A stretch of DNA of 64,000 bases from Gammaproteobacteria bacterium. Its GTDB lineage: Bacteria; Pseudomonadota; Gammaproteobacteria; Pseudomonadales; Cellvibrionaceae. The stretch is taken from contig SEBV01000010.1 in the NCBI GenBank assembly GCA_004172865.1, positions 124,001-188,000 on the forward strand, read 5' to 3'. The notes below the pieces were generated by a model. It did not search any database. It was not told the DNA's origin and saw nothing but the letters and a program-made list of their open reading frames with translations. Shown here in pieces: positions 1 to 64,000 of this stretch (the stretch's first letter is position 1; each line of letters begins with the position of its first letter). Made by a program: the position numbers and the translations under genes.

Positions 1-1
1 A

Positions 2-775
2 TTCTGGTGCGATGTGAGTGCAAACAAGGCTATTGCTTCGGTATTTTCAGACCAGGCAGTACATCCATTCCCACAAAATATGTTTTACCGGACCAGCACT
101 CATCACCCATTGAAGCACCTTCTTCTTATTGGGTTTTTATTCGGTGACCTTGAGAGCTTTTATCACGCGTACAACCTTGCAGAAGATCCAGAAGAAGATA
201 TTGCGGGCTGTGAGGCAAAGAATTCAGAAATGAACGCGAAATTAAATCGCAACCAAGGTGCCTTAGAATTACTAAGGGACGGACACAGCCTGAGAAAAAC
301 AGCGCAGATGATGGGTGTCAGTGTTGGATATGTAAAAAAAGTCGCACTGTCCAACCATCTCCCTGTAAAAATTCGCCCCAAAAAAATATATAAGACTGAA
401 ATTCGGACTATATGGCGCAAGCTTTATATCGGGGAAAGTACAGAGAAAATCGCAAAACAGTTTTCAATTTCTGTGGCGGCTGTAGAACATATTTTATCGA
501 CGCATGCTTATCTACCGGAGCTACGAACAAAAATTCGTTTCTTTAAGATGCGAAAAATGCACCGTGAAAAAATGAAGGAATACATGACAGGAAATTCCAC
601 AACAACACGCAACCGGATCAGGTTGGAACTCGGGGCCAGTTATATATGGCTTTTTAATAATGATAAATCATGGCTGTATGAAAACTTACCTGCACGTGTT
701 CCTACTACCCGTAAATCCAATATTGAAAAAACACCTCAAATTTCCACATTGGAAAATGCTCTTCAACCAAAATAG
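2..775 (+). CDS. tnsD: TnsD/TniQ-family Tn7-like transposition protein, C-terminal part (5' end outside window)
   Basis: The frame is open to the left edge, so only the C-terminal ~258 residues are seen. TnsD selects the attachment site of Tn7-like elements by binding a specific chromosomal sequence and recruiting TnsC. What I see: a HPLKHLLLIGFLFG segment like the conserved HP-x-(K/R)-HLLLI stretch after the TniQ domain, two helix-turn-helix-like stretches (GHSLRKTAQMMGVSVGYVKK and GESTEKIAKQFSISVAAVEH), and near the end YIWLFNNDKSWL, which resembles YAWLYRHDRDWL in Tn7 TnsD as I remember it. The gene is followed by a terminator and a repeat-bearing element end, as expected for the last gene of a Tn7-like transposon. 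A shorter GTG start at 14 is possible but not needed. The zinc-binding TniQ part is not visible. The family call rests on remembered motifs. Confidence 0.75.
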   Translation, partial: FWCDVSANKAIASVFSDQAVHPFPQNMFYRTSTHHPLKHLLLIGFLFGDLESFYHAYNLAEDPEEDIAGCEAKNSEMNAKLNRNQGALELLRDGHSLRKTAQMMGVSVGYVKKVALSNHLPVKIRPKKIYKTEIRTIWRKLYIGESTEKIAKQFSISVAAVEHILSTHAYLPELRTKIRFFKMRKMHREKMKEYMTGNSTTTRNRIRLELGASYIWLFNNDKSWLYENLPARVPTTRKSNIEKTPQISTLENALQPK

Positions 776-828
776 TCTTCTTTTTTTCCGCTCAAGCAAC
801 ACACGTTTAGTGACACCGTATCTATGTT

Positions 829-866
829 AAAAAACTCCGGTTTTTTCTTAAAAGCCGGAGTTTTTT
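829..866 (+). terminator. Rho-independent terminator after tnsD-like gene
   Basis: Two 12-nt arms, AAAAAACTCCGG and CCGGAGTTTTTT, flank a 14-nt loop and end in a T run. It lies 54 bases after the transposition gene stop and before the element-end repeats. Confidence 0.8.
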
Positions 867-891
867 CAACTAAAAAAAAGCATAATTTAGC

Positions 892-911
892 AATCTCCAA
901 CTTAATTAAAA
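892..911 (+). repeat. Tn7-like end repeat copy 1
   Basis: Reads AATCTCCAACTTAATTAAAA; it differs from the other two copies at one base (C for T at position 7). Probable innermost TnsB site. Confidence 0.7.
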
Positions 912-945
912 CTGAGACAAAATTTTTTTCTTGTTTTTTGGATAT

Positions 946-965
946 AATCTCTAACTTAATTAAAA
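946..965 (+). repeat. Tn7-like end repeat copy 2
   Basis: Reads AATCTCTAACTTAATTAAAA, identical to copy 3. Probable middle TnsB site, 54 bp from copy 1. Confidence 0.7.
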
Positions 966-1001
966 ATATTGCGTTTTAAGTCATTGATTTTAAATAGGCG
1001 A

Positions 1002-1021
1002 AATCTCTAACTTAATTAAAA
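1002..1021 (+). repeat. Tn7-like end repeat copy 3 (outermost)
   Basis: Reads AATCTCTAACTTAATTAAAA and abuts CCCCACA, the presumed element terminus. The outermost site sits within a few bases of the end, as in Tn7. Confidence 0.7.
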
Positions 1022-1071
1022 CCCCACATTAGCTTTAGCTGTAGCATACGAGGTTATTAAAAACTTAGACA

Positions 1072-1106
1072 AAAATAGGCCTCCAAACTGGAGGCCTATT
1101 TTTTTT
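1072..1106. terminator. Strong bidirectional terminator
   Basis: Arms AAAATAGGCCTCCA and TGGAGGCCTATTTT form a perfect 14-bp stem with a 3-nt loop, with T runs on both strands. It can end the minus-strand CDF gene. It may also be the original terminator of the host gene next to which the transposon inserted. Confidence 0.8.
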
Positions 1107-1216
1107 CAAACTGAGAAAAAAATCACACGCTAGAGATCCAAAAGTTTTTAGGGTTAAAGTGTGTAGTTATTGGGCGAACTTTAAAAGCAGTTTTGTAAAT
1201 TGTAACCCGCCATCTT

Positions 1217-2191
1217 TTATGGATTACCATTCTCATTGTTACTTTGACCTGTCGACATGGCGGCTATGCGCTGGCGCCACATCTGCGTAGTTTGGGGTTT
1301 TACAAAAAGAGTGGTTACATCGAGGTGTGCTAGTTTGATCGCCGCTTCGATTCTAGTTACGCATTGCTCGATCTGTGTCGTGTTTAGATCGTTGTGGAAT
1401 TCAGCACTCAAGGCTGCAATCACTTGGTTGGGCCCCATTTGCACTGTGAAAATGCCGTTCACACTTCGAATATCAGAATCTTCGCGGGCGATGCGCATGA
1501 TTGACTCTCTAACATGCGGGTGCGCCGTTTCACCAATCAGCAGTTCTTTAGTTTCGCGTGCCAGCAGTAATGAAGTCCCCGCAAGTACTATGGCAATACC
1601 GATGGAAGCGATTCCATCGATTTCCGGCATATCCAATACCAAGGCACCCGTGATTCCCAGCGTTGCGATTAGCAGGCCGAGCAGCGCAGCGCCGTCCTCG
1701 AACAACACGATAAAAACACTCGGATCTTTGCTGGCTCGAAACGCATCAAAGTAAGTTTGCTTGCCCTTGGATGCCCGAAATGCCTTGAACGCGACCCACC
1801 AGGATGCACCTTCGCATAAAAACGAAATCGCCAAAACAATATAGTTAATGAGTGGATTCGTTATGATTTCCGGGTTGCGGATGTGCGTAACACCTTCGTA
1901 AAACGATACGCCCGAGCCAAGCGCGAACACGAGCAAGGTAACAATAAAACTCCAGAAATAAAGCTCACGCCCATACCCGAATGGATGACTCTCGTCAGGG
2001 ACTTTTGCAGCCCGTCTCATGCCATAGAGCAGTAGAAGCTCATTAACCGTATCGACAAGTGAATGCACGGCTTCACTGAGCATGGCGGAACTGCCGGTTA
2101 TTGCAGCCGCTACAAACTTAATCAATGCAATCGCGAGATTGCCTGCAAGCGCCGCATATACCACTTTCGTAGTTGTGTTTTTTGACTGCAT
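1217..2191 (-). CDS. Cation diffusion facilitator (CDF) family transporter, ZnT9-like
   Basis: Inner-membrane antiporter expected to export Zn(II) or another divalent metal in exchange for protons. The 324 residues fit the family: about six membrane helices in residues 8-210, then a cytoplasmic metal-binding domain at ~210-300. The metal site of helix 2 is visible as H43-x3-D47 (AVHSLVD). HPFGYGRELYFWSF at 69-82 is the conserved loop of the subgroup related to SLC30A9. Helix 5 has ED (165-166) in FEDGAALLGLLIA instead of the usual HxxxD, which is also typical of that subgroup. It stands alone just outside the transposon end, with a terminator at 1072-1106. Substrate specificity cannot be read from the sequence. 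Confidence 0.9.
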   Translation of the reverse strand: MQSKNTTTKVVYAALAGNLAIALIKFVAAAITGSSAMLSEAVHSLVDTVNELLLLYGMRRAAKVPDESHPFGYGRELYFWSFIVTLLVFALGSGVSFYEGVTHIRNPEIITNPLINYIVLAISFLCEGASWWVAFKAFRASKGKQTYFDAFRASKDPSVFIVLFEDGAALLGLLIATLGITGALVLDMPEIDGIASIGIAIVLAGTSLLLARETKELLIGETAHPHVRESIMRIAREDSDIRSVNGIFTVQMGPNQVIAALSAEFHNDLNTTQIEQCVTRIEAAIKLAHLDVTTLFVKPQTTQMWRQRIAAMSTGQSNNENGNP

Positions 2192-2445
2192 GCTTATTCC
2201 CCAAATGCTATGTGGAATAGAGTCTCAAAATAGTCCTTCTAAAACGGTTCTGTAGGCCACCTAGCGTCGAAAAATAAGCTGGACTAGTAGAGTGACGAAA
2301 CTAAGGTATCTCAGCGGAAAATTTACTAATGGTTTTGAAATTTCGAGGCATTTTCTTTGGCTAATAAGCAAATTTAATTTTTATTTCTGAATCCAGAAAA
2401 TACTTTAAACCTTAAAAGTTGTTTCATTATCTAAGTAAAAAGACA

Positions 2446-2657
2446 CTATTTTTTCTTAGAAAAAACGTGCGCAACAATTGCATTGGCATGACCATGCCCC
2501 ATACCGTGTTCTGATTTAAGTTTGTTTACAATTTCCATATGCTTCATTTCCTTTTGTGACTCAACCAGTGATATCCAATGTTGAATTGGTTGGCCATACT
2601 TGTTTTCAATTGAAGGAAAATAGCTGGCGGGCCTTTTACTTTTTCAGTTGTGGACAT
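2446..2657 (-). pseudogene. DUF4287 small protein gene with a single-base frameshift
   Basis: On the minus strand an ATG at 2657 opens MSTTEKVKGP. The frame must then shift by one base near 2626-2633 (GGCGGGCC on the plus strand) to continue as ASYFPSIENKYGQPIQHW and then MKHMEIVNKLKSEHGMGHGH, ending at TAG 2446. The combined product of ~70 residues matches the small DUF4287 family (ASYFPSIE and HGLGHGHA are its hallmarks, from memory). Neither frame alone gives the full protein: the first runs into a stop and the second has no upstream start. Either the gene lost one base or the sequence has a base-call error in this G/C run. No function is known to me for the family. Confidence 0.7.
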
Positions 2658-2772
2658 AAAATTTTTTCCATATGTCATGATTGACGTATGTAAATTTTTT
2701 CAATGCAATTTTAAGTTGCATTGGTTTAAGTTGCATTGCAATGCATATTCGATCTCGACCGGCTCATTAACG

Positions 2773-3330
2773 TTATTTGGCGTAATGAAACCCAACCACC
2801 CCGGAATCAAATTTTGTTACGCTCAACAAATTAAGTTTTGTTCTTGGTAGATCGTCGAACATTCTTATGCCACCGCCTATAAGGACTGGGTTGACGTTAA
2901 TTACATATTCATCGACAAGATCAAGCCGAGCTAAGGATTGGGTTAAACGTGGGCTACCAAAAACCATCAGATCTTTTTCTGATTCCTGCTTCAGCTTTTT
3001 AATGCCCTCTTCCAGGTTTTCGATCAGATGTGCTTCTCTATTTTCCAAGTGTTTTAAGGTTCGAGAGCAAACAATTTTATTTGCACCTTGATACCACTTC
3101 GCGTGCTGAATTTCTAAACCCCCACTTTCAGGGTCTTCCAGAACATCAGGCCAGTACCCTTCCATCATTTGAAATGTCTTAGGGCCGTAGATTCCAGTTC
3201 CCACTTTCGAAATATATTTTGAAACATGTGCAAATATTGCCTGGTCCATTGTAATCCAATCCATTTCACAATTTGGTCCAGCGGCGAATCCGTCAAATGA
3301 AAGGTGCATAAGCGAGATTATTTTTGCCAC
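2773..3330 (-). CDS. Dihydrofolate reductase-fold family protein (RibD C-terminal domain type)
   Basis: 185 residues with the RibD-C/DHFR-like fold: an N-terminal strand ending in LSFDGFAAGP, a mid-protein GIYGPKTFQMMEGYW segment, and a C-terminal LMVFGSPRLTQSLARLDLVDEY followed by PVLIGGGIRMF. These match the stand-alone 'dihydrofolate reductase family' proteins (YyaP/YwjB type) rather than true folate-pathway DHFR. They are predicted NADPH-dependent reductases with unknown substrates. The gene is divergent from a TetR regulator with a palindromic operator in the short gap, so it is probably the regulator's target. The ATG at 3330 is the only good start. Confidence 0.85.
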   Translation of the reverse strand: MAKIISLMHLSFDGFAAGPNCEMDWITMDQAIFAHVSKYISKVGTGIYGPKTFQMMEGYWPDVLEDPESGGLEIQHAKWYQGANKIVCSRTLKHLENREAHLIENLEEGIKKLKQESEKDLMVFGSPRLTQSLARLDLVDEYVINVNPVLIGGGIRMFDDLPRTKLNLLSVTKFDSGVVGFHYAK

Positions 3331-3363
3331 GAAAACTCTCCTGTAATTTATTAATTTCCAAAA

Positions 3364-3381
3364 TTGTACTGTTCAGTACAA
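3364..3381. promoter_or_regulatory. Palindromic TetR-type operator
   Basis: TTGTACTGTTCAGTACAA has perfect 8-bp arms (TTGTACTG/CAGTACAA) around a 2-bp centre. It lies between the divergent DHFR-fold gene and the TetR gene, where it could repress both. Confidence 0.7.
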
Positions 3382-3404
3382 TTAAAATCAAGTTAAGATG
3401 GCTG

Positions 3405-4007
3405 ATGGAAAAATTAGACACAAAAACCAAGATGATTCATGCGGCGATAGATCTTTTCCATCGCCACGGCGTGAATGCCACTAGTATTGACCAGATATTG
3501 GAAAGCTCAGGAACCGGAAAAAGCCAGTTTTCGCATTATTTCAAAAACAAGGAAGGTCTTGTCCACGCCGCATTAATTTATCTGCACGATGTCATTAGAA
3601 GCGGCAAGGCTCAAACAGGATATGAGATCAATTCATGGAAAGAGATGGATTATTGGTTCCAAAGCTTTATTGATTTTCAGAGGTCCGTTAATTTTGAAAG
3701 ATCATGCCCCATTGGAACCATTGGCAATGATGTGACCGACAATCAGGAAAGCTTGCGAGCAGCTATCGCTGAATTTCTTTTGTGGAGTCGCGGACGATTG
3801 GCACTTTTTTTTGACGAAAGAAAACGCGCCGGAGAGTTACTCAAGCAAGTTAATCCTGGAGCACTCGCTGACTTTTGTATTGCAATTATGCAAGGTGGAA
3901 TGCTTCTCACTAAAATGAATCGTAACAGCGATATGTTTGAAAATGCAGCGGGCCAAGCACAGGCTTATATCAAATCTCTTAGGGTTAAGATCAAGCGAAA
4001 AAATTGA
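3405..4007 (+). CDS. TetR/AcrR family transcriptional regulator
   Basis: 200 residues from the ATG at 3405 (MEKLDTKTKMIHAAIDLFHR). An upstream in-frame ATG at 3324 would add 27 residues of low-complexity sequence encoded across the operator, so I prefer the shorter start. The N-terminal helix-turn-helix at ~26-46 (TSIDQILESSGTGKSQFSHYF followed by KNKEGL) is typical. The C-terminal ligand-binding half contains CPIGTIGNDV, common in TetR_C proteins that sense small electrophiles or drugs. It probably represses itself and the divergent reductase through the palindrome at 3364-3381. The ligand is unknown. Confidence 0.88.
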   Translation: MEKLDTKTKMIHAAIDLFHRHGVNATSIDQILESSGTGKSQFSHYFKNKEGLVHAALIYLHDVIRSGKAQTGYEINSWKEMDYWFQSFIDFQRSVNFERSCPIGTIGNDVTDNQESLRAAIAEFLLWSRGRLALFFDERKRAGELLKQVNPGALADFCIAIMQGGMLLTKMNRNSDMFENAAGQAQAYIKSLRVKIKRKN

Positions 4008-4117
4008 AGGAACCGAGAGCAGAAACACACTTATATTTTTCTAGTTCCAAAAAAATAACTAATGATTAGACATGCGTTCGTAAAGTTATCACTATTTTTC
4101 GAGAACTTCGGACACAC

Positions 4118-5305
4118 CTACAACGAAGAAACATCTGAAGAAACTTGCTCACGAAATTGGCTGGGAGTAACACCAACCACGCGCTTAAAATAAGTATTAA
4201 AAACGGATTTGCTGTTAAAACCTACCTCTAAATAAATATCCATGATGGTCTTTTGATTTTTGCCATTATCAGACAGCAAGCGCTTGGCTTCTTCAAGGCG
4301 AAATGCATTTACAAATTCATAGAAGTTAGTCTGATGATTACGTTTAATCAGCATTGTTAGCTTCTTAGGTGGCAAGTCTATTTTTTTAGCGAGACTATCA
4401 AGACTAATATCAGGGTCAGCATAAAATTTTTCATCGACCATTACATGCTGCAACTTGGCGATTATTGCATCATCCGATACAGGTGGTTTCTCTTCAGCGT
4501 CTAGCAAACCAAGCTCGGTTACCGAAACCAGATTATCGAAAGATGTAAAACGCAAAAAAATCAAAACCGTGATAACGATTAAATTCAAATAATAACTGCC
4601 GATTCCGAAGAAACTCAGAAGATCAGCATCAGCCAGTGGGCTTGTTGCCGTTAACAACTCTTCGAGCTTGATGATCAGTAAAACCAAATCCCAACCAAAC
4701 AGAATCACAAAACTACCCAGCATAATCTTTAACCAAAGCGATTCACTGGGGCGTAAATTTGCATACTCTTCTTTAAGCTGGCCGGTATAGCCCAACACCA
4801 AATACACACAAAGAAGCGCGTAACTTAAACGTAATAACCGCCCAGCCGCTTCAAAGCAAAGGTAAGTCGCCGAATAAGCAATCTCCTGACTTTCTACTAA
4901 ATGATATTTGGTACTCGAATCCTTACTGTAATAAATGAAAATCATCCCAATAAAATAAAGTACTACTGGGATCAAGTGATAGGCATCCGACGACTTGAGC
5001 TTGAAGTTTTTATAGACAGTTGAGCGAAAAAACAGATAGAGCAATGGGCCATCTAAAAAGTATGCATAGCTGCCCCAAAAAAATAAATTGGGCGATATAT
5101 TCAATACCCAAAGTCTAAATTGCTTACCCCAGAAAATAAGCTCATGAAGGGGAATTAGAAAATGGCATATTAAAAAGCCCGTGAGCAGCAAGGTGCTAAT
5201 CGAACCATGCTTACGGGTGAGCAGTAATAGCGCCGAAAACAGTAAGCATTCGAACGCGGTAAACGCCATGGTTAAATCGTGAAAATTAAATAGCACAGTA
5301 TCCAT
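4118..5305 (-). CDS. Membrane-embedded AraC family regulator
   Basis: 395 residues. The N-terminal ~250 residues hold about seven hydrophobic helices, and the last ~100 residues form an AraC-type DNA-binding domain with two HTHs (ISLDSLAKKIDLPPKKLTML and TIMDIYLEVGFNSKSVFNTY, then FKRVVGVTPSQFRE). Regulators of this build sense a signal in or across the inner membrane. It is divergent from the GH30 gene, with 401 bp between them, so control of that glycosidase is the natural guess. No ligand can be inferred. The ATG at 5305 (MDTVLFNFHDL) is supported by the hydrophobic segment that begins soon after it. Confidence 0.88.
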   Translation of the reverse strand: MDTVLFNFHDLTMAFTAFECLLFSALLLLTRKHGSISTLLLTGFLICHFLIPLHELIFWGKQFRLWVLNISPNLFFWGSYAYFLDGPLLYLFFRSTVYKNFKLKSSDAYHLIPVVLYFIGMIFIYYSKDSSTKYHLVESQEIAYSATYLCFEAAGRLLRLSYALLCVYLVLGYTGQLKEEYANLRPSESLWLKIMLGSFVILFGWDLVLLIIKLEELLTATSPLADADLLSFFGIGSYYLNLIVITVLIFLRFTSFDNLVSVTELGLLDAEEKPPVSDDAIIAKLQHVMVDEKFYADPDISLDSLAKKIDLPPKKLTMLIKRNHQTNFYEFVNAFRLEEAKRLLSDNGKNQKTIMDIYLEVGFNSKSVFNTYFKRVVGVTPSQFREQVSSDVSSL

Positions 5306-5706
5306 GCTCTAGCAGCTCTTATTAATTTATTTTCAGGTGAACTTTAGCATAGCAAGGCGGATTAAGTGGTTCGGATAAAGTCATAAGCTTGCGTGCAAAA
5401 GAACTCACGCTTAAAAACCCTGATATTTAGCAGGTTTAGACTCACTCACGCATCAATCTCCTAAAGCTGCAAGTTTAGCGTTTGATAACCGCGTTCTAAA
5501 TAAAGACAGTGATAACGCCCTTCATCCGAACCCGAACATTCAAAACTCATGCTAATTTTTAGCGCTGAATTTCATCTCGATTTTTATAAAACGCAATGTA
5601 ACTGATTAAACCAGACTGGTTCATCGGCAATCTTCATCCGTACATCTTCCAACAATACTTTTTCAAGCAGCACTTTCCCTAACAACACTTCGCAAGCGAG
5701 GCACCT
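5306..5706. other. Intergenic region between membrane AraC regulator and GH30
   Basis: 401 bp expected to carry two divergent promoters. I find no convincing palindrome, RNA or small gene. The GH30 ribosome site is GAGG, six bases before the ATG at 5707. Confidence 0.5.
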
Positions 5707-7221
5707 ATGCAAATAACAAGACGCAACTTTTTCGCAACCGTTGGAACAGTCACCGCAATAGCTTCTGCACCACGACTTATGGCTGGCTCAACTTCAACCA
5801 GCGTCGCACCCATCAATGCGAAGAATACTGACGATAAAGACATCAAGTGGTTTAGCTCCACACAAAGGGCAAACTGGACCAGCTTAGCTACGCCTAAGAT
5901 TACTGATGCAAGCCAACTTACGCCGTTCGATTACAACTTCGATATCCAACTGGATAAGCCAAAACAAACCATCGAAGGTTTTGGCGCCGCCTTCAGCGAA
6001 AAAGGTTGGGAAGCACTTACAGCACTCGACAGCAAAAAACAGTCAGCCGTGTTGCAACTCTTATTTGATGCTCATGTTGGAGCCAATTTCAATCTGTGTA
6101 GAACACCTATAGGCGCAAATGATTTCGCGTTGAAATGGTATAGCTACGATGAAACTGAAGCTGACTTTGACCTAAAAAACTTCTCTATCGATAACGATAA
6201 AAAAACCTTGATTCCCTTTATACAAGCAGCACAAAAAATAAGACCTGATCTGGCCATTTGGGCATCGCCCTGGAGCCCACCAACCTGGATGAAAAAGAAC
6301 AAGCATTATGCAATGACACCCAATTGGCCCGGTAGCGTTGTTAATGGCCTGCAACCGCATCAAGTCGGTGAAGAAGGCAAAGATTACTTTATTCTTGAGA
6401 CCAAATATTTAAAAGCTTATGCAAAATACTTTAGAAAATACGTTGAAGCATACCGTAAGCAATTCATTAATATTTTTGCTGTCATGCCGCAAAACGAATT
6501 TAATTCCGCGCAACCCTTTCCTAGTTGCTGCTGGACACCAGAAGGCTTAAATCAATTCATTCCCATACTCGCCGAAGAGATGACTCCGCTGGGAGTTGAT
6601 GTAATGCTCGGAACACTTGAGCGTGGAAATGCCGCCTTGGTAGATAAGATCATGAGCAAGCCAGCCTCTGCAGCGGTGTTGAAAGGTGTTGGTGTGCAAT
6701 GGGCTGGCAAGCACGCCCTACCATTGCTTAAAAATAATTATCCGCAACTCAAGATTTGGGGAACGGAACAGGAATGTGGCGCAGGCACTAACGATTGGCA
6801 CTATGCAAAGTATGCGTGGAATCTCATCAAAACCTTTTTAAATAATGGAGCATCGGTCTACCAATATTGGAATATGATTTTGAGTACCGACGTACATAGC
6901 ACATGGGGCTGGCCACAAAATTCATTGATTACGATTGATACAAAGAATAAAACCTTTTCATTGAATCCTGAATATTACGTCATGCGGCATTTGAGTGGAT
7001 TGGTACAGCCCGGCGCAAAATTTATTCCTGCATCCAGCTTTACCGGCTATGAAAATCAATTGGCATTTCTAAACCCGGACGGTTCGGTGGCTATCATCAT
7101 TCAAAATGAAATGGCTGAAGAATTAACTGTGAAAGCAAAGCTTGGCTCTAAACTTGTTGAAATGAAGTTAGCGCCAGATTCATACAATAGCCTGCTAATT
7201 CCAAAGCAAGCATACAGCTAG
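5707..7221 (+). CDS. GH30 family glycosidase (glucosylceramidase/beta-1,6-glucanase-like), Tat-exported
   Basis: 504 residues. The N-terminus has a twin-arginine signal (TRRNFF at residues 4-9, hydrophobic run, cut near Ala26), so it should be exported folded. The rest is a GH30 (beta/alpha)8 barrel with a C-terminal beta domain: GFGAAFSEKGWEAL (91-104), FNLCRTPIGANDF (128-140), WASPWSPPTWMK (185-196), acid/base Glu264 in PQNEF, and probable nucleophile Glu354 in WGTEQECG. Family members cleave beta-linked glucose in glucosylceramide or beta-1,6-glucan; fungal beta-1,6-glucan is a plausible substrate here, but the choice is inference. Alone in its transcription unit, opposite an AraC-type membrane regulator. 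Confidence 0.88.
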   Translation: MQITRRNFFATVGTVTAIASAPRLMAGSTSTSVAPINAKNTDDKDIKWFSSTQRANWTSLATPKITDASQLTPFDYNFDIQLDKPKQTIEGFGAAFSEKGWEALTALDSKKQSAVLQLLFDAHVGANFNLCRTPIGANDFALKWYSYDETEADFDLKNFSIDNDKKTLIPFIQAAQKIRPDLAIWASPWSPPTWMKKNKHYAMTPNWPGSVVNGLQPHQVGEEGKDYFILETKYLKAYAKYFRKYVEAYRKQFINIFAVMPQNEFNSAQPFPSCCWTPEGLNQFIPILAEEMTPLGVDVMLGTLERGNAALVDKIMSKPASAAVLKGVGVQWAGKHALPLLKNNYPQLKIWGTEQECGAGTNDWHYAKYAWNLIKTFLNNGASVYQYWNMILSTDVHSTWGWPQNSLITIDTKNKTFSLNPEYYVMRHLSGLVQPGAKFIPASSFTGYENQLAFLNPDGSVAIIIQNEMAEELTVKAKLGSKLVEMKLAPDSYNSLLIPKQAYS

Positions 7222-7286
7222 CACAAAAAAACGAACCATTGAAACTTAACGTGGTGTCGGGCACAGACTTACTGTTAAAGATAACT

Positions 7287-7310
7287 AAACGGGCCTCAGG
7301 GTCCGTTTTT
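7287..7310 (+). terminator. Terminator after GH30
   Basis: AACGGGCC/GGGTCCGTT imperfect stem (TCA loop) followed by T6, 66 bases after the stop. Confidence 0.65.
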
Positions 7311-7481
7311 TATTAGGGCTTTAACATTTCAGCCATCTAATCCTATCGCTAACATTTATGGGAGCGAAAATTTAGTGTACTCTTGCAGCCTCTTGAGAGT
7401 TGAGTGTAAGAAATAATCAATAAGATCACTGTGCCATAACGAAAAACGTTATTTTTATTTAAATACATTGGAGAGACTTAA

Positions 7482-7778
7482 ATGTTTAAAGAATTAGTTA
7501 AAGCCGATTTGGAATCACAATACAAAGGTTTCAATATTTGTTTTTGGACGATGTTGGTTATCGCTACGGTAACATCCTTGTTAGGCAGTCCATATTTGGC
7601 GATTGGATTGGGAACTTTAGGTTTGGTAAGTGGTGCGATTGGCCAAATAAAATTGATATTGATTAATCAGCAAAAGTTTTTAGCAAATCAGGACACATTC
7701 CTCGCGAATCAGGATAAGTTTCTTGCTAATCAAAAACTGTTTCTTGAGCAGCTTGAATCACTAAAAGCAAAATCTTAA
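7482..7778 (+). CDS. Small membrane protein with C-terminal heptad repeats
   Basis: 98 residues, not recognised as a named family. Residues ~20-35 and 42-62 form two hydrophobic helices. The tail is a nearly exact 7-residue repeat, FLANQDT-FLANQDK-FLANQKL-FLEQLES, preceded by a degenerate NQQK unit, which should form a short parallel coiled coil for self-association or partner binding. A GGAGAG ribosome site lies seven bases before the ATG. Flanked by the GH30 terminator and a hairpin at 7798-7840, it looks monocistronic. Function unknown. Confidence 0.75.
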   Translation: MFKELVKADLESQYKGFNICFWTMLVIATVTSLLGSPYLAIGLGTLGLVSGAIGQIKLILINQQKFLANQDTFLANQDKFLANQKLFLEQLESLKAKS

Positions 7779-7797
7779 TACGCATTAATTGCAATTT

Positions 7798-7840
7798 ACT
7801 TCCCTAATTACGGTCACTTTATAAACCTAATTAGGGAAGT
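7798..7840. repeat. 13-bp perfect inverted repeat
   Basis: ACTTCCCTAATTA and TAATTAGGGAAGT flank a 17-nt loop, 20 bases after the small membrane protein gene. There is no T run, so it is either a Rho-aided terminator or an mRNA 3' stabiliser. Confidence 0.6.
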
Positions 7841-8046
7841 CGTTGAGCATCACTTTAAAAATCTGCATTACCCGATCAAGCTCCACAAAATTCGTTTTAG
7901 AAGACTTCAAATTCAGTTGAACCTTATCACTGTGTCTTTTTGCTCACGTTAGAAATTTACAGAAAATAACTAGCATCATTGAATATCCGCCCATAGAATC
8001 ATCGAATACACAAAAGCAATTTCCAAACAAAACAGGAATCAAATCC

Positions 8047-9162
8047 ATGCTCCAGCGCAAACTCTTTTTAAGCCTTACCTTAATTCTCGGCATCACCACC
8101 ACTGCAAGCAGTTTGGCAGAGACCGTTAAAGTAGTTGCAAGCGGTTATACCGATACAGGTGGCGAAGGCGTTTATGGTTTAACGTTTGATACTGCAACCA
8201 ATAAATTCGGCCCAATACAATTATTGACTAAAACTAACAATCCTTCGTTTGGATTGCACAATAAAAATGTTTGGTATTTTGTAGATGAAGATAAAGAAGG
8301 CCAACTGCTTAGCTTTAGCCAAAATGAAAAAGGTGAATTGAATTTACTTCAAAAATCATCAGTGTCCGGTAAGTGGCCTTGCTATATCTCCGTACGCAAA
8401 GACGGCAAATATGTTGCAGTTGCAAACTATGGCTCTGGAAATATTGCAGTATTCGAATTGGATGAAAAAGGCGTACCAAAAGGTAAGCCACAATTAAAAC
8501 AGCATGAAGGCAAAGGGCCCAACGCCGAGCGTCAGGAATCCGCTCATGCACATTGGGCAGGCTGGTCGCAATTAAACGACGCAAATAAAACCACAGGCAT
8601 TTACGCTATAGATTTAGGTGTGGATAAAATATTTTGGTACCCACAAGATTCAAAAGGCACATTAGCCGAAGGGCAAGTTGCCTATAAAGCAGCACCGGGC
8701 GACGGCCCTCGCCATTTAGCAATTCATCCACAAAAGCCTTGGGTTTACGTTTTAAACGAATTGGGCAACACCTTGTCAGTTACGCAACAAGACACCAAAG
8801 GTCATTTAACTGAGATTCAAAAAGTATCTGCATTACCCGCAGACTTTAAAGGTAAAAGCACCGCCGCTCATATTGTTATCAGTGCGGATGGAAAACATCT
8901 CTATACATCGAATCGCGGTGATTTAAACAGTATTTCCGTATTTAATATTGCAGACGATGGCAAAGTAACTCTCGCACAAAACATTAGCAGCCAAGGCAAA
9001 CTACCCCGCTTTTTTCTTTTGCTAGAGGATGCGAAAAAAATGTTAGTAGCTAACCAGGATTCGAATAATTTGGTGGTGTTAAATATTTTAGCTAACGGTC
9101 AGCTCGAATATTCCGGCGCGCAAACGCAAATCCCAAAGCCAACATTTTTAGGGCTTCAGTAA
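8047..9162 (+). CDS. Secreted lactonase-family seven-bladed beta-propeller (Pgl-like)
   Basis: 371 residues with a signal peptide (hydrophobic 6-20, cleavage near SSLAE at ~25). The mature part matches the lactonase family related to YbhE-type 6-phosphogluconolactonase: repeated blades such as YISVRKDGKYVAVANYGSGNIAVF, GDGPRHLAIHPQKPWVYVLNEL and AHIVISADGKHLYTSNRGDLNSISVF. Family members open sugar lactones or act on related esters. Periplasmic location argues against a role in the cytosolic pentose phosphate path; oxidised sugars (aldonolactones) are more likely substrates, which is inference. A strong terminator follows at 9181. Confidence 0.85.
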   Translation: MLQRKLFLSLTLILGITTTASSLAETVKVVASGYTDTGGEGVYGLTFDTATNKFGPIQLLTKTNNPSFGLHNKNVWYFVDEDKEGQLLSFSQNEKGELNLLQKSSVSGKWPCYISVRKDGKYVAVANYGSGNIAVFELDEKGVPKGKPQLKQHEGKGPNAERQESAHAHWAGWSQLNDANKTTGIYAIDLGVDKIFWYPQDSKGTLAEGQVAYKAAPGDGPRHLAIHPQKPWVYVLNELGNTLSVTQQDTKGHLTEIQKVSALPADFKGKSTAAHIVISADGKHLYTSNRGDLNSISVFNIADDGKVTLAQNISSQGKLPRFFLLLEDAKKMLVANQDSNNLVVLNILANGQLEYSGAQTQIPKPTFLGLQ

Positions 9163-9180
9163 TAATCACTCGATCAACGA

Positions 9181-9206
9181 AACGGGCCTTAAGGCCCGTT
9201 TTTTTT
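9181..9206 (+). terminator. Terminator after lactonase gene
   Basis: AACGGGCCTTAAGGCCCGTT is a perfect palindrome followed by T6. Confidence 0.85.
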
Positions 9207-9318
9207 CGCGTATTGATTAGGTTAGTTAACACACGGTTCACGCGATGAAGTTGTTATAGGGTAGATAACAGATCGTAAATATCGCCACCCTACTCCACTT
9301 TATTGAATGAGGTTCACC

Positions 9319-9858
9319 ATGGATTCGATCAACAAAAATCAGCCCGAAGATAACTATCAAGATTTGCAAGGCACTGTCGCCATCGAAAAGATTAAAGAAC
9401 TTATCGATAAATCAGAAAGTTGCTTTTTCACAACGTCTGCAACGCCAACCGCCGGATCTTTTGGTACGCGCCCTATGGGTGTTCAACAAGTAGATGATGC
9501 AGGCAACTTGTGGTTTTTGAGTGCAAGCGACAGCCATAAAAATCAAGAAATTAGTGTGGACCCAAATGTCACTTTATATTTTCGCGGCTCAGCGCATTCA
9601 GACTTTCTTGTCATAAAAGGTGTTGCAAGTGCTTCGCGCGATCAAGCAAAAATTAAAGAACTATGGGAACCCTTATTTAAAACCTGGTTTACCGAAGGTG
9701 AAGACGACCCACGCATTTCCGTCGTTAAGGTGACACCCACAGAAGGATATTATTGGGACACCAAACATGGCTTTGCGGTTGCCGGCGCCAAAATGGTAAT
9801 CGGCGCGATTACAGGAAAAACATTGGATGATTCCATTGAAGGTAAATTACATATTTAA
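9319..9858 (+). CDS. Pyridoxamine 5'-phosphate oxidase-fold general stress protein
   Basis: 179 residues, split-barrel flavin-binding fold of the general stress protein 26 type. Visible landmarks: FFTTSATPTAGSFGTRPMGV (~35-54), DDAGNLWFLSASDSHKNQEI, and a C-terminal EGYYWDTKHG. Such proteins bind FMN/FAD and are induced by stress; the substrate is unknown. The start at 9319 is chosen because TGAGG sits nine bases upstream; an ATG at 9307 lies inside that Shine-Dalgarno region. A terminator follows, so the gene stands alone. Confidence 0.87.
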   Translation: MDSINKNQPEDNYQDLQGTVAIEKIKELIDKSESCFFTTSATPTAGSFGTRPMGVQQVDDAGNLWFLSASDSHKNQEISVDPNVTLYFRGSAHSDFLVIKGVASASRDQAKIKELWEPLFKTWFTEGEDDPRISVVKVTPTEGYYWDTKHGFAVAGAKMVIGAITGKTLDDSIEGKLHI

Positions 9859-9888
9859 TTTATCCTTAAAGTTTTTGTAATTAGCCAC

Positions 9889-9942
9889 AACTGCGCCGTT
9901 AAATATTTTACTATCTGAAACTATTTAATGGCGCAGTTTTTT
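9889..9942 (+). terminator. Terminator after flavin-binding stress protein gene
   Basis: AACTGCGCC and GGCGCAGTT arms, extended by GTTAAATA/TATTTAAT, end in T6. Confidence 0.75.
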
Positions 9943-9967
9943 ACATTCGAATTAAAAGTTGAGCACT

Positions 9968-10393
9968 ATGAATCTGAGCGAAAACTATTTATCTGCCTTC
10001 TGGGGAATAACAGCAATTATTGCCATACTGTTTATTCAATGGATTATCGCCAGTAAAGCCAAAGGCTCGCAAAAAGGTGCAATTCCTGGAAAGATTGATC
10101 CATCACTAGGACACGAGTCTTTTATTTTTCGCGCACACCGAACTTACATGAACACACTCGAAAATATTCCTGCAATGCTAGGAACAAGTTTCTTAGCCAC
10201 TCTAATTGGCGCAAATACTTTCTGGACGGGAATTTTTATTTGGATATTTGTCGCTGGACGAATTATTCACATGACCCTTTATTACGCTATCGCAACAGAA
10301 AAGAATCCTAGTCCGAGAACCTACTTTTTCACGATAGGGTTAATTGCTAATCTTGCGTTGTTTGCTTTGTGTGTGAAAACTTTGGCATCGTAG
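9968..10393 (+). CDS. MAPEG family membrane protein
   Basis: 141 residues with four hydrophobic helices and the MAPEG pattern FRAHRTYMNTLENIPAML (an arginine-containing motif with N-x-x-E-N) after the first loop, plus a late GRIIHMTLYYA segment. MAPEG proteins include microsomal glutathione transferases; bacterial members probably detoxify lipid electrophiles with glutathione. The ATG at 9968 is preferred; a TTG at 9959 would add three residues. Its neighbour upstream is a stress-type flavoprotein, but a terminator separates them. Confidence 0.85.
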   Translation: MNLSENYLSAFWGITAIIAILFIQWIIASKAKGSQKGAIPGKIDPSLGHESFIFRAHRTYMNTLENIPAMLGTSFLATLIGANTFWTGIFIWIFVAGRIIHMTLYYAIATEKNPSPRTYFFTIGLIANLALFALCVKTLAS

Positions 10394-10399
10394 CTAGTT

Positions 10400-10430
10400 A
10401 ACGTAGGTTAAGCTTGCGCATACCTACGTT
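10400..10430. repeat. REP-like inverted repeat
   Basis: AACGTAGGT...ACCTACGTT arms around TAAGCTTGCGCAT. Similar GTAGGTT/AGCTTGCG words recur on the opposite strand at 10511-10550, suggesting a pair of extragenic palindromes. Confidence 0.45.
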
Positions 10431-10510
10431 TCAGACTTTAAAAATCGCACGAAATCTAAACACATCAAATTAATTTTCAAAGCGCTATTAGTTAGAAATA
10501 GCCATGTTTG

Positions 10511-10550
10511 GGGTGCATCGCTCGCAAGCTCAAGCTCACCCACAACCTAC
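10511..10550. repeat. REP-like element, second copy
   Basis: GGGTG...CACCC arms with GCTCGCAAGCTCAAGC inside, followed by ACAACCTAC. The reverse complement shares GTAGGTT and AGCTTGCG with the hairpin at 10400-10430. Confidence 0.4.
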
Positions 10551-10562
10551 ATTTACATATCG

Positions 10563-11189
10563 CTAGCAGACACTTTCGTTAAAAAACTCTTTTGAGAAAA
10601 TATAAGTATCCAGATGCTTTCTCAATCTCGTCAAATCCATTTCAACATCGGCATTTTTCACCACATCAAAACATGAGAACGATGGTAAAATATCGGCGCC
10701 GCAAAATTTATAATTTGCGGTGTTGCCGATAAATATTTCGTCGACAGTTTTTCCTTCGAATAAGCGTTGGTCTTTATTGCCGAAGGATTCTGCGGGGGCG
10801 TTCCAGGTTAATGAAATCATATATTTTTTACCGTGCATTTTTCCGCCGGTGCCGTATTGCTTGCGTGGGTCTTGTCGGGTTCTGCCGTCGTCTATGATTA
10901 GGTTTTGTTGGACGAGACCTGCGGTAAATATCTCGTCCGCGTATTTTTTATAAATCCAGGGCGCGGAGAACCAATACACGGGCGCTTGTAAAATAATGAT
11001 GTCGGCCCATAGGTGTTTTTGTACTTCTTCGTCGATATCGTAGCCTTGCTCTATATTGGTTTGTCGTACTGCATATCCATGTTTTTCCATTTCTTCACGA
11101 ATCGCTACTGTTAACGTTTGGTTTAAATCGCCGGGCGATACGCCTTCATAAAATTGGTGGGCGTTGATGATCAGCAAATTCTTTTTCAT
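10563..11189 (-). CDS. mdaB: NAD(P)H:quinone oxidoreductase, MdaB-like
   Basis: 208 residues with a flavodoxin-like fold: LLIINAHQFYEGVSPGDLN (FMN phosphate loop region), ADIIILQAPVYWFSAPWIYKKYADE, and GGKMHGKKYMISLTWNAP, all characteristic of MdaB (modulator of drug activity B). These FAD enzymes reduce quinones by two electrons and protect against oxidative stress. A divergent AraC-family gene starts 210 bp away and is its probable regulator. The ATG at 11189 gives the expected family length. Confidence 0.88.
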   Translation of the reverse strand: MKKNLLIINAHQFYEGVSPGDLNQTLTVAIREEMEKHGYAVRQTNIEQGYDIDEEVQKHLWADIIILQAPVYWFSAPWIYKKYADEIFTAGLVQQNLIIDDGRTRQDPRKQYGTGGKMHGKKYMISLTWNAPAESFGNKDQRLFEGKTVDEIFIGNTANYKFCGADILPSFSCFDVVKNADVEMDLTRLRKHLDTYIFSKEFFNESVC

Positions 11190-11399
11190 GATGACTCCGA
11201 TGTGGTTTAGGAAAGAGTGTGTAGATGGAGTAAGTGTGCTCCAGCGTGCGCGCCATTCGTTTGCCGAATACGATAGGATTCTTGCCTAAATTGACGGATT
11301 GCCATCAATCCGTGCATCAAAGCTTTAACTTGGTTGTAAACTTCAACCTAGTAATTTTTTGATGCGCGAACTGCACCCAATTAAATAAACGGGATGACG

Positions 11400-12302
11400 A
11401 TGAACACCAAAGCCCTTGCCGAATTAGTGGATAAAATTGCTCGCTTCGATGGTGATTACAAAACTGCGATTCCGACCCTAATGTTTTATCGCAGAAATGC
11501 CGCCACTGACCCTATGCCGACCATGTATGGCCTTGCGCTGGCGCTTACAGTTCAGGGCGAGAAGCGGGCCACGCTTGGCAATGAAATTTTCAGCTATGGA
11601 CCGGGCCAGTCGCTTGTTACGTCGCTCGACTTGCCTGTGGTGTCTCATATTACGGATGCGAGGGCGAGTGAGCCTTATCTCGGCTTGTGCCTGGCGCTGG
11701 ATGCGAAAACTATCGCGCAGGTTGCAGCTGATATTGATCCAACCGATTCTATGAAAGCGTCAAGCCCCAGAGCTTTGTCGGTTGTTGCGTTGGACGAGAG
11801 TTTATTGGATGCCATAACTCGACTCGTCAAACTACTCGATGAACCCGCTTATATTCCGCAAATCGCACCACTAATTCAGCAGGAAATTGCAGTTCGTTTG
11901 TTAAGCGGAGGCCATGGGCCGACATTGCGACATCTTGTTACGCTCGGCTCACCCTGCCAACGAATTGATAAAGCCATTGCGTGGCTAAGGCAAAATTTCA
12001 CGAACAATTTATCCATGGATGAATTGGCCGCAAAAGCACATATGAGTCCATCAAGCTTTCGTCAACATTTTAGAAATGTTGCGGGAATGAGCCCGCTACA
12101 ATATCTAAAACATTTATGCTTACAAGAAGCGCGACAAATGATGATGAATGAAAACCTGGATGCAGGCAGCGCCGCTATGCGAGTTGGCTATGAAAGCGCG
12201 TCGCAATTCAGTCGCGAATACAGTCGTCTATTCGGCCAACCGCCACAACGCGACATGAGAAGCGTGAAGGAAAATATTATCAAACCGGTTTTGTATTTTT
12301 AA
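11400..12302 (+). CDS. AraC family regulator with AraC_N cupin-type domain
   Basis: 300 residues. The N-terminal half matches the AraC_N type (YqhC-like: IPTLMFYRRNAATDPMPTMYGLALALTVQGEK in overlapping pieces, YGPGQSLVTSLDLPV). The C-terminal half is the double HTH domain (MDELAAKAHMSPSSFRQHF and AAMRVGYESASQFSREYSR). Relatives often sit divergent from oxidoreductase genes and activate them in response to aldehydes or quinones, which fits the neighbouring mdaB gene. I chose the second ATG (11400) because CGGG lies six bases upstream of it, while the ATG at 11394 directly abuts that motif. Confidence 0.87.
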   Translation: MNTKALAELVDKIARFDGDYKTAIPTLMFYRRNAATDPMPTMYGLALALTVQGEKRATLGNEIFSYGPGQSLVTSLDLPVVSHITDARASEPYLGLCLALDAKTIAQVAADIDPTDSMKASSPRALSVVALDESLLDAITRLVKLLDEPAYIPQIAPLIQQEIAVRLLSGGHGPTLRHLVTLGSPCQRIDKAIAWLRQNFTNNLSMDELAAKAHMSPSSFRQHFRNVAGMSPLQYLKHLCLQEARQMMMNENLDAGSAAMRVGYESASQFSREYSRLFGQPPQRDMRSVKENIIKPVLYF

Positions 12303-12320
12303 TCGCTGAGTTTAATACTC

Positions 12321-13130
12321 TTAAAAATGAATCACAGAAAAAAGCATTTTTATACTTAACGCTAATGATATAAGCGCGAATATTTTTTTCAGATGAACAT
12401 CAGGTAAATAATGCGCGCTGCGAACACCATAAGGCGCTGCGATAAAACTGGTTATGGATACGATGAGAAATGCCGGCATATAAATAAATCCTAATGTGTA
12501 AGCCTCGCCTGACGTTTTAGACCAACCATTTATCAAATAACCAAGCGTCCCCGCTATAGCGATGGGGAAGCCTATTGCTGATGAAGTGCCTATGGCTTTT
12601 TTCATATCCAGATTTTTATACGTTAAATAAGTCACGGACAAAAAACCACCGCCAACCGCAGCGAGTGAAGACACTGAACCTATTCCACTTCCAGCTAAAA
12701 ATAATCCACAAAATTTTGCTGTAGTTTGACTCGTTTTTGGTTTCCAATTAAAAAACAGTTGCACAGCGACCAGGGCCATAAAAAGCGAAAAGAATATGGC
12801 GATATAAATTGAGTTAATATCCGCAGCGATTCGTGTTGTTAGAAACGCGCCGAAAATTACCCCGGGAGCCATTCCATAAACCACTTTCCATGCAACTGCT
12901 CCTCGGCTAGCGTGAGCGCGAATACTCGCAGCTGAAGAGATAATCATACAGGCCAATGATGTTCCCAGCGCCAAATGCACGACGTTATCTGTGTTCATTC
13001 CTTGATAGGTAAAAATGGATACCAGTAAGGGCACCAAAATCCCACCACCGCCAACACCCAGCAGTCCCGCCATAAATCCCACAAACAAACCCAACAAAAA
13101 ATATAAAAATATCCATTCAGTAATCGGCAT
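12321..13130 (-). CDS. TauE/SafE family sulfite/anion exporter-like membrane protein
   Basis: 269 residues, about eight membrane helices. It has the duplicated glycine-rich hallmarks of the family, LGVGGGGILVPLLVS near residue 25 and VGGGFLSVTYLTY in the middle. TauE/SafE proteins export sulfite, sulfoacetate or related anions, but many members are uncharacterised. Divergent from a MerR-type regulator; a MerR-style promoter with a 19-bp spacer points toward this gene from 13294-13264, which links the two. Confidence 0.87.
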   Translation of the reverse strand: MPITEWIFLYFLLGLFVGFMAGLLGVGGGGILVPLLVSIFTYQGMNTDNVVHLALGTSLACMIISSAASIRAHASRGAVAWKVVYGMAPGVIFGAFLTTRIAADINSIYIAIFFSLFMALVAVQLFFNWKPKTSQTTAKFCGLFLAGSGIGSVSSLAAVGGGFLSVTYLTYKNLDMKKAIGTSSAIGFPIAIAGTLGYLINGWSKTSGEAYTLGFIYMPAFLIVSITSFIAAPYGVRSAHYLPDVHLKKIFALISLALSIKMLFSVIHF

Positions 13131-13263
13131 AAAAACTAATCCTAAAATTTATCAATCCGATAAAAGCCGATAAAATGTTTGGGCTTTTCGTGAGTGAGGA
13201 CTTCATTCTGCTACCGATGTAAATCTAATTGAATTTCTGTAGCGCTATATGAAGCTCAAGACT

Positions 13264-13294
13264 AAGATACAACTTCAAGTTGACTTTAGGTCAA
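13264..13294 (-). promoter_or_regulatory. MerR/SoxR-type promoter with 19-bp spacer
   Basis: On the minus strand TTGACC (13294-13289) and TATCTT (13269-13264) are separated by exactly 19 bases. This over-long spacer is the signature of promoters untwisted by MerR-family activators. The spacer holds an imperfect dyad, CCTAAAGTCAACTTGAAG, like the SoxR box CCTCAAGTTAACTTGAGG. Direction: toward the TauE/SafE gene. Confidence 0.65.
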
Positions 13295-13316
13295 GAGCTA
13301 TTTGCGGAGTTGAAGT

Positions 13317-13772
13317 ATGGATATTACCGAAGTTTCAAAAGCATGCGGTTTACCAGCATCGGCGCTACGGTTCTATGAAGAAAAAGGACTTATTCAATCC
13401 AAAGGACGAAGCGGCTTGCGGAGATTATTTAATTCCACCGTAGTAGAACGGCTAGCGCTAATTTCACTAGCTCGAAAAGTCGGCTTTACACTTGATGAAA
13501 TCAGTAAAATGTTTACGCCGGAAAGCGTTGAGATAGATAGAAATTTGCTCTCAGCAAAAGCAGACGAACTCGATGAAAAAATTAAAGAATTAACGTCTAT
13601 GCGCGACGGTTTACGACACGCAGTTGCTTGCAAAGCAGAGAATCATTTTGAATGCCCGAAATTTCTGCAACTGCTTCGTATCGCAGGAAAAAATCGTCAG
13701 AGGCAGCCAAATAAATTAAAAGAAGAAAGATTAAAAAAAGAAAGAGTTAAGCGGGATGTTTTAAAAAAATAA
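13317..13772 (+). CDS. MerR family transcriptional regulator
   Basis: 151 residues. The N-terminal winged HTH is clear (MDITEVSKACGLPASALRFY then EEKGLI), followed by a dimerisation helix (~75-105) and a two-cysteine stretch, ACKAENHFECPKF, that may sense redox state or bind metal. The C-terminal ~25 residues are very basic and low in complexity (KEERLKKERVKRDVLKK), longer than usual. It is divergent from the TauE/SafE gene, and the promoter between them has MerR-type geometry. The effector is unknown. Confidence 0.87.
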   Translation: MDITEVSKACGLPASALRFYEEKGLIQSKGRSGLRRLFNSTVVERLALISLARKVGFTLDEISKMFTPESVEIDRNLLSAKADELDEKIKELTSMRDGLRHAVACKAENHFECPKFLQLLRIAGKNRQRQPNKLKEERLKKERVKRDVLKK

Positions 13773-13802
13773 ATAGGTAGAAGATATACTTCTGCAATAT
13801 CC

Positions 13803-13832
13803 CACCCTAAAAACCATAAGTCATTTAGGGTG
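13803..13832. terminator. Hairpin between convergent MerR and PEP-CTERM genes
   Basis: CACCCTAAA/TTTAGGGTG with a 12-nt loop and no long T run; probable weak shared terminator. Confidence 0.45.
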
Positions 13833-13846
13833 AGACGCGATTTAAA

Positions 13847-14503
13847 TTAACAAAGTTTTCGTTTAACAGCTACGCCAATCAAACCAAATAACAGCAGTAT
13901 AATTGATGATGGTTCAGGCACGTTTACAGAAGTTATTTTTACTGAGTCAAATTGAAAGCTAGTAATACTTAACATATTCCACGGATCAATGCTCCACCGA
14001 CTAAAGCTACCATACGACTGCGCCAAAGTAATCGGATCATTGAACGTAAAATCAAGTCCCGCTCCTGTAGTATTTTTTATCCAATCTAATCCAGTAAACT
14101 CAAGACTGAAACCAAAAGCGTCTAGAATATTTCCTTGAAACGCAAGCACATCCGATGCGTTAAAATAATCGTAACTTGTTAAGCCGCCATCCACGACAAC
14201 AACCCTAGCTACGCCATCTCCAACATCGGCGCCAGAATAATTACTGTCTTTCAAAAACTCGCTCGCAGCACTTGCATAGGCCCAAACTTCATTGGGTGTA
14301 TCGGTGGTTTTACCCTCAGCCTTTTCCATATCTATCGTAACTGCACCACTAATAAAATCGCCAACTTGATAGCTAAAAGCATCACCCGATACTGAATCGA
14401 TATGCGCGGTGTACTCAATATTAATAACCGAAGAAAAAGCAGATATAGGAAAACAAAAAAGTATTAATACAAAAAATCCCAAACGTGAAATCATTTTATC
14501 CAT
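13847..14503 (-). CDS. PEP-CTERM sorting-domain secreted protein
   Basis: 218 residues. A signal peptide (FFVLILFCFPISAFS) is followed by a beta-rich middle with an N-terminal YTAHIDSVSGDAF and GAVTIDM pattern, as in many PEP-CTERM proteins. The C-terminus is the complete sorting signal VPEPSSIILLLFGLIGVAVKRK: VPEP, membrane helix, basic tail. Such proteins are processed by exosortase (EpsH/XrtA) in bacteria that make exopolysaccharide. No exosortase gene lies in this window. Function of the mature protein unknown. Confidence 0.87.
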   Translation of the reverse strand: MDKMISRLGFFVLILFCFPISAFSSVINIEYTAHIDSVSGDAFSYQVGDFISGAVTIDMEKAEGKTTDTPNEVWAYASAASEFLKDSNYSGADVGDGVARVVVVDGGLTSYDYFNASDVLAFQGNILDAFGFSLEFTGLDWIKNTTGAGLDFTFNDPITLAQSYGSFSRWSIDPWNMLSITSFQFDSVKITSVNVPEPSSIILLLFGLIGVAVKRKLC

Positions 14504-14672
14504 CCGTTTTTATAAAATTAGAAAATTATTTTTCTGAGGCGCTGCCTAACCAAATATTAACGATGCGAATAAGAATCAACCTAGCAAAGATAGCAATTTG
14601 TTAATGAATCTATTGAATCACTAAATACAACCGGCTTGTACAGGAGGCAAGATACATTACACCATCACAAAT

Positions 14673-14706
14673 AAAAAAAGGCGACTCGAAAGTCGCCTTT
14701 TTTATT
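14673..14706. terminator. Terminator after sucD (bidirectional)
   Basis: AAGGCGACT/AGTCGCCTT with a CGAA loop, and A/T runs on both sides. It ends the minus-strand sucCD transcript. Confidence 0.85.
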
Positions 14707-14720
14707 TCACATTGCTGATA

Positions 14721-15593
14721 TTACCAGCCAGTGATTTCTTTCAATGCTTTGCCGATATCAGCCAAGCTTTCTACGGTTTTTACACCAGCGTCTTGCAGTG
14801 CAGCAAATTTCTCAGCAGCAGTACCTTTACCGCCAGAAATAATTGCACCGGCGTGACCCATGCGTTTACCAGCTGGGGCAGTTACGCCCGCGATGTAAGA
14901 CACAACAGGTTTAGTCACGTGAGCTTTGATGTACGCAGCCGCTTCTTCTTCCGCAGATCCACCGATTTCGCCAATCATTACGATTGCTTCAGTTTGTGGA
15001 TCTTCCTGGAACAACTTCAAAATGTCGATGAAATTTGAACCTGGAATTGGGTCGCCACCAATACCTACGCAAGTAGATTGGCCGAAACCGTAATCGGTAG
15101 TTTGCTTAACAGCTTCATAAGTCAAAGTACCTGAACGCGATACGATGCCTACTTTGCCTGGCAAGTGAATGTGGCCTGGCATAATACCGATTTTGCTTTC
15201 GCCTGGAGTGATAACGCCTGGACAGTTAGGGCCGATCAAACGCACACCCAACTCGTCGACTTTCACTTTAGCGTCAAGCATATCCAACGTTGGAATACCT
15301 TCAGTAATACATACAATCAACTTGATACCAGCATTAGCCGCTTCAAGGATTGAGTCTTTACAAAAAGCAGCTGGAACGTAGATTACTGATGCAGTCGCAC
15401 CAGTCGCTTCTACTGCTTCAGCAACAGTGTTGAATACTGGCAAGCCAAGGTGAGTTTGGCCGCCTTTACCTGGAGTTACACCGCCTACTAATTTGGTACC
15501 GTAAGCAATCGCTTGCTCAGAGTGAAAAGTACCTTGCGCACCGGTAAAACCCTGGCAGATAACTTTGGTGTCTTTGTTAATTAAAACGCTCAT
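14721..15593 (-). CDS. sucD: Succinyl-CoA synthetase alpha subunit
   Basis: 290 residues, the usual length. Converts succinyl-CoA, ADP (or GDP) and phosphate to succinate, CoA and ATP together with SucC. CoA-binding Rossmann domain at the N-terminus ([18 protein letters not shown]), phosphorylated His247 in [17 protein letters not shown], and [12 protein letters not shown] at 121-132. It follows sucC by 11 bases in the same transcript and is the last gene of the TCA cluster, ended by the terminator at 14673-14706. Confidence 0.97.
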
Positions 15594-15604
15594 TCTTCCG
15601 CCCC

Positions 15605-16771
15605 TTATGCGTTAGCAGCTGCTGCAACAACTTTCTTGGCTGCGCCAGTCAAGTCGGTATCAGCGATAATGTTCAAGCCACTTTCAGTCAGCACTTTCGC
15701 GCCGATTTCAGCGTTGTTGCCTTGCAAACGAACAACAACAGGGACTTTCACGCCTACTTCTTTAACTGCACCGATTACGCCTTCTGCAATCATGTCGCAA
15801 CGTACAATACCGCCGAAGATGTTGATGAATACAGCTTTCACTGCATCGTCAGACAAAATGATTTTGAATGCTTCAACAACGCGTTCTTTAGTTGCGCCAC
15901 CGCCTACGTCGAGGAAGTTAGCTGGTTGTCCACCGTGCAATTTAACGATGTCCATAGTGCCCATCGCCAAACCTGCGCCGTTAACCATACAACCGATATC
16001 GCCACCGAGAGCAACATAGTTCAATTCCCAAGCAGCGGCATGAGCTTCACGCGCGTCTTCTTGAGTTGGGTCTTGCAGAGCCTTCAATTCTGGGTGACGG
16101 TACAAAGCATTTCCGTCAATAACCAATTTTGCGTCGAGGCAGTGTAAGTCGCCAGCAGGAGTGATAACCAATGGGTTAACTTCCAGCAACGCCAAGTCTT
16201 TCTCTTTGAACAATTTCGCGAGACCAACAAAAATCTTAACGAATTGGTTGATTTGCTTGCCTTCCAAACCGAGTTTGAAAGCCAAATCACGACCTTGGTA
16301 TGGCTGCGCGCCAACCAATGGATCTACCGCAACTTTCAGGATTTTTTCTGGAGTGTCGTGTGCGACCTTCTCGATCTCAACACCACCTTCGGTAGAGGCC
16401 ATGAACACGATACGACGTGAAGAACGGTCAACTACAGCGCCCAAGTACAATTCTTTGGCGATGTCAGTACAGGTTTCAACCAAAATGCGGCTAACTGGCT
16501 GGCCTTTCTCGTCAGTTTGGTAAGTTACCAAATTCTTGCCTAACCACTTCTCAGCAAAAGCACGAATTTCTTCTTTGCTCTTAACCAACTTAACGCCGCC
16601 CGCTTTACCGCGGCCACCAGCGTGAACTTGAGCTTTAACGACGAATACATCGCCGCCAATTTGATCTGCAGCTGCAACAGCTTCTTCTACGGTCGCAGCA
16701 GCAATGCCTTTAGAGACTGGCAAGCCATATTGGGCAAACAACTGCTTACCCTGATACTCGTGCAAATTCAT
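15605..16771 (-). CDS. sucC: Succinyl-CoA synthetase beta subunit
   Basis: 388 residues from the ATG at 16771 ([18 protein letters not shown]), the conserved family start; an upstream in-frame ATG at 16801 adds ten atypical residues. ATP-grasp domain ([39 protein letters not shown]) followed by the CoA-ligase domain ([16 protein letters not shown]). Binds nucleotide and partners with SucD just downstream. A gap of 130 bp separates it from lpd upstream, so sucCD may have its own promoter. Confidence 0.97.
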
Positions 16772-16901
16772 GGTGTTGTTCCATTTGACGAAGTTGAACA
16801 CGTTTGTGAGATGAGCGTGTCAACTGGGGTTATCGATGGCCAGAAACCTTATGAGTTAATGGCCGCCTTGGGATGAGAACTCTACGGTATCTCTCTTTGA
16901 G

Positions 16902-18350
<1,449 letters not shown>

Positions 18351-18431
18351 CTACATTAATTGGCTGATTTTTATTAACCAGCATCAATTTTATTAATTTC
18401 GATTAACACCTTGTGAGCGACAATCATTTAC

Positions 18432-18484
18432 ATAAAAAAACGCTCCTAGGCCTGCTTCTTTTGAAACCCAGGGGGAGCGTTTCA
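18432..18484 (-). terminator. Terminator-like hairpin between sucB and lpd
   Basis: Read on the minus strand: AAACGCTCC ... GGAGCGTTT followed by a T run. It stands in the 149-bp sucB-lpd gap and may attenuate transcription from sdh-sucAB into lpd. Confidence 0.65.
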
Positions 18485-18490
18485 AAAAAA

Positions 18491-19696
18491 TTAAATCTCT
18501 AACAAAATACGCGCTGGATCTTCAAGTAAATCTTTGATCGCAACCAGGAATTGCACTGCATCTTTACCGTCCAACAAACGGTGGTCGTAAGACAGCGCCA
18601 AATACATCATCGGCAAAATTTCTACTTTACCGTTAACCGCCATTGGGCGCTCCTGGATTTTGTGCATGCCGAGAATTGCTGATTGCGGCAAGTTCAAAAT
18701 TGGCGTCGACAACAAAGAACCAAAAGTACCGCCATTGGTGATGGTAAAAGTACCACCAGACATTTCTTCAATGCCTAACTTACCATCACGAGCGCGCAAA
18801 CCGAAATCACGAATAGTATTTTCGATACCAGCCAAGCTCATATTTTCTGCGTTACGCAATACTGGAACTACGAGGCCTTTCTCGGTGGAAACTGCAACAC
18901 CGATATCCTGATAACCGTGGTAAACGATATCGTTGTTATCAATAGACGCGTTCACTGCAGGGAAACGGCGCAATGCTTCGGCCGCAGCTTTTACGAAGAA
19001 GCTCATAAAACCTAAACGAGTGCCGCCGTGGGTTTTTTCGAATTGATCTTTGTACTTCGCACGCAATGCCATAATTGGAGCCATGTTCACTTCGTTAAAA
19101 GTGGTCAACATGGCAGTTGTGCTTGAAGCTTCAAGCAAACGTTCAGCAATACGCTTACGCAAGCGAGTCATAGGTACGCGTTTTTCTACGCGATCGCCCA
19201 CTGCCTGAATTGGCGCAACTGGAGCAGCAATACTTGGAGCAGCGGTTGGAACTGCTTTCAAATGGTTGGCTACGTCTTCTTTTAATACGCGGCCGCCTTT
19301 GCCAGTGCCATCAACAGCGGCAGTGTTTACATTTTTCTCATCAGCCAACTTGCGAGCAGCTGGATTTACCAATTTATCACCGCTAGCGGCTGAAGCAGCA
19401 GCGGGTGCCGGTGTAGCAGCTGGCGCTGAAGGAGTCGCAGCAGGAGCGGCGGCTGCAGCACCTTCAACAAAAATGGCAATAACTTCATTGCTCAGAACTG
19501 TGTCGCCTTCGCCTTTCTTGATTTCAGAAATGCTACCGTCGGCCGGTGCTACTACTTCCAAAACCACTTTATCAGTTTCGATATCTACAATTAATTCATC
19601 ACGTTTAACCGCTTCACCTGGCTTTTTGTGCCAGGTTGCGATGGTGCCATCAGCGACTGATTCGGGGAATGTTGGGGCTTTAATTTCGATACTCAT
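18491..19696 (-). CDS. sucB: 2-oxoglutarate dehydrogenase E2, dihydrolipoyl succinyltransferase
   Basis: 401 residues. One N-terminal lipoyl domain with Lys43 in [12 protein letters not shown], an Ala/Pro/Ser-rich linker (~78-108), the peripheral subunit-binding domain ([24 protein letters not shown] at ~110-142), and a catalytic acyltransferase domain ending in [12 protein letters not shown] with His372 and Asp376. Transfers succinyl from lipoamide to CoA and forms the core of the complex. 57 bases downstream of sucA on the same strand. Confidence 0.97.
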
Positions 19697-19753
19697 TACT
19701 ATTCCTTCTCTCTCGGCTTGATATTAGTTAGTTACGCGGACTTATTTTTGCGT

Positions 19754-22588
19754 TCAGTTTTGAACGGTCAGCGCCAGATTTACAAAACGGTTTTGCTCTT
19801 CAATATGCGCAGACATATAACCGCCCGCTGGTGCAGCCGAAGCTTCGCGACCTACATATTCCAAGTACAGATTTGGATATAGATCGTGAGCCATGCGACG
19901 TAAATGGTGTTGGCTGCTGTACCAGGCACCCTGGTTCATCGGCTCTTCCTGACACCACGCAATGCTCTTCACATTTTTGTATTTGCTGAGGATGTTTTTC
20001 AATTCAACATCCGGGAACGGATACAACTGCTCCAAACGAATGAAAGCAACATTCTCTTGTTTGCGTTCAGTGCGCTCTTCCAACAAGGTGTAATAAACCT
20101 TGCCGCTACATAAAATCACACGCTCAACTTTGTCTGCATTAACCGCATCATCAATTACGTTTTGGAAATGACCGTTCGCCAATTCTTCCAAGGTTGATGT
20201 TGCTAACTTATGGCGCAACAAAGATTTCGGGCTCATCACAATCAACGGACGACGCATTGGGCGAATCGCTTGACGACGCAACATATGGAACACTTGCGCC
20301 GGAGTCGATGGAATACAAACCTGAATATTGTGCTCAGCACACAGCTGCATAAAACGCTCTAAACGTGCAGATGAATGCTCTGGGCCCTGACCTTCATAAC
20401 CGTGTGGCAACAACATCGTCAAGCCGCACAAACGACCCCACTTGTGTTCACCCGAAGTGATGAATTGGTCGATAACCACTTGCGCGCCGTTGGCGAAGTC
20501 ACCGAATTGCGCTTCCCAAATCACAAGACCTTTCGGTGCTGTGGTGGCGTAGCCGTATTCAAATGCAAGAACCGCTTCCTCTGACAAGTAAGAATCGTAC
20601 AAATCAAATCTAGGCTGATCGGCATTAAGGTTAGCAATAGGCGTGTAAGACTGACCATCTTTCTGGCTGTGAACTACCGCATGGCGATGCGAGAAAGTGC
20701 CACGACCGACATCTTGTCCGGTCATACGAATTTCATAACCTTGCTCAAGCAAGGTTGCGTAAGCCAAGGTCTCCGCCATACCCCAGTTAAGTGCTAAAGC
20801 ACCACCGGCCATTTTGCGACGATCTTCGTAAATTTTTTCAACTTGCTTTTGCACCACTATGCCTTCTGGGATAGTTAGCATTTTACTGGCAACAGATTGC
20901 AAGGTTTTTAAATCAATACCAGTATCAGCGGGTGTTAACCAATCGTGACCAATATAGGGAGACCAATCCACAAACAATGAACGATCTGGTTCGCTCACCA
21001 AACCGCTGGCGACGTGTTCGCCGCGATCCAATGCCGCACGGTAATTAGTTGTTAATTCATCTGATGTTGTTTGCGACAACAAATTTGCAGCAACCAATTT
21101 CTCGGCATATAAGGTACGAGTAGTTTTTTGATTGCGGATGACTTGATACATCAATGGCTGGGTAGCTGAAGGCTCGTCAGTCTCATTGTGACCACGGCGA
21201 CGATAGCAAACCAAATCGATCACTACATCTTTTTTGAATTCGTAACGGTAATCAACCGCCAACTGCGCAATAAACAACACCGCTTCTGGATCATCACCGT
21301 TCACGTGAAAAATCGGTGCCTCGATCATTTTGGCAACGTCGGTGCAATACTCAGTTGAACGAGAATCTTCACGTTTGTTGGTGGTAAAACCAACCTGGTT
21401 GTTGATCACGATGTGCAAAGTACCGCCAGTGCCGTAAGCGCGAGTTTGAGACATTTGGAATGTCTCCATCACTACGCCCTGACCTGCAAATGCAGCATCG
21501 CCGTGCACATTGATTGGTACCACTTTAGCGCCGGTTTTGTCTTTGCGACGATCTTGACGCGCGCGCACAGAACCTTCAACTACCGGAGAAACGATCTCCA
21601 AATGCGATGGGTTGAATGCCATGGCCAAATGCAATTCACCACCAGGAGTCATCAAGTTCGATGAGAAACCAGAGTGATATTTCACGTCGCCAGACGTATT
21701 CAATGAACGCTTGCCATCGAACTCAGCAAACAATTCAGCAGGATTTTTACCGAATACGTTTACCAAGGCATTCAAACGACCACGGTGCGCCATGCCCAAT
21801 ACAATTTCTTTTGCGCCGTAAGTGCCTGAACGTTTTACCAAAGCATCTACGAGTGGAATGAAGCTCTCTCCACCTTCCAAACCGAAGCGCTTGGTACCTG
21901 GGTATTTACTATCAAGATGACGCTCAAGACCTTCGGCAGCAGTCAAACGCTCCAGCAGAGCCAATTTTTGCTCTTTACTAAATTCCGGATTGGAGCGAAC
22001 GCTTTCGAGGCGTTGTTGCAGCCATTGCTTTTCAGCCAAGGGCGTAATGTGCATGATTTCTGCACCTACGTGGCCACAATAGGTTTTTTCAAGCGCATCA
22101 ATAATTTCACGCAGTGGAGCGTCTTCTTTACCGATGTACAAATTACCGGTGTTGAATACGGTATCCAAATCAGCGTTGGTTAAACCATGAAAGCTCAAAT
22201 CGAGATCAGGGATTGGATCACGCGTCATCAAACCCAATGGATCGAGCCGGGCTTTCTGGTGACCGCGGAAACGGTAGGAGCTAATAAGCTGTAGCACTTT
22301 AACTTGCTTGCGCTCGTGCTCAGCGCTAACTGAGCCTGAACCAGCAGCTGCAACTGTGCGTACACGCGATTTACCCAGCTGCTCAAATTGAGCGCGAATA
22401 ACTGAGTGAGGAGTATCTTGCGCTAATACGCCGCTAATGCGAGGTAGCTGATCAAAATAGTTACGCCATTCTTCAGAAACGGCATTGGGATTATGTAAAT
22501 ATGTGTCGTAGAGTTCTTCGACGTATGCAGCGTTCCCACCAGAGATGTGCGAACTACTCCAAAAATGCTCCATAATGCTATCTTGCAT
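19754..22588 (-). CDS. sucA: 2-oxoglutarate dehydrogenase E1
   Basis: 944 residues from the ATG at 22588 (MQDSIMEHFWSSSHISGGNA), chosen over a GTG at 22606 because AGGTGAG lies just upstream and family members start with this M-Q-x-S pattern. Thiamine-diphosphate enzyme that decarboxylates 2-oxoglutarate and succinylates E2 lipoamide. Landmarks: GMAHRGRLNALVNV, HSGFSSNL, HGDAAFAGQGVV (ThDP/Mg region), and C-terminal LLPHGYEGQGPEHSSAR. First suc gene after sdhB, with a gap of about 235 bp that may hold a separate promoter. Confidence 0.97.
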   Translation of the reverse strand: MQDSIMEHFWSSSHISGGNAAYVEELYDTYLHNPNAVSEEWRNYFDQLPRISGVLAQDTPHSVIRAQFEQLGKSRVRTVAAAGSGSVSAEHERKQVKVLQLISSYRFRGHQKARLDPLGLMTRDPIPDLDLSFHGLTNADLDTVFNTGNLYIGKEDAPLREIIDALEKTYCGHVGAEIMHITPLAEKQWLQQRLESVRSNPEFSKEQKLALLERLTAAEGLERHLDSKYPGTKRFGLEGGESFIPLVDALVKRSGTYGAKEIVLGMAHRGRLNALVNVFGKNPAELFAEFDGKRSLNTSGDVKYHSGFSSNLMTPGGELHLAMAFNPSHLEIVSPVVEGSVRARQDRRKDKTGAKVVPINVHGDAAFAGQGVVMETFQMSQTRAYGTGGTLHIVINNQVGFTTNKREDSRSTEYCTDVAKMIEAPIFHVNGDDPEAVLFIAQLAVDYRYEFKKDVVIDLVCYRRRGHNETDEPSATQPLMYQVIRNQKTTRTLYAEKLVAANLLSQTTSDELTTNYRAALDRGEHVASGLVSEPDRSLFVDWSPYIGHDWLTPADTGIDLKTLQSVASKMLTIPEGIVVQKQVEKIYEDRRKMAGGALALNWGMAETLAYATLLEQGYEIRMTGQDVGRGTFSHRHAVVHSQKDGQSYTPIANLNADQPRFDLYDSYLSEEAVLAFEYGYATTAPKGLVIWEAQFGDFANGAQVVIDQFITSGEHKWGRLCGLTMLLPHGYEGQGPEHSSARLERFMQLCAEHNIQVCIPSTPAQVFHMLRRQAIRPMRRPLIVMSPKSLLRHKLATSTLEELANGHFQNVIDDAVNADKVERVILCSGKVYYTLLEERTERKQENVAFIRLEQLYPFPDVELKNILSKYKNVKSIAWCQEEPMNQGAWYSSQHHLRRMAHDLYPNLYLEYVGREASAAPAGGYMSAHIEEQNRFVNLALTVQN

Positions 22589-22823
22589 TCCACTCACCTT
22601 ATTCACGGGTTAATCACTTGGCCCTGAGGTTTAGCGATATTTACCCTGCTATCAACTAGCTATTAGCTACACAATAACGCTCTTCACTTGTGGTAAAAAA
22701 CGCCGCTTTTAAGTCGCTGCTTTTCAGTCGAGATGACAGGTACAGCGAACAGTTTAAAAGCTTAGCCGCAAATGCCGCCAAGCCACAAAATTTTAGCAAC
22801 CGCAGATACAGAAAAGCGCCACC

Positions 22824-23531
22824 TTAGGTAGCGCTCTGTAACAGCATGTTGCGAATATGACCGATTGCTCGAGTCGGGTTAAGGCCTTTCGGACATACCG
22901 CAACACAGTTTTGGATACCATGGCAGCGGAATACGCTAAAGGGGTCATCCAATTTTGACAGGCGTTTTTCAGTCGCCAAATCACGGCTATCCGCCAGGAA
23001 ACGATAGGCTTGTAACAAGCCAGCTGGGCCGATGAACTTATCTGGATTCCACCAGAATGATGGGCAGCTGGTTGAGCAGCAAGCACACAAAATACATTCG
23101 TACAAACCGTCCAGCTTCTCACGATCCTCTGGAGACTGTAGCCTTTCAATAGCTGGGGCCGGCGTGTCATTTTGCAAGTAGGGTTCGATCTTTTTGTACT
23201 GATCGTAGAATTGGGTCATATCAACAACCAAATCACGAATCACTGGTAATCCAGGCAATGGACGCAAAATTAATTTGCCGCTACCACCGGTCGCTTCTGA
23301 AATTGGCTTGATACATGCCAAACCATTTTTGCCATTGATGTTCATACCATCTGAACCGCACACGCCTTCACGACATGAACGACGATAAGCCAAACCTTCG
23401 TCCTGCGCTTTCAATAATTCCAGCACATCCAGAACCATCAAATCTTTACCACCGGTATCCAACTCGTAAGCTTTCATGTACGGCGCTTTATCGGTGTCCG
23501 GGTTGTAGCGATAAACTTCAACTTTTAACAT
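22824..23531 (-). CDS. sdhB: Succinate dehydrogenase iron-sulfur subunit
   Basis: 235 residues. N-terminal ferredoxin domain with the 2Fe-2S cysteines (CREGVCGSDGMNINGKNGL followed by AC) and C-terminal domain with the 4Fe-4S (CILCACCSTSCPS) and 3Fe-4S (CHGIQNCVAVCPKGLNP) ligands. Passes electrons from SdhA flavin to ubiquinone at SdhCD. Starts 15 bases after sdhA in the sdhCDAB operon. Confidence 0.97.
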   Translation of the reverse strand: MLKVEVYRYNPDTDKAPYMKAYELDTGGKDLMVLDVLELLKAQDEGLAYRRSCREGVCGSDGMNINGKNGLACIKPISEATGGSGKLILRPLPGLPVIRDLVVDMTQFYDQYKKIEPYLQNDTPAPAIERLQSPEDREKLDGLYECILCACCSTSCPSFWWNPDKFIGPAGLLQAYRFLADSRDLATEKRLSKLDDPFSVFRCHGIQNCVAVCPKGLNPTRAIGHIRNMLLQSAT

Positions 23532-23546
23532 TTGTCTGTTCCCCGA

Positions 23547-25319
23547 TTAATAAACACGTTTCTTAGGCTGGAAGGCGTCCATAGTGTGCGGTGTGAAATT
23601 CACTGCACGTTTGGTAACACGCTTTTCGCCGGGGAAATAAAGTGAATGACATAACCAGTTGGCATCATCACGATCTTCAAAGTCATCACGCGCATGAGCA
23701 CCGCGAGATTCTTTACGCTCTTCTGCCGCAATTGCAGTAGCTTCAGCAACTTCTAACAAATTTTGCAATTCCAGAGCTTCAATGCGCGCGGTATTGAATG
23801 CATTGCTCTTGTCGGTAATCGATACGTTTTCTATACGCTTACGCAGTTCGGCCAATTGCTCAATACCCTTCTGCATAAACTCACCTTTGCGGAATACGCC
23901 AAAGTAATTTTGCATAATGGTTTGCAGCTCTTTACGCAATACCGCGGCGCTTTCTCCGGTATTGGACGTATTCACTTTGTTCAAACGCGCCATAGCTTTA
24001 TCGATATCAGCTTGTGTTGCGTTTTTATGTTCAACACCTTCACGCAATGCTTTTTCGATGTATATGCCCGCTGCACGACCAAACACCACCAAGTCGAGCA
24101 ATGAGTTGCCGCCTAAACGGTTAGCGCCGTGTACAGATACACAAGCAACTTCACCACAGGCAAACAAACCGTCGATAACAATATCAGTACCGCTGGCATC
24201 TTGCGTTAAGGCTTGACCATGAATATTTGTCGGAACACCACCCATCATATAGTGACAGGTAGGAACCACAGGAACTGCAGCGTAAATCGGATCAACGTGT
24301 GCGAAGGTACGCGATAATTCACAGATACCTGGCAACTTGCTTTCCAGCACTTCTTCACCCAAGTGATCGAGCTTGAGAAGCACGTGATCACCATTTGGAC
24401 CACAACCGTTACCCGCCAAAATTTCAAGAACCATTGAGCGCGCAACTACGTCGCGTCCTGCAAGGTCTTTGGCGTTAGGAGCATAACGCTCCATAAAACG
24501 CTCGCCGTTTTTGTTGATGAGGTAGCCACCTTCACCACGGCAACCTTCTGTTACCAACACTCCAGCTCCGGCAATACCGGTTGGGTGGAACTGCCACATT
24601 TCGATATCTTGCACCGGGAAACCTGCGCGTAACGCCATACCAATACCATCGCCGGTATTGATATGGGCATTAGTAGTAGACGAATAAATACGCCCTGCAC
24701 CACCGGTTGCCAATACAGTTGCCTTGGCTTTTACATAAACGGTTTCGCCATCTTCGATGTTAATCGCAATAACACCAACCACAGCGCCGTCAGCATTCTT
24801 CACCAGGTCTACAGCAAACCACTCGTTCAGGAATACGGTTTTACTTTTAATATTGCCTTGGTAAAGCGTGTGCAATAACGCATGGCCGGTACGGTCCGCT
24901 GCGGCACATGTACGAGCTGCCTGACCACCCTCACCAAAGTTTTTGGATTGTCCACCGAAAGGACGCTGATAAATACGGCCTTCTTCAGTACGTGAAAATG
25001 GCAAACCCATGTGTTCCAATTCGAAAACAGCTTCTGGACCAACCGAGCACATATACTCGATAGCATCCTGGTCGCCGATATAGTCTGACCCTTTTACGGT
25101 GTCATACATGTGCCAGCGCCAATCATCGTTTGGATCAGCACTTGCGATTGCACAAGTGATACCGCCCTGAGCAGATACTGTATGCGAACGGGTTGGAAAT
25201 ACTTTGGTAATTACCGCCGTTTTGTATCCAGATTGAGCCAATTGCAGCGCAGCACGCATGCCAGCACCGCCACCGCCAATTACAATACCGTCAAAAGAGA
25301 TTGTGCGAATGCTAGCCAT
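23547..25319 (-). CDS. sdhA: Succinate dehydrogenase flavoprotein subunit
   Basis: 590 residues. FAD-binding [14 protein letters not shown] at 15-28 and covalent FAD ligand His46 in [10 protein letters not shown]. Active-site features include [20 protein letters not shown] and the late [19 protein letters not shown]. Oxidises succinate to fumarate on the cytoplasmic face of the membrane. Its ATG overlaps the sdhD stop in TAATG, so translation is coupled. Confidence 0.97.
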
Positions 25320-25690
25320 TAATTAAAACCCCAAAGTATTTCGATGCCCCATACCAGGTAAGTTACGGAAACTCCACCCAATACTACTTGCGCGAAAATG
25401 CGCAATACGGTGGCTTTATTGCCCATCAAACGTACGGTTAAATAGTCGGTTAAGACTGCCCACAAACCAATCCAGGCATGGGTAATAAAAGAAAGCAAAG
25501 TAGCAAAACTGAATACGCGAACCCAAAGCTGACTAAACAAGGCTTGCCATTGTTCGTAGGTTAGATCTGGATTTAACGCTAAATAACCAGTGATAAAAAT
25601 AACATAAGCGGCCATTACAACGCCGCCAACTCGCTGGATCAACCAATCGTAGAGGCCGCTGCGACCAAAACTCGTTACTGAAGTTACCAT
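25319..25690 (-). CDS. sdhD: Succinate dehydrogenase membrane anchor subunit
   Basis: 123 residues from the ATG at 25690 ([20 protein letters not shown]), which overlaps the end of sdhC; an ATG at 25696 would add two residues. Three membrane helices, with the conserved [11 protein letters not shown] and [13 protein letters not shown] segments; the histidine and neighbouring acidic and tyrosine residues belong to the heme b/quinone region. Stop overlaps sdhA start by one base. Confidence 0.94.
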
Positions 25691-26058
25691 ACCCATACTC
25701 CCAACAACACGATCAATATGATGGCAATCGTCAGCGCAATCTTCGCGCCCAATTGACCACCTTTAAGGCTTTCGCCTATACCGGAATCCATTAACAGATG
25801 ACGAATACCCATCACGCTGTGATACGCCAAGGCGGACAACACAGACCAGAGTACAAATTTGTAAATGGGATTAGCCAAAGCATCGCGAACAGCGGCAAAG
25901 CTTTCCTGGGAATCCAGGCTTGAATCGAGTATCCAGAGGAGAACGGCTACACCGGCAAAAAGGAAAATACCGGAGAAACGATGAAGAATGGAAACATAGG
26001 CGGTGATAGGAAGCTTAATAGTAGAAATATCGAGGTTGACAGGTCTTTTCTTGTTCAC
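25684..26058 (-). CDS. sdhC: Succinate dehydrogenase cytochrome b556 subunit
   Basis: 124 residues with three membrane helices. Conserved RPVNLDISTIKLPITAYVSI (overlapping RP-x-SP-type start), LHRFSGI quinone-site motif, and AYHSVMGIRHLLMD with the heme-ligand histidine. First gene of the sdhCDAB-suc cluster, divergent from gltA. Overlaps sdhD by seven bases. Confidence 0.96.
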   Translation of the reverse strand: MNKKRPVNLDISTIKLPITAYVSILHRFSGIFLFAGVAVLLWILDSSLDSQESFAAVRDALANPIYKFVLWSVLSALAYHSVMGIRHLLMDSGIGESLKGGQLGAKIALTIAIILIVLLGVWVW

Positions 26059-26117
26059 AGTTTAATTCACCTTTGAGCCCATCGCGGGCAGGTTATAAGA
26101 ATGAGCATCAGCATTCA

Positions 26118-26300
26118 CTAAAATGTAAGATTTTGGGGCAAGGCCGACGCATCCTGCAAGTCGCGCAGCATTATAGAGAGGGAACCTAGGAAATACAAAC
26201 AAAAAGCTGCCTCAAAAGCCAAATCATGGGGATGTTTTTCATACTGAACGCAATAGTTCAATTTTTCTGCAAGATCAATGACTTCCTTGGGTTTTAACAC
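26118..26300 (-). CDS. Possible 60-residue hypothetical protein upstream of sdhC
   Basis: Minus-strand frame opening with GTG (MLKPKEVIDLAEKLNYCVQY by start-codon convention), with a mixed, protein-like composition and one hydrophobic segment (AAFCLYFLGSLSIML). It is not antisense to another gene and ends 60 bases before sdhC. The ribosome site is weak and I recognise no family. It could be a real small protein or a chance frame in the sdhC leader. Confidence 0.35.
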   Translation of the reverse strand: MLKPKEVIDLAEKLNYCVQYEKHPHDLAFEAAFCLYFLGSLSIMLRDLQDASALPQNLTF

Positions 26301-26726
26301 TAATTTACCGTTCTATAAAAGCGCATAAAACAACATCAAATACCCAGCTTGGTGCAAAAATAAGCAGTGAGCTCGAACTTGTCGACAAGTCGCTTATTTT
26401 GATAAAAAAAACTTTTAACAAATACGCCCTATTTATTGGCAAAAACTTTCGTTGCGGCAATTAAGTCATCTATAATGCCGACCGCAAACAAACGGCAAGG
26501 TCGGAAATCGACTGGTCTGAAAAGTAGCTATAAAAGAGCTACATAAGGTTATACATCACTTGAGCATGCAACTTGCAGGTGAACAGCGTCTAAGTCGTAC
26601 TTTGCAATGATGGCCTATTCTTGACCAGCTCCTGAGGAAATGAATATCACCATAGCGATTCACGGGATTTACACTGGGCACATAACTCAAGCACATTAGT
26701 CCTACTAGTAAGCACAGGAGTCAGTA
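26301..26726. other. Divergent sdhC/gltA promoter region
   Basis: 426 bp. A TATAAT at 26471-26476 on the plus strand is a candidate -10 for gltA, without a clear -35 at 17 bp. This would leave a ~250-nt gltA leader, in which I see no known riboswitch. GGAG eight bases before the gltA ATG is the ribosome site. Confidence 0.45.
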
Positions 26727-28007
26727 ATGACTGACAAGAAAGCACACCTAACGATTGATGGTATAGATAGCACGATTGACCTACCTATTTATCCCAGCAG
26801 TGTCGGACCGGACGTTATCGACGTCACCAGTATTACCAAGAATGGCTTTTTCACGTTTGACCCGGGCTTTATGTCCACCGCCGCATGCGAATCCAAGATT
26901 ACTTATATTGATGGCGACGAAGGGATTCTGTTACACCGTGGTTATCCTATCGAACAACTTGCTGTCTCCTCTGATTACATCGAAACTAGTTACCTCCTTC
27001 TCAACGGCGAATTGCCAACTCCCGAGCAAAAAGCCGAATTTGCCCAAGCAATCAAAGACAATTCTACTGTTGACGAATCTGTCATCAACGTTATCAAAAG
27101 CTTCAAACGTGAAGCGCACCCCATGGCCATTTTGTGCAGCGCAGTTGCGGCATTGGCAGGCGTGTATCACGATGAAATTGACATCACTAATGCTGAAAGC
27201 CGCAAGCTAACTGCCTATCGTTTGATTGGTCAGATGCCAACCCTGTCGGCTTTGGTATACAAACACCGTAAAGGTGAAGAATTTATTGCACCGGATAGCA
27301 GCCTGGATTACGCCGAAAATTTCCTGAATATGACCTTCGGTACTGCAGGCAAAGCGCCTAACGTGAGCAAGACTCTCGCTAAAGCAATGGATCGTATTTT
27401 CGTTCTGCATGCTGACCACGAACAAAACGCATCTACCTCTACCGTACGCTTGTCTGGCTCATCAGGCACCAACCCATTCGCGGCAATTGCTGCCGGTATT
27501 TCTACACTTTGGGGCCCTGCTCACGGCGGCGCCAACGAAGCGGTATTGGAAATGCTGGAAGAAATCGGCACTGTGGAAAATATCGAAGCTTGCGTTGCTC
27601 GTGCGAAAGACAAAACTTCAGGCTTCCGTTTAATGGGCTTTGGTCACCGCGTTTACAAAAACTTTGATCCACGCGCAAAAGTAATGAAACAAACCTGCGA
27701 CGAAGTCTTGGGCGAATTAGGTTTGGAAAACTCTCCGTTGTTGGCAATTGCTAAACGTCTTGAGCAAATCGCATTGGAAGATCCTTACTTCATCAGCAAA
27801 AAACTTTACCCGAACGTGGACTTCTATTCAGGCATTATCCTGAAAGCCATTGATATCCCCACTGAAATGTTTACTGTGATTTTCGCCTTGGGCCGTGCTG
27901 TTGGTTGGTACTCTCATTGGGATGAAATGGTTAGCACTTCGTATAAAATCGGCCGTCCACGTCAGTTGTACACCGGCAGTGTGAAACGCGATTATCCAAA
28001 AAAATAA
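26727..28007 (+). CDS. gltA: Citrate synthase (type II)
   Basis: 426 residues, the length of the NADH-sensitive hexameric gammaproteobacterial enzyme. Condenses acetyl-CoA with oxaloacetate. The catalytic triad is recognisable: His in [12 protein letters not shown], His in [16 protein letters not shown], and Asp in [11 protein letters not shown]. An N-terminal small domain with [16 protein letters not shown] is typical. Divergent from sdhCDAB-suc, followed by a strong terminator. Confidence 0.97.
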
Positions 28008-28032
28008 ACCGTTAGATTCATTTAACGATTTT

Positions 28033-28067
28033 AAAAAACCGCCTCTCGAAAGTTAGGCGGTTTTTTT
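28033..28067 (+). terminator. Terminator after gltA
   Basis: AAAAAACCGCCT ... AGGCGGTTTTTTT hairpin with a short loop, 25 bases after the stop. Confidence 0.85.
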
Positions 28068-28194
28068 ATGTTGGATCATAGTGCCGTAACTTATTCATAA
28101 TTGCTTCAGTATTCCCAGCCTAGTATCTTGCACAAATCTACCCTGCACCTTCTATACTCGCTTCACCATCCCATAACAAAAAAGGAATCCTTGC

Positions 28195-31100
28195 ATGCTC
28201 AAGCTAATTGCACGTTTATTTGGAGTTATTACTTTTCTTGCCAGCATAAATTGCATCGCTATTGAAGTCCCAAAATCTCTTGAAGAATGGAAACCTTGGG
28301 TATTGGAAAAACATCCCGAAATCAACTGCCCTGTTCTCTTCGATAGCGCTGAGCGCGATTGCGTATGGCCGTCTGAATTGCGTATCGACGCAAACGCAAA
28401 TAGCGCAAAATTTTCGCAACGAGTCGAAGTTTATAAAAGCGAATGGGTTGAGTTACCTGGTCACGCCGGACTTTGGCCGCAGGATGTTACTGACAACAAT
28501 GCAAGAATTCCTGTTCGCGATAATGAAAACATTCCTGAAGTTTACTTAAATGTTGGCGTACACGAATTGAAAGGTGAAATTCGCTGGAGCGAAATGCCGC
28601 GCACACTGCCCGTTCCGGAACAAACTGGAATTATTCGATTAACCCTCAATGGAAAAACAATTACGGCACCAGCACTGGAAGGTAATAATCAACTCTGGCT
28701 TACCGCAAGTGAAAAACAAAATGCCACAGCGCATCAAGACTCATTCGATCTGCGAGTGTTCCGCAAAATTGATGACACAATTCCATTGCGACTTACTACA
28801 ACATTACAAATCGATGTAAGTGGAAAAGAGCGCGAAGTGCAACTCGGACAATTTTTATTAAACGGATTTACTCCAGTAGAATTTACTAGCCAATTACCCG
28901 CAAGAATTGAAAAAGATGGAAACCTGCGTGTGCAAGTTAAATCCGGCTCATGGGAAATAATACTCGTCAGCCAATCGAACGCGCCCATTAAACAACTGTC
29001 ATTTAAAGCCAATTCAGAGTTGTGGCCGCAGCAGGAGATTTGGGTGTTTTCGGCAGAGCGTCAGCTTCGTAGTGTACAAATATCTGGCGCACAAACTATA
29101 GATCCTCAACAAACTCAACTGCCCGAAGATTGGAAGAATTTACCGGCTTATTTAGTTACACCAGAAACTCATTTCATTATGGAAGAATTGCAACGCGGTG
29201 AAAGTAAATCTACTGGTAACGAGTTACGACTTAATCGCGATGCGTGGTTAAGTTTTAACGGCGAAAAATTTATTTTCAATGATCAAATCCATGGCAATAT
29301 TCATGCATCACGATTGGAAACTATCAAACCTGTTGAACTTACACATGCGCAAATTAATGGCCAATCACAACTCATTACACAATTAGCGAATAATCCAAAT
29401 TCCGGGATTGAAATTCGTAGCCGCGATATAAATGTTAATGCTGTAAGTCAATTGGCCAAGTCATCGACAATTCCAGTGACCGGTTGGAACGAAGAATTTA
29501 ATTCGGCATCCACCCAATTACACTTACCACCGGGTTGGTCGCTGTTAACCGCGACAGGCGTGAGCAGCGAATATGGTAGCTGGGTTTCGCGGTGGAGTTT
29601 GTGGGATATTTTCGCAGTGCTGATTATCGTAATTGCAATTGCTCGTGTTACCAAACCTGCTTATGGCCTGCTTGCCGCTGCAACTATTATTTTGATTTAT
29701 CAGCGCACAGGCGCACCGGTTTTTATTTGGCTTAACCTTATTGCTGTACTTGCACTCGCCAAATTTGTAACAGGAAAATTCAAAAACTTTATTCAACGTT
29801 ACGCCTACGTTAGTTTTTTATTGCTCGCATTAATTACACTTCCCTTTGCGGTGCGTGAAGCAAGAATATTTGTTAACCCGCAATTGGAACATGAATATTT
29901 CTGGGATTGGTCGTCATCATTTATATCCACATCCGACAAAAACAAGATCGCCTATATTAACGATTCAGTTAATTCTCCACCTCCTGCGCTTGATTTCGTA
30001 CCCAACGCACCAAATGCAGCACCAATGATGTCAGAGCAAGTAGAGACGGAAGAAGTTGTAGTGACTGGTGCACGTGCGGAACGCAAAGAAAAACGAGACG
30101 TCGAGAAATATTCAAATGCGCAATCTGCATCGACGTTACATCGCACGCCAGGAGTACAAATTCAAAAATCCTATGATCCAAATCAACAAACTCAAACCGG
30201 CACTGCAGTACCTAATTTCAATCTCAACACAATCAATCTGCAATGGGATGGTCCAGTGAAAGCCGACGAGACAACAACTCTCGTGTTAGTTTCGCCTTGG
30301 ATAAATCGACTAGGCCATTTACTTTCCGTATTATTACCTTTGGGATTAGCAGGAATTTTGTTGCAACAGGCGGCGCTGGTTTTTGATAAGAAATTTTCTT
30401 TGCCAACACTTAATAAAAAAGCAATTTCCGGAATTCTGCCAACTTTGATTATCGCCAGTGTTTTGTTCTCACCGGCTGAACCGGTTAATGCTCAAGTGCA
30501 AATAGATCCGGCAATTTTAAAAGAATTGGAGACTCGCTTAACGAAAGCGCCAAAATGTTTACCAAATTGCGCAGCAATTGAAAGCGCAAATATTGCGGTA
30601 AAAGAAGATCGATTAACCATTGAACTTGTTGTTCACAGTAACGATTTAATTTCACTACCCTTACCTGCTGATCACGAACAATGGTGGCCAGACCAAGTGA
30701 CAGTAGATGACAAAGCTGCAACGCTGGTACAAACATCAGATAAAGAGTTGTTAGTAAGTTTGCCGAAAGGCAGACATAGCATCAGCATAAAAGCAGATCT
30801 GCAAGGGCGTGATGCTCTCAATTTAAATTTTCCAGTGCAATTACATAATGTAATTTCATCGACCAGCGGCTGGGAAATCAGCGGCATTCCTACTCAAGAG
30901 CAAGCAAGTCTGTCGTTACAATTACAACGGGTGGAGCAAGACAAAAATTCGACCAAAGCTGAACATTTACGCGCTGACCCTATAACGCCTTTTGTAATTG
31001 TTAAGCGTGAATTAAATTTGGGATTGGAATGGACTCTCACCACTACCGTGACACGCGTTGCACCTGAATTTGGCGCTATCAACATTGAAATGCCTGCAAT

Positions 31101-32370
31101 TGCAGGTGAATCGCCGTTATCAACTCAATTAACGCCAGCCGGTAAAATTTCTGTGCACCTTGAGGCGAATCAAAGTGAGCTTCAGTGGCATTCAAGTATT
31201 AAACAAATTACACCGCTGGAATTAAAAGCCTCGCAAAATGTACCTTGGGCAGAAATCTGGAGTTTAGATGTTTCACCGATATGGCATGCAGAAACCAAGG
31301 GCATTGCGCCAGTACAAATGGATAAGCACCAATACCTTCCTATCTGGCAGCCATGGCCCGGTGAGTCACTCACTATCGACTTAATTAAACCTAAGGCAAC
31401 TAAAGGAAGCTACGTTACTATCGATAGGGCTAACTTTACTTATCAGCCCGGCAATCGCAGCAGTTTGAGCAAATTAATGTTTAATATTCGCACTAATCAA
31501 GGCGGACAATATTCATTCAAATTGCCGCAAGATGCTCAATTGGCGAAAGTAGAAATTGATAACGCAGAGCAAACCATCTCCACCACCAGTGGCACTTTAA
31601 AATTGCCGTTGCACCCAGGCTCACAAACCATTTCGTTGCAATGGAAATCTGAAGAAGGTTTAAGTTTTGTTACTCGCTCACCCGAATTTTCTCTGGAGCA
31701 AGGCAGCAGCAACCAAACCATTAACATAGAGTTGCCAGGCAATCGTTGGCCATTATTTGTGGGTGGGCCATTAATGGGGCCAAGCATTTTGTTGTGGGGA
31801 ATGTTGTTGGTAATAAGTGTAGTTGGCTACGCATTGGGCCGCAGCCAGTTAACACCCTTGAAACCTTATGAGTGGGTATTATTAGGCTTAGGCATTTGCA
31901 CACTGAATTTCACGGTGTTTGTGTTGGTGGCGTTGTGGCTAATTGCACTCAACCAACGTGGAAAGCTAACGCGAATTTCCAGTGCATTAAAATTTAAATT
32001 TTTGCAGGTGGGATTATTTGCATTATCAATCATCGCGCTCGGAACATTAATAACAACCTTGCCAGATGGATTGCTAAGCGCACCCGATATGCATGTACTG
32101 GGTAATGAATCCTATCAAAATAATTTTAAGTGGTATCAGGATTATAGTGATATGGATTTCCCGCAGGCATGGATACTCTCATTGCCTTTGTGGTGTTACA
32201 AAGTCGTTATGTTGGTGTGGTCACTGTGGCTTGCAGCCTCATTATTAAGATGGATCCGCTGGTCATGGCAGCAACTAAGCCATAACGGATTGTGGCATGC
32301 GGATACGACAATTATCGACAAGCCTACAACGGTAATTACCGTAGCGGATAATCAAGTGGAAAAATCCTAA
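28195..32370 (+). CDS. Very large membrane/periplasmic protein of unknown function
   Basis: 1391 residues, no family name recognised. A signal peptide (1-22) leads into a ~440-residue beta-rich periplasmic region. Then come about four membrane helices at ~470-553, a short soluble stretch (554-700) holding EEVVVTGARAERKEKRDVEK at 619-638, hydrophobic segments at ~706-728 and ~743-760, a second beta-rich domain (~765-1185), and four more helices at ~1190-1352. The alternation suggests an inner-membrane protein with large periplasmic lobes. The EEVVVTGAR stretch resembles the region at the start of TonB-dependent receptors. Cysteines cluster at KCLPNCAAIE (787-796). Monocistronic: gltA terminator before it and its own terminator after. 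A role in cell-envelope or polysaccharide handling is only a guess. Confidence 0.85.
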   Translation: MLKLIARLFGVITFLASINCIAIEVPKSLEEWKPWVLEKHPEINCPVLFDSAERDCVWPSELRIDANANSAKFSQRVEVYKSEWVELPGHAGLWPQDVTDNNARIPVRDNENIPEVYLNVGVHELKGEIRWSEMPRTLPVPEQTGIIRLTLNGKTITAPALEGNNQLWLTASEKQNATAHQDSFDLRVFRKIDDTIPLRLTTTLQIDVSGKEREVQLGQFLLNGFTPVEFTSQLPARIEKDGNLRVQVKSGSWEIILVSQSNAPIKQLSFKANSELWPQQEIWVFSAERQLRSVQISGAQTIDPQQTQLPEDWKNLPAYLVTPETHFIMEELQRGESKSTGNELRLNRDAWLSFNGEKFIFNDQIHGNIHASRLETIKPVELTHAQINGQSQLITQLANNPNSGIEIRSRDINVNAVSQLAKSSTIPVTGWNEEFNSASTQLHLPPGWSLLTATGVSSEYGSWVSRWSLWDIFAVLIIVIAIARVTKPAYGLLAAATIILIYQRTGAPVFIWLNLIAVLALAKFVTGKFKNFIQRYAYVSFLLLALITLPFAVREARIFVNPQLEHEYFWDWSSSFISTSDKNKIAYINDSVNSPPPALDFVPNAPNAAPMMSEQVETEEVVVTGARAERKEKRDVEKYSNAQSASTLHRTPGVQIQKSYDPNQQTQTGTAVPNFNLNTINLQWDGPVKADETTTLVLVSPWINRLGHLLSVLLPLGLAGILLQQAALVFDKKFSLPTLNKKAISGILPTLIIASVLFSPAEPVNAQVQIDPAILKELETRLTKAPKCLPNCAAIESANIAVKEDRLTIELVVHSNDLISLPLPADHEQWWPDQVTVDDKAATLVQTSDKELLVSLPKGRHSISIKADLQGRDALNLNFPVQLHNVISSTSGWEISGIPTQEQASLSLQLQRVEQDKNSTKAEHLRADPITPFVIVKRELNLGLEWTLTTTVTRVAPEFGAINIEMPAIAGESPLSTQLTPAGKISVHLEANQSELQWHSSIKQITPLELKASQNVPWAEIWSLDVSPIWHAETKGIAPVQMDKHQYLPIWQPWPGESLTIDLIKPKATKGSYVTIDRANFTYQPGNRSSLSKLMFNIRTNQGGQYSFKLPQDAQLAKVEIDNAEQTISTTSGTLKLPLHPGSQTISLQWKSEEGLSFVTRSPEFSLEQGSSNQTINIELPGNRWPLFVGGPLMGPSILLWGMLLVISVVGYALGRSQLTPLKPYEWVLLGLGICTLNFTVFVLVALWLIALNQRGKLTRISSALKFKFLQVGLFALSIIALGTLITTLPDGLLSAPDMHVLGNESYQNNFKWYQDYSDMDFPQAWILSLPLWCYKVVMLVWSLWLAASLLRWIRWSWQQLSHNGLWHADTTIIDKPTTVITVADNQVEKS

Positions 32371-32396
32371 CGATAATTTTAACTATTGATTTAAAT

Positions 32397-32441
32397 GACA
32401 ATCACAGCGATAAAAAGCGCTTCGCTATGATTGTCTTTTTT
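32397..32441 (+). terminator. Terminator after the 1391-residue protein gene
   Basis: GACAATCACAGCGA and TCGCTATGATTGTC arms (one mismatch) followed by T6. Confidence 0.85.
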
Positions 32442-33169
32442 CAAATTAAATATTTTTTTTAAAATCGCCAAATTTTAAAACCAGCATACACATCACTAGA
32501 GAACCACATCACACGCGAATATTATAAAAAGAAATTGGCAACTAACCTCCTTACTACGAAAAATTTAAAACCATAAATGTACAATTTTTATTTGTCTTTT
32601 TACGTTTTACTCATCAAAAAATATTTTAGAATTTTAAACGACAAACGTTTTTAACTTGCTGATTACTAACAGGTTAAACGTGTACTTTTTATAAAATTTA
32701 CTCGTACAAATCAAATTGGGTTCGAATACGGCCGGTAGAACTACAGTAATTTATTACCAGCGTAATATTTCGCTGCTTGCTTCCTGCTTGTATGAAGTAT
32801 TTGCATAAATAGGCAGGAATTATTTGGCACGCCTAATTAAATCACTCTGGTTTTATTAGTCTCTTGAGATTTTTACTCGATAGCTGCGCGTTTGGTATTA
32901 CTCCATTAATAACGATAAAACACGCCAAAAAATGCCGGGCAATTAATTGCTAACCTCTTAATTGCTTCAGAATGGATGTAGCCCAAATGGAATTATTGTG
33001 TTTGAGGACAACCTGAGCAAAATGGATTTAAGGAGTGAATCGATGCAGAACAAGCACAAAGGAATTTTAACTTTTATCCTTTGTTTTCAATTCGCGTAAA
33101 TGTCTCCTCAACGAAACGCGGTTTTTATAAACAACGTTTTTGTAAACAATAATGGTTAGGAGAATAAAA
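32442..33169. other. Long AT-rich leader region upstream of first discoidin protein gene
   Basis: 728 bp without a long gene. It holds a short translated-looking frame at 33043-33099 with an AAGGAG ribosome site. The rest is AT-rich and probably carries the regulated promoter; I can point to no specific operator. Confidence 0.45.
33043..33099 (+). CDS. Possible 18-residue leader peptide
   Basis: ATG at 33043 with AAGGAG seven bases upstream encodes MQNKHKGILTFILCFQFA and stops at TAA 33097-33099. It lies 70 bases before the discoidin protein start. The peptide looks like a cut-off signal sequence (basic start, hydrophobic run). It may be a regulatory upstream frame or the remnant of a lost secreted-protein gene. 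Confidence 0.35.
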   Translation: MQNKHKGILTFILCFQFA

Positions 33170-35935
33170 ATGCTACACAAACTTTTGTTGCGGCTGCTCG
33201 CGGCTACGTCGCTGGCCGCGTTAATCGCCAACCCTGCCGCTGCGCAAACGCTACTCTCGCAAGGTAAAAGTGCAGTCGCCTCATCTACCGAAGGGGGCTT
33301 CACCGCTGCATTGGCGGTTGACGGAAATACCGGCTCGCGCTGGGCCAGTAATTACAATAATGCCGAATGGATTTACGTTGACCTCGGCGCTTCTTACGCG
33401 ATTAATCGCGTCGTGCTTAATTGGGAAGCGGCTTACGGCAAGGGCTACCAAATTCAGGTTTCCGATAACGCCACCACTTGGACAACAATTTTTACGACTG
33501 CAACCGGTGATGGCGCGATTGATGACCTTGCTGTTACCGGAACTGGCCGTTACGTTCGCTTGAATGGCGTAACCCGTGGTACTGGTTACGGCTATTCGCT
33601 GTGGGAATTTCAGGTTTACGGCGCACCAGTAACAACGAATAACCTGCTTTCACGATTTAAAACTACCACAGCTTCTTCACAGGAAGGCCCATGGGCTGCC
33701 AACAATGTTAACGACGGCAACACTACCACGCGTTGGGGTAGTAATTTCAATGATGCCGAATGGATCTACATTGACCTAGGTTCTTCAGCTTCAGTTCGCC
33801 GCGTTGTGTTGAATTGGGAAGCGGCTTACGGAAAATCCTATCAAATACAAACGTCGAATGATGCATCCATCTGGACAACGATTTACTCAACCACAACGGG
33901 CGACGGTGGAATTGATGATCTTACGGTGACAGGTACGGGCCGTTATGTACGACTAAACGGCCAGCTGCGCGCGACGGGTTACGGCTATTCGCTTTATGAA
34001 TTTGAAGTGTGGGGAACGCAAAATAGCGGTTCTGGCTCGTCCAATGATGTGCGTTCTTCATCTTCTTCAAGCAGATCATCCGTGCTTTCTTCGGTTAGCA
34101 CCTCAAGATCTTCGTTTTCGGTGAGCACATCGAGGGCAACATCTCTGGCAAGTTCATCTTCGGTAGTGAGTAGGTCTTCAGTGGTGAGCACATCGAAGTC
34201 GTCTTCAGTGGTAAGTACTTCTAGATCGTCTTTGTCATCAATCTCATCACGGTCTTCGTCATCTTCATCTTCAAATGCAGGAGGATTACCAAACTTCGGG
34301 CCGAATGTGCAGATTTTTGATCCGTCGCAACCCATTGCGGATATCCAAAGTAAAGTTAATGCGGTGTTTGCGGTACAAGAGAACAACCAATTCGGCACAC
34401 CACGCACCGCATTACTGTTTAAACCCGGCACTTACGATATTGATATTCCAGTCGGATTCTTCACCCACGTCATTGGTTTGGGCGCATTTCCAGATCAGGT
34501 AAAAATCGCCAGCGTTCGTTCTGAGGCGGTGCTGCCAAACAACAACGCAACGCAAAACTTCTGGCGCGGCGTTGAGAACTTTGCGGTTTACCCCAGTGGC
34601 GGTATGAGATGGGGCGTTTCGCAGGCTGTGCCGTTTCGCCGTATGCACGTAATCAATAACAACATCACGCTTTCTACCAACTTCGGTTGGGCGAGTGGCG
34701 GCTGGATGGCTGATTCACTGATTGATTACGATGTAACTGCCTATGCGCAGCAACAATGGGTATCGCGCAACTCGCAATGGGGCAGCTGGTCTGGCGCTTT
34801 GTGGAATATGGTGTTTGTGGGCATCCCTAATAATTTGCCCGGTGGAACCTGGCCGACCACGGCTAATACCTTCGTCAACACCACCCCCTTAGTGCGTGAA
34901 AAGCCGTTCCTTTACCTGAATGGCAGCAACTATGAAGTCATGGTTCCGCCGCTGAAATACAACAGTTCAGGCATTTCCTGGGCGAATAATCAGCAAGCGG
35001 GTACGTCGGTTTCGTTGGATGCCTTCTACATCGCTCGTTCAGATACAGATACCGCAGCAAGCATCAACAATGCCTTGAGCCAAGGCAAGCACTTGCTCCT
35101 GACGCCCGGTGTTTACAATTTGTCTGACCCGATTCAAGTAACTCGCGCAAATACTATCGTTTTAGGTATGGGCTTTGCGACTTTGCACCCAACAACTGGT
35201 AAAAAAGCCATCACTGTTGCCGATGTAGACGGCGTGATTGTGGCGCATCTGATGGTGGATGCGGATACCAACAACTCTCCGGTTCTGGTTGAAATTGGCG
35301 ATGCGAATAGCAATGCCAGCCATACATCCAACCCAACATCGGTGAGCGATGTATTCGTGCGCGTTGGCGGTAATGGCCCAGGCAAAGCGACCGTCGCTAT
35401 GCAAATCAATAGTAACGATGTGATTATCGACCACACCTGGTTATGGCGTGCAGACCACGGTGAGGGTGCGGGTTGGACTTCAAATACATCGCGTAATGGC
35501 TTAGTGGTTAACGGCAATAACGTAACCGCCTATGGCTTGTTCGTGGAGCATTTCCAGGAGTATCAAGTGCTGTGGAATGGCAACAACGGCAGAACTTACT
35601 TCTACCAATCCGAAATTCCGTATGATCCACCGAGCCAAGCGGTTTACAGCAGCGGTCCAGGAGTAAACGGTTGGGCCTCTTACAAAGTGGCCGATACCGT
35701 GACTAACCACGAAGCTTGGGGCTTGGGTATTTACGCGGTATTTACCTACCCGAACGTGTTCTTGTCACACGCGATTGAAGTGCCTAACTCACCTAATGTG
35801 AAGTTTCATCATATGGTGACCGTAAACTTAACGGCGAATGGCGCAATCCAAAATGTGATCAATAACACGGGTGGCACAACCTCGCCCGGTGTTGCCACAA
35901 ATACACCACGAGTAACGGATTACCCTGCGCAGTAA
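33170..35935 (+). CDS. Secreted double-discoidin protein with beta-helix-like C-terminal region (paralog 1)
   Basis: 921 residues from the ATG at 33170, which has AGGAG at good spacing; an ATG at 33152 would add six residues. Layout: signal peptide 1-26; F5/8 type C (CBM32-like) domains at ~27-152 and ~158-283; Ser-rich linker ~284-371; C-terminal ~550 residues rich in Asn, Gly and short beta repeats. Landmarks there are NQFGTPRTALLFKPGTYDID, LLLTPGVYNLSDPIQVTRAN, DHTWLWRADHGEGAGW and VEHFQEYQVLWNGNNGRTYF. These suggest a right-handed beta-helix, as in glucanases and lyases. I remember similar sequences in actinobacteria labelled 'adenylyl cyclase' or 'coagulation factor 5/8 domain protein', with no firm activity. 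Probably binds and perhaps cleaves a polysaccharide. Tandem with a paralog at 36409. Confidence 0.87.
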   Translation: MLHKLLLRLLAATSLAALIANPAAAQTLLSQGKSAVASSTEGGFTAALAVDGNTGSRWASNYNNAEWIYVDLGASYAINRVVLNWEAAYGKGYQIQVSDNATTWTTIFTTATGDGAIDDLAVTGTGRYVRLNGVTRGTGYGYSLWEFQVYGAPVTTNNLLSRFKTTTASSQEGPWAANNVNDGNTTTRWGSNFNDAEWIYIDLGSSASVRRVVLNWEAAYGKSYQIQTSNDASIWTTIYSTTTGDGGIDDLTVTGTGRYVRLNGQLRATGYGYSLYEFEVWGTQNSGSGSSNDVRSSSSSSRSSVLSSVSTSRSSFSVSTSRATSLASSSSVVSRSSVVSTSKSSSVVSTSRSSLSSISSRSSSSSSSNAGGLPNFGPNVQIFDPSQPIADIQSKVNAVFAVQENNQFGTPRTALLFKPGTYDIDIPVGFFTHVIGLGAFPDQVKIASVRSEAVLPNNNATQNFWRGVENFAVYPSGGMRWGVSQAVPFRRMHVINNNITLSTNFGWASGGWMADSLIDYDVTAYAQQQWVSRNSQWGSWSGALWNMVFVGIPNNLPGGTWPTTANTFVNTTPLVREKPFLYLNGSNYEVMVPPLKYNSSGISWANNQQAGTSVSLDAFYIARSDTDTAASINNALSQGKHLLLTPGVYNLSDPIQVTRANTIVLGMGFATLHPTTGKKAITVADVDGVIVAHLMVDADTNNSPVLVEIGDANSNASHTSNPTSVSDVFVRVGGNGPGKATVAMQINSNDVIIDHTWLWRADHGEGAGWTSNTSRNGLVVNGNNVTAYGLFVEHFQEYQVLWNGNNGRTYFYQSEIPYDPPSQAVYSSGPGVNGWASYKVADTVTNHEAWGLGIYAVFTYPNVFLSHAIEVPNSPNVKFHHMVTVNLTANGAIQNVINNTGGTTSPGVATNTPRVTDYPAQ

Positions 35936-35966
35936 TTAGACGCGTATACGTGATTTAGTAAAAAAC

Positions 35967-36001
35967 AAAAGCCGACGATGCTTTAAGCATTGTCGGCTTT
36001 T
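35967..36001 (+). terminator. Terminator after discoidin paralog 1
   Basis: AAAAGCCGACGATGC/GCATTGTCGGCTTTT with a TTTAA loop. Confidence 0.85.
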
Positions 36002-36408
36002 CCGTCTATCTCAGCATGCAATTCTACCCGCGTTAGAACCTGACACCGGAACTGGCTATTTTTTGCACTGATCTTTGTATATTTGTTAGGAATTTAACTC
36101 GAACCTTGCGATTGGTATCACGCCTCTGAGTAGAAAATTCCCACCGTTACCTTTTGGCGATCAAGCTTAACTTACTGAATTCTATAGCCTTTCAAATAAC
36201 TCTCAATTCCCACTTGTTTTTGGCAAATTATATTTGGTACGAAATGTTTATTCGTACGATAAGCCTCAACTGCCTCCCTATCATTTCCCTAGCAAACTGA
36301 TTTAAACGCCATCTCGATTTCTTTGTTGGCCATGTCGTTTGCGGCTCAATACAGTTCCTGTAAACCAGTTACATATCCTCAAATAACTATAATTTTGGAG
36401 ATCCACCT
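36002..36408. other. Intergenic region before discoidin paralog 2
   Basis: 407 bp. It carries a 7-bp inverted repeat GTACGAA/TTCGTAC at 36237-36257, which could be an operator, and a GGAG ribosome site before the ATG at 36409. No gene seen. Separate transcription from paralog 1 is likely because of the intervening terminator. Confidence 0.45.
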
Positions 36409-39400
36409 ATGTTGAACAAACATGTGTCCAGGTTACTTGCGCTAGCAACAATCTTTACTGCAACAACCTTCACTAACCTAGCCTCAGCGCAAACTTTGCT
36501 TTCACAGGGCAAAACCGCAATTGGCTCATCACAGGAAGGCGGGTTTACTCCGGCCTCTGCCATCGACGGCAATAACGGGACTCGCTGGGCGAGTAATTAC
36601 AATGATGCAGAATGGATCTACGTAGATTTGGGCGCAACCACGACCATTAATCGGGTTCTCCTCAATTGGGAAGCAGCTTACGGCAAGGCATACCAAATTC
36701 AGGTTTCAAATAACGCGAGCAACTGGACAACTATTTACTCCACCACGACGGGCGATGGCGCTACCGATGACCTCGCCGTTTCCGGCAGTGGGCGCTATGT
36801 GCGCATGAACGGCGTAACCCGTGGTACAGGTTACGGCTATTCACTCTGGGAGTTTCAAGTTTACGGTTCCGGTGCAACTAGCTCTGCAGCATCTGTCGCC
36901 AGCTCAGCCACTTCTGTAGCAAGTTCAGCAAGTAGCACGCCTGTTTCGGGTGCGGCTTTGCTATCTGCTAATGTGCCTGCAATCGCATCTACCCAGCAAG
37001 GTGGATTTGCCGCAACTGGCGCTGTTGATGGCAATACAGGTACACGTTGGGCGAGTAACTATAATGATGCCGAATGGATTTACCTCGACTTAGGCTCATC
37101 CGCCAACATCAGCCGCGTAGTGTTGAATTGGGAAGCGGCTTACGGTAAAGGCTACCAAATTCAAGTGTCTGATAACGCGAGCACCTGGACTAACATCTAC
37201 TCAACTACTAATGGCGATGGCGCTACTGATGACTTAGCGGTATCAGGCAGCGGTCGCTATGTGCGCATGAACGGTATTACGCGCGGAACTGGTTACGGTT
37301 ATTCGCTATGGGAGTTCCAGGTTTACGGTACACGCGGTGTGGCGACTTCTTCCGTGTCTTCATCAAAAGCATCATCAGCACTAGCGACTTCTTCATCTAA
37401 AACATCTTCAACTTCTGTTGCTAGCTCTGCCGTTTCTGTTGCCAGCTCGATTTCGTCTGCAAAAAGCTCAGCGGTATCAAGCGCTTCTGTAGCATCGAGC
37501 GTTTCATCGGTTTCCAGCACATCAGTCGCCTCTAGTAAATCATCAGCGGCAAACAGTTCAGCTCAGGCTGTGTGCTCTACTCTGCCGAGTGTTCCTGCTG
37601 GTTTGGCTGCGTCTGGCGTAACTTCCACCAGCTTAACCTTGTCATGGACTGCATCAACTCCCGGTACTAACTGTGCAATCACAGGTTATCGCGTATTTAA
37701 AAATGGTACCCAAACTGCAGCACCAACGGCGACTAACACCAGCCTTACCGGTTTGGTGGCAAGTACAAGCTACTCCTTAACGGTTGCTGCGGTGAACTCC
37801 TTTGGCGTATCTGGGCAAAGTGCTGTGCTTTTAGTATCAACCAGCACCAACTCAGCGACTCCTGACTTTGGTTCAAACGTGTTGATATTCGATAACACCA
37901 TGGATACCGCAACGATTCAAAGCCAAATCAACGCCATTTACACCATCCAGCAAAACAACCAATTCGGTACTCCACGTACGGCGATTTTCTTCAAGCCAGG
38001 TACTTACGATATCGATATTCCGGTTGGTTTCTTCACTCACGTAATGGGCTTGGGCGCGTTCCCTGACCAAGTTAAAGTTGCCAGCGTGCGTTCAGAAGCC
38101 GTATTGCCAAACAACAACGCAACCCAAAACTTCTGGCGTGGCGTTGAGAACTTTAGCGTTACCCAAAATTCAACAATGCGCTGGGGTGTTTCACAAGCGG
38201 TACCTTTCCGCCGCATGCACGTGTTGAATGGCATTCGTTTATCAGCTGATTATGGTTGGGCAAGCGGCGGCTGGATGGCTGATTCCTTGATCGATGGCGC
38301 GGTAGATTGCTGGTCGCAACAACAATGGATTTCACGCAACTCACAATGGGGTAGTTTTGCTGGTCAATTGTGGAATCAAGTGTTTGTCGGTATCCCCAAC
38401 AATGTTCCTACTGGTCAATGGCCAAACGAGGCTAATACCGTTGTGAACACCACACCTATTGTGCGTGAGAAGCCATTTGTTTACCTGAATGGCAGCAACT
38501 ATGAAGTTTTCGTTCCTGCATTGCGCACCAATACCACCGGTATCTCATGGGCGAATGGCCAGCAAGCTGGTACTTCGATTCCATTGGATCAGTTCTACCT
38601 AGCACACGCCGGTGTAGACACTTCGGCAACTATCAACGCGGCTCTCGCGCAAGGTAACGACTTGACCGATACCATTCAGGTCACTCGTGCTGACACCATC
38701 GTGTTGGGGATTGGTTTCGCGACCTTGCACCCAATCAACGGCAAAACAGCCTTATCAGTTGCCGATGTTGATGGCGTTAAGATCGCGCACCTGTTAGTAG
38801 ATGCTGGCACAACCAGTTCACCTGTCCTGATTCAAGTGGGCCAAACCGGCAGCAATGCAAGCCATGCATCCAACCCAACGTCGTTGATTGACATCTTCAT
38901 CCGTGTCGGTGGCGGCAGTGAGATTGGTAGAGCGGCCGTTAGTTTGTTGGTAAACAGCAGTGATGTAATCATCGACCACACCTGGATTTGGCGCGCAGAC
39001 CACGGCGTAGGCGCGAACACCACCGGTTGGACTATCAATACCGCTAAAAACGGTTTGGTTGTTAACGGCAATAACGTTACCGCTTACGGCTTGTTCGTTG
39101 AGCACTTCCAGGAATACCAAGTCTTGTGGAATGGTAATAACGGCAGAACTTACTTCTACCAATCTGAAATTCCGTACGACCCACCTTCTCAATCTGTATT
39201 CACCAGCGGTGCCGGTGTAAATGGTTGGGCGTCTTACAAGGTGGCGGATACCGTAACTAATCACGAAGCCTGGGGCTTGGGTGTTTACGCGGTGTTCACA
39301 TCACCTAACGTATTCCTCACCAGAGCGATTGAAGCACCTAACACACCAAATGTTAAATTCCACCATATGGTGACCGTGAATTTAACCGCAAACGGTGGGA

Positions 39401-39489
39401 TTCAAAATGTAATTAACAATACCGGAGGTTCTACACCTGCTGGCGTAGCAACGGGAACTCCAAGGGTGACTGACTACCCAGCGCAATAG
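36409..39489 (+). CDS. Secreted double-discoidin protein with FN3 and beta-helix-like C-terminal region (paralog 2)
   Basis: 1026 residues. Signal peptide 1-28; F5/8 type C domains at ~29-153 and ~184-308, with a Ser/Ala linker between; a second Ser-rich linker ~310-387; a fibronectin type III domain ~388-480 (PSVPAGLAASGVTSTSLTLS); and the ~545-residue C-terminal region shared with paralog 1. Compared with paralog 1 it gains the FN3 and the inter-discoidin linker. It lacks about nine residues where paralog 1 has HLLLTPGVY, reading QGNDLTDTIQ instead. The DHTWIWRADHGVG and VEHFQEYQVLWNGNNGRTYF blocks are intact. Presumably acts on an extracellular polysaccharide; activity unknown. Confidence 0.87.
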   Translation: MLNKHVSRLLALATIFTATTFTNLASAQTLLSQGKTAIGSSQEGGFTPASAIDGNNGTRWASNYNDAEWIYVDLGATTTINRVLLNWEAAYGKAYQIQVSNNASNWTTIYSTTTGDGATDDLAVSGSGRYVRMNGVTRGTGYGYSLWEFQVYGSGATSSAASVASSATSVASSASSTPVSGAALLSANVPAIASTQQGGFAATGAVDGNTGTRWASNYNDAEWIYLDLGSSANISRVVLNWEAAYGKGYQIQVSDNASTWTNIYSTTNGDGATDDLAVSGSGRYVRMNGITRGTGYGYSLWEFQVYGTRGVATSSVSSSKASSALATSSSKTSSTSVASSAVSVASSISSAKSSAVSSASVASSVSSVSSTSVASSKSSAANSSAQAVCSTLPSVPAGLAASGVTSTSLTLSWTASTPGTNCAITGYRVFKNGTQTAAPTATNTSLTGLVASTSYSLTVAAVNSFGVSGQSAVLLVSTSTNSATPDFGSNVLIFDNTMDTATIQSQINAIYTIQQNNQFGTPRTAIFFKPGTYDIDIPVGFFTHVMGLGAFPDQVKVASVRSEAVLPNNNATQNFWRGVENFSVTQNSTMRWGVSQAVPFRRMHVLNGIRLSADYGWASGGWMADSLIDGAVDCWSQQQWISRNSQWGSFAGQLWNQVFVGIPNNVPTGQWPNEANTVVNTTPIVREKPFVYLNGSNYEVFVPALRTNTTGISWANGQQAGTSIPLDQFYLAHAGVDTSATINAALAQGNDLTDTIQVTRADTIVLGIGFATLHPINGKTALSVADVDGVKIAHLLVDAGTTSSPVLIQVGQTGSNASHASNPTSLIDIFIRVGGGSEIGRAAVSLLVNSSDVIIDHTWIWRADHGVGANTTGWTINTAKNGLVVNGNNVTAYGLFVEHFQEYQVLWNGNNGRTYFYQSEIPYDPPSQSVFTSGAGVNGWASYKVADTVTNHEAWGLGVYAVFTSPNVFLTRAIEAPNTPNVKFHHMVTVNLTANGGIQNVINNTGGSTPAGVATGTPRVTDYPAQ

Positions 39490-39522
39490 ATAGAAATGTA
39501 AAAATAGAAACGTTATAAATTT

Positions 39523-39558
39523 AAGCCTCTGCCAGTGAAAACTGCAGGGGCTTTTTTA
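39523..39558 (+). terminator. Terminator after discoidin paralog 2
   Basis: AGCCTCTGCCAGT ... ACTGCAGGGGCT imperfect stem followed by T6. Confidence 0.6.
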
Positions 39559-39615
39559 TTTTTGGTGATTAAAAAATTTAACTGAAAAATTAAATTTACC
39601 GTCAGATAAAAAATA

Positions 39616-39645
39616 AAAACCTCACTAATAATTAGCGAGGTTTTT
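39616..39645. terminator. Terminator for the minus-strand porin gene (bidirectional)
   Basis: AAAAACCTC(A)CTAAT/ATTAG(C)GAGGTTTTT, symmetric A/T flanks, 19 bases beyond the porin stop. Confidence 0.8.
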
Positions 39646-39663
39646 CAATTCATCACAATAGGC

Positions 39664-40974
39664 TTAAAAATTCCAGTCAGCTTGCAACCAAAATTTAGTG
39701 GTATCAGAAACCAGAGACTGTGTGCCGATTTTTTGAATCCAATCGCCGTTATCAAATGTTGCATACTTTGCCAAATAAACGACAGCGCCAATTTTTTTGC
39801 TAACGCTTAAATCCCACTCCGAACCGAAATCAATTTTCTTGCCGAAGGTTGGGCCGGCGGCGAGGCTTTTTTCGTCTGCATCATATTTATGGTAAGCCGC
39901 TACGAATTGCGCACCCCATACATTTGCAGTGAGACTTGCGTAAACATCTTTAACACCTTCTTTAGGTGTAGCAAGAAAACGATCTGCCCAGCCATTAAAA
40001 ATGTGTAAGGTTGCAAAAGGTGTTGCGAAACCTTTGGTACCTTTATCTGATCCTAAAACTTCGTAACCTACTGCGGGAACAAAACGACCGAGCGTGGTGC
40101 TCGCTTCAGCGAATATATAATTGGCTTTGTAATCCAGCGGATTAGAACCCGCACCTTTTTGTTGTGCATATTCCAAGGCATACATAAACGCGGGGTTTGC
40201 AGTGCTTGCCCAACGCACACCGTAAGTATCGCTGGATATTGCAGCAGATTTATTAGCGGCTGCGCCTGTACCAACCAGCGTTGCATCATCGAGATTATCA
40301 ATTAAATAAGCATAACCAGTGAGTTTTCCCGCTTCAAAACCGGTGTAACTCACATTTAATAAATTCGTATCTTGCTTGTAGTCACCTTGAACTGGAATTG
40401 CATTTCCGAATACGCGGTTTACGTTGGTGATATGAGCGGCAAAAATATTTGTATAGCGGATAGATTTATTGGTGAGAGAAATTCCATCATAAGTCTGCTC
40501 GTTCTGACGCCAGCCGACGTTGCCGATAAATCGCGAGTTATCCAGCGTTATTCGTTGGCGACCATATTTAATTTGATTATTAAATGTTGAGTAAGAAATT
40601 AATGCCTGATTTAAATCGGTGCCTTCAGGATCAAAAATCGGTGCTGCTTTTTTTCCATTAACAATAATCGGGTCTGCGCCCCAAGTTGCGTAATCAACAT
40701 CGTGATCAATTGCCGTAACATTATCCACCTCAGCGGTTAACGCAAAACCATTCCACGCACCAGATTGATAACTCAAGCGTGATCTTAAGGTAAAAGCATC
40801 GGCATCTTCGTAACCATCCCATTCAACATTTTCGTAACGTGTACGGAAATTTAATTTAATGGTACTTCCGGTTTGCAGTGCTTCGGTTATTGTTTGTGAG
40901 GCACTTACAGATTGTGTGGAAAAAATTAAAGTACTCGCAGCAGCGCAAAGAAGATGAGCAGTGTGTTTTTTCAT
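39664..40974 (-). CDS. Outer-membrane porin, alginate-export-like
   Basis: 436 residues. Signal peptide (1-25, ending SVSAS), then an amphipathic beta-barrel pattern with many aromatic residues and a C-terminal aromatic-Asn-Phe end (FWLQADWNF), the outer-membrane insertion signal. The start LNFRTRYENVEWDGYEDADA (just after the signal) and ALISYSTFNNQIKYGRQRI resemble the AlgE/alginate-export type. It probably lets oligosaccharides or other small anionic solutes cross the outer membrane. It lies between the discoidin pair and the GH3-glk block. Specificity is not readable. Confidence 0.82.
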   Translation of the reverse strand: MKKHTAHLLCAAASTLIFSTQSVSASQTITEALQTGSTIKLNFRTRYENVEWDGYEDADAFTLRSRLSYQSGAWNGFALTAEVDNVTAIDHDVDYATWGADPIIVNGKKAAPIFDPEGTDLNQALISYSTFNNQIKYGRQRITLDNSRFIGNVGWRQNEQTYDGISLTNKSIRYTNIFAAHITNVNRVFGNAIPVQGDYKQDTNLLNVSYTGFEAGKLTGYAYLIDNLDDATLVGTGAAANKSAAISSDTYGVRWASTANPAFMYALEYAQQKGAGSNPLDYKANYIFAEASTTLGRFVPAVGYEVLGSDKGTKGFATPFATLHIFNGWADRFLATPKEGVKDVYASLTANVWGAQFVAAYHKYDADEKSLAAGPTFGKKIDFGSEWDLSVSKKIGAVVYLAKYATFDNGDWIQKIGTQSLVSDTTKFWLQADWNF

Positions 40975-41539
40975 AGGGCTTTCTCCAAAAAATGACTTTA
41001 TTAATAATCACACTTGCCTAATTTTTTTTGCGACTTAAAAAATTTATCGCAATATTTTTTTCCAAATTTTTTAATTCAGAATTATTGGCATGAGCACATC
41101 CCCTAGAGCAAGCGCTGTGCCAAACGAAATATTTGTATGGATTAGTTATATTTTATTTAGATAAATCAATCGCTTATAAAAACCAATAATTCATTAAAAA
41201 ATTTTCACCAAAAATCATTAACGCACTTTGTTGGTGACGCCTCAAAAATTTTCGCGCCAAAAATACACATTTTAAATAAAAATCACGCACCAATAGTTAA
41301 CAAAAAACTGCACGGCCATTTATTGAAATGAATCAATAAATTGCATTTTTACTTTGACTAATTTTCTGATTATTTTAGATGCACCAATGATGCGCAAAAA
41401 ACGAAAAGTTATTTATTACTTTTAGTAAGAGCGCTTGGCAAGCAACGTAAAACTTAATTTGTTCCATAAAAAAAGCTGCCGAAGCAGCTTTTTTGTATGC
41501 GTTCAAAATACTTGTTTGAACACTTAATTACGATCTCGG
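40975..41539. other. Intergenic region between porin and GH3 genes
   Basis: 565 bp, very AT-rich. It holds the porin promoter (not resolved) and the GH3 terminator at 41467-41494. A weak AAGCGCTGTG word near 41110 partly resembles the GH3/glk operator but is not palindromic over its full length. No gene seen. Confidence 0.45.
41467..41494. terminator. Terminator after GH3 gene
   Basis: AAAAAAAGCTGC/GCAGCTTTTTT with a short CGAA loop, 46 bases beyond the minus-strand stop. Confidence 0.85.
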
Positions 41540-43996
41540 TTACTCAACAATTACGCTTCCATTTTGGCCGGCATTTTTTTCGATGCGAACATTTGAAAAC
41601 ACTAATTCCAAAACATCATCTGCAAACAATGCAAAAGGCTCCAGCACCAGTTCAAACAGCTCGGCTTGAGTACGCTTCAAACCAAAGTCGGTTCCAGCAT
41701 CCGGGAACAATACCAAGTCAACTTTGATAGTTTTCCAGCCTTTACCTGCTATTGATGTGAAAATTTCAGTCAGATCAACCTGGCTGTAACATGACGGGCC
41801 GCAACCGAGGCGAACTTTTGCGTTGCCCTTCGGAGCTAGGTCTACTTTCACATCAAAGATCAGTGCAGAATTTGAATTCAAATAATCGCTGAGCACCTGG
41901 CGATTTAAGGCAGACAACCCTACTAAACCTTCACCATTGCCGTTCCACTGCACGCGGCGCGCGTCTTCCTGAACATCACGATCTACCGCCGTCACCGTCA
42001 ATGAGGAAACAGTAGCGATATTGCCATTCAAGCTGGCACGGTCGTTGTTTTTTCCTTCCAGAATAATCGTGAAGGGCGTCATGGGGCGACGCTTGAACAA
42101 TTCCAATACATCTGTAGTTGCTTGATGTTGAATTCCCTCTTCAGACAAGTTATCGCTGAAGTCGTCTTTATCGGAATAACTCAAACCAAAACCGTAAGCA
42201 AAGAGTGGATCGTAATTTTTATCGCCAATATTTAATGGCGATTGATCAGGGCGCTTAGGCCAGGAGAAAGTTAAACGACCCGTTGTATCAAAGTTAATTT
42301 TGTTATCTGGCGTTTTAAAAATAACATCAGCAACGCCGCCGCCTTCGGTTCCAGGCTGCCAAATTACCGCAAAGGCATCAGACGCATTTAATTCGCGATT
42401 AACCCACAACGGGCGACCAGTGATAAATAAAGCCACCACAGGAATATTGTCGGCTTTTAATTTGCGAAGTAATTCGAGGTCTTTAGTTTCGCCGGATTTC
42501 AATAACACGTTTTGCACATCGCCCTGCATTTCGGCGTAAGGATCTTCACCAAAAATAACAATCGCAACATCGGGCTTTTGTTGATATTCGCCTTCAGCAT
42601 TTAACGTAACGGTTCCACCAGCAGCTTTAACTGCAGATTCAATTCCTGCCCATAAAGTGGTAGCGCCAGGGAAATCTTCAATCGTGTTACCAGTGCCCTG
42701 CCAGTTCACTGACCAGCCGCCCGTCTGCTTACTGATATTGTCAGCACCGTCGCCTGCAACCAAAATATTTGCAGAGGGCGATAGCGGCAAAAGATTATTT
42801 TTGTTCTTTAAAAGAACGATGGATTCTCTGACCGCTTGACGAGCAACGTCGCGATGTTCGGGCGCGCCGAGCAATTCATCTTTACCCGATAGCGGACGCG
42901 TTGACGGCAAACCTTTAGTCCACAAATTAGCGCGCAGTTTTACGCGGAGGATGCGACGCACAGCATCGTCTGCACGCGCCATACTGATTACACCGGAATT
43001 AATTTGGTCGACCGTGTTGTTAAACAACACTTTCCAGTCAGGATCTGGAACCATAAAAATATCCAGACCAGCATTGATGGCGGTGGGACAATTTAAAGGC
43101 GTGCAGCCTGCAACAAAACCGTGACCATTCCAATCACCGACGACCAAACCATCGAAACCCAATTTGTCTTTAAGCACATCAGTCAGTAAATATTTATGAC
43201 CGTGCATGTTCTCGCCTTGCCAGCAATTGAACGATGCCATTACTGACTGCACGCCAGCTTCGATAGCGCTGAAATAACCGGCGGCGTGAATATCACGCAG
43301 CTCTTTTTCACTGACAACGCTGTTGCCACGATCAATACCGTTTAAGGTTCCGCCATCGGCAATAAAATGTTTTGCTGTAGAAATAACGCGAGTTTTTGCG
43401 AGGAAATCATCGGTATTGGCAACACCTTGCAAACCTTCCACCATCTTACCGGCATATTTACGGACAAGTTCAGGGTGCTCGGAGTAGGATTCATAAGTGC
43501 GGCCCCAACGATCATCGCGCGCGACGGCTACGGTTGGCGAGAAATCCCAATCCAACCCGGTGACAGCAATTTCAGTTGCGGTAATTTCACCGATACGGCG
43601 AATTAATTCAGAATTGTTAGTTGCGCCCAAGGCGATGTTATGCGGGAAAAGTGTTGCACCTACAATATTGCCAACGCCGTGTACTGCATCGGTACCCCAC
43701 ATGATTGGAATGGCAACTTTGCCATCGCTCTCATCCATAGACGCTTGATAGTAAGCATCTGCAATTGCGAGCCAATCAGCTGCTTTTGAATAGCGGTTGC
43801 CATTGGGAACCGAGCCGCCGCCGTTAAGTACTGAACCTATGTGATAGTCCTTAACATCCTGCGCGGTGAGATGGCGGATTTCAGGCTGAATCATCTGCCC
43901 TACTTTTTCTTCAACGCTCATGCGCGTTAACAGCTCATCAATTTTTTGCTCGATGGCAGGATCTTTTTTAACTGCGTGCGTGAGCGTAGGCCACAT
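41540..43996 (-). CDS. GH3 exo-beta-glucosidase, ExoP-like (1,3/1,4-beta-glucan glucohydrolase)
   Basis: 818 residues from the ATG at 43996 (MWPTLTHAVKKDP); GGAGG lies ten bases upstream. A GTG three bases earlier is equally possible, and a far upstream ATG at 44119 gives no plausible extra domain. GH3 N-terminal barrel with MWGTDAVHGVGN, TAKHFIADGGTLNGIDRG and catalytic Asp in GLVVGDWNGHG, then the second alpha/beta domain (RESIVLLKNKNNLLPL, GEDPYAEMQGD). The last ~200 residues form an ExoP-type galactose-binding-like domain (VQWNGNGEGLVGLSALNRQ). Releases glucose from beta-1,3/1,4-glucans. No signal peptide is visible with these starts. Divergent from glk across a LacI-type palindrome. Confidence 0.9.
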   Translation of the reverse strand: MWPTLTHAVKKDPAIEQKIDELLTRMSVEEKVGQMIQPEIRHLTAQDVKDYHIGSVLNGGGSVPNGNRYSKAADWLAIADAYYQASMDESDGKVAIPIMWGTDAVHGVGNIVGATLFPHNIALGATNNSELIRRIGEITATEIAVTGLDWDFSPTVAVARDDRWGRTYESYSEHPELVRKYAGKMVEGLQGVANTDDFLAKTRVISTAKHFIADGGTLNGIDRGNSVVSEKELRDIHAAGYFSAIEAGVQSVMASFNCWQGENMHGHKYLLTDVLKDKLGFDGLVVGDWNGHGFVAGCTPLNCPTAINAGLDIFMVPDPDWKVLFNNTVDQINSGVISMARADDAVRRILRVKLRANLWTKGLPSTRPLSGKDELLGAPEHRDVARQAVRESIVLLKNKNNLLPLSPSANILVAGDGADNISKQTGGWSVNWQGTGNTIEDFPGATTLWAGIESAVKAAGGTVTLNAEGEYQQKPDVAIVIFGEDPYAEMQGDVQNVLLKSGETKDLELLRKLKADNIPVVALFITGRPLWVNRELNASDAFAVIWQPGTEGGGVADVIFKTPDNKINFDTTGRLTFSWPKRPDQSPLNIGDKNYDPLFAYGFGLSYSDKDDFSDNLSEEGIQHQATTDVLELFKRRPMTPFTIILEGKNNDRASLNGNIATVSSLTVTAVDRDVQEDARRVQWNGNGEGLVGLSALNRQVLSDYLNSNSALIFDVKVDLAPKGNAKVRLGCGPSCYSQVDLTEIFTSIAGKGWKTIKVDLVLFPDAGTDFGLKRTQAELFELVLEPFALFADDVLELVFSNVRIEKNAGQNGSVIVE

Positions 43997-44501
43997 CACT
44001 TTATAACCTCCAAAATGGACAACTATCAAATCGGTAAAAACCCTCGCAGCGGCGATGGGCAAATGACTACATAAGAAATCGCCAGAAATATACAAACCGC
44101 ACAGCGAGTTAAGCCGCATAGATGTATTTCATTTTTTCGATGAATAAAACGAGAGGTATGTCTGAAGAATAGCCGTTATTAGGATAACAGCAGCTTAGTT
44201 TTCCAAAAGTCGTTTTACTGGCGTAGTACTTATTTGCGTGGCTAGGTTTCAGTTTTGTTCATAAAAATTGAATTAAATTCCACAAAAACCGCACCTTATT
44301 TATAGATGCGCAAACTACCTTTTATTGACAGCGCTGTCAACGATCCATAGACTTCCAAGTCGCTGGAAATAGGTCATAATCAGCACCCGAATGAGTGTTA
44401 CGAGTTATTTCCTCAAAAAAATCTCCCCTTTCGCTTTCATTCATTACAAAACCTCCAACTACTAATACTTACAACACAAACGATTTATAGAGGACAAACG
44501 C
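43997..44501. other. Divergent GH3/glk control region
   Basis: 505 bp between the two genes. The main element is the perfect palindrome at 44325-44340; AGAGGAC before the glk ATG at 44502 is the ribosome site. No other gene seen. Confidence 0.55.
44325..44340. promoter_or_regulatory. Perfect 16-bp palindromic operator (LacI type)
   Basis: TTGACAGCGCTGTCAA is fully self-complementary, with the central CG typical of LacI-family operators. It sits between the divergent GH3 and glk genes and next but one to a LacI-family gene. Confidence 0.75.
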
Positions 44502-45494
44502 ATGGGCTTACTATTGGTTGCAGATATCGGCGGCACCAACGCTCGCTTCGGCTTGGTTGAACAGGTAGCAAAAACCAGCAAACCTATTTACACCACCAGC
44601 CAGCAAATCACACTGCAATGTAAAAATTACCCAGATATGGGAAGCATGATTAAAGCCTGTTGTGTCGAATTAAAAATAGATACTCCTGAATTCGCTTGCC
44701 TTGCTATCGCCGGCCCAATTGAAAATGGCGTGGCACAAATGACTAACCTGAATTGGAAATTCAGCATCAGCGAACTGCGCGATCAGCTGGGATTGAAAAC
44801 CCTACATGTCATCAACGACTTTGCTGCCCTCGCCTATGCTGTTCCGTTTTTGTCAGAACAAGAAACCAAAGTTCTTTACGACGCAAAATCAAATCCAAAA
44901 GCTCCTATTGTGGTCATGGGCCCAGGCACTGGTTTCGGTATGGCGTTGTTGGTACCTGAATATGATGGTGGCTGGGAAATTATTCCAACCGAAGGCGGTC
45001 ACGCAAGTTTTGCACCGACCAACGAAAAAGAATTGGCGATTAAATCTTTCTTATTGAAAGAACAATCTCACGTTTCAGTTGAAAATATTTTGTCTGGCAT
45101 TGGCTTGGTAAATTTATATCGCGCACTAGCGCACATCGCTGGCGTGGAAGCTAAAGCCTATACACCAGCCGACGTAAGCACTAAAGGGTTGTCCAATGAA
45201 GATCCTTTGTGTCGAGAAGCAGTTATTACTTTCTGCAACACGCTCGGTGCAGTTGCTGGCGATAAAGCCGTTTCAACTGGCGCACGCGGCGGTGTTGTGA
45301 TTGGTGGTGGAATTACACCTAAACTGCTGGGCATATTGCCTGAAACAGATTTTGAAGAGCGCTACAAAAATAAAGGCCCAATGACACATTACGTAACTGA
45401 TATTTCGATTAAAGTTATCGTAAATGATAAAGCAGCATTGGTAGGTTCAGCGGCGTGGTTGATTCATCACACTGCAGAATTAAAGCCTGTTTAA
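44502..45494 (+). CDS. glk: Glucokinase (bacterial Glk type)
   Basis: 330 residues. ATP-binding start LLLVADIGGTNARFGLVE, catalytic VINDFAALAYAVP, GPGTGFGMALLVP, and IIPTEGGHASFAPTNEKE, the pattern of E. coli-type Glk rather than ROK kinases. Phosphorylates cytoplasmic glucose, here presumably glucose freed by the GH3 enzyme and brought in by the FucP-type transporter. Single-gene unit, with a terminator after it and a LacI-type operator upstream. Confidence 0.95.
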   Translation: MGLLLVADIGGTNARFGLVEQVAKTSKPIYTTSQQITLQCKNYPDMGSMIKACCVELKIDTPEFACLAIAGPIENGVAQMTNLNWKFSISELRDQLGLKTLHVINDFAALAYAVPFLSEQETKVLYDAKSNPKAPIVVMGPGTGFGMALLVPEYDGGWEIIPTEGGHASFAPTNEKELAIKSFLLKEQSHVSVENILSGIGLVNLYRALAHIAGVEAKAYTPADVSTKGLSNEDPLCREAVITFCNTLGAVAGDKAVSTGARGGVVIGGGITPKLLGILPETDFEERYKNKGPMTHYVTDISIKVIVNDKAALVGSAAWLIHHTAELKPV

Positions 45495-45512
45495 ATTTTA
45501 AAAAATAAATAG

Positions 45513-45548
45513 TAAAAAAAGCCACAATAGAAATATTGTGGCTTTTTT
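45513..45548. terminator. Terminator between convergent glk and lacI-type genes
   Basis: AAAAAAAGCCACAATA/TATTGTGGCTTTTTT hairpin, symmetric, so it can serve both genes. Confidence 0.85.
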
Positions 45549-45605
45549 GTTTGGAAATTTTTTAATCTTATGAAATCTCCGTTCATCCTGAGCTATTTAT
45601 GTTTC

Positions 45606-46625
45606 CTATTTCTTAGGCGCAATACCCGTCGAATCCCGCGTAATAATACTTGAACTCAACATACTGGCTGGCAGTTGCACATCTTTGCCGCGCAATTGTT
45701 TAATCAGCAATTCAGTCGCTTTTTTTGCCATAGGTTGGATGGGTTGACGCACTGTTGTTAACGCAGGCCAAATTTGGTGGGCTACGGGCGTATCGTCGAA
45801 TCCGGCAACAGATAATTCTTGTGGAATTTTAATACCGAGTTGATGTGCGACCATCATGACGCCCGCAGCCATATCATCGTTCGCCGCAAAAATTGCTGTA
45901 GGTCGATTTTTTTTCTGCAATAAATTTCGCGCGCAAGCTTCGCCAGATTCAAATGAATTTAAACCGTTCTCAACCAATTCAGCTGAAATGGGAATATCGT
46001 TTTCAATCAGAGCCGCTTTATAACCATCGAAACGCAAGGTCACTGCGCGGTGATCTGGATGCCCGCAAATAAAACCTATGCGCGAATGACCCAACGCAAT
46101 TAATTTGCAGGTCATATCGTAAGACGCTTCCTGATCGTTAGTTTCCACATAAGGCGATAGGCTTTTACTTTCCGTAGGCGCAACTCGCACAAATGGAATC
46201 GCCATACGTTTTAACGCATGCATTAGCGTCATGTTGTCGGAGATGGGAGGAGTCAGCATCACGCCGTCAATTCGTTTATCGCGAATGATATTCACGATTT
46301 CTTCGGTGATATTAATATCCTGATGGTTACAGGGATGAACCAAAAGTTCGTAACCTTGTGGGCGGCAGACATCGAGCACACCTTCCTGAATATCCAATAC
46401 ATAATGCGCAGAGGGAATGCCGTATAGAAGACCAAGGAGATAAGAGCGATTGCCCGCTAAACTACGGGCAGACATATTCGGGCGATAGTCCAATTCCGCA
46501 ATTGCAGCGGTTACTTTTTCACGAGTTGCGGGCCGAACATTGGGCTCATTATTCATCACCCGCGAGACGGTTTTCATTGAAACGCCTGCGAGTTCTGCCA
46601 CATCATCAATCGTTGCCTTGGACAC
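45606..46625 (-). CDS. LacI family transcriptional regulator of the glucoside block
   Basis: 339 residues from the GTG at 46625, which has AGGTGG six bases upstream and directly opens the HTH: SKATIDDVAELAGVSMKTVS, RVMNNEPNVRPATREKV. The longer frame upstream encodes 20 unlikely residues. The periplasmic-binding-protein-like effector domain follows (YLLGLLYGIPSAHYVLD, MLTPPISDNMTL, IFAANDDMAAGVM). It most likely recognises the TTGACAGCGCTGTCAA palindrome between GH3 and glk, and may also act on the neighbouring transporter. Effector probably a glucoside or glucose; unproven. Confidence 0.9.
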   Translation of the reverse strand: MSKATIDDVAELAGVSMKTVSRVMNNEPNVRPATREKVTAAIAELDYRPNMSARSLAGNRSYLLGLLYGIPSAHYVLDIQEGVLDVCRPQGYELLVHPCNHQDINITEEIVNIIRDKRIDGVMLTPPISDNMTLMHALKRMAIPFVRVAPTESKSLSPYVETNDQEASYDMTCKLIALGHSRIGFICGHPDHRAVTLRFDGYKAALIENDIPISAELVENGLNSFESGEACARNLLQKKNRPTAIFAANDDMAAGVMMVAHQLGIKIPQELSVAGFDDTPVAHQIWPALTTVRQPIQPMAKKATELLIKQLRGKDVQLPASMLSSSIITRDSTGIAPKK

Positions 46626-46901
46626 GACATACCACCTGTTATTATTAATTAAAAGAAGCGTCCTGCATCTTACTTGGTTTAACAATTTAGTTTTTACTAA
46701 AGGTTAAAAAGACCACTAGCCTAACAAACTCCCCTGCCTGTTTGCTCAAAATTTTTCGACAATTTGCAAGCACTATAAACCATGTGACAGCATTCGGCCC
46801 TTGAATTATAGTACCGCGCTCTTACAGGACAACTCACAAGAATAGTTGCCTGCAAGAATACTAGAGACGACAAACCCATAACAACGACAATGAGGTAAAA
46901 A

Positions 46902-48239
46902 ATGGCCAGTACTCCGCAAGGTTCGGTTAGGCACCAGAGTTCGACAAGCGAAGGAAACAATACGATTCCTTTAATTATTGTAACTATTTTGTTTTTTATG
47001 TGGGGTTCGATTACTTCACTGAATGATGTTCTCATCCCGCACTTAAAATCGGTATTCACCTTAAGCTACTCTCAAGCAGCGTTGGTGCAAGTGTGGTTTT
47101 TCGGCGCTTACTTTTTAGTTTCACTTCCCGCTGGATTGTATGTTCGCAGCTTCGGCTACAAACAAGGTGCCGTGACCGGTTTGGTTATTGCGGCTGTTGG
47201 TTGCATCCTGTTTTATCCTGCAGCTTCTTCTGGTTATTATTTTTTCCTGTTTGCATTCTTTATTTTGGCTGCCGGTATAACCGTTTTGCAAGTTGCGGCG
47301 AACCCCTACGTGGCGGTGCTTGGCCCAGCTAAAACTGCATCCAGCCGATTGACGCTAACTCAGGCATTTAATTCACTGGGAACTACAGTTGCACCGAAAT
47401 TATTAGCGGGCGTTATTCTTGGCGGCGTTACTTTTTTAAGTGCTGAAGAACTCGCAAAACTTTCACCAGATGCTTTGCAACAATACCATTTGCAAGAAGC
47501 TTCATCCGTTCAAATTCCTTACCTCGCGTTAGCGGGTGTGCTTTTACTCTTGGCCGTGATCTTCGCTCTCGCAAAATTGCCAAAAATTGTTGATTCAGAG
47601 AGCGGCGAATCACGCACTTTAGGGCAATCCCTTTTATCAAACATCGAAGCTATTAAAACTTACCCGCGTTTGGGCTTGGGCGTACTAGGGATTTTTCTTT
47701 ATGTAGGTGCTGAAGTTTCCATCGGTACTTACCTTGTTAACTTTTTGGGATTGGAAAGAGTTGCCGGTTTGACCGCAGCAAACGCCGCTGAAAATTATTT
47801 GTACTTGTACTGGGGTGGTGCAATGGTTGGCCGCTTCATTGGATTTTTTGTAATGCGCGTTATTCGCCCAGGCGTTGTGCTGAGTGTTTGTGCAGGCACT
47901 ACTATCACGTTGATTTTGGTTGCGACCTTTGCATCTGGCTCTGCAGCAATGTGGGCATTAATTGGTGTAGGTTTATTTAACTCTATTATGTTCCCTACTA
48001 TTTTCACCATGGCGTTGCATGATATTGGCAAATACACCAGCCAAGGCTCAGGCTTACTGTGTATGGGTATTGTAGGCGGCGCTATTGTTCCCTACGCACA
48101 AGGATTTTTGGCCGATGCTATTGGCTTGCAAATCTCTTTCTTGCTGCCAGCAGCCTGTTATTTCTTCATTCTGTACTTTGGTGCCAAGTATGCAAACTTA
48201 ACCAAAACCGAAGAAGTTTCCGCTCCTGTAGTTATTTAA
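46902..48239 (+). CDS. FucP/GluP-type glucose/galactose MFS transporter
   Basis: 445 residues, twelve membrane helices. The FucP family pattern is clear: ILFFMWGSITSLNDVLIPHL, QVWFFGAYFLVSLPAG, LQVAANPYVAVLGP, and LTLTQAFNSLGTTVAP. Proton-sugar symport of glucose or galactose across the inner membrane. Divergent from the LacI-type regulator and near glk, so it should supply the kinase. The ATG at 46902 has GAGG upstream (ATGAGGTAAAAA). Confidence 0.92.
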   Translation: MASTPQGSVRHQSSTSEGNNTIPLIIVTILFFMWGSITSLNDVLIPHLKSVFTLSYSQAALVQVWFFGAYFLVSLPAGLYVRSFGYKQGAVTGLVIAAVGCILFYPAASSGYYFFLFAFFILAAGITVLQVAANPYVAVLGPAKTASSRLTLTQAFNSLGTTVAPKLLAGVILGGVTFLSAEELAKLSPDALQQYHLQEASSVQIPYLALAGVLLLLAVIFALAKLPKIVDSESGESRTLGQSLLSNIEAIKTYPRLGLGVLGIFLYVGAEVSIGTYLVNFLGLERVAGLTAANAAENYLYLYWGGAMVGRFIGFFVMRVIRPGVVLSVCAGTTITLILVATFASGSAAMWALIGVGLFNSIMFPTIFTMALHDIGKYTSQGSGLLCMGIVGGAIVPYAQGFLADAIGLQISFLLPAACYFFILYFGAKYANLTKTEEVSAPVVI

Positions 48240-48254
48240 ACATTTTTAAAATCA

Positions 48255-48293
48255 AAAAAAGCCCGGTTGCTAAAATAGAACCAGGCTTTTTTT
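48255..48293 (+). terminator. Terminator after sugar transporter
   Basis: AAAAAAAGCCCGGTT ... GAACCAGGCTTTTTTT imperfect hairpin with T7. Confidence 0.8.
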
Positions 48294-48329
48294 ATGAGAT
48301 TGATTTTTAAATCAAACTATAAATAAAAA

Positions 48330-49037
48330 CTACAACCTCAGAATTTTTTTCACAAATGGAATTGTCAATTTTCGCTGTTCCGCCAGGGATGCATGATCCA
48401 ACCGATTCAACTGCCAAAATAATTCATTCATATCGCGCGGCAAACGCTGAATAATATAGGCCGCGACTTCATCATTTAATTCCAAACCACGAGCGCGAGC
48501 GCGAAATTGTAAGGCCGCTTGTTTTTGACTGTCATCCAGCGTGTGGACATGAAAAACCGCGCCCCACTGTAACCGCGATTTTAAATCGGGCAGGTTTACT
48601 GGTAATTCCTGTGGTCCTTGAACTGCTGCCACTAATAATAATTTGCCAGCATCGCGCAAACGATTGAACAAACTAAATAAAGCAAACTCCCATTCTGGCC
48701 GATTGATGATTTCTTCCAACGCATCCAACACAACCAAATCTAAATCTTCCAAACCGACAAATAATTCGTCAGGCGCGTAACCAGCCAAATCATGTAGGGG
48801 AAAATATTGAAAAGATTTTTCGAGAGTTTGGGCGTGATGACAAGCTGCTTGTAATAGATGTGTTAAACCGCTGCCTGTGGCGCCCCACAAAAAAATAAAA
48901 GGTTCATTGGCCGTTTCAATTTGCAGACGCAACGCCGATAAAATTTGTGCATTGTGTGTGTCGGCAGACGCATAGAAATTTTCAAATGTCGCATCGTCAT
49001 TAAGGCTGACGCCAAGTGAAAGCTGTTGCGGATTCAT
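48330..49037 (-). CDS. hda: DnaA regulatory inactivator Hda
   Basis: 235 residues, the usual size. AAA+ DnaA-related ATPase: N-terminal clamp-binding LSLGVSL (QLSLGVSLNDDATFENFYAS in overlapping parts), a P-loop in WGATGSGLTHLL, and a Walker B-like LDLVVLDALEEI. Stimulates hydrolysis of DnaA-ATP after initiation with the loaded clamp. 12 bases downstream of the DUF2066 gene, the neighbour it has in Pseudomonas-like genomes. Confidence 0.9.
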   Translation of the reverse strand: MNPQQLSLGVSLNDDATFENFYASADTHNAQILSALRLQIETANEPFIFLWGATGSGLTHLLQAACHHAQTLEKSFQYFPLHDLAGYAPDELFVGLEDLDLVVLDALEEIINRPEWEFALFSLFNRLRDAGKLLLVAAVQGPQELPVNLPDLKSRLQWGAVFHVHTLDDSQKQAALQFRARARGLELNDEVAAYIIQRLPRDMNELFWQLNRLDHASLAEQRKLTIPFVKKILRL

Positions 49038-49049
49038 TGTTTAAACCTG

Positions 49050-49637
49050 TCAATTCTGCCAGCGAAACGTCAGTGGTTGCGGCTTATCATTTACAACTGC
49101 TTGCAATTTAGCGCCCGCTTCCAAAGTAGTTTTTAACAATTGCTCGTCGCCATCCAACATCAGATTAAATTGCAAAACTTCTTTTTCAACGCTGATTAAA
49201 TTTACGCTGCGAATAACACCAACCGTTCGCAAATAGGCTTGTACTTGTTTGAACGCAGTGAAGTCTTTTACATCTACCACGTAAAGCGTTATGCCCTGTG
49301 CGGTGTTGGCGCCAGCCGCTATCAGCTGGGCTTTTTGTAAAAGTGTTTGAATTGCCAGCGGCGAATAATTCAGCACTATCGTTTTGTCAGAGCTGTAACT
49401 GAATTTGGCGAGATAATTCGGCGCTTCCGCAATTGCTTGATGCACTAAAGGATGTTGTAACGCAGCCGAGTCGCCCGCCACGTGTAAAATCACATCGCCA
49501 AGTGTTGCCTTGGCGGCTGCAACACGTTCGCTTTCTGATTGATTGGCGACCGGCGCTTCCACGCGGTAAATGTCCACCTGCTGCGCCGAGGCACCGGCCA
49601 CAAACAAACTCAAAACTAATAATAAATGTCTGGCCAC
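49050..49637 (-). CDS. Short DUF2066-domain exported protein
   Basis: 195 residues from the GTG at 49637, which has AGGAG seven bases upstream and opens a clean signal peptide (MARHLLLVLSLFVAGASAQQ by convention). An ATG at 49688 would add 17 residues in front. The mature start YRVEAPVANQSESERVAAAK matches the DUF2066 N-terminus, and AIAEAPNYLAKFSY continues it. The family is usually ~350 residues; here the middle region is missing, so this is a shortened form. Function unknown. Co-transcribed with hda. Confidence 0.75.
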   Translation of the reverse strand: MARHLLLVLSLFVAGASAQQVDIYRVEAPVANQSESERVAAAKATLGDVILHVAGDSAALQHPLVHQAIAEAPNYLAKFSYSSDKTIVLNYSPLAIQTLLQKAQLIAAGANTAQGITLYVVDVKDFTAFKQVQAYLRTVGVIRSVNLISVEKEVLQFNLMLDGDEQLLKTTLEAGAKLQAVVNDKPQPLTFRWQN

Positions 49638-49831
49638 AGCCAACTCCTGCCATTTGGTTGAAAAGCGCTTCAGATAAGTGGGCAGCATTGTAACAGGCTT
49701 GCCGAAATTTCTCGGGGAAAAGTCTTCACAAAGTCATTGATTGGGAATGGCACTTGAAAATAGAGGTAAGCCAGCAAATTTTTTGTACAATGCGTCCCAT
49801 TAAATTTCATCATTCAATAAAGATAAAAATC

Positions 49832-51085
49832 ATGAATACACTAAGCACGCCGCTCGCCCAACCTACGCAAAAAATCCTGAACGCCACCATTATCATCGCC
49901 GCATTGGGTTATTTTGTTGATGTTTACGACCTGATTCTGTTTTTGATTATCGGCAAAAAAAGCTTGGCCGAACTTTACCCTGCCTGGGCTGGACAACCCA
50001 TTCTGCTGGAAAAATTCCAACACTTGCTCGACTTACAAATGACCGGAATGTTAGTGGGCGGAATTGCCTGGGGCATTATCGGCGATAAAAAAGGCCGCCT
50101 CGCCGTGCTCTTCGGCAGCATTATTTGCTACTCGCTCGCCAACCTCGCGAACGCATTCGTCACCGATATGACCACCTACGAGATTCTGCGATTTGTAGCG
50201 GGCTTCGGCTTGGCCGGTGAACTGGGCGCCGGCGTATGCCTGGTGGCAGAAATGATGGATAAAAATAAACGCGGCCTGGGCACCATGCTAGTGGCCTCAG
50301 TAGGTTTGCTCGGTGCGGTTGCTGCGGCACTGGTGGCGCAATTTAAAAGCTGGCAAGTCTGTTACATCATCGGCGGTGTTCTTGGGTTGGGCCTGCTGGT
50401 GCTTCGTATCAGCACTTTTGAAAGTGCGATGTTTAAAAAAGCTAACCATGCGAATGTTCGTCAGGGCAATTTCTTAATGATGTTCACTTCGCGCGACCGT
50501 TTTTTCCGTTTACTTAAAACAATCGTGCTCGGTTTACCGGTATGGTTTGTGATTGGCTTGCTGGTAGCGCGCGCGCCGGAAATTGCTAAAACGCTTAAAG
50601 TGCAAGGCGACATAGCGCAAAACCTTTGCATACTCCTCGCCTACTCCGGGCTTGTGATTGGCGATCTTGCATCGGGCACTACCAGCCAACTTCTGCGTAG
50701 TCGCAAAAAAGCCTTCGCCGTTTTTTACGTGCTCTGCACCTTAACCATGTTCGGTTATTTAAATTTACACGATGTTAGCAGCACTATTTTTTATAGCGCC
50801 ATTTTTCTGTTGGGATTTTCGGTAGGATTTTGGGCATTATTTGTAACCAATGCGTCCGAACAATTCGGCACAAATTTACGTGCGACCTCCGCCATTAGCG
50901 TACCCAATTTCGCTCGCGGCTCCTTGGTGCCTATCGCCTGGATTTACACGCAAGTCAATTCGACCAGCGGAAATATGATTAATAGTTTTTTGTGGGTGGG
51001 CGGCGGCCTCATGCTGCTCTCGTTTATCACCCTTTATTTTGTAGAAGAAACCTTCGCAAAAGATTTGGATTTCTACGAACACTAG
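49832..51085 (+). CDS. MFS transporter (metabolite:H+ symporter type)
   Basis: 417 residues from the ATG at 49832 (MNTLSTPLAQPTQKIL); an in-frame codon at 49754 would add 26 residues without membrane character. Twelve helices, with LGYFVDVYDLILFLIIGKKS at the first and GGIAWGIIGDKKGRLAVLFG as the loop 2-3 signature. LRFVAGFGLAGELGAGVCLV is the sugar-porter/ShiA-like helix 4 motif. The substrate is not evident. Divergent from the DUF2066-hda pair. Confidence 0.85.
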   Translation: MNTLSTPLAQPTQKILNATIIIAALGYFVDVYDLILFLIIGKKSLAELYPAWAGQPILLEKFQHLLDLQMTGMLVGGIAWGIIGDKKGRLAVLFGSIICYSLANLANAFVTDMTTYEILRFVAGFGLAGELGAGVCLVAEMMDKNKRGLGTMLVASVGLLGAVAAALVAQFKSWQVCYIIGGVLGLGLLVLRISTFESAMFKKANHANVRQGNFLMMFTSRDRFFRLLKTIVLGLPVWFVIGLLVARAPEIAKTLKVQGDIAQNLCILLAYSGLVIGDLASGTTSQLLRSRKKAFAVFYVLCTLTMFGYLNLHDVSSTIFYSAIFLLGFSVGFWALFVTNASEQFGTNLRATSAISVPNFARGSLVPIAWIYTQVNSTSGNMINSFLWVGGGLMLLSFITLYFVEETFAKDLDFYEH

Positions 51086-51318
51086 CTGTTTATTATGACG
51101 ACATCGATAGCGACATTATTATGTCGCTCCGCAAAAAACTCCTGAACTTCTAGACCCGCACCAAAATCACCCACAAAAAATTCATACACTAAACGCTTGC
51201 GCCGCTATAGACTGCAAGCCACGTGAGCTTCGCCTTTTGGCGTAATCTTTGCTCCCCAACTTTTGTTATTACATCTTTTATCAGCACAAATCTTTATCAA
51301 AATACTTATGGAGAACCA

Positions 51319-52038
51319 ATGGGCAGAGTACATTTTATCGGCGGCGAAAAAGGCGGTGTAGGTAAATCCCTAACAGCCCGTTTACTGGCGCAATATTTTA
51401 TTGACAATCAATTGCCATTCATTGGTTTTGACACAGATCAATCCCACGGCACTTTCTCGCGCTTTTATGCAGATTTTGCCAGCCCGATTATCGTGGAAGA
51501 TTTTGATAGCCTCGATGAAATTGTCGCCACCGCAGAAGAACAACCCAACATAGATATCATTGTAGATTTAGCGGCGCAAACATCGCGCAAACTTGAACAA
51601 TGGATTGCAGACAGCGGAATTTTTGAAATCTTTGCAGAGCTTGATTATAAAGTTTATCTCTGGCACGTTATGGACGACGGCGCAGATTCAATGCGTTTGC
51701 TGGATAGACTTCTCGAAAAACATGCAAACGCAAATGCGCAATTTATTGTCCTAAGCAATATGGGTCGCGGCGAAAATTTCGATGCTGCAAAACAATCAGC
51801 TACTTTTGCAAAAGCCCGCGAACGCAACGCAAAATTTATTACACTCAACAAACTCCAACCACGCCTGATACAAAAAGTTGATTTCAGCAATTACAGCTTT
51901 TGGGCCGCGGCAAATAACACTGAAGCCATGAGCATTACTGAGCGCCAACGGATTAAAGTGTGGCTGAATAATATTTTTTCTGAATTCAATAAAGCTTTGG
52001 CACCAGATACTTCTCATCAGCTACAACAGGTAGAATAA
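51319..52038 (+). CDS. Orphan ParA/MinD-like P-loop ATPase
   Basis: 239 residues from the ATG at 51319, which has GGAG six bases upstream; an in-frame start at 51223 lacks one. A deviant Walker A, EKGGVGKSL (residues 10-18), is followed by FIGFDTDQSHGTFSRFYAD and PNIDIIVDLAAQTSRKLE. The C-terminal part lacks a recognisable ParB partner motif. There is no parB or mobilisation gene beside it, so a plasmid-style partition role is unlikely; it resembles the mobilisation-type ATPases seen alone on chromosomes. Function unknown. Confidence 0.82.
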   Translation: MGRVHFIGGEKGGVGKSLTARLLAQYFIDNQLPFIGFDTDQSHGTFSRFYADFASPIIVEDFDSLDEIVATAEEQPNIDIIVDLAAQTSRKLEQWIADSGIFEIFAELDYKVYLWHVMDDGADSMRLLDRLLEKHANANAQFIVLSNMGRGENFDAAKQSATFAKARERNAKFITLNKLQPRLIQKVDFSNYSFWAAANNTEAMSITERQRIKVWLNNIFSEFNKALAPDTSHQLQQVE

Positions 52039-52048
52039 TTTTTACGAT

Positions 52049-52075
52049 GTAGGCTGTTGATGCAACAACCTACAA
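52049..52075. terminator. Hairpin after ParA-like gene
   Basis: TGTAGGCTGTTG/CAACAACCTACA with an ATG loop and one G:T pair, no T run. Shares the GTAGG/CCTAC theme of the REP-like repeats near 10400. Confidence 0.45.
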
Positions 52076-52207
52076 TTCTCTTAAAAGTTTCCCTTAATGA
52101 ATTCATAGATCCCAGGTTCAATTTGAACTAATCTATTTCCTTCACATCCAATTCAAAGCATCTAGCAATTCATTTCTTAATTCACTCCTCAATAAAGGAG
52201 AAATCTA

Positions 52208-53581
52208 ATGACAGAATTCCGCACTGAACACGACACCATGGGCGAAGTACAAGTGCCCTCTTCTGCGCTTTATGGCGCGCAAACTCAACGAGCTATTGAT
52301 AATTTTTCAATCAGCCAACTGCGTTTACCCCCGCATTTTATTGTTGCGGTTGCACATATTAAAAAAGCGGCAGCGCAGGCAAATGTAGAATTGGGTTTAT
52401 TAGATACAAAAATTGCACAGGCAATTATTAGTGCAAGCGAAACAATTATTGCTGGGAATCATAGCGATCAATTTCCGGTTGATGTATTTCAAACCGGTTC
52501 GGGCACCAGCACTAACATGAATGTGAATGAAGTGATTGCACGGCTTGCGAGTGAAGCAGCGGGACATAGCGTGCATGCGAATGATCACGTTAATATGAGC
52601 CAAAGCAGTAACGATACAATTCCCAGCGCAATTCATATCAGTGCCGCGCTCACATTTGAAAAAGATTTACTTCCTGCGCTGGAAAATTTACATACCAGTT
52701 TATTAGGGAAAGCAGAACAATTACATGAAATCGTAAAAACCGGACGTACCCATTTAATGGATGCTATGCCATTAACGTTGGGTCAGGAGATTGGCGGTTG
52801 GGCAAGTCAAATTGAAAGTAATTATGTGCGCTTGCAAACTGCGCTGCCTCAATTATTTCAACTTGCGCAAGGCGGCACCGCAGTTGGAACTGGTGTAAAC
52901 GCCCATAAAGAATTCGCAGAACTTTTTGCGAAAAAACTCAGTGAAAATACCGAGCTTCCTTTTACACCGGCACCGAATTTTTTCGCAGTGATGAGCGCGC
53001 AAGACACGGCGGTTGCAATATCCGGCCAATTAAAAACATTGGCAGTAAGTTTGATGAAAATCGCTAATGATTTACGCTGGATGAATTCGGGCCCACTCGC
53101 GGGCATTGCCGAAATTAGTTTGCATGCATTGCAACCCGGTTCGTCAATTATGCCGGGTAAAGTAAACCCGGTAATTCCCGAAGCAGTTTGCATGGTGTGC
53201 GCACAAGTTATTGGCAATGACGTTAGTATCGGTGTTGCAGGGCAATCGGGAAATTTTCAATTAAATGTAATGCTGCCGCTGATTGCCTATAATTTATTGC
53301 AATCTATTGAGCTGCTAAGCAATGCATCAAATCAACTCGCCGATAATGCAGTTGCCACATTCACAGTGAATCAAGACAACCTCGAAAAAACCTTATCAAG
53401 AAATCCTATTCTGGTGACTGCGCTTAATTCAGTTATCGGCTATGAGAAAGCCGCCGCTGTCGCTAAAAAGGCGTACAAAGATGGCCGCGCGATTATTGAT
53501 GTTGCTGAAGAAGACACAGAATTAAGTCGTGAACAACTTACTCAGTTTCTCAATCCAAAAACTTTAACGGGACAAGAATAA
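52208..53581 (+). CDS. fumC: Class II fumarate hydratase
   Basis: 457 residues. The family signature GSSIMPGKVNPVIPEA is intact, with TSTNMNVNEVIA and GRTHLMDAMPLTLGQE in the substrate region. Oxygen-stable enzyme converting fumarate and water to malate. Lies apart from the main TCA cluster; its own AAAGGAG ribosome site is strong. Convergent with a DUF2789 gene. Confidence 0.96.
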   Translation: MTEFRTEHDTMGEVQVPSSALYGAQTQRAIDNFSISQLRLPPHFIVAVAHIKKAAAQANVELGLLDTKIAQAIISASETIIAGNHSDQFPVDVFQTGSGTSTNMNVNEVIARLASEAAGHSVHANDHVNMSQSSNDTIPSAIHISAALTFEKDLLPALENLHTSLLGKAEQLHEIVKTGRTHLMDAMPLTLGQEIGGWASQIESNYVRLQTALPQLFQLAQGGTAVGTGVNAHKEFAELFAKKLSENTELPFTPAPNFFAVMSAQDTAVAISGQLKTLAVSLMKIANDLRWMNSGPLAGIAEISLHALQPGSSIMPGKVNPVIPEAVCMVCAQVIGNDVSIGVAGQSGNFQLNVMLPLIAYNLLQSIELLSNASNQLADNAVATFTVNQDNLEKTLSRNPILVTALNSVIGYEKAAAVAKKAYKDGRAIIDVAEEDTELSREQLTQFLNPKTLTGQE

Positions 53582-53590
53582 ATCAAGATA

Positions 53591-53620
53591 GCAATAACGC
53601 AATTTTGATTGCGCTATTGC
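53591..53620. terminator. Terminator between convergent fumC and DUF2789 genes
   Basis: GCAATAACGCAAT/ATTGCGCTATTGC stem with one bulge and a TTTG loop. Confidence 0.65.
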
Positions 53621-53632
53621 TTCATCAAAAAT

Positions 53633-53866
53633 TTACTGGCGCAGGCTGGTATCAAACTTATCAATTACCACTGCCCAATCCGCATCATTTTTAATTTGCT
53701 CACCTAAAAACTGGGATTGTCCAGGCGTCCAAAATGGGGCTTTGCTCAGGGGAATGGTTGCATCCAAAGGACGGTGTGAATGGATAAATGCTTCGATGTC
53801 CTCTTCGCTGGAAGGCAAACCTAATTGATCAAATAAGGTCGTGAGGTTGTGAGAATTATTGTCCAT
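53633..53866 (-). CDS. DUF2789 family small protein
   Basis: 77 residues from the ATG at 53866 (MDNNSHNLTTLFDQLGLPSS), with GGAG six bases upstream. Matches DUF2789: LFDQLGLPSSEEDIEAFI, then PFWTPGQSQFLGEQIKNDAD. The family is common in gammaproteobacteria and has no known role to my knowledge. Convergent with fumC. Confidence 0.85.
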   Translation of the reverse strand: MDNNSHNLTTLFDQLGLPSSEEDIEAFIHSHRPLDATIPLSKAPFWTPGQSQFLGEQIKNDADWAVVIDKFDTSLRQ

Positions 53867-54165
53867 TTTCAACTCCGGAATTGTTGGCTAGTTCAAATCG
53901 ACAATAAGTGTAAATCGCCGATTGCGTGAATAAAGAGGGAACTTATCGCGCCACGCTTAATCAGTAACCTTAAGCAATCGTTCAAGTTTCCGTAGAATTC
54001 ATCGCCAATTTAATGCGCTTAGCAGGTCTTAAGTCTGTAACTTAACTAGCATATAAATAAATAAAGCTATTAAATAACCACCATTTTTCGAGCTAACCCG
54101 ATTTAATCGACTATAATGTCGTCTAAATTTACAAATCAACTGTGTTTATAAACCTTGGGAGACCT

Positions 54166-55080
54166 ATGCAGTCCTTTGAAGATAACGATGCGCTCAATCA
54201 ATTGGATAGTGCCGCCTTTAAATTTAAACACAAATTACTAGGTCACCCATCGCTAAGCTTGGAGAATTTGGCTAATGTTCTGCCCGAATTGCCAGAAGGC
54301 AGAGTGGAGTACTCAAAGGGTTTGTTGAATATCAATGATGACTTTGAGACTACATTTAGGGATCAGCGCAAAAAATTCAGTCTTGAAGACACTATTGAAA
54401 ATATCCGTACCTCCAATTCTTACATCATGGTGAATCACCCCGATGTGCACCCGTCGTTTGCGCCTATCAAGCGTCAATTAATAGAAGATGTTGAAAAAAT
54501 CATGCATCGCCTGGGCGTTGGTAAAGAAGCGATTGACCCACGCTTGTTCCTGTTTATAGCGTCTCCCAACAGCATCACGCCGTTTCATATTGATCGCTAT
54601 TCCAATTTTCTCATGCAATTCCGCGGCAGCAAGCATGTCAGCGTCTTTCCTCAATGGGACGAGCGTGCGGTAACTGCAGCGCATCATGAAGCTTACATGG
54701 CTTATGCGAATACCAAATTGCCGTTTAACGACGAGATTGATGCTTTGGGAACCAAGTTTGAATTTAAGCCTGGCGAAGCTATTCATATTCCTTTCTTGGC
54801 TGGGCATCATGTGCGTAACGGCAGTGATGATGTGTCGATTTCCATGGCGATCTTCTTTAATACCGAGCAAAACAACGCGTGGCGCAAAGCACTTCGCTTC
54901 AATGGTGTAGCTCGCAAAGCTTTAAACAAAGTCGGCTTGAAGCCAGCTCCTATCGGCAGACAAGCCTGGCGTGACAAAGCTAAAGCAATGGGATGGGACG
55001 CTTACAATAAAGTTCGCAGTATTCAAACTCGTAACCAGAATATCTTCTCCATTGGCCTCTCAATGATGGCTTCCTTTTAG
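54166..55080 (+). CDS. JmjC/cupin-like Fe(II) dioxygenase-fold protein
   Basis: 304 residues from the ATG at 54166 with GGGAG upstream; a GTG eight codons earlier is weaker. A cupin_8/JmjC-like core is suggested by SPNSITPFHIDRYSNFLMQF (H-x-D metal pair) and the later FKPGEAIHIPFLAGHHVRNG with the third histidine. Such proteins hydroxylate proteins or small molecules with 2-oxoglutarate. The target is unknown. Followed by a long perfect hairpin. Confidence 0.8.
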   Translation: MQSFEDNDALNQLDSAAFKFKHKLLGHPSLSLENLANVLPELPEGRVEYSKGLLNINDDFETTFRDQRKKFSLEDTIENIRTSNSYIMVNHPDVHPSFAPIKRQLIEDVEKIMHRLGVGKEAIDPRLFLFIASPNSITPFHIDRYSNFLMQFRGSKHVSVFPQWDERAVTAAHHEAYMAYANTKLPFNDEIDALGTKFEFKPGEAIHIPFLAGHHVRNGSDDVSISMAIFFNTEQNNAWRKALRFNGVARKALNKVGLKPAPIGRQAWRDKAKAMGWDAYNKVRSIQTRNQNIFSIGLSMMASF

Positions 55081-55091
55081 TTTCTTACATC

Positions 55092-55135
55092 TCTATCTAA
55101 ACACCGGAACATCTACTTTCCGGTGTTTAGATAGA
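55092..55135. terminator. Long perfect hairpin after JmjC-like gene
   Basis: 18-bp perfect stem (TCTATCTAAACACCGGAA and its complement) with an 8-nt loop, no T run. Probable transcript end or 3' stabiliser. Confidence 0.6.
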
Positions 55136-55269
55136 CTGCCCGTACCCGCTAAATATTTCGCCCCTCGCAAACCCCCACAGTCAGCGCAAAACTGTTAGAA
55201 TGGCGGCCTTTTTTTGACCCCCTGGTTATCATTAACTGGGCTCCGACTGCATCAGCCAGAGAATTCACT

Positions 55270-56361
55270 ATGAGCGACAACCAAAACTCCTCAACCCTTA
55301 ACTCCGCGCCTTCTCTCAGCTACAAAGACGCTGGCGTTGATATTGAAGCCGGCGATGCGCTGGTTGAACGCATTAAAAGCGTCGCCAAGCGTACCAAGCG
55401 CCCAGAGGTTATGGGTGGATTAGGTGGTTTTGCTTCTTTGGTTGAGATTCCTGCCGGCTACCGTCAACCGGTATTGGTTTCAGGAACTGACGGTGTAGGT
55501 ACAAAATTACGCTTGGCGATGACTCTGAACAAGCACGATACCATCGGTATCGACTTGGTAGCTATGTGTGTAAATGACTTGGTGGTCACAGGCGCTGAGC
55601 CTTTGTTCTTCCTCGATTACTACGCCACTGGAAAACTCAATGTAGACGTAGCAGCCTCTGTTGTTTCAGGTATTGGAGATGGTTGTGAACTCGCAGGTTG
55701 TGCCTTGGTAGGTGGCGAAACTGCCGAAATGCCGGGCATGTACGAAGGCGAAGATTACGATTTAGCAGGTTTCTGCACGGGCGTAGTCGAGAAGTCTGAA
55801 ATTATTGATGGCAGCAAAGTTCAAGCTGGCGATGCTCTTGTCGCCCTTACTTCAAGCGGCCCACACTCGAACGGTTATTCGTTGATCCGCAAAATTATTG
55901 AAGTTTCCAAAGCTGATTTAACGCAGGATTGCGGCGGTCGTCCGCTTGGCGATGCCTTGATGGAGCCAACTCGCATCTACGTAAAATCTGTACTCAAACT
56001 CATCAAAGAATCCCAAGTGAATGCCATGGCGCATATCACTGGTGGCGGCTTGACGGAAAATATTCCACGTGTTTTACCGGACGACTGCAAAGCCATTATC
56101 GACACCAAAAGCTGGACTTTCCCACCCGTATTCCAATTTTTGCAACGCGGCGGCAATGTGAACATTCGCGAAATGTACCGCACCTTTAACTGCGGCGTAG
56201 GCATGGTTATCGTGGTGCCTGCGAGCGAAAAAGATAACGCCTTGGCGATTTTAAAATCGGCTGGTGAGACCGCGTTCGTTGTTGGTCATATCGCCAAAAC
56301 TGTTGGCGACGAACCACAAGTTGATTTGCAAGGCCTGCTTCTTGACCAGAAGAGCCTCTAG
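55270..56361 (+). CDS. purM: Phosphoribosylformylglycinamidine cyclo-ligase
   Basis: 363 residues. Makes aminoimidazole ribotide in purine synthesis. [20 protein letters not shown] at the start, [32 protein letters not shown], and [11 protein letters not shown] are all family signatures. First gene of purM-purN-DUF3108; purN follows after four bases. Confidence 0.97.
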
Positions 56362-56365
56362 GCGC

Positions 56366-57031
56366 ATGTCATCCACTAAGAAAGCGCGTGTTGTCGTCCT
56401 TATTTCTGGGAGCGGTAGTAATCTACAAGCATTAATTGATGGCGTAACCAGCGGCGATTTACCGATTGAGCTGGTTGCGGTTATCAGCAATCGCCCCGGT
56501 GTATTCGGACTTGAGCGCGCAGCCAACGCCAGTATTCCTGCACAATTGCTCGATCACAAAGCTTTTACAGACCGCGAAAGTTTTGATCGCGCGCTTATGG
56601 ATAAAATCGATTCCTATCAACCCGACTTAATTGTGCTAGCTGGTTTTATGCGCATCCTGACTGCTGAATTTACGCAGCACTATTTGGGTAGAATGCTGAA
56701 TATCCACCCTTCCCTGCTGCCCAAGTTTCAAGGTTTGCACACGCATCAGCGCGCCATAGAAGCGGGCGAACAATGCCACGGCGTGACCGTGCATTTTGTT
56801 ACCGCAGAGTTGGACGGCGGACCTGCCATTGTGCAGGCATCAGTCCCCGTTTTTGAAAATGACGATGAAATTAGCCTCGCAAAGCGCGTGCAGCGTCAAG
56901 AACATGTGATTTATCCTTTGGCCGTAAAGTGGTTTGCCGAGGGCGATTTGTGCATGATTAATGGCAAAAGTATGTTAAAAGGTGAACCTTTGCCCTCATC
57001 CGGCTTCCAAATATGGTCTGATGAAACTTAA
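56366..57031 (+). CDS. purN: Phosphoribosylglycinamide formyltransferase
   Basis: 221 residues from the ATG at 56366, four bases after the purM stop; a frame start at 56264 would run inside purM. Transfers formyl from 10-formyl-THF to GAR. VVLISGSGSNLQALID at the start, catalytic Asn/His in NIHPSLLPKFQGL, and the Asp loop in VTAELDGGPAI. Translationally coupled with purM. Confidence 0.95.
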   Translation: MSSTKKARVVVLISGSGSNLQALIDGVTSGDLPIELVAVISNRPGVFGLERAANASIPAQLLDHKAFTDRESFDRALMDKIDSYQPDLIVLAGFMRILTAEFTQHYLGRMLNIHPSLLPKFQGLHTHQRAIEAGEQCHGVTVHFVTAELDGGPAIVQASVPVFENDDEISLAKRVQRQEHVIYPLAVKWFAEGDLCMINGKSMLKGEPLPSSGFQIWSDET

Positions 57032-57042
57032 GGAAAATTAAC

Positions 57043-57744
57043 ATGCGTATACATCATTGGTTGGTCGCTCTTTTAGGATTTGGTTTAACACTCGCCGCTC
57101 ACGCAAATTTATCCACCTTTGACAATACCTACACCGCCAAACTTTACGGCTTCTCTATTACCGCGACCAGTCGTTTAACGGCGCTCCCCAATGGTAATTA
57201 CGAATACGCTTTTAACGCTGACTCAAGTATTGGCAAGGTAACTGAAGTTACCGAAGTCAGTTGGAATGACAAAGAAAAACTGATTACGCCGCAGCATTAC
57301 ATCTACAAACGTAAAGGCATGGGCAATAATCGCGATGATGAATTGATATTTGACTGGCCAAATCTCAAGCTCACGAATGTTAAAAAAGATACCAAAATTG
57401 ATATTGCTAAAAAACTGCAAGATAGTTTGAGCTACCAGGTACAACTGAATCAGGATTTAATTGCTGGCAAAGACCGCTTTGAATATTCAGTTACCAATGG
57501 CCGCAAACTCAAACAATACAAATTTGAAATTGTAGGGGAAGAGATATTACCTACAGCACTTGGCGACGTTAAAGCCGTAAAAGTGAAACGGACCCGCGAC
57601 AATGAAGAATTAGTTACCTACGCGTGGTTTGCTAAAGACTTTCAACACCTGTTGGTACGTATGCAGCAGGAAGAAAATGGTTCTGCTTACACCATCTACA
57701 TCAGTAAAGCCTCGCTCAACGGCAAAGCAATAGAGCATTTTTGA
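57043..57744 (+). CDS. DUF3108 family exported protein
   Basis: 233 residues with a signal peptide (HHWLVALLGFGLTLAAHA). The mature part is beta-rich, with YTAKLYGFSITATSRL and a central DRFEYSVTNGRKLKQYKFEI, matching DUF3108 proteins that sit after purN in Pseudomonas-like genomes. Function unknown; possibly an envelope lipid- or polymer-binding barrel. 11 bases after purN, same transcript. Confidence 0.85.
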   Translation: MRIHHWLVALLGFGLTLAAHANLSTFDNTYTAKLYGFSITATSRLTALPNGNYEYAFNADSSIGKVTEVTEVSWNDKEKLITPQHYIYKRKGMGNNRDDELIFDWPNLKLTNVKKDTKIDIAKKLQDSLSYQVQLNQDLIAGKDRFEYSVTNGRKLKQYKFEIVGEEILPTALGDVKAVKVKRTRDNEELVTYAWFAKDFQHLLVRMQQEENGSAYTIYISKASLNGKAIEHF

Positions 57745-57812
57745 TTCACGAATTCAAAAAATTTTTAATATTTTAATGTTTATCTTTATATTTTAATTTC
57801 AGGAAAATTGTC

Positions 57813-58298
57813 ATGACCATTTCAGAAAACAGCGTTGCAAGTATTCACTACACCCTTACCGATGGTGAAGGTAAGGTTATAGATACCTCTGAAGGCCAAG
57901 AGCCTTTGGCGTATTTACATGGTGCTGGCAATATCATTCCAGGTTTGGAAAAAGCACTGCTTGGCAAATCTGTAGGCGATAAATTCACGGTAACCATTCC
58001 AGCTGCCGAAGCTTATGGCGTACGTGACGATTCAATGGTGCAAGAATTGCCATCCAATATGTTTAGCGGTATCGAAAATATTGAAGTAGGCATGGAATTC
58101 CATGCTGAAACTGAACACGGTTTGCAAGTTGTGACTGTAACCAATGTTGAAGGCGACAACGTGACTATCGATGGTAACCACCCATTGGCAGGTGTTGATT
58201 TAACGTTTGATGTGGAAGTGGCTGAAGTTCGCCCTGCATCTGCTGAAGAATTGGAACACGGTCATGCACATGGCGCTGGCGGTCATCACCACCACTAA
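57813..58298 (+). CDS. slyD: FKBP-type peptidyl-prolyl isomerase, SlyD-like
   Basis: 161 residues. FKBP domain with the inserted IF chaperone domain: SIHYTLTDGEGKVIDTS, LAYLHGAGNIIPGLEKAL, EAYGVRDDSMVQELP, then GNHPLAGVDLTFDVEV. The tail is rich in His (HGHAHGAGGHHHH) and could bind Ni or Zn, as in SlyD, although it is shorter than the E. coli tail. Cytoplasmic folding helper. Terminator follows. Confidence 0.92.
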   Translation: MTISENSVASIHYTLTDGEGKVIDTSEGQEPLAYLHGAGNIIPGLEKALLGKSVGDKFTVTIPAAEAYGVRDDSMVQELPSNMFSGIENIEVGMEFHAETEHGLQVVTVTNVEGDNVTIDGNHPLAGVDLTFDVEVAEVRPASAEELEHGHAHGAGGHHHH

Positions 58299-58303
58299 GT
58301 CAT

Positions 58304-58335
58304 ATGCGTCACCGGTAGTTTTACCGGTGACGCAT
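58304..58335. terminator. Hairpin after slyD-like gene
   Basis: ATGCGTCACCGGTA/TACCGGTGACGCAT, perfect 14-bp stem with a GTTT loop, weak T tract after. Confidence 0.7.
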
Positions 58336-58422
58336 TCTCCACCGCAATTCCCTTCTTACCTCGACATTCCCCCATGCAATGCTAGGCTTTAAGCTATAAC
58401 AACTTAGCTACCTGGTAACATC

Positions 58423-59322
58423 TTGAATAGCAAAAAGCCAACAATTACCCTACTTATCACCTACTTAAACTCGGCATTATCTGGTTTATGCTTACTCTTG
58501 ATCGTCCATTCAGTTGCTTATGCAGATACTGTTGTGCATTACCCGCGAGCAGAATCTGCTGCTGATGAACGCGTTAATTATTACTCGCAATTATTAGATC
58601 TGTGCCTTACCAAATCCAACAAAAATTATAAGTTAGCGCCGACAGCATTTCATGTTGAACAGGAACGCGCATTACAACTGATTGAAGCAAATCGCGGACT
58701 CGAAGTCATTTGGACTTTCACGACCAGTGCTCGCGAAGAAAAATTAATGCCAATCCGTATTCCTATAGACCGCGGATTGTTTGGCTGGCGACTATTTTTG
58801 ATTAAAAAGTCAAATCAGAAATTATTTAACGATGTAGAAAACGCTGAACAACTCGCCAAACTGCGAGCTGGTCAAGGTCACGATTGGCCAGATACTGATA
58901 TTTTACAATCCAATAACTTTTTGATTTCAGGTAGTACCACCTACGAAGGTCTATTTGATATGTTGGCCCGCGACCACATTCAATATTTTCCGCGTTCGAT
59001 GCTCGAAATCGCGCTGGAACTAAAATCGCATCCTACCCATGACTTAGCGATAGAATCAAATCTAGCGCTGCACTACCCCACAGCGCTTTATTTTTTTGTA
59101 AATAAAAAAAATACCGAACTGGCTCATGATTTAGAAAAAGGTTTGCAAATTGCCATTGAGGATGGCTCCTTCAAAAAATTGTTTGATAGCCATTTCAGTG
59201 AAACCATTCGTACCGCCAACTTAGCGCAACGGAACATTATTTCGATTAACAATCCGTTATTGCCAGCACAGACACCGCTAAGTGAATCGCGTTATTGGTT
59301 TTCTCCGGAGAAAAATTATTAA
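58423..59322 (+). CDS. Periplasmic solute-binding-like protein coupled to a histidine kinase
   Basis: 299 residues, beginning with a TTG at 58423 (no better in-frame start). A hydrophobic signal region (SALSGLCLLLIVHSVAYA) ends near residue 34. The mature part resembles family 3 extracellular solute-binding folds in arrangement (VIWTFTTSAREEKLMPIRIP, GLFGWRLFLIKKSN, TYEGLFDMLARDHIQYFPRS). Its stop overlaps the kinase start in TAATG, so the pair is translationally coupled. That suggests a periplasmic sensor partner for the kinase. Ligand unknown. Confidence 0.75.
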   Translation: MNSKKPTITLLITYLNSALSGLCLLLIVHSVAYADTVVHYPRAESAADERVNYYSQLLDLCLTKSNKNYKLAPTAFHVEQERALQLIEANRGLEVIWTFTTSAREEKLMPIRIPIDRGLFGWRLFLIKKSNQKLFNDVENAEQLAKLRAGQGHDWPDTDILQSNNFLISGSTTYEGLFDMLARDHIQYFPRSMLEIALELKSHPTHDLAIESNLALHYPTALYFFVNKKNTELAHDLEKGLQIAIEDGSFKKLFDSHFSETIRTANLAQRNIISINNPLLPAQTPLSESRYWFSPEKNY

Positions 59323-60830
59323 TGGCACCGCACCAGACACATAAAATAAAAATAACTCAGCGTTTAAGTACGCGTATTGTGCTCGCTGCGTCAGTGTATA
59401 GTTTTTTAATTGCGTTAGTTGTAAGTGGCCTGCAAATTTACGTCGCTTATCAGCAGGCAATTACCGATGCAAAACAACAGTTCCAACAAATTGACTCCGG
59501 CTACATCGCCAATATAGTGTCCGGCCTATGGGTAGTGGACAATTCTCGTATAGAAGCGTTGGTAGGCGGAATTTCACATTTGCCACATGTTGCTCACGTA
59601 GAGCTGACCGATGAGACCCATCATTCGATTACCCGCGAAACCTCCAACGTGCAAAATATTATTGCGGAACATCAATACCCTTTGATTTATCGCGAAGGCG
59701 ATTTTATTTACGACTTGGGTAATCTCTCGGTAAAACTTACCGATTATCAAATTCTGCACGATCTAATCGATAAATCGATCAGCATTGCCATCACCACTTT
59801 CATTACTATTTTGTTGGGCTCGGTGTTTGTACTTTTTATTTTCCGGCAGTGGATTTCCAAACCATTGGAAACAATGGCACGTTTCGCCGAAGGTCTTGAT
59901 CTAAATAATCTCGATAAACCTTTGGTATTAAACCGCGATCAAAAAAATAATCGTGTGGATGAATTGGATTTGGTAGTTAACTCAATCAATCAAATGCAAG
60001 CCACGCTGCAGGATGGTCTGGAAAAACGTCGCTTGATTGAATTGGAATTAGTGAACCACCAGGAACACCTTGAAGATTTAGTTGAAGAGCGAACTGCTGA
60101 GTTGATTGCAAAAACGCGTCAACTCGAATTGCAATCCGACGAACTTGAAACGCAAAATCGCGAACTGGATGCTTATGCTCACAGTGTTGCGCACGATCTA
60201 AAAACTCCACTCACAACCATCGTGGGCGTTTCCGGGCTGATGCAATCTTCGGGAATTAATTTAACCGCTGAGCAAACCAGAGAGTCATCTGCCGTTATTA
60301 ATCGAACTGCAAAAAAAATGAACGCCATTATTGATGCGTTATTATTGCTCGCAAGCGTACGCCGAACTGATTCTATTAATCCCGGCATTATTAATTTGCG
60401 TGAATTGGCGGAAGAGGCTTGTCATCGTTTGGAGCGCGTCGCGCTTCAACATACTGCGCATATAGAAATTATCGGCGAATGGCATAATGCTATTGGCTAT
60501 GCGCAGTGGATTGAAGAGGTTTGGGTAAATTATATTTCCAACGCGATTAAATATGGCGGAACACCCCCACATATTCAAATCGGTTGTACTTCACTCGCTA
60601 ACGGCATGATTAAGTTTTGGGTGCGAGATTTCGGCGCAGGTATTGCGGTAGCTCGCAGGCCTGAACTTTTTGTTCAGTTCTCACGGCTTGATCCACGCCT
60701 GGCGGATGGACATGGTCTGGGATTGTCGATTGTTAAACGCATTATTTGTCGGTTAGATGGCGATGTTGGTTACGAAGAGGCTGACGGTGACGGTGGCATT
60801 TTCTGGTTTACCTTACCGGCGATAAAATAA
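59322..60830 (+). CDS. Membrane sensor histidine kinase (orphan)
   Basis: 502 residues from the ATG at 59322. TM1 at ~19-43, periplasmic sensor ~44-152, TM2 ~153-175, HAMP ~176-230, coiled coil ~230-285, HisKA with His291 in HSVAHDLKTPLTTI, then HATPase with EEVWVNYISNAIKYGG (N box), DFGAGI and GHGLGLSIVKRI (G2 box). All catalytic boxes are present. No response regulator gene is adjacent, so its partner is elsewhere. Coupled with the upstream periplasmic binding-like protein through TAATG. Confidence 0.9.
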   Translation: MAPHQTHKIKITQRLSTRIVLAASVYSFLIALVVSGLQIYVAYQQAITDAKQQFQQIDSGYIANIVSGLWVVDNSRIEALVGGISHLPHVAHVELTDETHHSITRETSNVQNIIAEHQYPLIYREGDFIYDLGNLSVKLTDYQILHDLIDKSISIAITTFITILLGSVFVLFIFRQWISKPLETMARFAEGLDLNNLDKPLVLNRDQKNNRVDELDLVVNSINQMQATLQDGLEKRRLIELELVNHQEHLEDLVEERTAELIAKTRQLELQSDELETQNRELDAYAHSVAHDLKTPLTTIVGVSGLMQSSGINLTAEQTRESSAVINRTAKKMNAIIDALLLLASVRRTDSINPGIINLRELAEEACHRLERVALQHTAHIEIIGEWHNAIGYAQWIEEVWVNYISNAIKYGGTPPHIQIGCTSLANGMIKFWVRDFGAGIAVARRPELFVQFSRLDPRLADGHGLGLSIVKRIICRLDGDVGYEEADGDGGIFWFTLPAIK

Positions 60831-60836
60831 TAAAGA

Positions 60837-61022
60837 TCAACGCGTTTCAACTTTCGTTTCACCGCAGCGCTCGCACTCAAACACAGTGACTAACTTTCCT
60901 TCTTTCACATCAAATTTTTTATCGGTTTTTATTTTCCATTTGTGGAAGCCGCTTTTGCACAAGGTTTTTCCTTTGTGTTTTTCAAAAGGTGATGGACGCT
61001 TAAAAGGAAGTACGTTCGTCAT
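60837..61022 (-). CDS. Small zinc-ribbon-like protein (DUF1660-like)
   Basis: 61 residues. TLCKSGFHKWK near the middle and CERCGETK near the end form a CxxxxH plus CxxC-like metal pattern, resembling the small DUF1660 family (CxxxGHKW and CxRCG). Basic and cytoplasmic, with no known role. Convergent with the kinase, seven bases apart. Confidence 0.65.
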   Translation of the reverse strand: MTNVLPFKRPSPFEKHKGKTLCKSGFHKWKIKTDKKFDVKEGKLVTVFECERCGETKVETR

Positions 61023-61068
61023 TGAAATTTATCCTGATTAAATGGTACTTAATTAACCTAATGCTTTT

Positions 61069-61701
61069 TTAAAAAGCACCTTCGTTGACACGATACCAAC
61101 CTGCAATACTTTTTCGCGCGCGGGTTGCAGGCAATACTTCATGGGGAAATTTTTCGCTGAGGAAAATCACCAGCCGACCAAATTCTGGTGCTACTTTTTC
61201 CAAAACTTCTTCGCCATCTTCTGCGTAGATAACCAACTCGCCACCGTTGTGCTTTTGCCAATCTTCATTTAAATAAAGCACAGTAGAAATTACGCGATTG
61301 GATTGCCCTTGCTTTCGGCTTGCACGAAATGCGTCCACATGCTTTTTATAAAAAGCACCTGGAGCATAGAACGCAAAATGACTTTCGTAATCGAACAATC
61401 CCAAAAATAATCGGCGATTGATACCTATGCGCAAAACGTCCATCCACTGCAAAAATTCTGCGGTTGTTTCTGTGTTATTAGCGATCCAATGAATTTTGTC
61501 GGAGCGAATGGTTTCTTGTAATTGAAAATCCGTTTGGCGACCGACGCCTGCGGCTTTGAATTCGTCATCGCGCAATTGATTGAAGTGTATCAACAAGGAG
61601 TGGAGCAATTTTTCTGGCAGGGATTTTTCGATAAGAATATAACCTTGTGCGGCGAGAGCATCGGCAATGTCATCGAGTTGAGTTTCTTCAAAATAATTCA
61701 T
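61069..61701 (-). CDS. 2OG-Fe(II) oxygenase (prolyl 4-hydroxylase-like)
   Basis: 210 residues from the ATG at 61701 (MNYFEETQLDDIADALAAQG); an upstream start at 61767 would run into the PL11 terminator. Double-stranded beta-helix core with metal ligands HVD in YKKHVDAFRASRKQ and His in EKFPHEVLPATRARKSI, where the Arg in ARKSI is the likely 2OG anchor. STVLYLNEDWQKHNGGELVI is the typical P4Hc middle. Hydroxylates an unknown protein or metabolite. Confidence 0.87.
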   Translation of the reverse strand: MNYFEETQLDDIADALAAQGYILIEKSLPEKLLHSLLIHFNQLRDDEFKAAGVGRQTDFQLQETIRSDKIHWIANNTETTAEFLQWMDVLRIGINRRLFLGLFDYESHFAFYAPGAFYKKHVDAFRASRKQGQSNRVISTVLYLNEDWQKHNGGELVIYAEDGEEVLEKVAPEFGRLVIFLSEKFPHEVLPATRARKSIAGWYRVNEGAF

Positions 61702-61747
61702 TGCTGCGTAGCCACTTACCGTAGAGCGCGCGATTATAAACCCTGAG

Positions 61748-61782
61748 CGAAAAAAAACCGACTGCATTGCTACAGTCGGTTC
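61748..61782 (-). terminator. Terminator after PL11 gene
   Basis: Minus strand AACCGACTG/CAGTCGGTT hairpin with an 8-nt loop followed by T8, 18 bases after the lyase stop. Confidence 0.85.
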
Positions 61783-61799
61783 TATTGCTAAGTTCGAGA

Positions 61800-64000
61800 T
61801 TAATTACAAACCGAACCTGTCACTGCAGGAATTACAGCGGTAGTGCTTGTACCTTTAGTTCCCTGAATACCAAACTCAGCCGATTGCCCCGGTTGGATGC
61901 TGGCATTCCAACTGAGATTGGTTGCGGTGTAAGGGTTGCTTCCAGTCAAGGTCGCATTCCAGCTGCCGATGATTTGTGTTCCATCCGTATAACTCCATTT
62001 CACATTCCAACCGTTGATTGCACTGGTGCCGCTGTTGGTAATGCGAATAGCGCCGGTGAAACCCGTGTTCCATTCGTTACTAACAACGTAAGTGCATTTG
62101 CCACTGGTGTTCGCAGCCGACGAACTGGATTTGCTGGACGCGATTGCACTTGTAACCGAGCTGGACGCTTTCGAACTCGCCAGCGAGGATTTGCTAGACG
62201 AACTTACTGCTGCAACCGAACTCGATTTACTTGAAGTAACAGAACTCGCACTGCTTGCCGGTACAGTCGCATTAGGGTTTTTGCCTACAAAATACAAGCT
62301 TGGCGCTGCAGGTATTGCCATACCGTCGCCAATAAAAAAGCTGGTGTGCGGTGGTTGGTTGTAAGCGACATTTTGACGAGCGACTTCCTGACGATATTGG
62401 GAGTCATGCATTAAGGTGCGCAATTTGTTGGTGGTGACCGCTGTGGTAGAGAAAATAATTAGCTGCGAGTTGTTGTCCACTCGCCAGATAACTTCTTCAC
62501 GCCAATCGCCAAAAATATCCGCTGATAAACCTGGCGTCGCTTTGGTACCGTTATTGGACGCAGCGCCGTAGTTGTAGGCCGTCAGCAAGCGCGTGTCTGT
62601 GCTGGCGGTGTAATTCCATTTATTGATCATGGTGTTGTTGAGCTGTTCGCTCAGCAGATCGCCATCCCACAGCACACTAAAGTTGATGGAGTTAGGTTTG
62701 GTGTTGCCGATAAGCACGCCCTTCGCGGTGTATAGCCCGCCCACCGACGCCCAACTTTCGTTGCCGGGATAACGTGGGTCAATATCCATAGTGACGCCGC
62801 GGCCAACGTCGGTATTGCCATTAATGCCCCAGAGGATTTGGCCGGTTTTTGCATCATGCATTTCCTCGCCGTAAGTAGCACTCGGGTCTTCATGCACCAT
62901 ATAAACTTCCAGCCCTGCGCGAGTTGGGTCGAGATCACCTAAATGCAACGCGTCGCCATGGCCGAGCTTGGTGCTGTACATCAAGGTGCCGTTGTCATTG
63001 ATTGCCGCAGCGCCGAAGATAATTTCGTCCTTACCGTCGGCATCTACATCACCCACACTCAAGCTGTGCGCGCCCTGCCCGGCAGCCGCACTATTGCCGC
63101 TGGTGTTGCTGTCGAATACCCAGCGTTGGCTCAACTTGCCATCGCGCCAATCCCAAGCCGCTACCACCGCACGAGTGTAATAGCCGCGGCTCATGATCAG
63201 GCTCGGGCGAGTTCCGTCCAAATAGGCGATACCTGCTAAAAAGCGATCAACGCGATTGCCATAATTATCGCCCCACGAACTGACGGTTCCGCGCGCAGGC
63301 ACATAATCCGTAGTTGCCAGGGTAGCGCCCGTTTCGCCATTAAAGATGGTGAGGTATTCCGGGCCCGATAAAACGTAACCACTCGAATTGCGATAATCCG
63401 TATTGGCGTTGCTGCCGCCGAGGACTACACCATTGCCATCGCGAGTGCCGGGCGCCGTTTTAATCGCTACCTCAGCTTTACCGTCACCATCCAGGTCATA
63501 CACCATAAATTGCGTGTAGTGCGCACCGGCGCGAATATTCTTGCCAAGGTCAATTCGCCAAAGTTGCGTGCCGTTAATTTTATAGGCGTCGATAAATACA
63601 TTGCCGGTGTACCCACTTTGCGAGTTGTCTTTAGAATTGGAAGGGTCCCATTTGACGATGATCTCGTACTGACCGTCGCCGTCAACATCGCCTACGCTTA
63701 AGTCGTTCGGCGAATAGGTATAGGCCTCGCCCGATGGAGTTGTGCCATCCGCAGGCTTTTGCAAATTCACAAGTAAATAAGGATTAGTCCAAGTGGCTTT
63801 GGCAGTATTTGCGGCCAATTCAGTACCGTTAATAATCGCTCGCACGGTATAAGCCGCGTTGGTGGTGCCGCTTGCATCAAAATAATTGGTGCTGGACGTA
63901 ACGGGAGTGGAAGTGATTTTGGTACCGTTGCGATATACATTAAAGCTGACGTTGCTCGGGTCATCCCCCAGCATCCGCCAGCCAATATAAACACCATTAC
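61800..64000 (-). CDS. Rhamnogalacturonan lyase PL11 with C-terminal CBM2 (5' end outside window)
   Basis: The frame is open at the right edge ([20 protein letters not shown] enters from outside), so ~730 C-terminal residues are visible. PL11 eight-bladed propeller with repeated Ca-binding blades: [68 protein letters not shown] and [13 protein letters not shown]. It cleaves the rhamnose-galacturonate backbone of rhamnogalacturonan I by beta-elimination. A Ser-rich linker ([20 protein letters not shown]) leads to a CBM2 at the C-terminus ([20 protein letters not shown], ending VTGSVCN), which binds cellulose. This build matches Cellvibrio Rgl11-type enzymes as I remember them. Secreted; signal peptide outside the window. 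Confidence 0.93.

Follow-up and report, generated by a model that had tools for sequence, protein, structure and literature searches.

A very large Tn7-like transposon in a Cellvibrionaceae genome and its apparently undescribed landing site behind gcvP

Tn7-like elements are marked by arrays of about 20-bp transposase sites that are inverted between the two ends, as described in the main text of a survey (PMC8649781), in which 6,549 such elements had median lengths of 14–29 kb and the longest reached 140 kb. The main text of PMC10293859 counted 998 dual TniQ-TnsD loci. The plasmid pAsa4b of Aeromonas salmonicida was already noted to carry Tn7-like genes, with a flanking inverted repeat of 36 nt that is imperfect (PMC5088629, excerpt). 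The features of Tn7 used here for comparison and mechanism are those given in PMC11406308 (excerpt).

In this study, we found that three direct repeats in a Cellvibrionaceae genome (5.25 Mb, 229 contigs) are very probably the dispersed TnsB sites at the left end of a Tn7-like transposon, which measures at least 126 kb and lies 8 bp past the stop codon of gcvP. It is most likely of the cut-and-paste type, as the homology of its TnsA and TnsB would predict. Its landing site is apparently undescribed.

Left-end repeats and the tns genes

The window, which is the whole stretch of 64,000 nucleotides that was analysed, corresponds to C30:124001-188000. The sequence AATCTCYAACTTAATTAAAA occurs in it three times (Table 1), at steps of 54 and 56 bp, and no further copy within 3 mismatches was present in the window beyond 892-1021. 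The chance expectation is 0.04, and none of 100 dinucleotide-preserving shuffles reached three matches. A separate repeat search of the window returned the same repeat family. The preliminary description of this DNA had read the three repeats, just behind a TnsD-like gene and its terminator, as the left end of a Tn7-like element. The same positions were recovered here, the gene matched the TniQ and TnsD families of Pfam and a hairpin follows it; the left-end reading agreed with the tns genes on the left, the inverted copies elsewhere in the genome and the TTAGC at both ends. Rfam gave no match in window positions 1-3000.

Table 1. Features of the window and its surroundings, and related elements behind gcvP
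Feature	Position or length	Strand	Basis	Duplication
tnsA, tnsB, tnsC, tniQ	C30:117869-123274, left of window		ORFs, profiles	
tnsD, 3' part (whole gene C30:123267-124775)	window 1..775 (C-terminal part 2-775)	+	ORFs; Pfam TniQ and TnsD; 8glu match	
Terminator-like hairpin 3' of tnsD	829..866	.	17-nt arms, 94% complementary, 4-nt loop	
Inner left-end repeat, presumed TnsB site	892..911	+	motif and repeat search; spacing alike in relatives	
Middle left-end repeat, presumed TnsB site	946..965	+	motif and repeat search	
Outer left-end repeat, presumed TnsB site	1002..1021	+	motif and repeat search	
Terminal bases of the element, end ...ACA	1022..1028	+	boundary set by 5-bp duplication and inverted terminus TGT	
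Target site duplication	1029..1033	+	twin at C197:310100-310104 behind gcvP	TTAGC
98-aa gene, native gcvP-downstream flank	7482..7778	+	78% identical to gene directly behind gcvP in congener G026	
Gene read as lactonase-like, next in same flank	8047..9162	+	75% identity over 285 aa to second gene behind gcvP in G026	
G003 element (Cellvibrionaceae bacterium AOL6)	28,254 bp			CTTCT
G059 element (Marinimicrobium agarilyticum DSM 16975)	124,136 bp, one contig			GCCCA
G491a element	35,753 bp			GTTTG
G725 element	30,988 bp			GCATA
G743 element	29,339 bp			AAGCG
G865 element	16,623 bp			GGTTG

Directly left of the repeats, the ORFs form the gene row tnsA-tnsB-tnsC-tniQ-tnsD (C30:117869-124775), encoding proteins of 280, 726, 469, 324 and 502 aa, respectively. 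Pfam recognised TnsA-N, AAA_22, TniQ twice and TnsD once in this row; tnsB had no Pfam match, and none of the five proteins passed an NCBIfam cut-off. By profile or single sequence, the proteins matched the solved Tn7 structures of TnsB (7pik, E 1.7e-72), TnsD (8glu, E 3.6e-30), TnsC (E 9e-21) and TnsA (E 6.7e-13). The tnsA, tnsB and tnsC genes that had been expected left of the window are present 2.6 to 7 kb left of the repeats, and TnsB, for which an alignment with known families had been proposed, matches that of Tn7. Residues D306, D396 and E434 of TnsB, presumed to be its DDE triad, were invariant in the five members compared. Visual inspection of the genes beside the operon revealed no TnsE. 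A long hairpin (GTGGATTGAG...CTCAATCCAC) is located about 130 bp upstream of tnsA (L007:11660-11735).

The opposite end behind gcvP

Genome-wide, only three other copies of AATCTCYAACTTAATTAAAA were found within 3 mismatches. They are inverted, lie at C197:310112-310170, about 1.05 kb from the contig end, and are packed at steps of 21 and 18 bp. They are preceded by gcvP (TIGR00461 above cut-off), and the order at the junction is the gcvP stop codon, TTT, TTAGC and then the element start TGTCTCC. At the window junction, ...CCCCACA is followed by TTAGC, so that these 5 bp adjoin the element at both ends. An opposite end with inverted copies had been predicted within 100 kb to the left; such copies were found, though none of them within that distance on C30, since all three are on another contig. 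The known part of the element already spans 126 kb, and the assembly breaks inside it. The known bases amount to 1,114 on C197 and 125,028 on C30, i.e., 126,142 bp, plus the gap between the contigs.

The flank on the window side was compared with congeners in 21 genomes of the genus, own genome included. Among 20 congener loci, one had the flank genes of the G026 type (Table 1) in this order; in the window they stand about 6.3 kb away from the element, with other genes between. This interval (window 1217-7221) contains genes for a CDF transporter, RibD-like, TetR, AraC and GH30-like proteins. The CDF protein had weak matches only (21–24%), in 3 of the 20 congeners, which suggests that the interval may be a further insertion. 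From the TTAGC at both ends and the gcvP-type flank order on the window side, we conclude on sequence grounds that C197 and C30 probably carry the two ends of one insertion. We also considered a right end close to tnsA on C30, sought with a 16-base core (up to 3 mismatches), and rejected it: the matches were at chance level (143 forward and 114 reverse; 167 and 160 in the backward controls), and among the matches listed there was no cluster besides the two known ones.

Relatives at gcvP and the TnsB group

Relatives of the same build, with TnsB 21–38% identical, were found directly behind gcvP. All seven elements at this position (G000, the window's own, G003, G059, G491a, G725, G743 and G865) have perfect 5-bp duplications, and in six of them, from 16,623 to 124,136 bp long, both ends are on one contig. 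In the six relatives, the end next to gcvP has a packed triple (steps of 18–21 bp) and the opposite end a dispersed one (steps of 49–59 bp). Counted from the sequences of these six and G000, the insertion point is 17–20 bp past a conserved Tyr codon near the gcvP end. As relatives in other bacteria occupy the same spot, the group gives the impression of a family that has a safe landing site to itself.

Other loci were less complete. G491 has a second element in tandem (G491b, 26.9 kb) without a credible perfect duplication. In G003, a mini-element of about 1.6 kb (C2:222084-223714) stands in tandem behind the full element, with its own packed and dispersed triples (L056:19084-19145 and L080:582-714) and without tns genes. 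G832 has a packed array behind gcvP, with tnsB on another small contig; taking the assumed terminus as correct, its insertion would be at 14 bp. Packed triples behind gcvP with no tns genes found near them were seen in G008, G009 and G826 (L165, L092, L166-L168). Neither a left end nor a tns gene was found in the 17.6 kb read in G008 and the 60 kb read in G826, and the G009 contig ends early; the only TnsB of G826 is a more distant one on a separate contig. These arrays may be solo ends, or they may belong to elements that carry cargo only or extend beyond the stretch read.

Within 130 bp behind gcvP, packed triples (up to 5 mismatches) were present at 9 of 46 usable loci versus 1 of 407 control windows, the former not being a frequency because the loci were partly picked for TnsB matches. 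A tenth locus (L050), with 6 mismatches, looks like chance. In G027, two right-end-style repeats of about 20 bp and of a different sequence lie directly behind gcvP (C1, L085:810-850). No left end was found there in 20 kb with two motifs, and a repeat search of 5.3 kb gave nothing clear; the pair may be what is left of another Tn7-like element at this site.

Perfect hairpins within 200 bp inside the right end were present in six of the nine elements, with none of 200 mononucleotide shuffles as good in each case, and none was found in G003, G059 and G491b. These hairpins may stand in for a terminator which the insertion has moved away from gcvP. A hairpin is also visible by eye in a glmS-type right end of G027. 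Tn7-like elements of the glmS type with a single TnsD (L059, L061, L063) occur in the same bacterial family, which thus harbours two Tn7-like lineages that differ in landing site.

These loci bear on other readings of the window element. Its ends come from different contigs, and packed arrays for which no left end was found in the stretch read also stand behind gcvP in G008 and G826. Both points would fit a smaller Tn7-like element of the tns genes and some neighbours, with its own right end decayed and the C197 array left as the solo end of a vanished element. We regard this as very improbable, considering that the outer flanks carry the identical TTAGC, the window-side flank is of the gcvP type, the G059 relative extends over 124,136 bp on one contig, and no right-end cluster appeared elsewhere on C30 among the matches listed. 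It is very improbable that two or more elements stand in tandem behind gcvP, the C197 end coming from one and the window end from another: the assembly, contig gap aside, has no further end arrays within 3 mismatches and TTAGC matches at both ends, although tandems behind gcvP are known from G491 and, as a mini-element, G003. Short AT-rich repeats can arise in intergenic DNA, but regulatory or chance repeats behind a gene are a scarcely credible explanation in view of the shuffle test, the paired inverted ends, the TTAGC duplication and eight further elements that are built alike. We keep to the left end of one large transposon behind gcvP in what follows.

The family-level search found a TnsB homologue in 27 of 144 genomes (own included). 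Among those placed relative to gcvP, three belong to the gcvP group, and six others with TnsB and gcvP on one contig (G093, G097, G027, G005, G015 and G135) have them at least 360 kb apart. At the class level, homologues were found in 8 of 369 genomes, own included; in the 7 others, gcvP was adjacent in G491 and on other contigs in 6. At the phylum level, 17 of 398 genomes, own included, had a homologue, the 16 others being 3 located earlier, 10 located now, and G716, G737 and G812, which were left out. Among these 10, no more than 10 kb separated TnsB and gcvP on one contig in G725, G743 and G865; they were on different contigs in G832, and they were not adjacent in 6 (2 far apart on one contig, 4 on other contigs). 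In draft genomes, a TnsB on another contig is compatible with adjacency to gcvP. A rule that distant TnsBs are never at gcvP was not clean, given the packed arrays behind gcvP in G832 and in G826, which is one of these 6. The contig search returned no match with the TnsB sequence alone and two loci (G059 and G003) with the alignment as query. An automatic end-finder missed one of two positive controls (G743, whose ends were found by the motif scan), and its misses therefore mean little.

In the TnsB tree, the nine elements were split from 18 other rows at 100/99, with G491b and G865 on long branches; G832 was left out of the trees. The TnsBs of G491a and G725 are nearly identical and not independent. 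The small TniQs of five elements grouped at 97/99. The TnsDs of the gcvP group did not resolve as a single clade in the TniQ/TnsD tree, where the G003 TnsD joined two other rows (82/87). All nine elements have a small TniQ (304–339 aa) and a TnsD (477–554 aa), and the five tns genes are the only genes common to all of them. A search for an element-encoded partner of the small TniQ ended without a candidate: besides the tns genes, nothing was common to more than three of the nine elements (E 1e-8; pairs common to G491a and G725 only left out).

Cargo, targeting and known systems

The known length of the element is mostly cargo, and no housekeeping genes were obvious by eye in C30:1-118000. Profile matches included a PifA-like NTPase, LmuB and LmuC (Lamassu), a UvrD-type helicase scoring as GajB, a PDC-S28 helicase, a radical SAM protein, a HipA-like protein, LigD, an isoamylase and a citrate-type transporter. 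HxsA, HxsB and HxsC were assigned by similarity to annotated plasmid genes, and by our reading of the translations Ku, HxsD and stress proteins are probably also present. His-Xaa-Ser cargo lies at C30:22738-26096 (L068) and, in pAsa4b, at 23638-28244. Compared with congeners, the cargo sample L007:1-8600 gave short scattered pieces only, in 10 of 10 genomes, among the matches listed; the sample L070:12000-20000 had matches in 3 of 8, at separate places, with ligD pieces in two. A cargo left of the window, possibly with a CRISPR-linked or defence module, had been proposed; defence genes are there. No CRISPR link turned up: no array was seen, and no 20-mer occurred three or more times in C30:1-126000.

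By analogy with Tn7, TnsB would bind the end repeats and join the ends to the target, and TnsA would cut the other strands, giving cut and paste together with TnsB. TnsD would read the coding sequence of gcvP at its conserved end, and TnsC would bridge TnsD and the transposase side. The expected outcome is an insertion 17–20 bp past the conserved Tyr codon that leaves gcvP intact. In the most likely division of roles, the gcvP 3' end is the target of TnsD, and the conserved small TniQ serves another route. This second route might lead, for example, into conjugative plasmids, to which we give less weight. We propose only tentatively a two-route family, with insertion at the gcvP 3' end directed by TnsD and insertion into conjugative plasmids by the small TniQ, which would need neither TnsE nor CRISPR nor any other partner encoded by the element; this TniQ would then have to read the target itself or use a host factor.

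If this account of the element is true, the gcvP 3' end is an apparently new landing site for Tn7-type elements, and the recognition code could be learned from the TnsD set of the gcvP group. The group is also a clean case for asking about the role of a second, small TniQ, because the five tns genes are its sole shared genes. At 124 kb and at least 126 kb, respectively, the G059 and window elements approach the 140-kb maximum given in the main text of PMC8649781.

We found no report of gcvP as a Tn7 site in the literature covered, which was mainly openly accessible main text. Nothing was found joining TnsD with gcvP, or Tn7-like with Cellvibrio or with glycine dehydrogenase, and looser combinations had no gcvP among the matches listed. 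The main text of PMC8649781 does not contain "gcvP", and that of PMC10293859 contains neither "gcv" nor "glycine" and does not mention the attachment site of the gcvP group. An earlier report of this landing site is possible. The dual loci of PMC10293859 (main text) resemble the present one in having one TnsD of more than 400 aa and one shorter TniQ.

The plasmid pAsa4b, conjugative according to PLSDB, carries the same five tns genes, with the packed triple located at 23119, the dispersed one at 40980 and a duplication GATCT. Its element is similar to ours in the TnsABC-TniQ-TnsD set, the build of the ends, the TnsB group and the similar HxsA/B/C cargo, but it is 18,010 bp long, plasmid-borne and inserted inside an ORF, not at gcvP. 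The end of this ORF has no gcvP-like sequence, which indicates that a member can live off gcvP.

The window element has the Tn7-like features of TnsABC homologues, a TniQ/TnsD selector, inverted arrays of about 20 bp and a 5-bp duplication. It differs from Tn7 in the extra small TniQ, the repeat sequence and the cargo between the right end and tnsA, and no TnsE was recognised by eye beside its operon. It shares with Tn7 the TnsA, TnsB, TnsC and TnsD homologues, the dispersed left-end sites, the packed right-end sites beside the attachment gene, the 5-bp duplication and the insertion just 3' of a conserved gene, which is glmS for attTn7 and gcvP for the window element.
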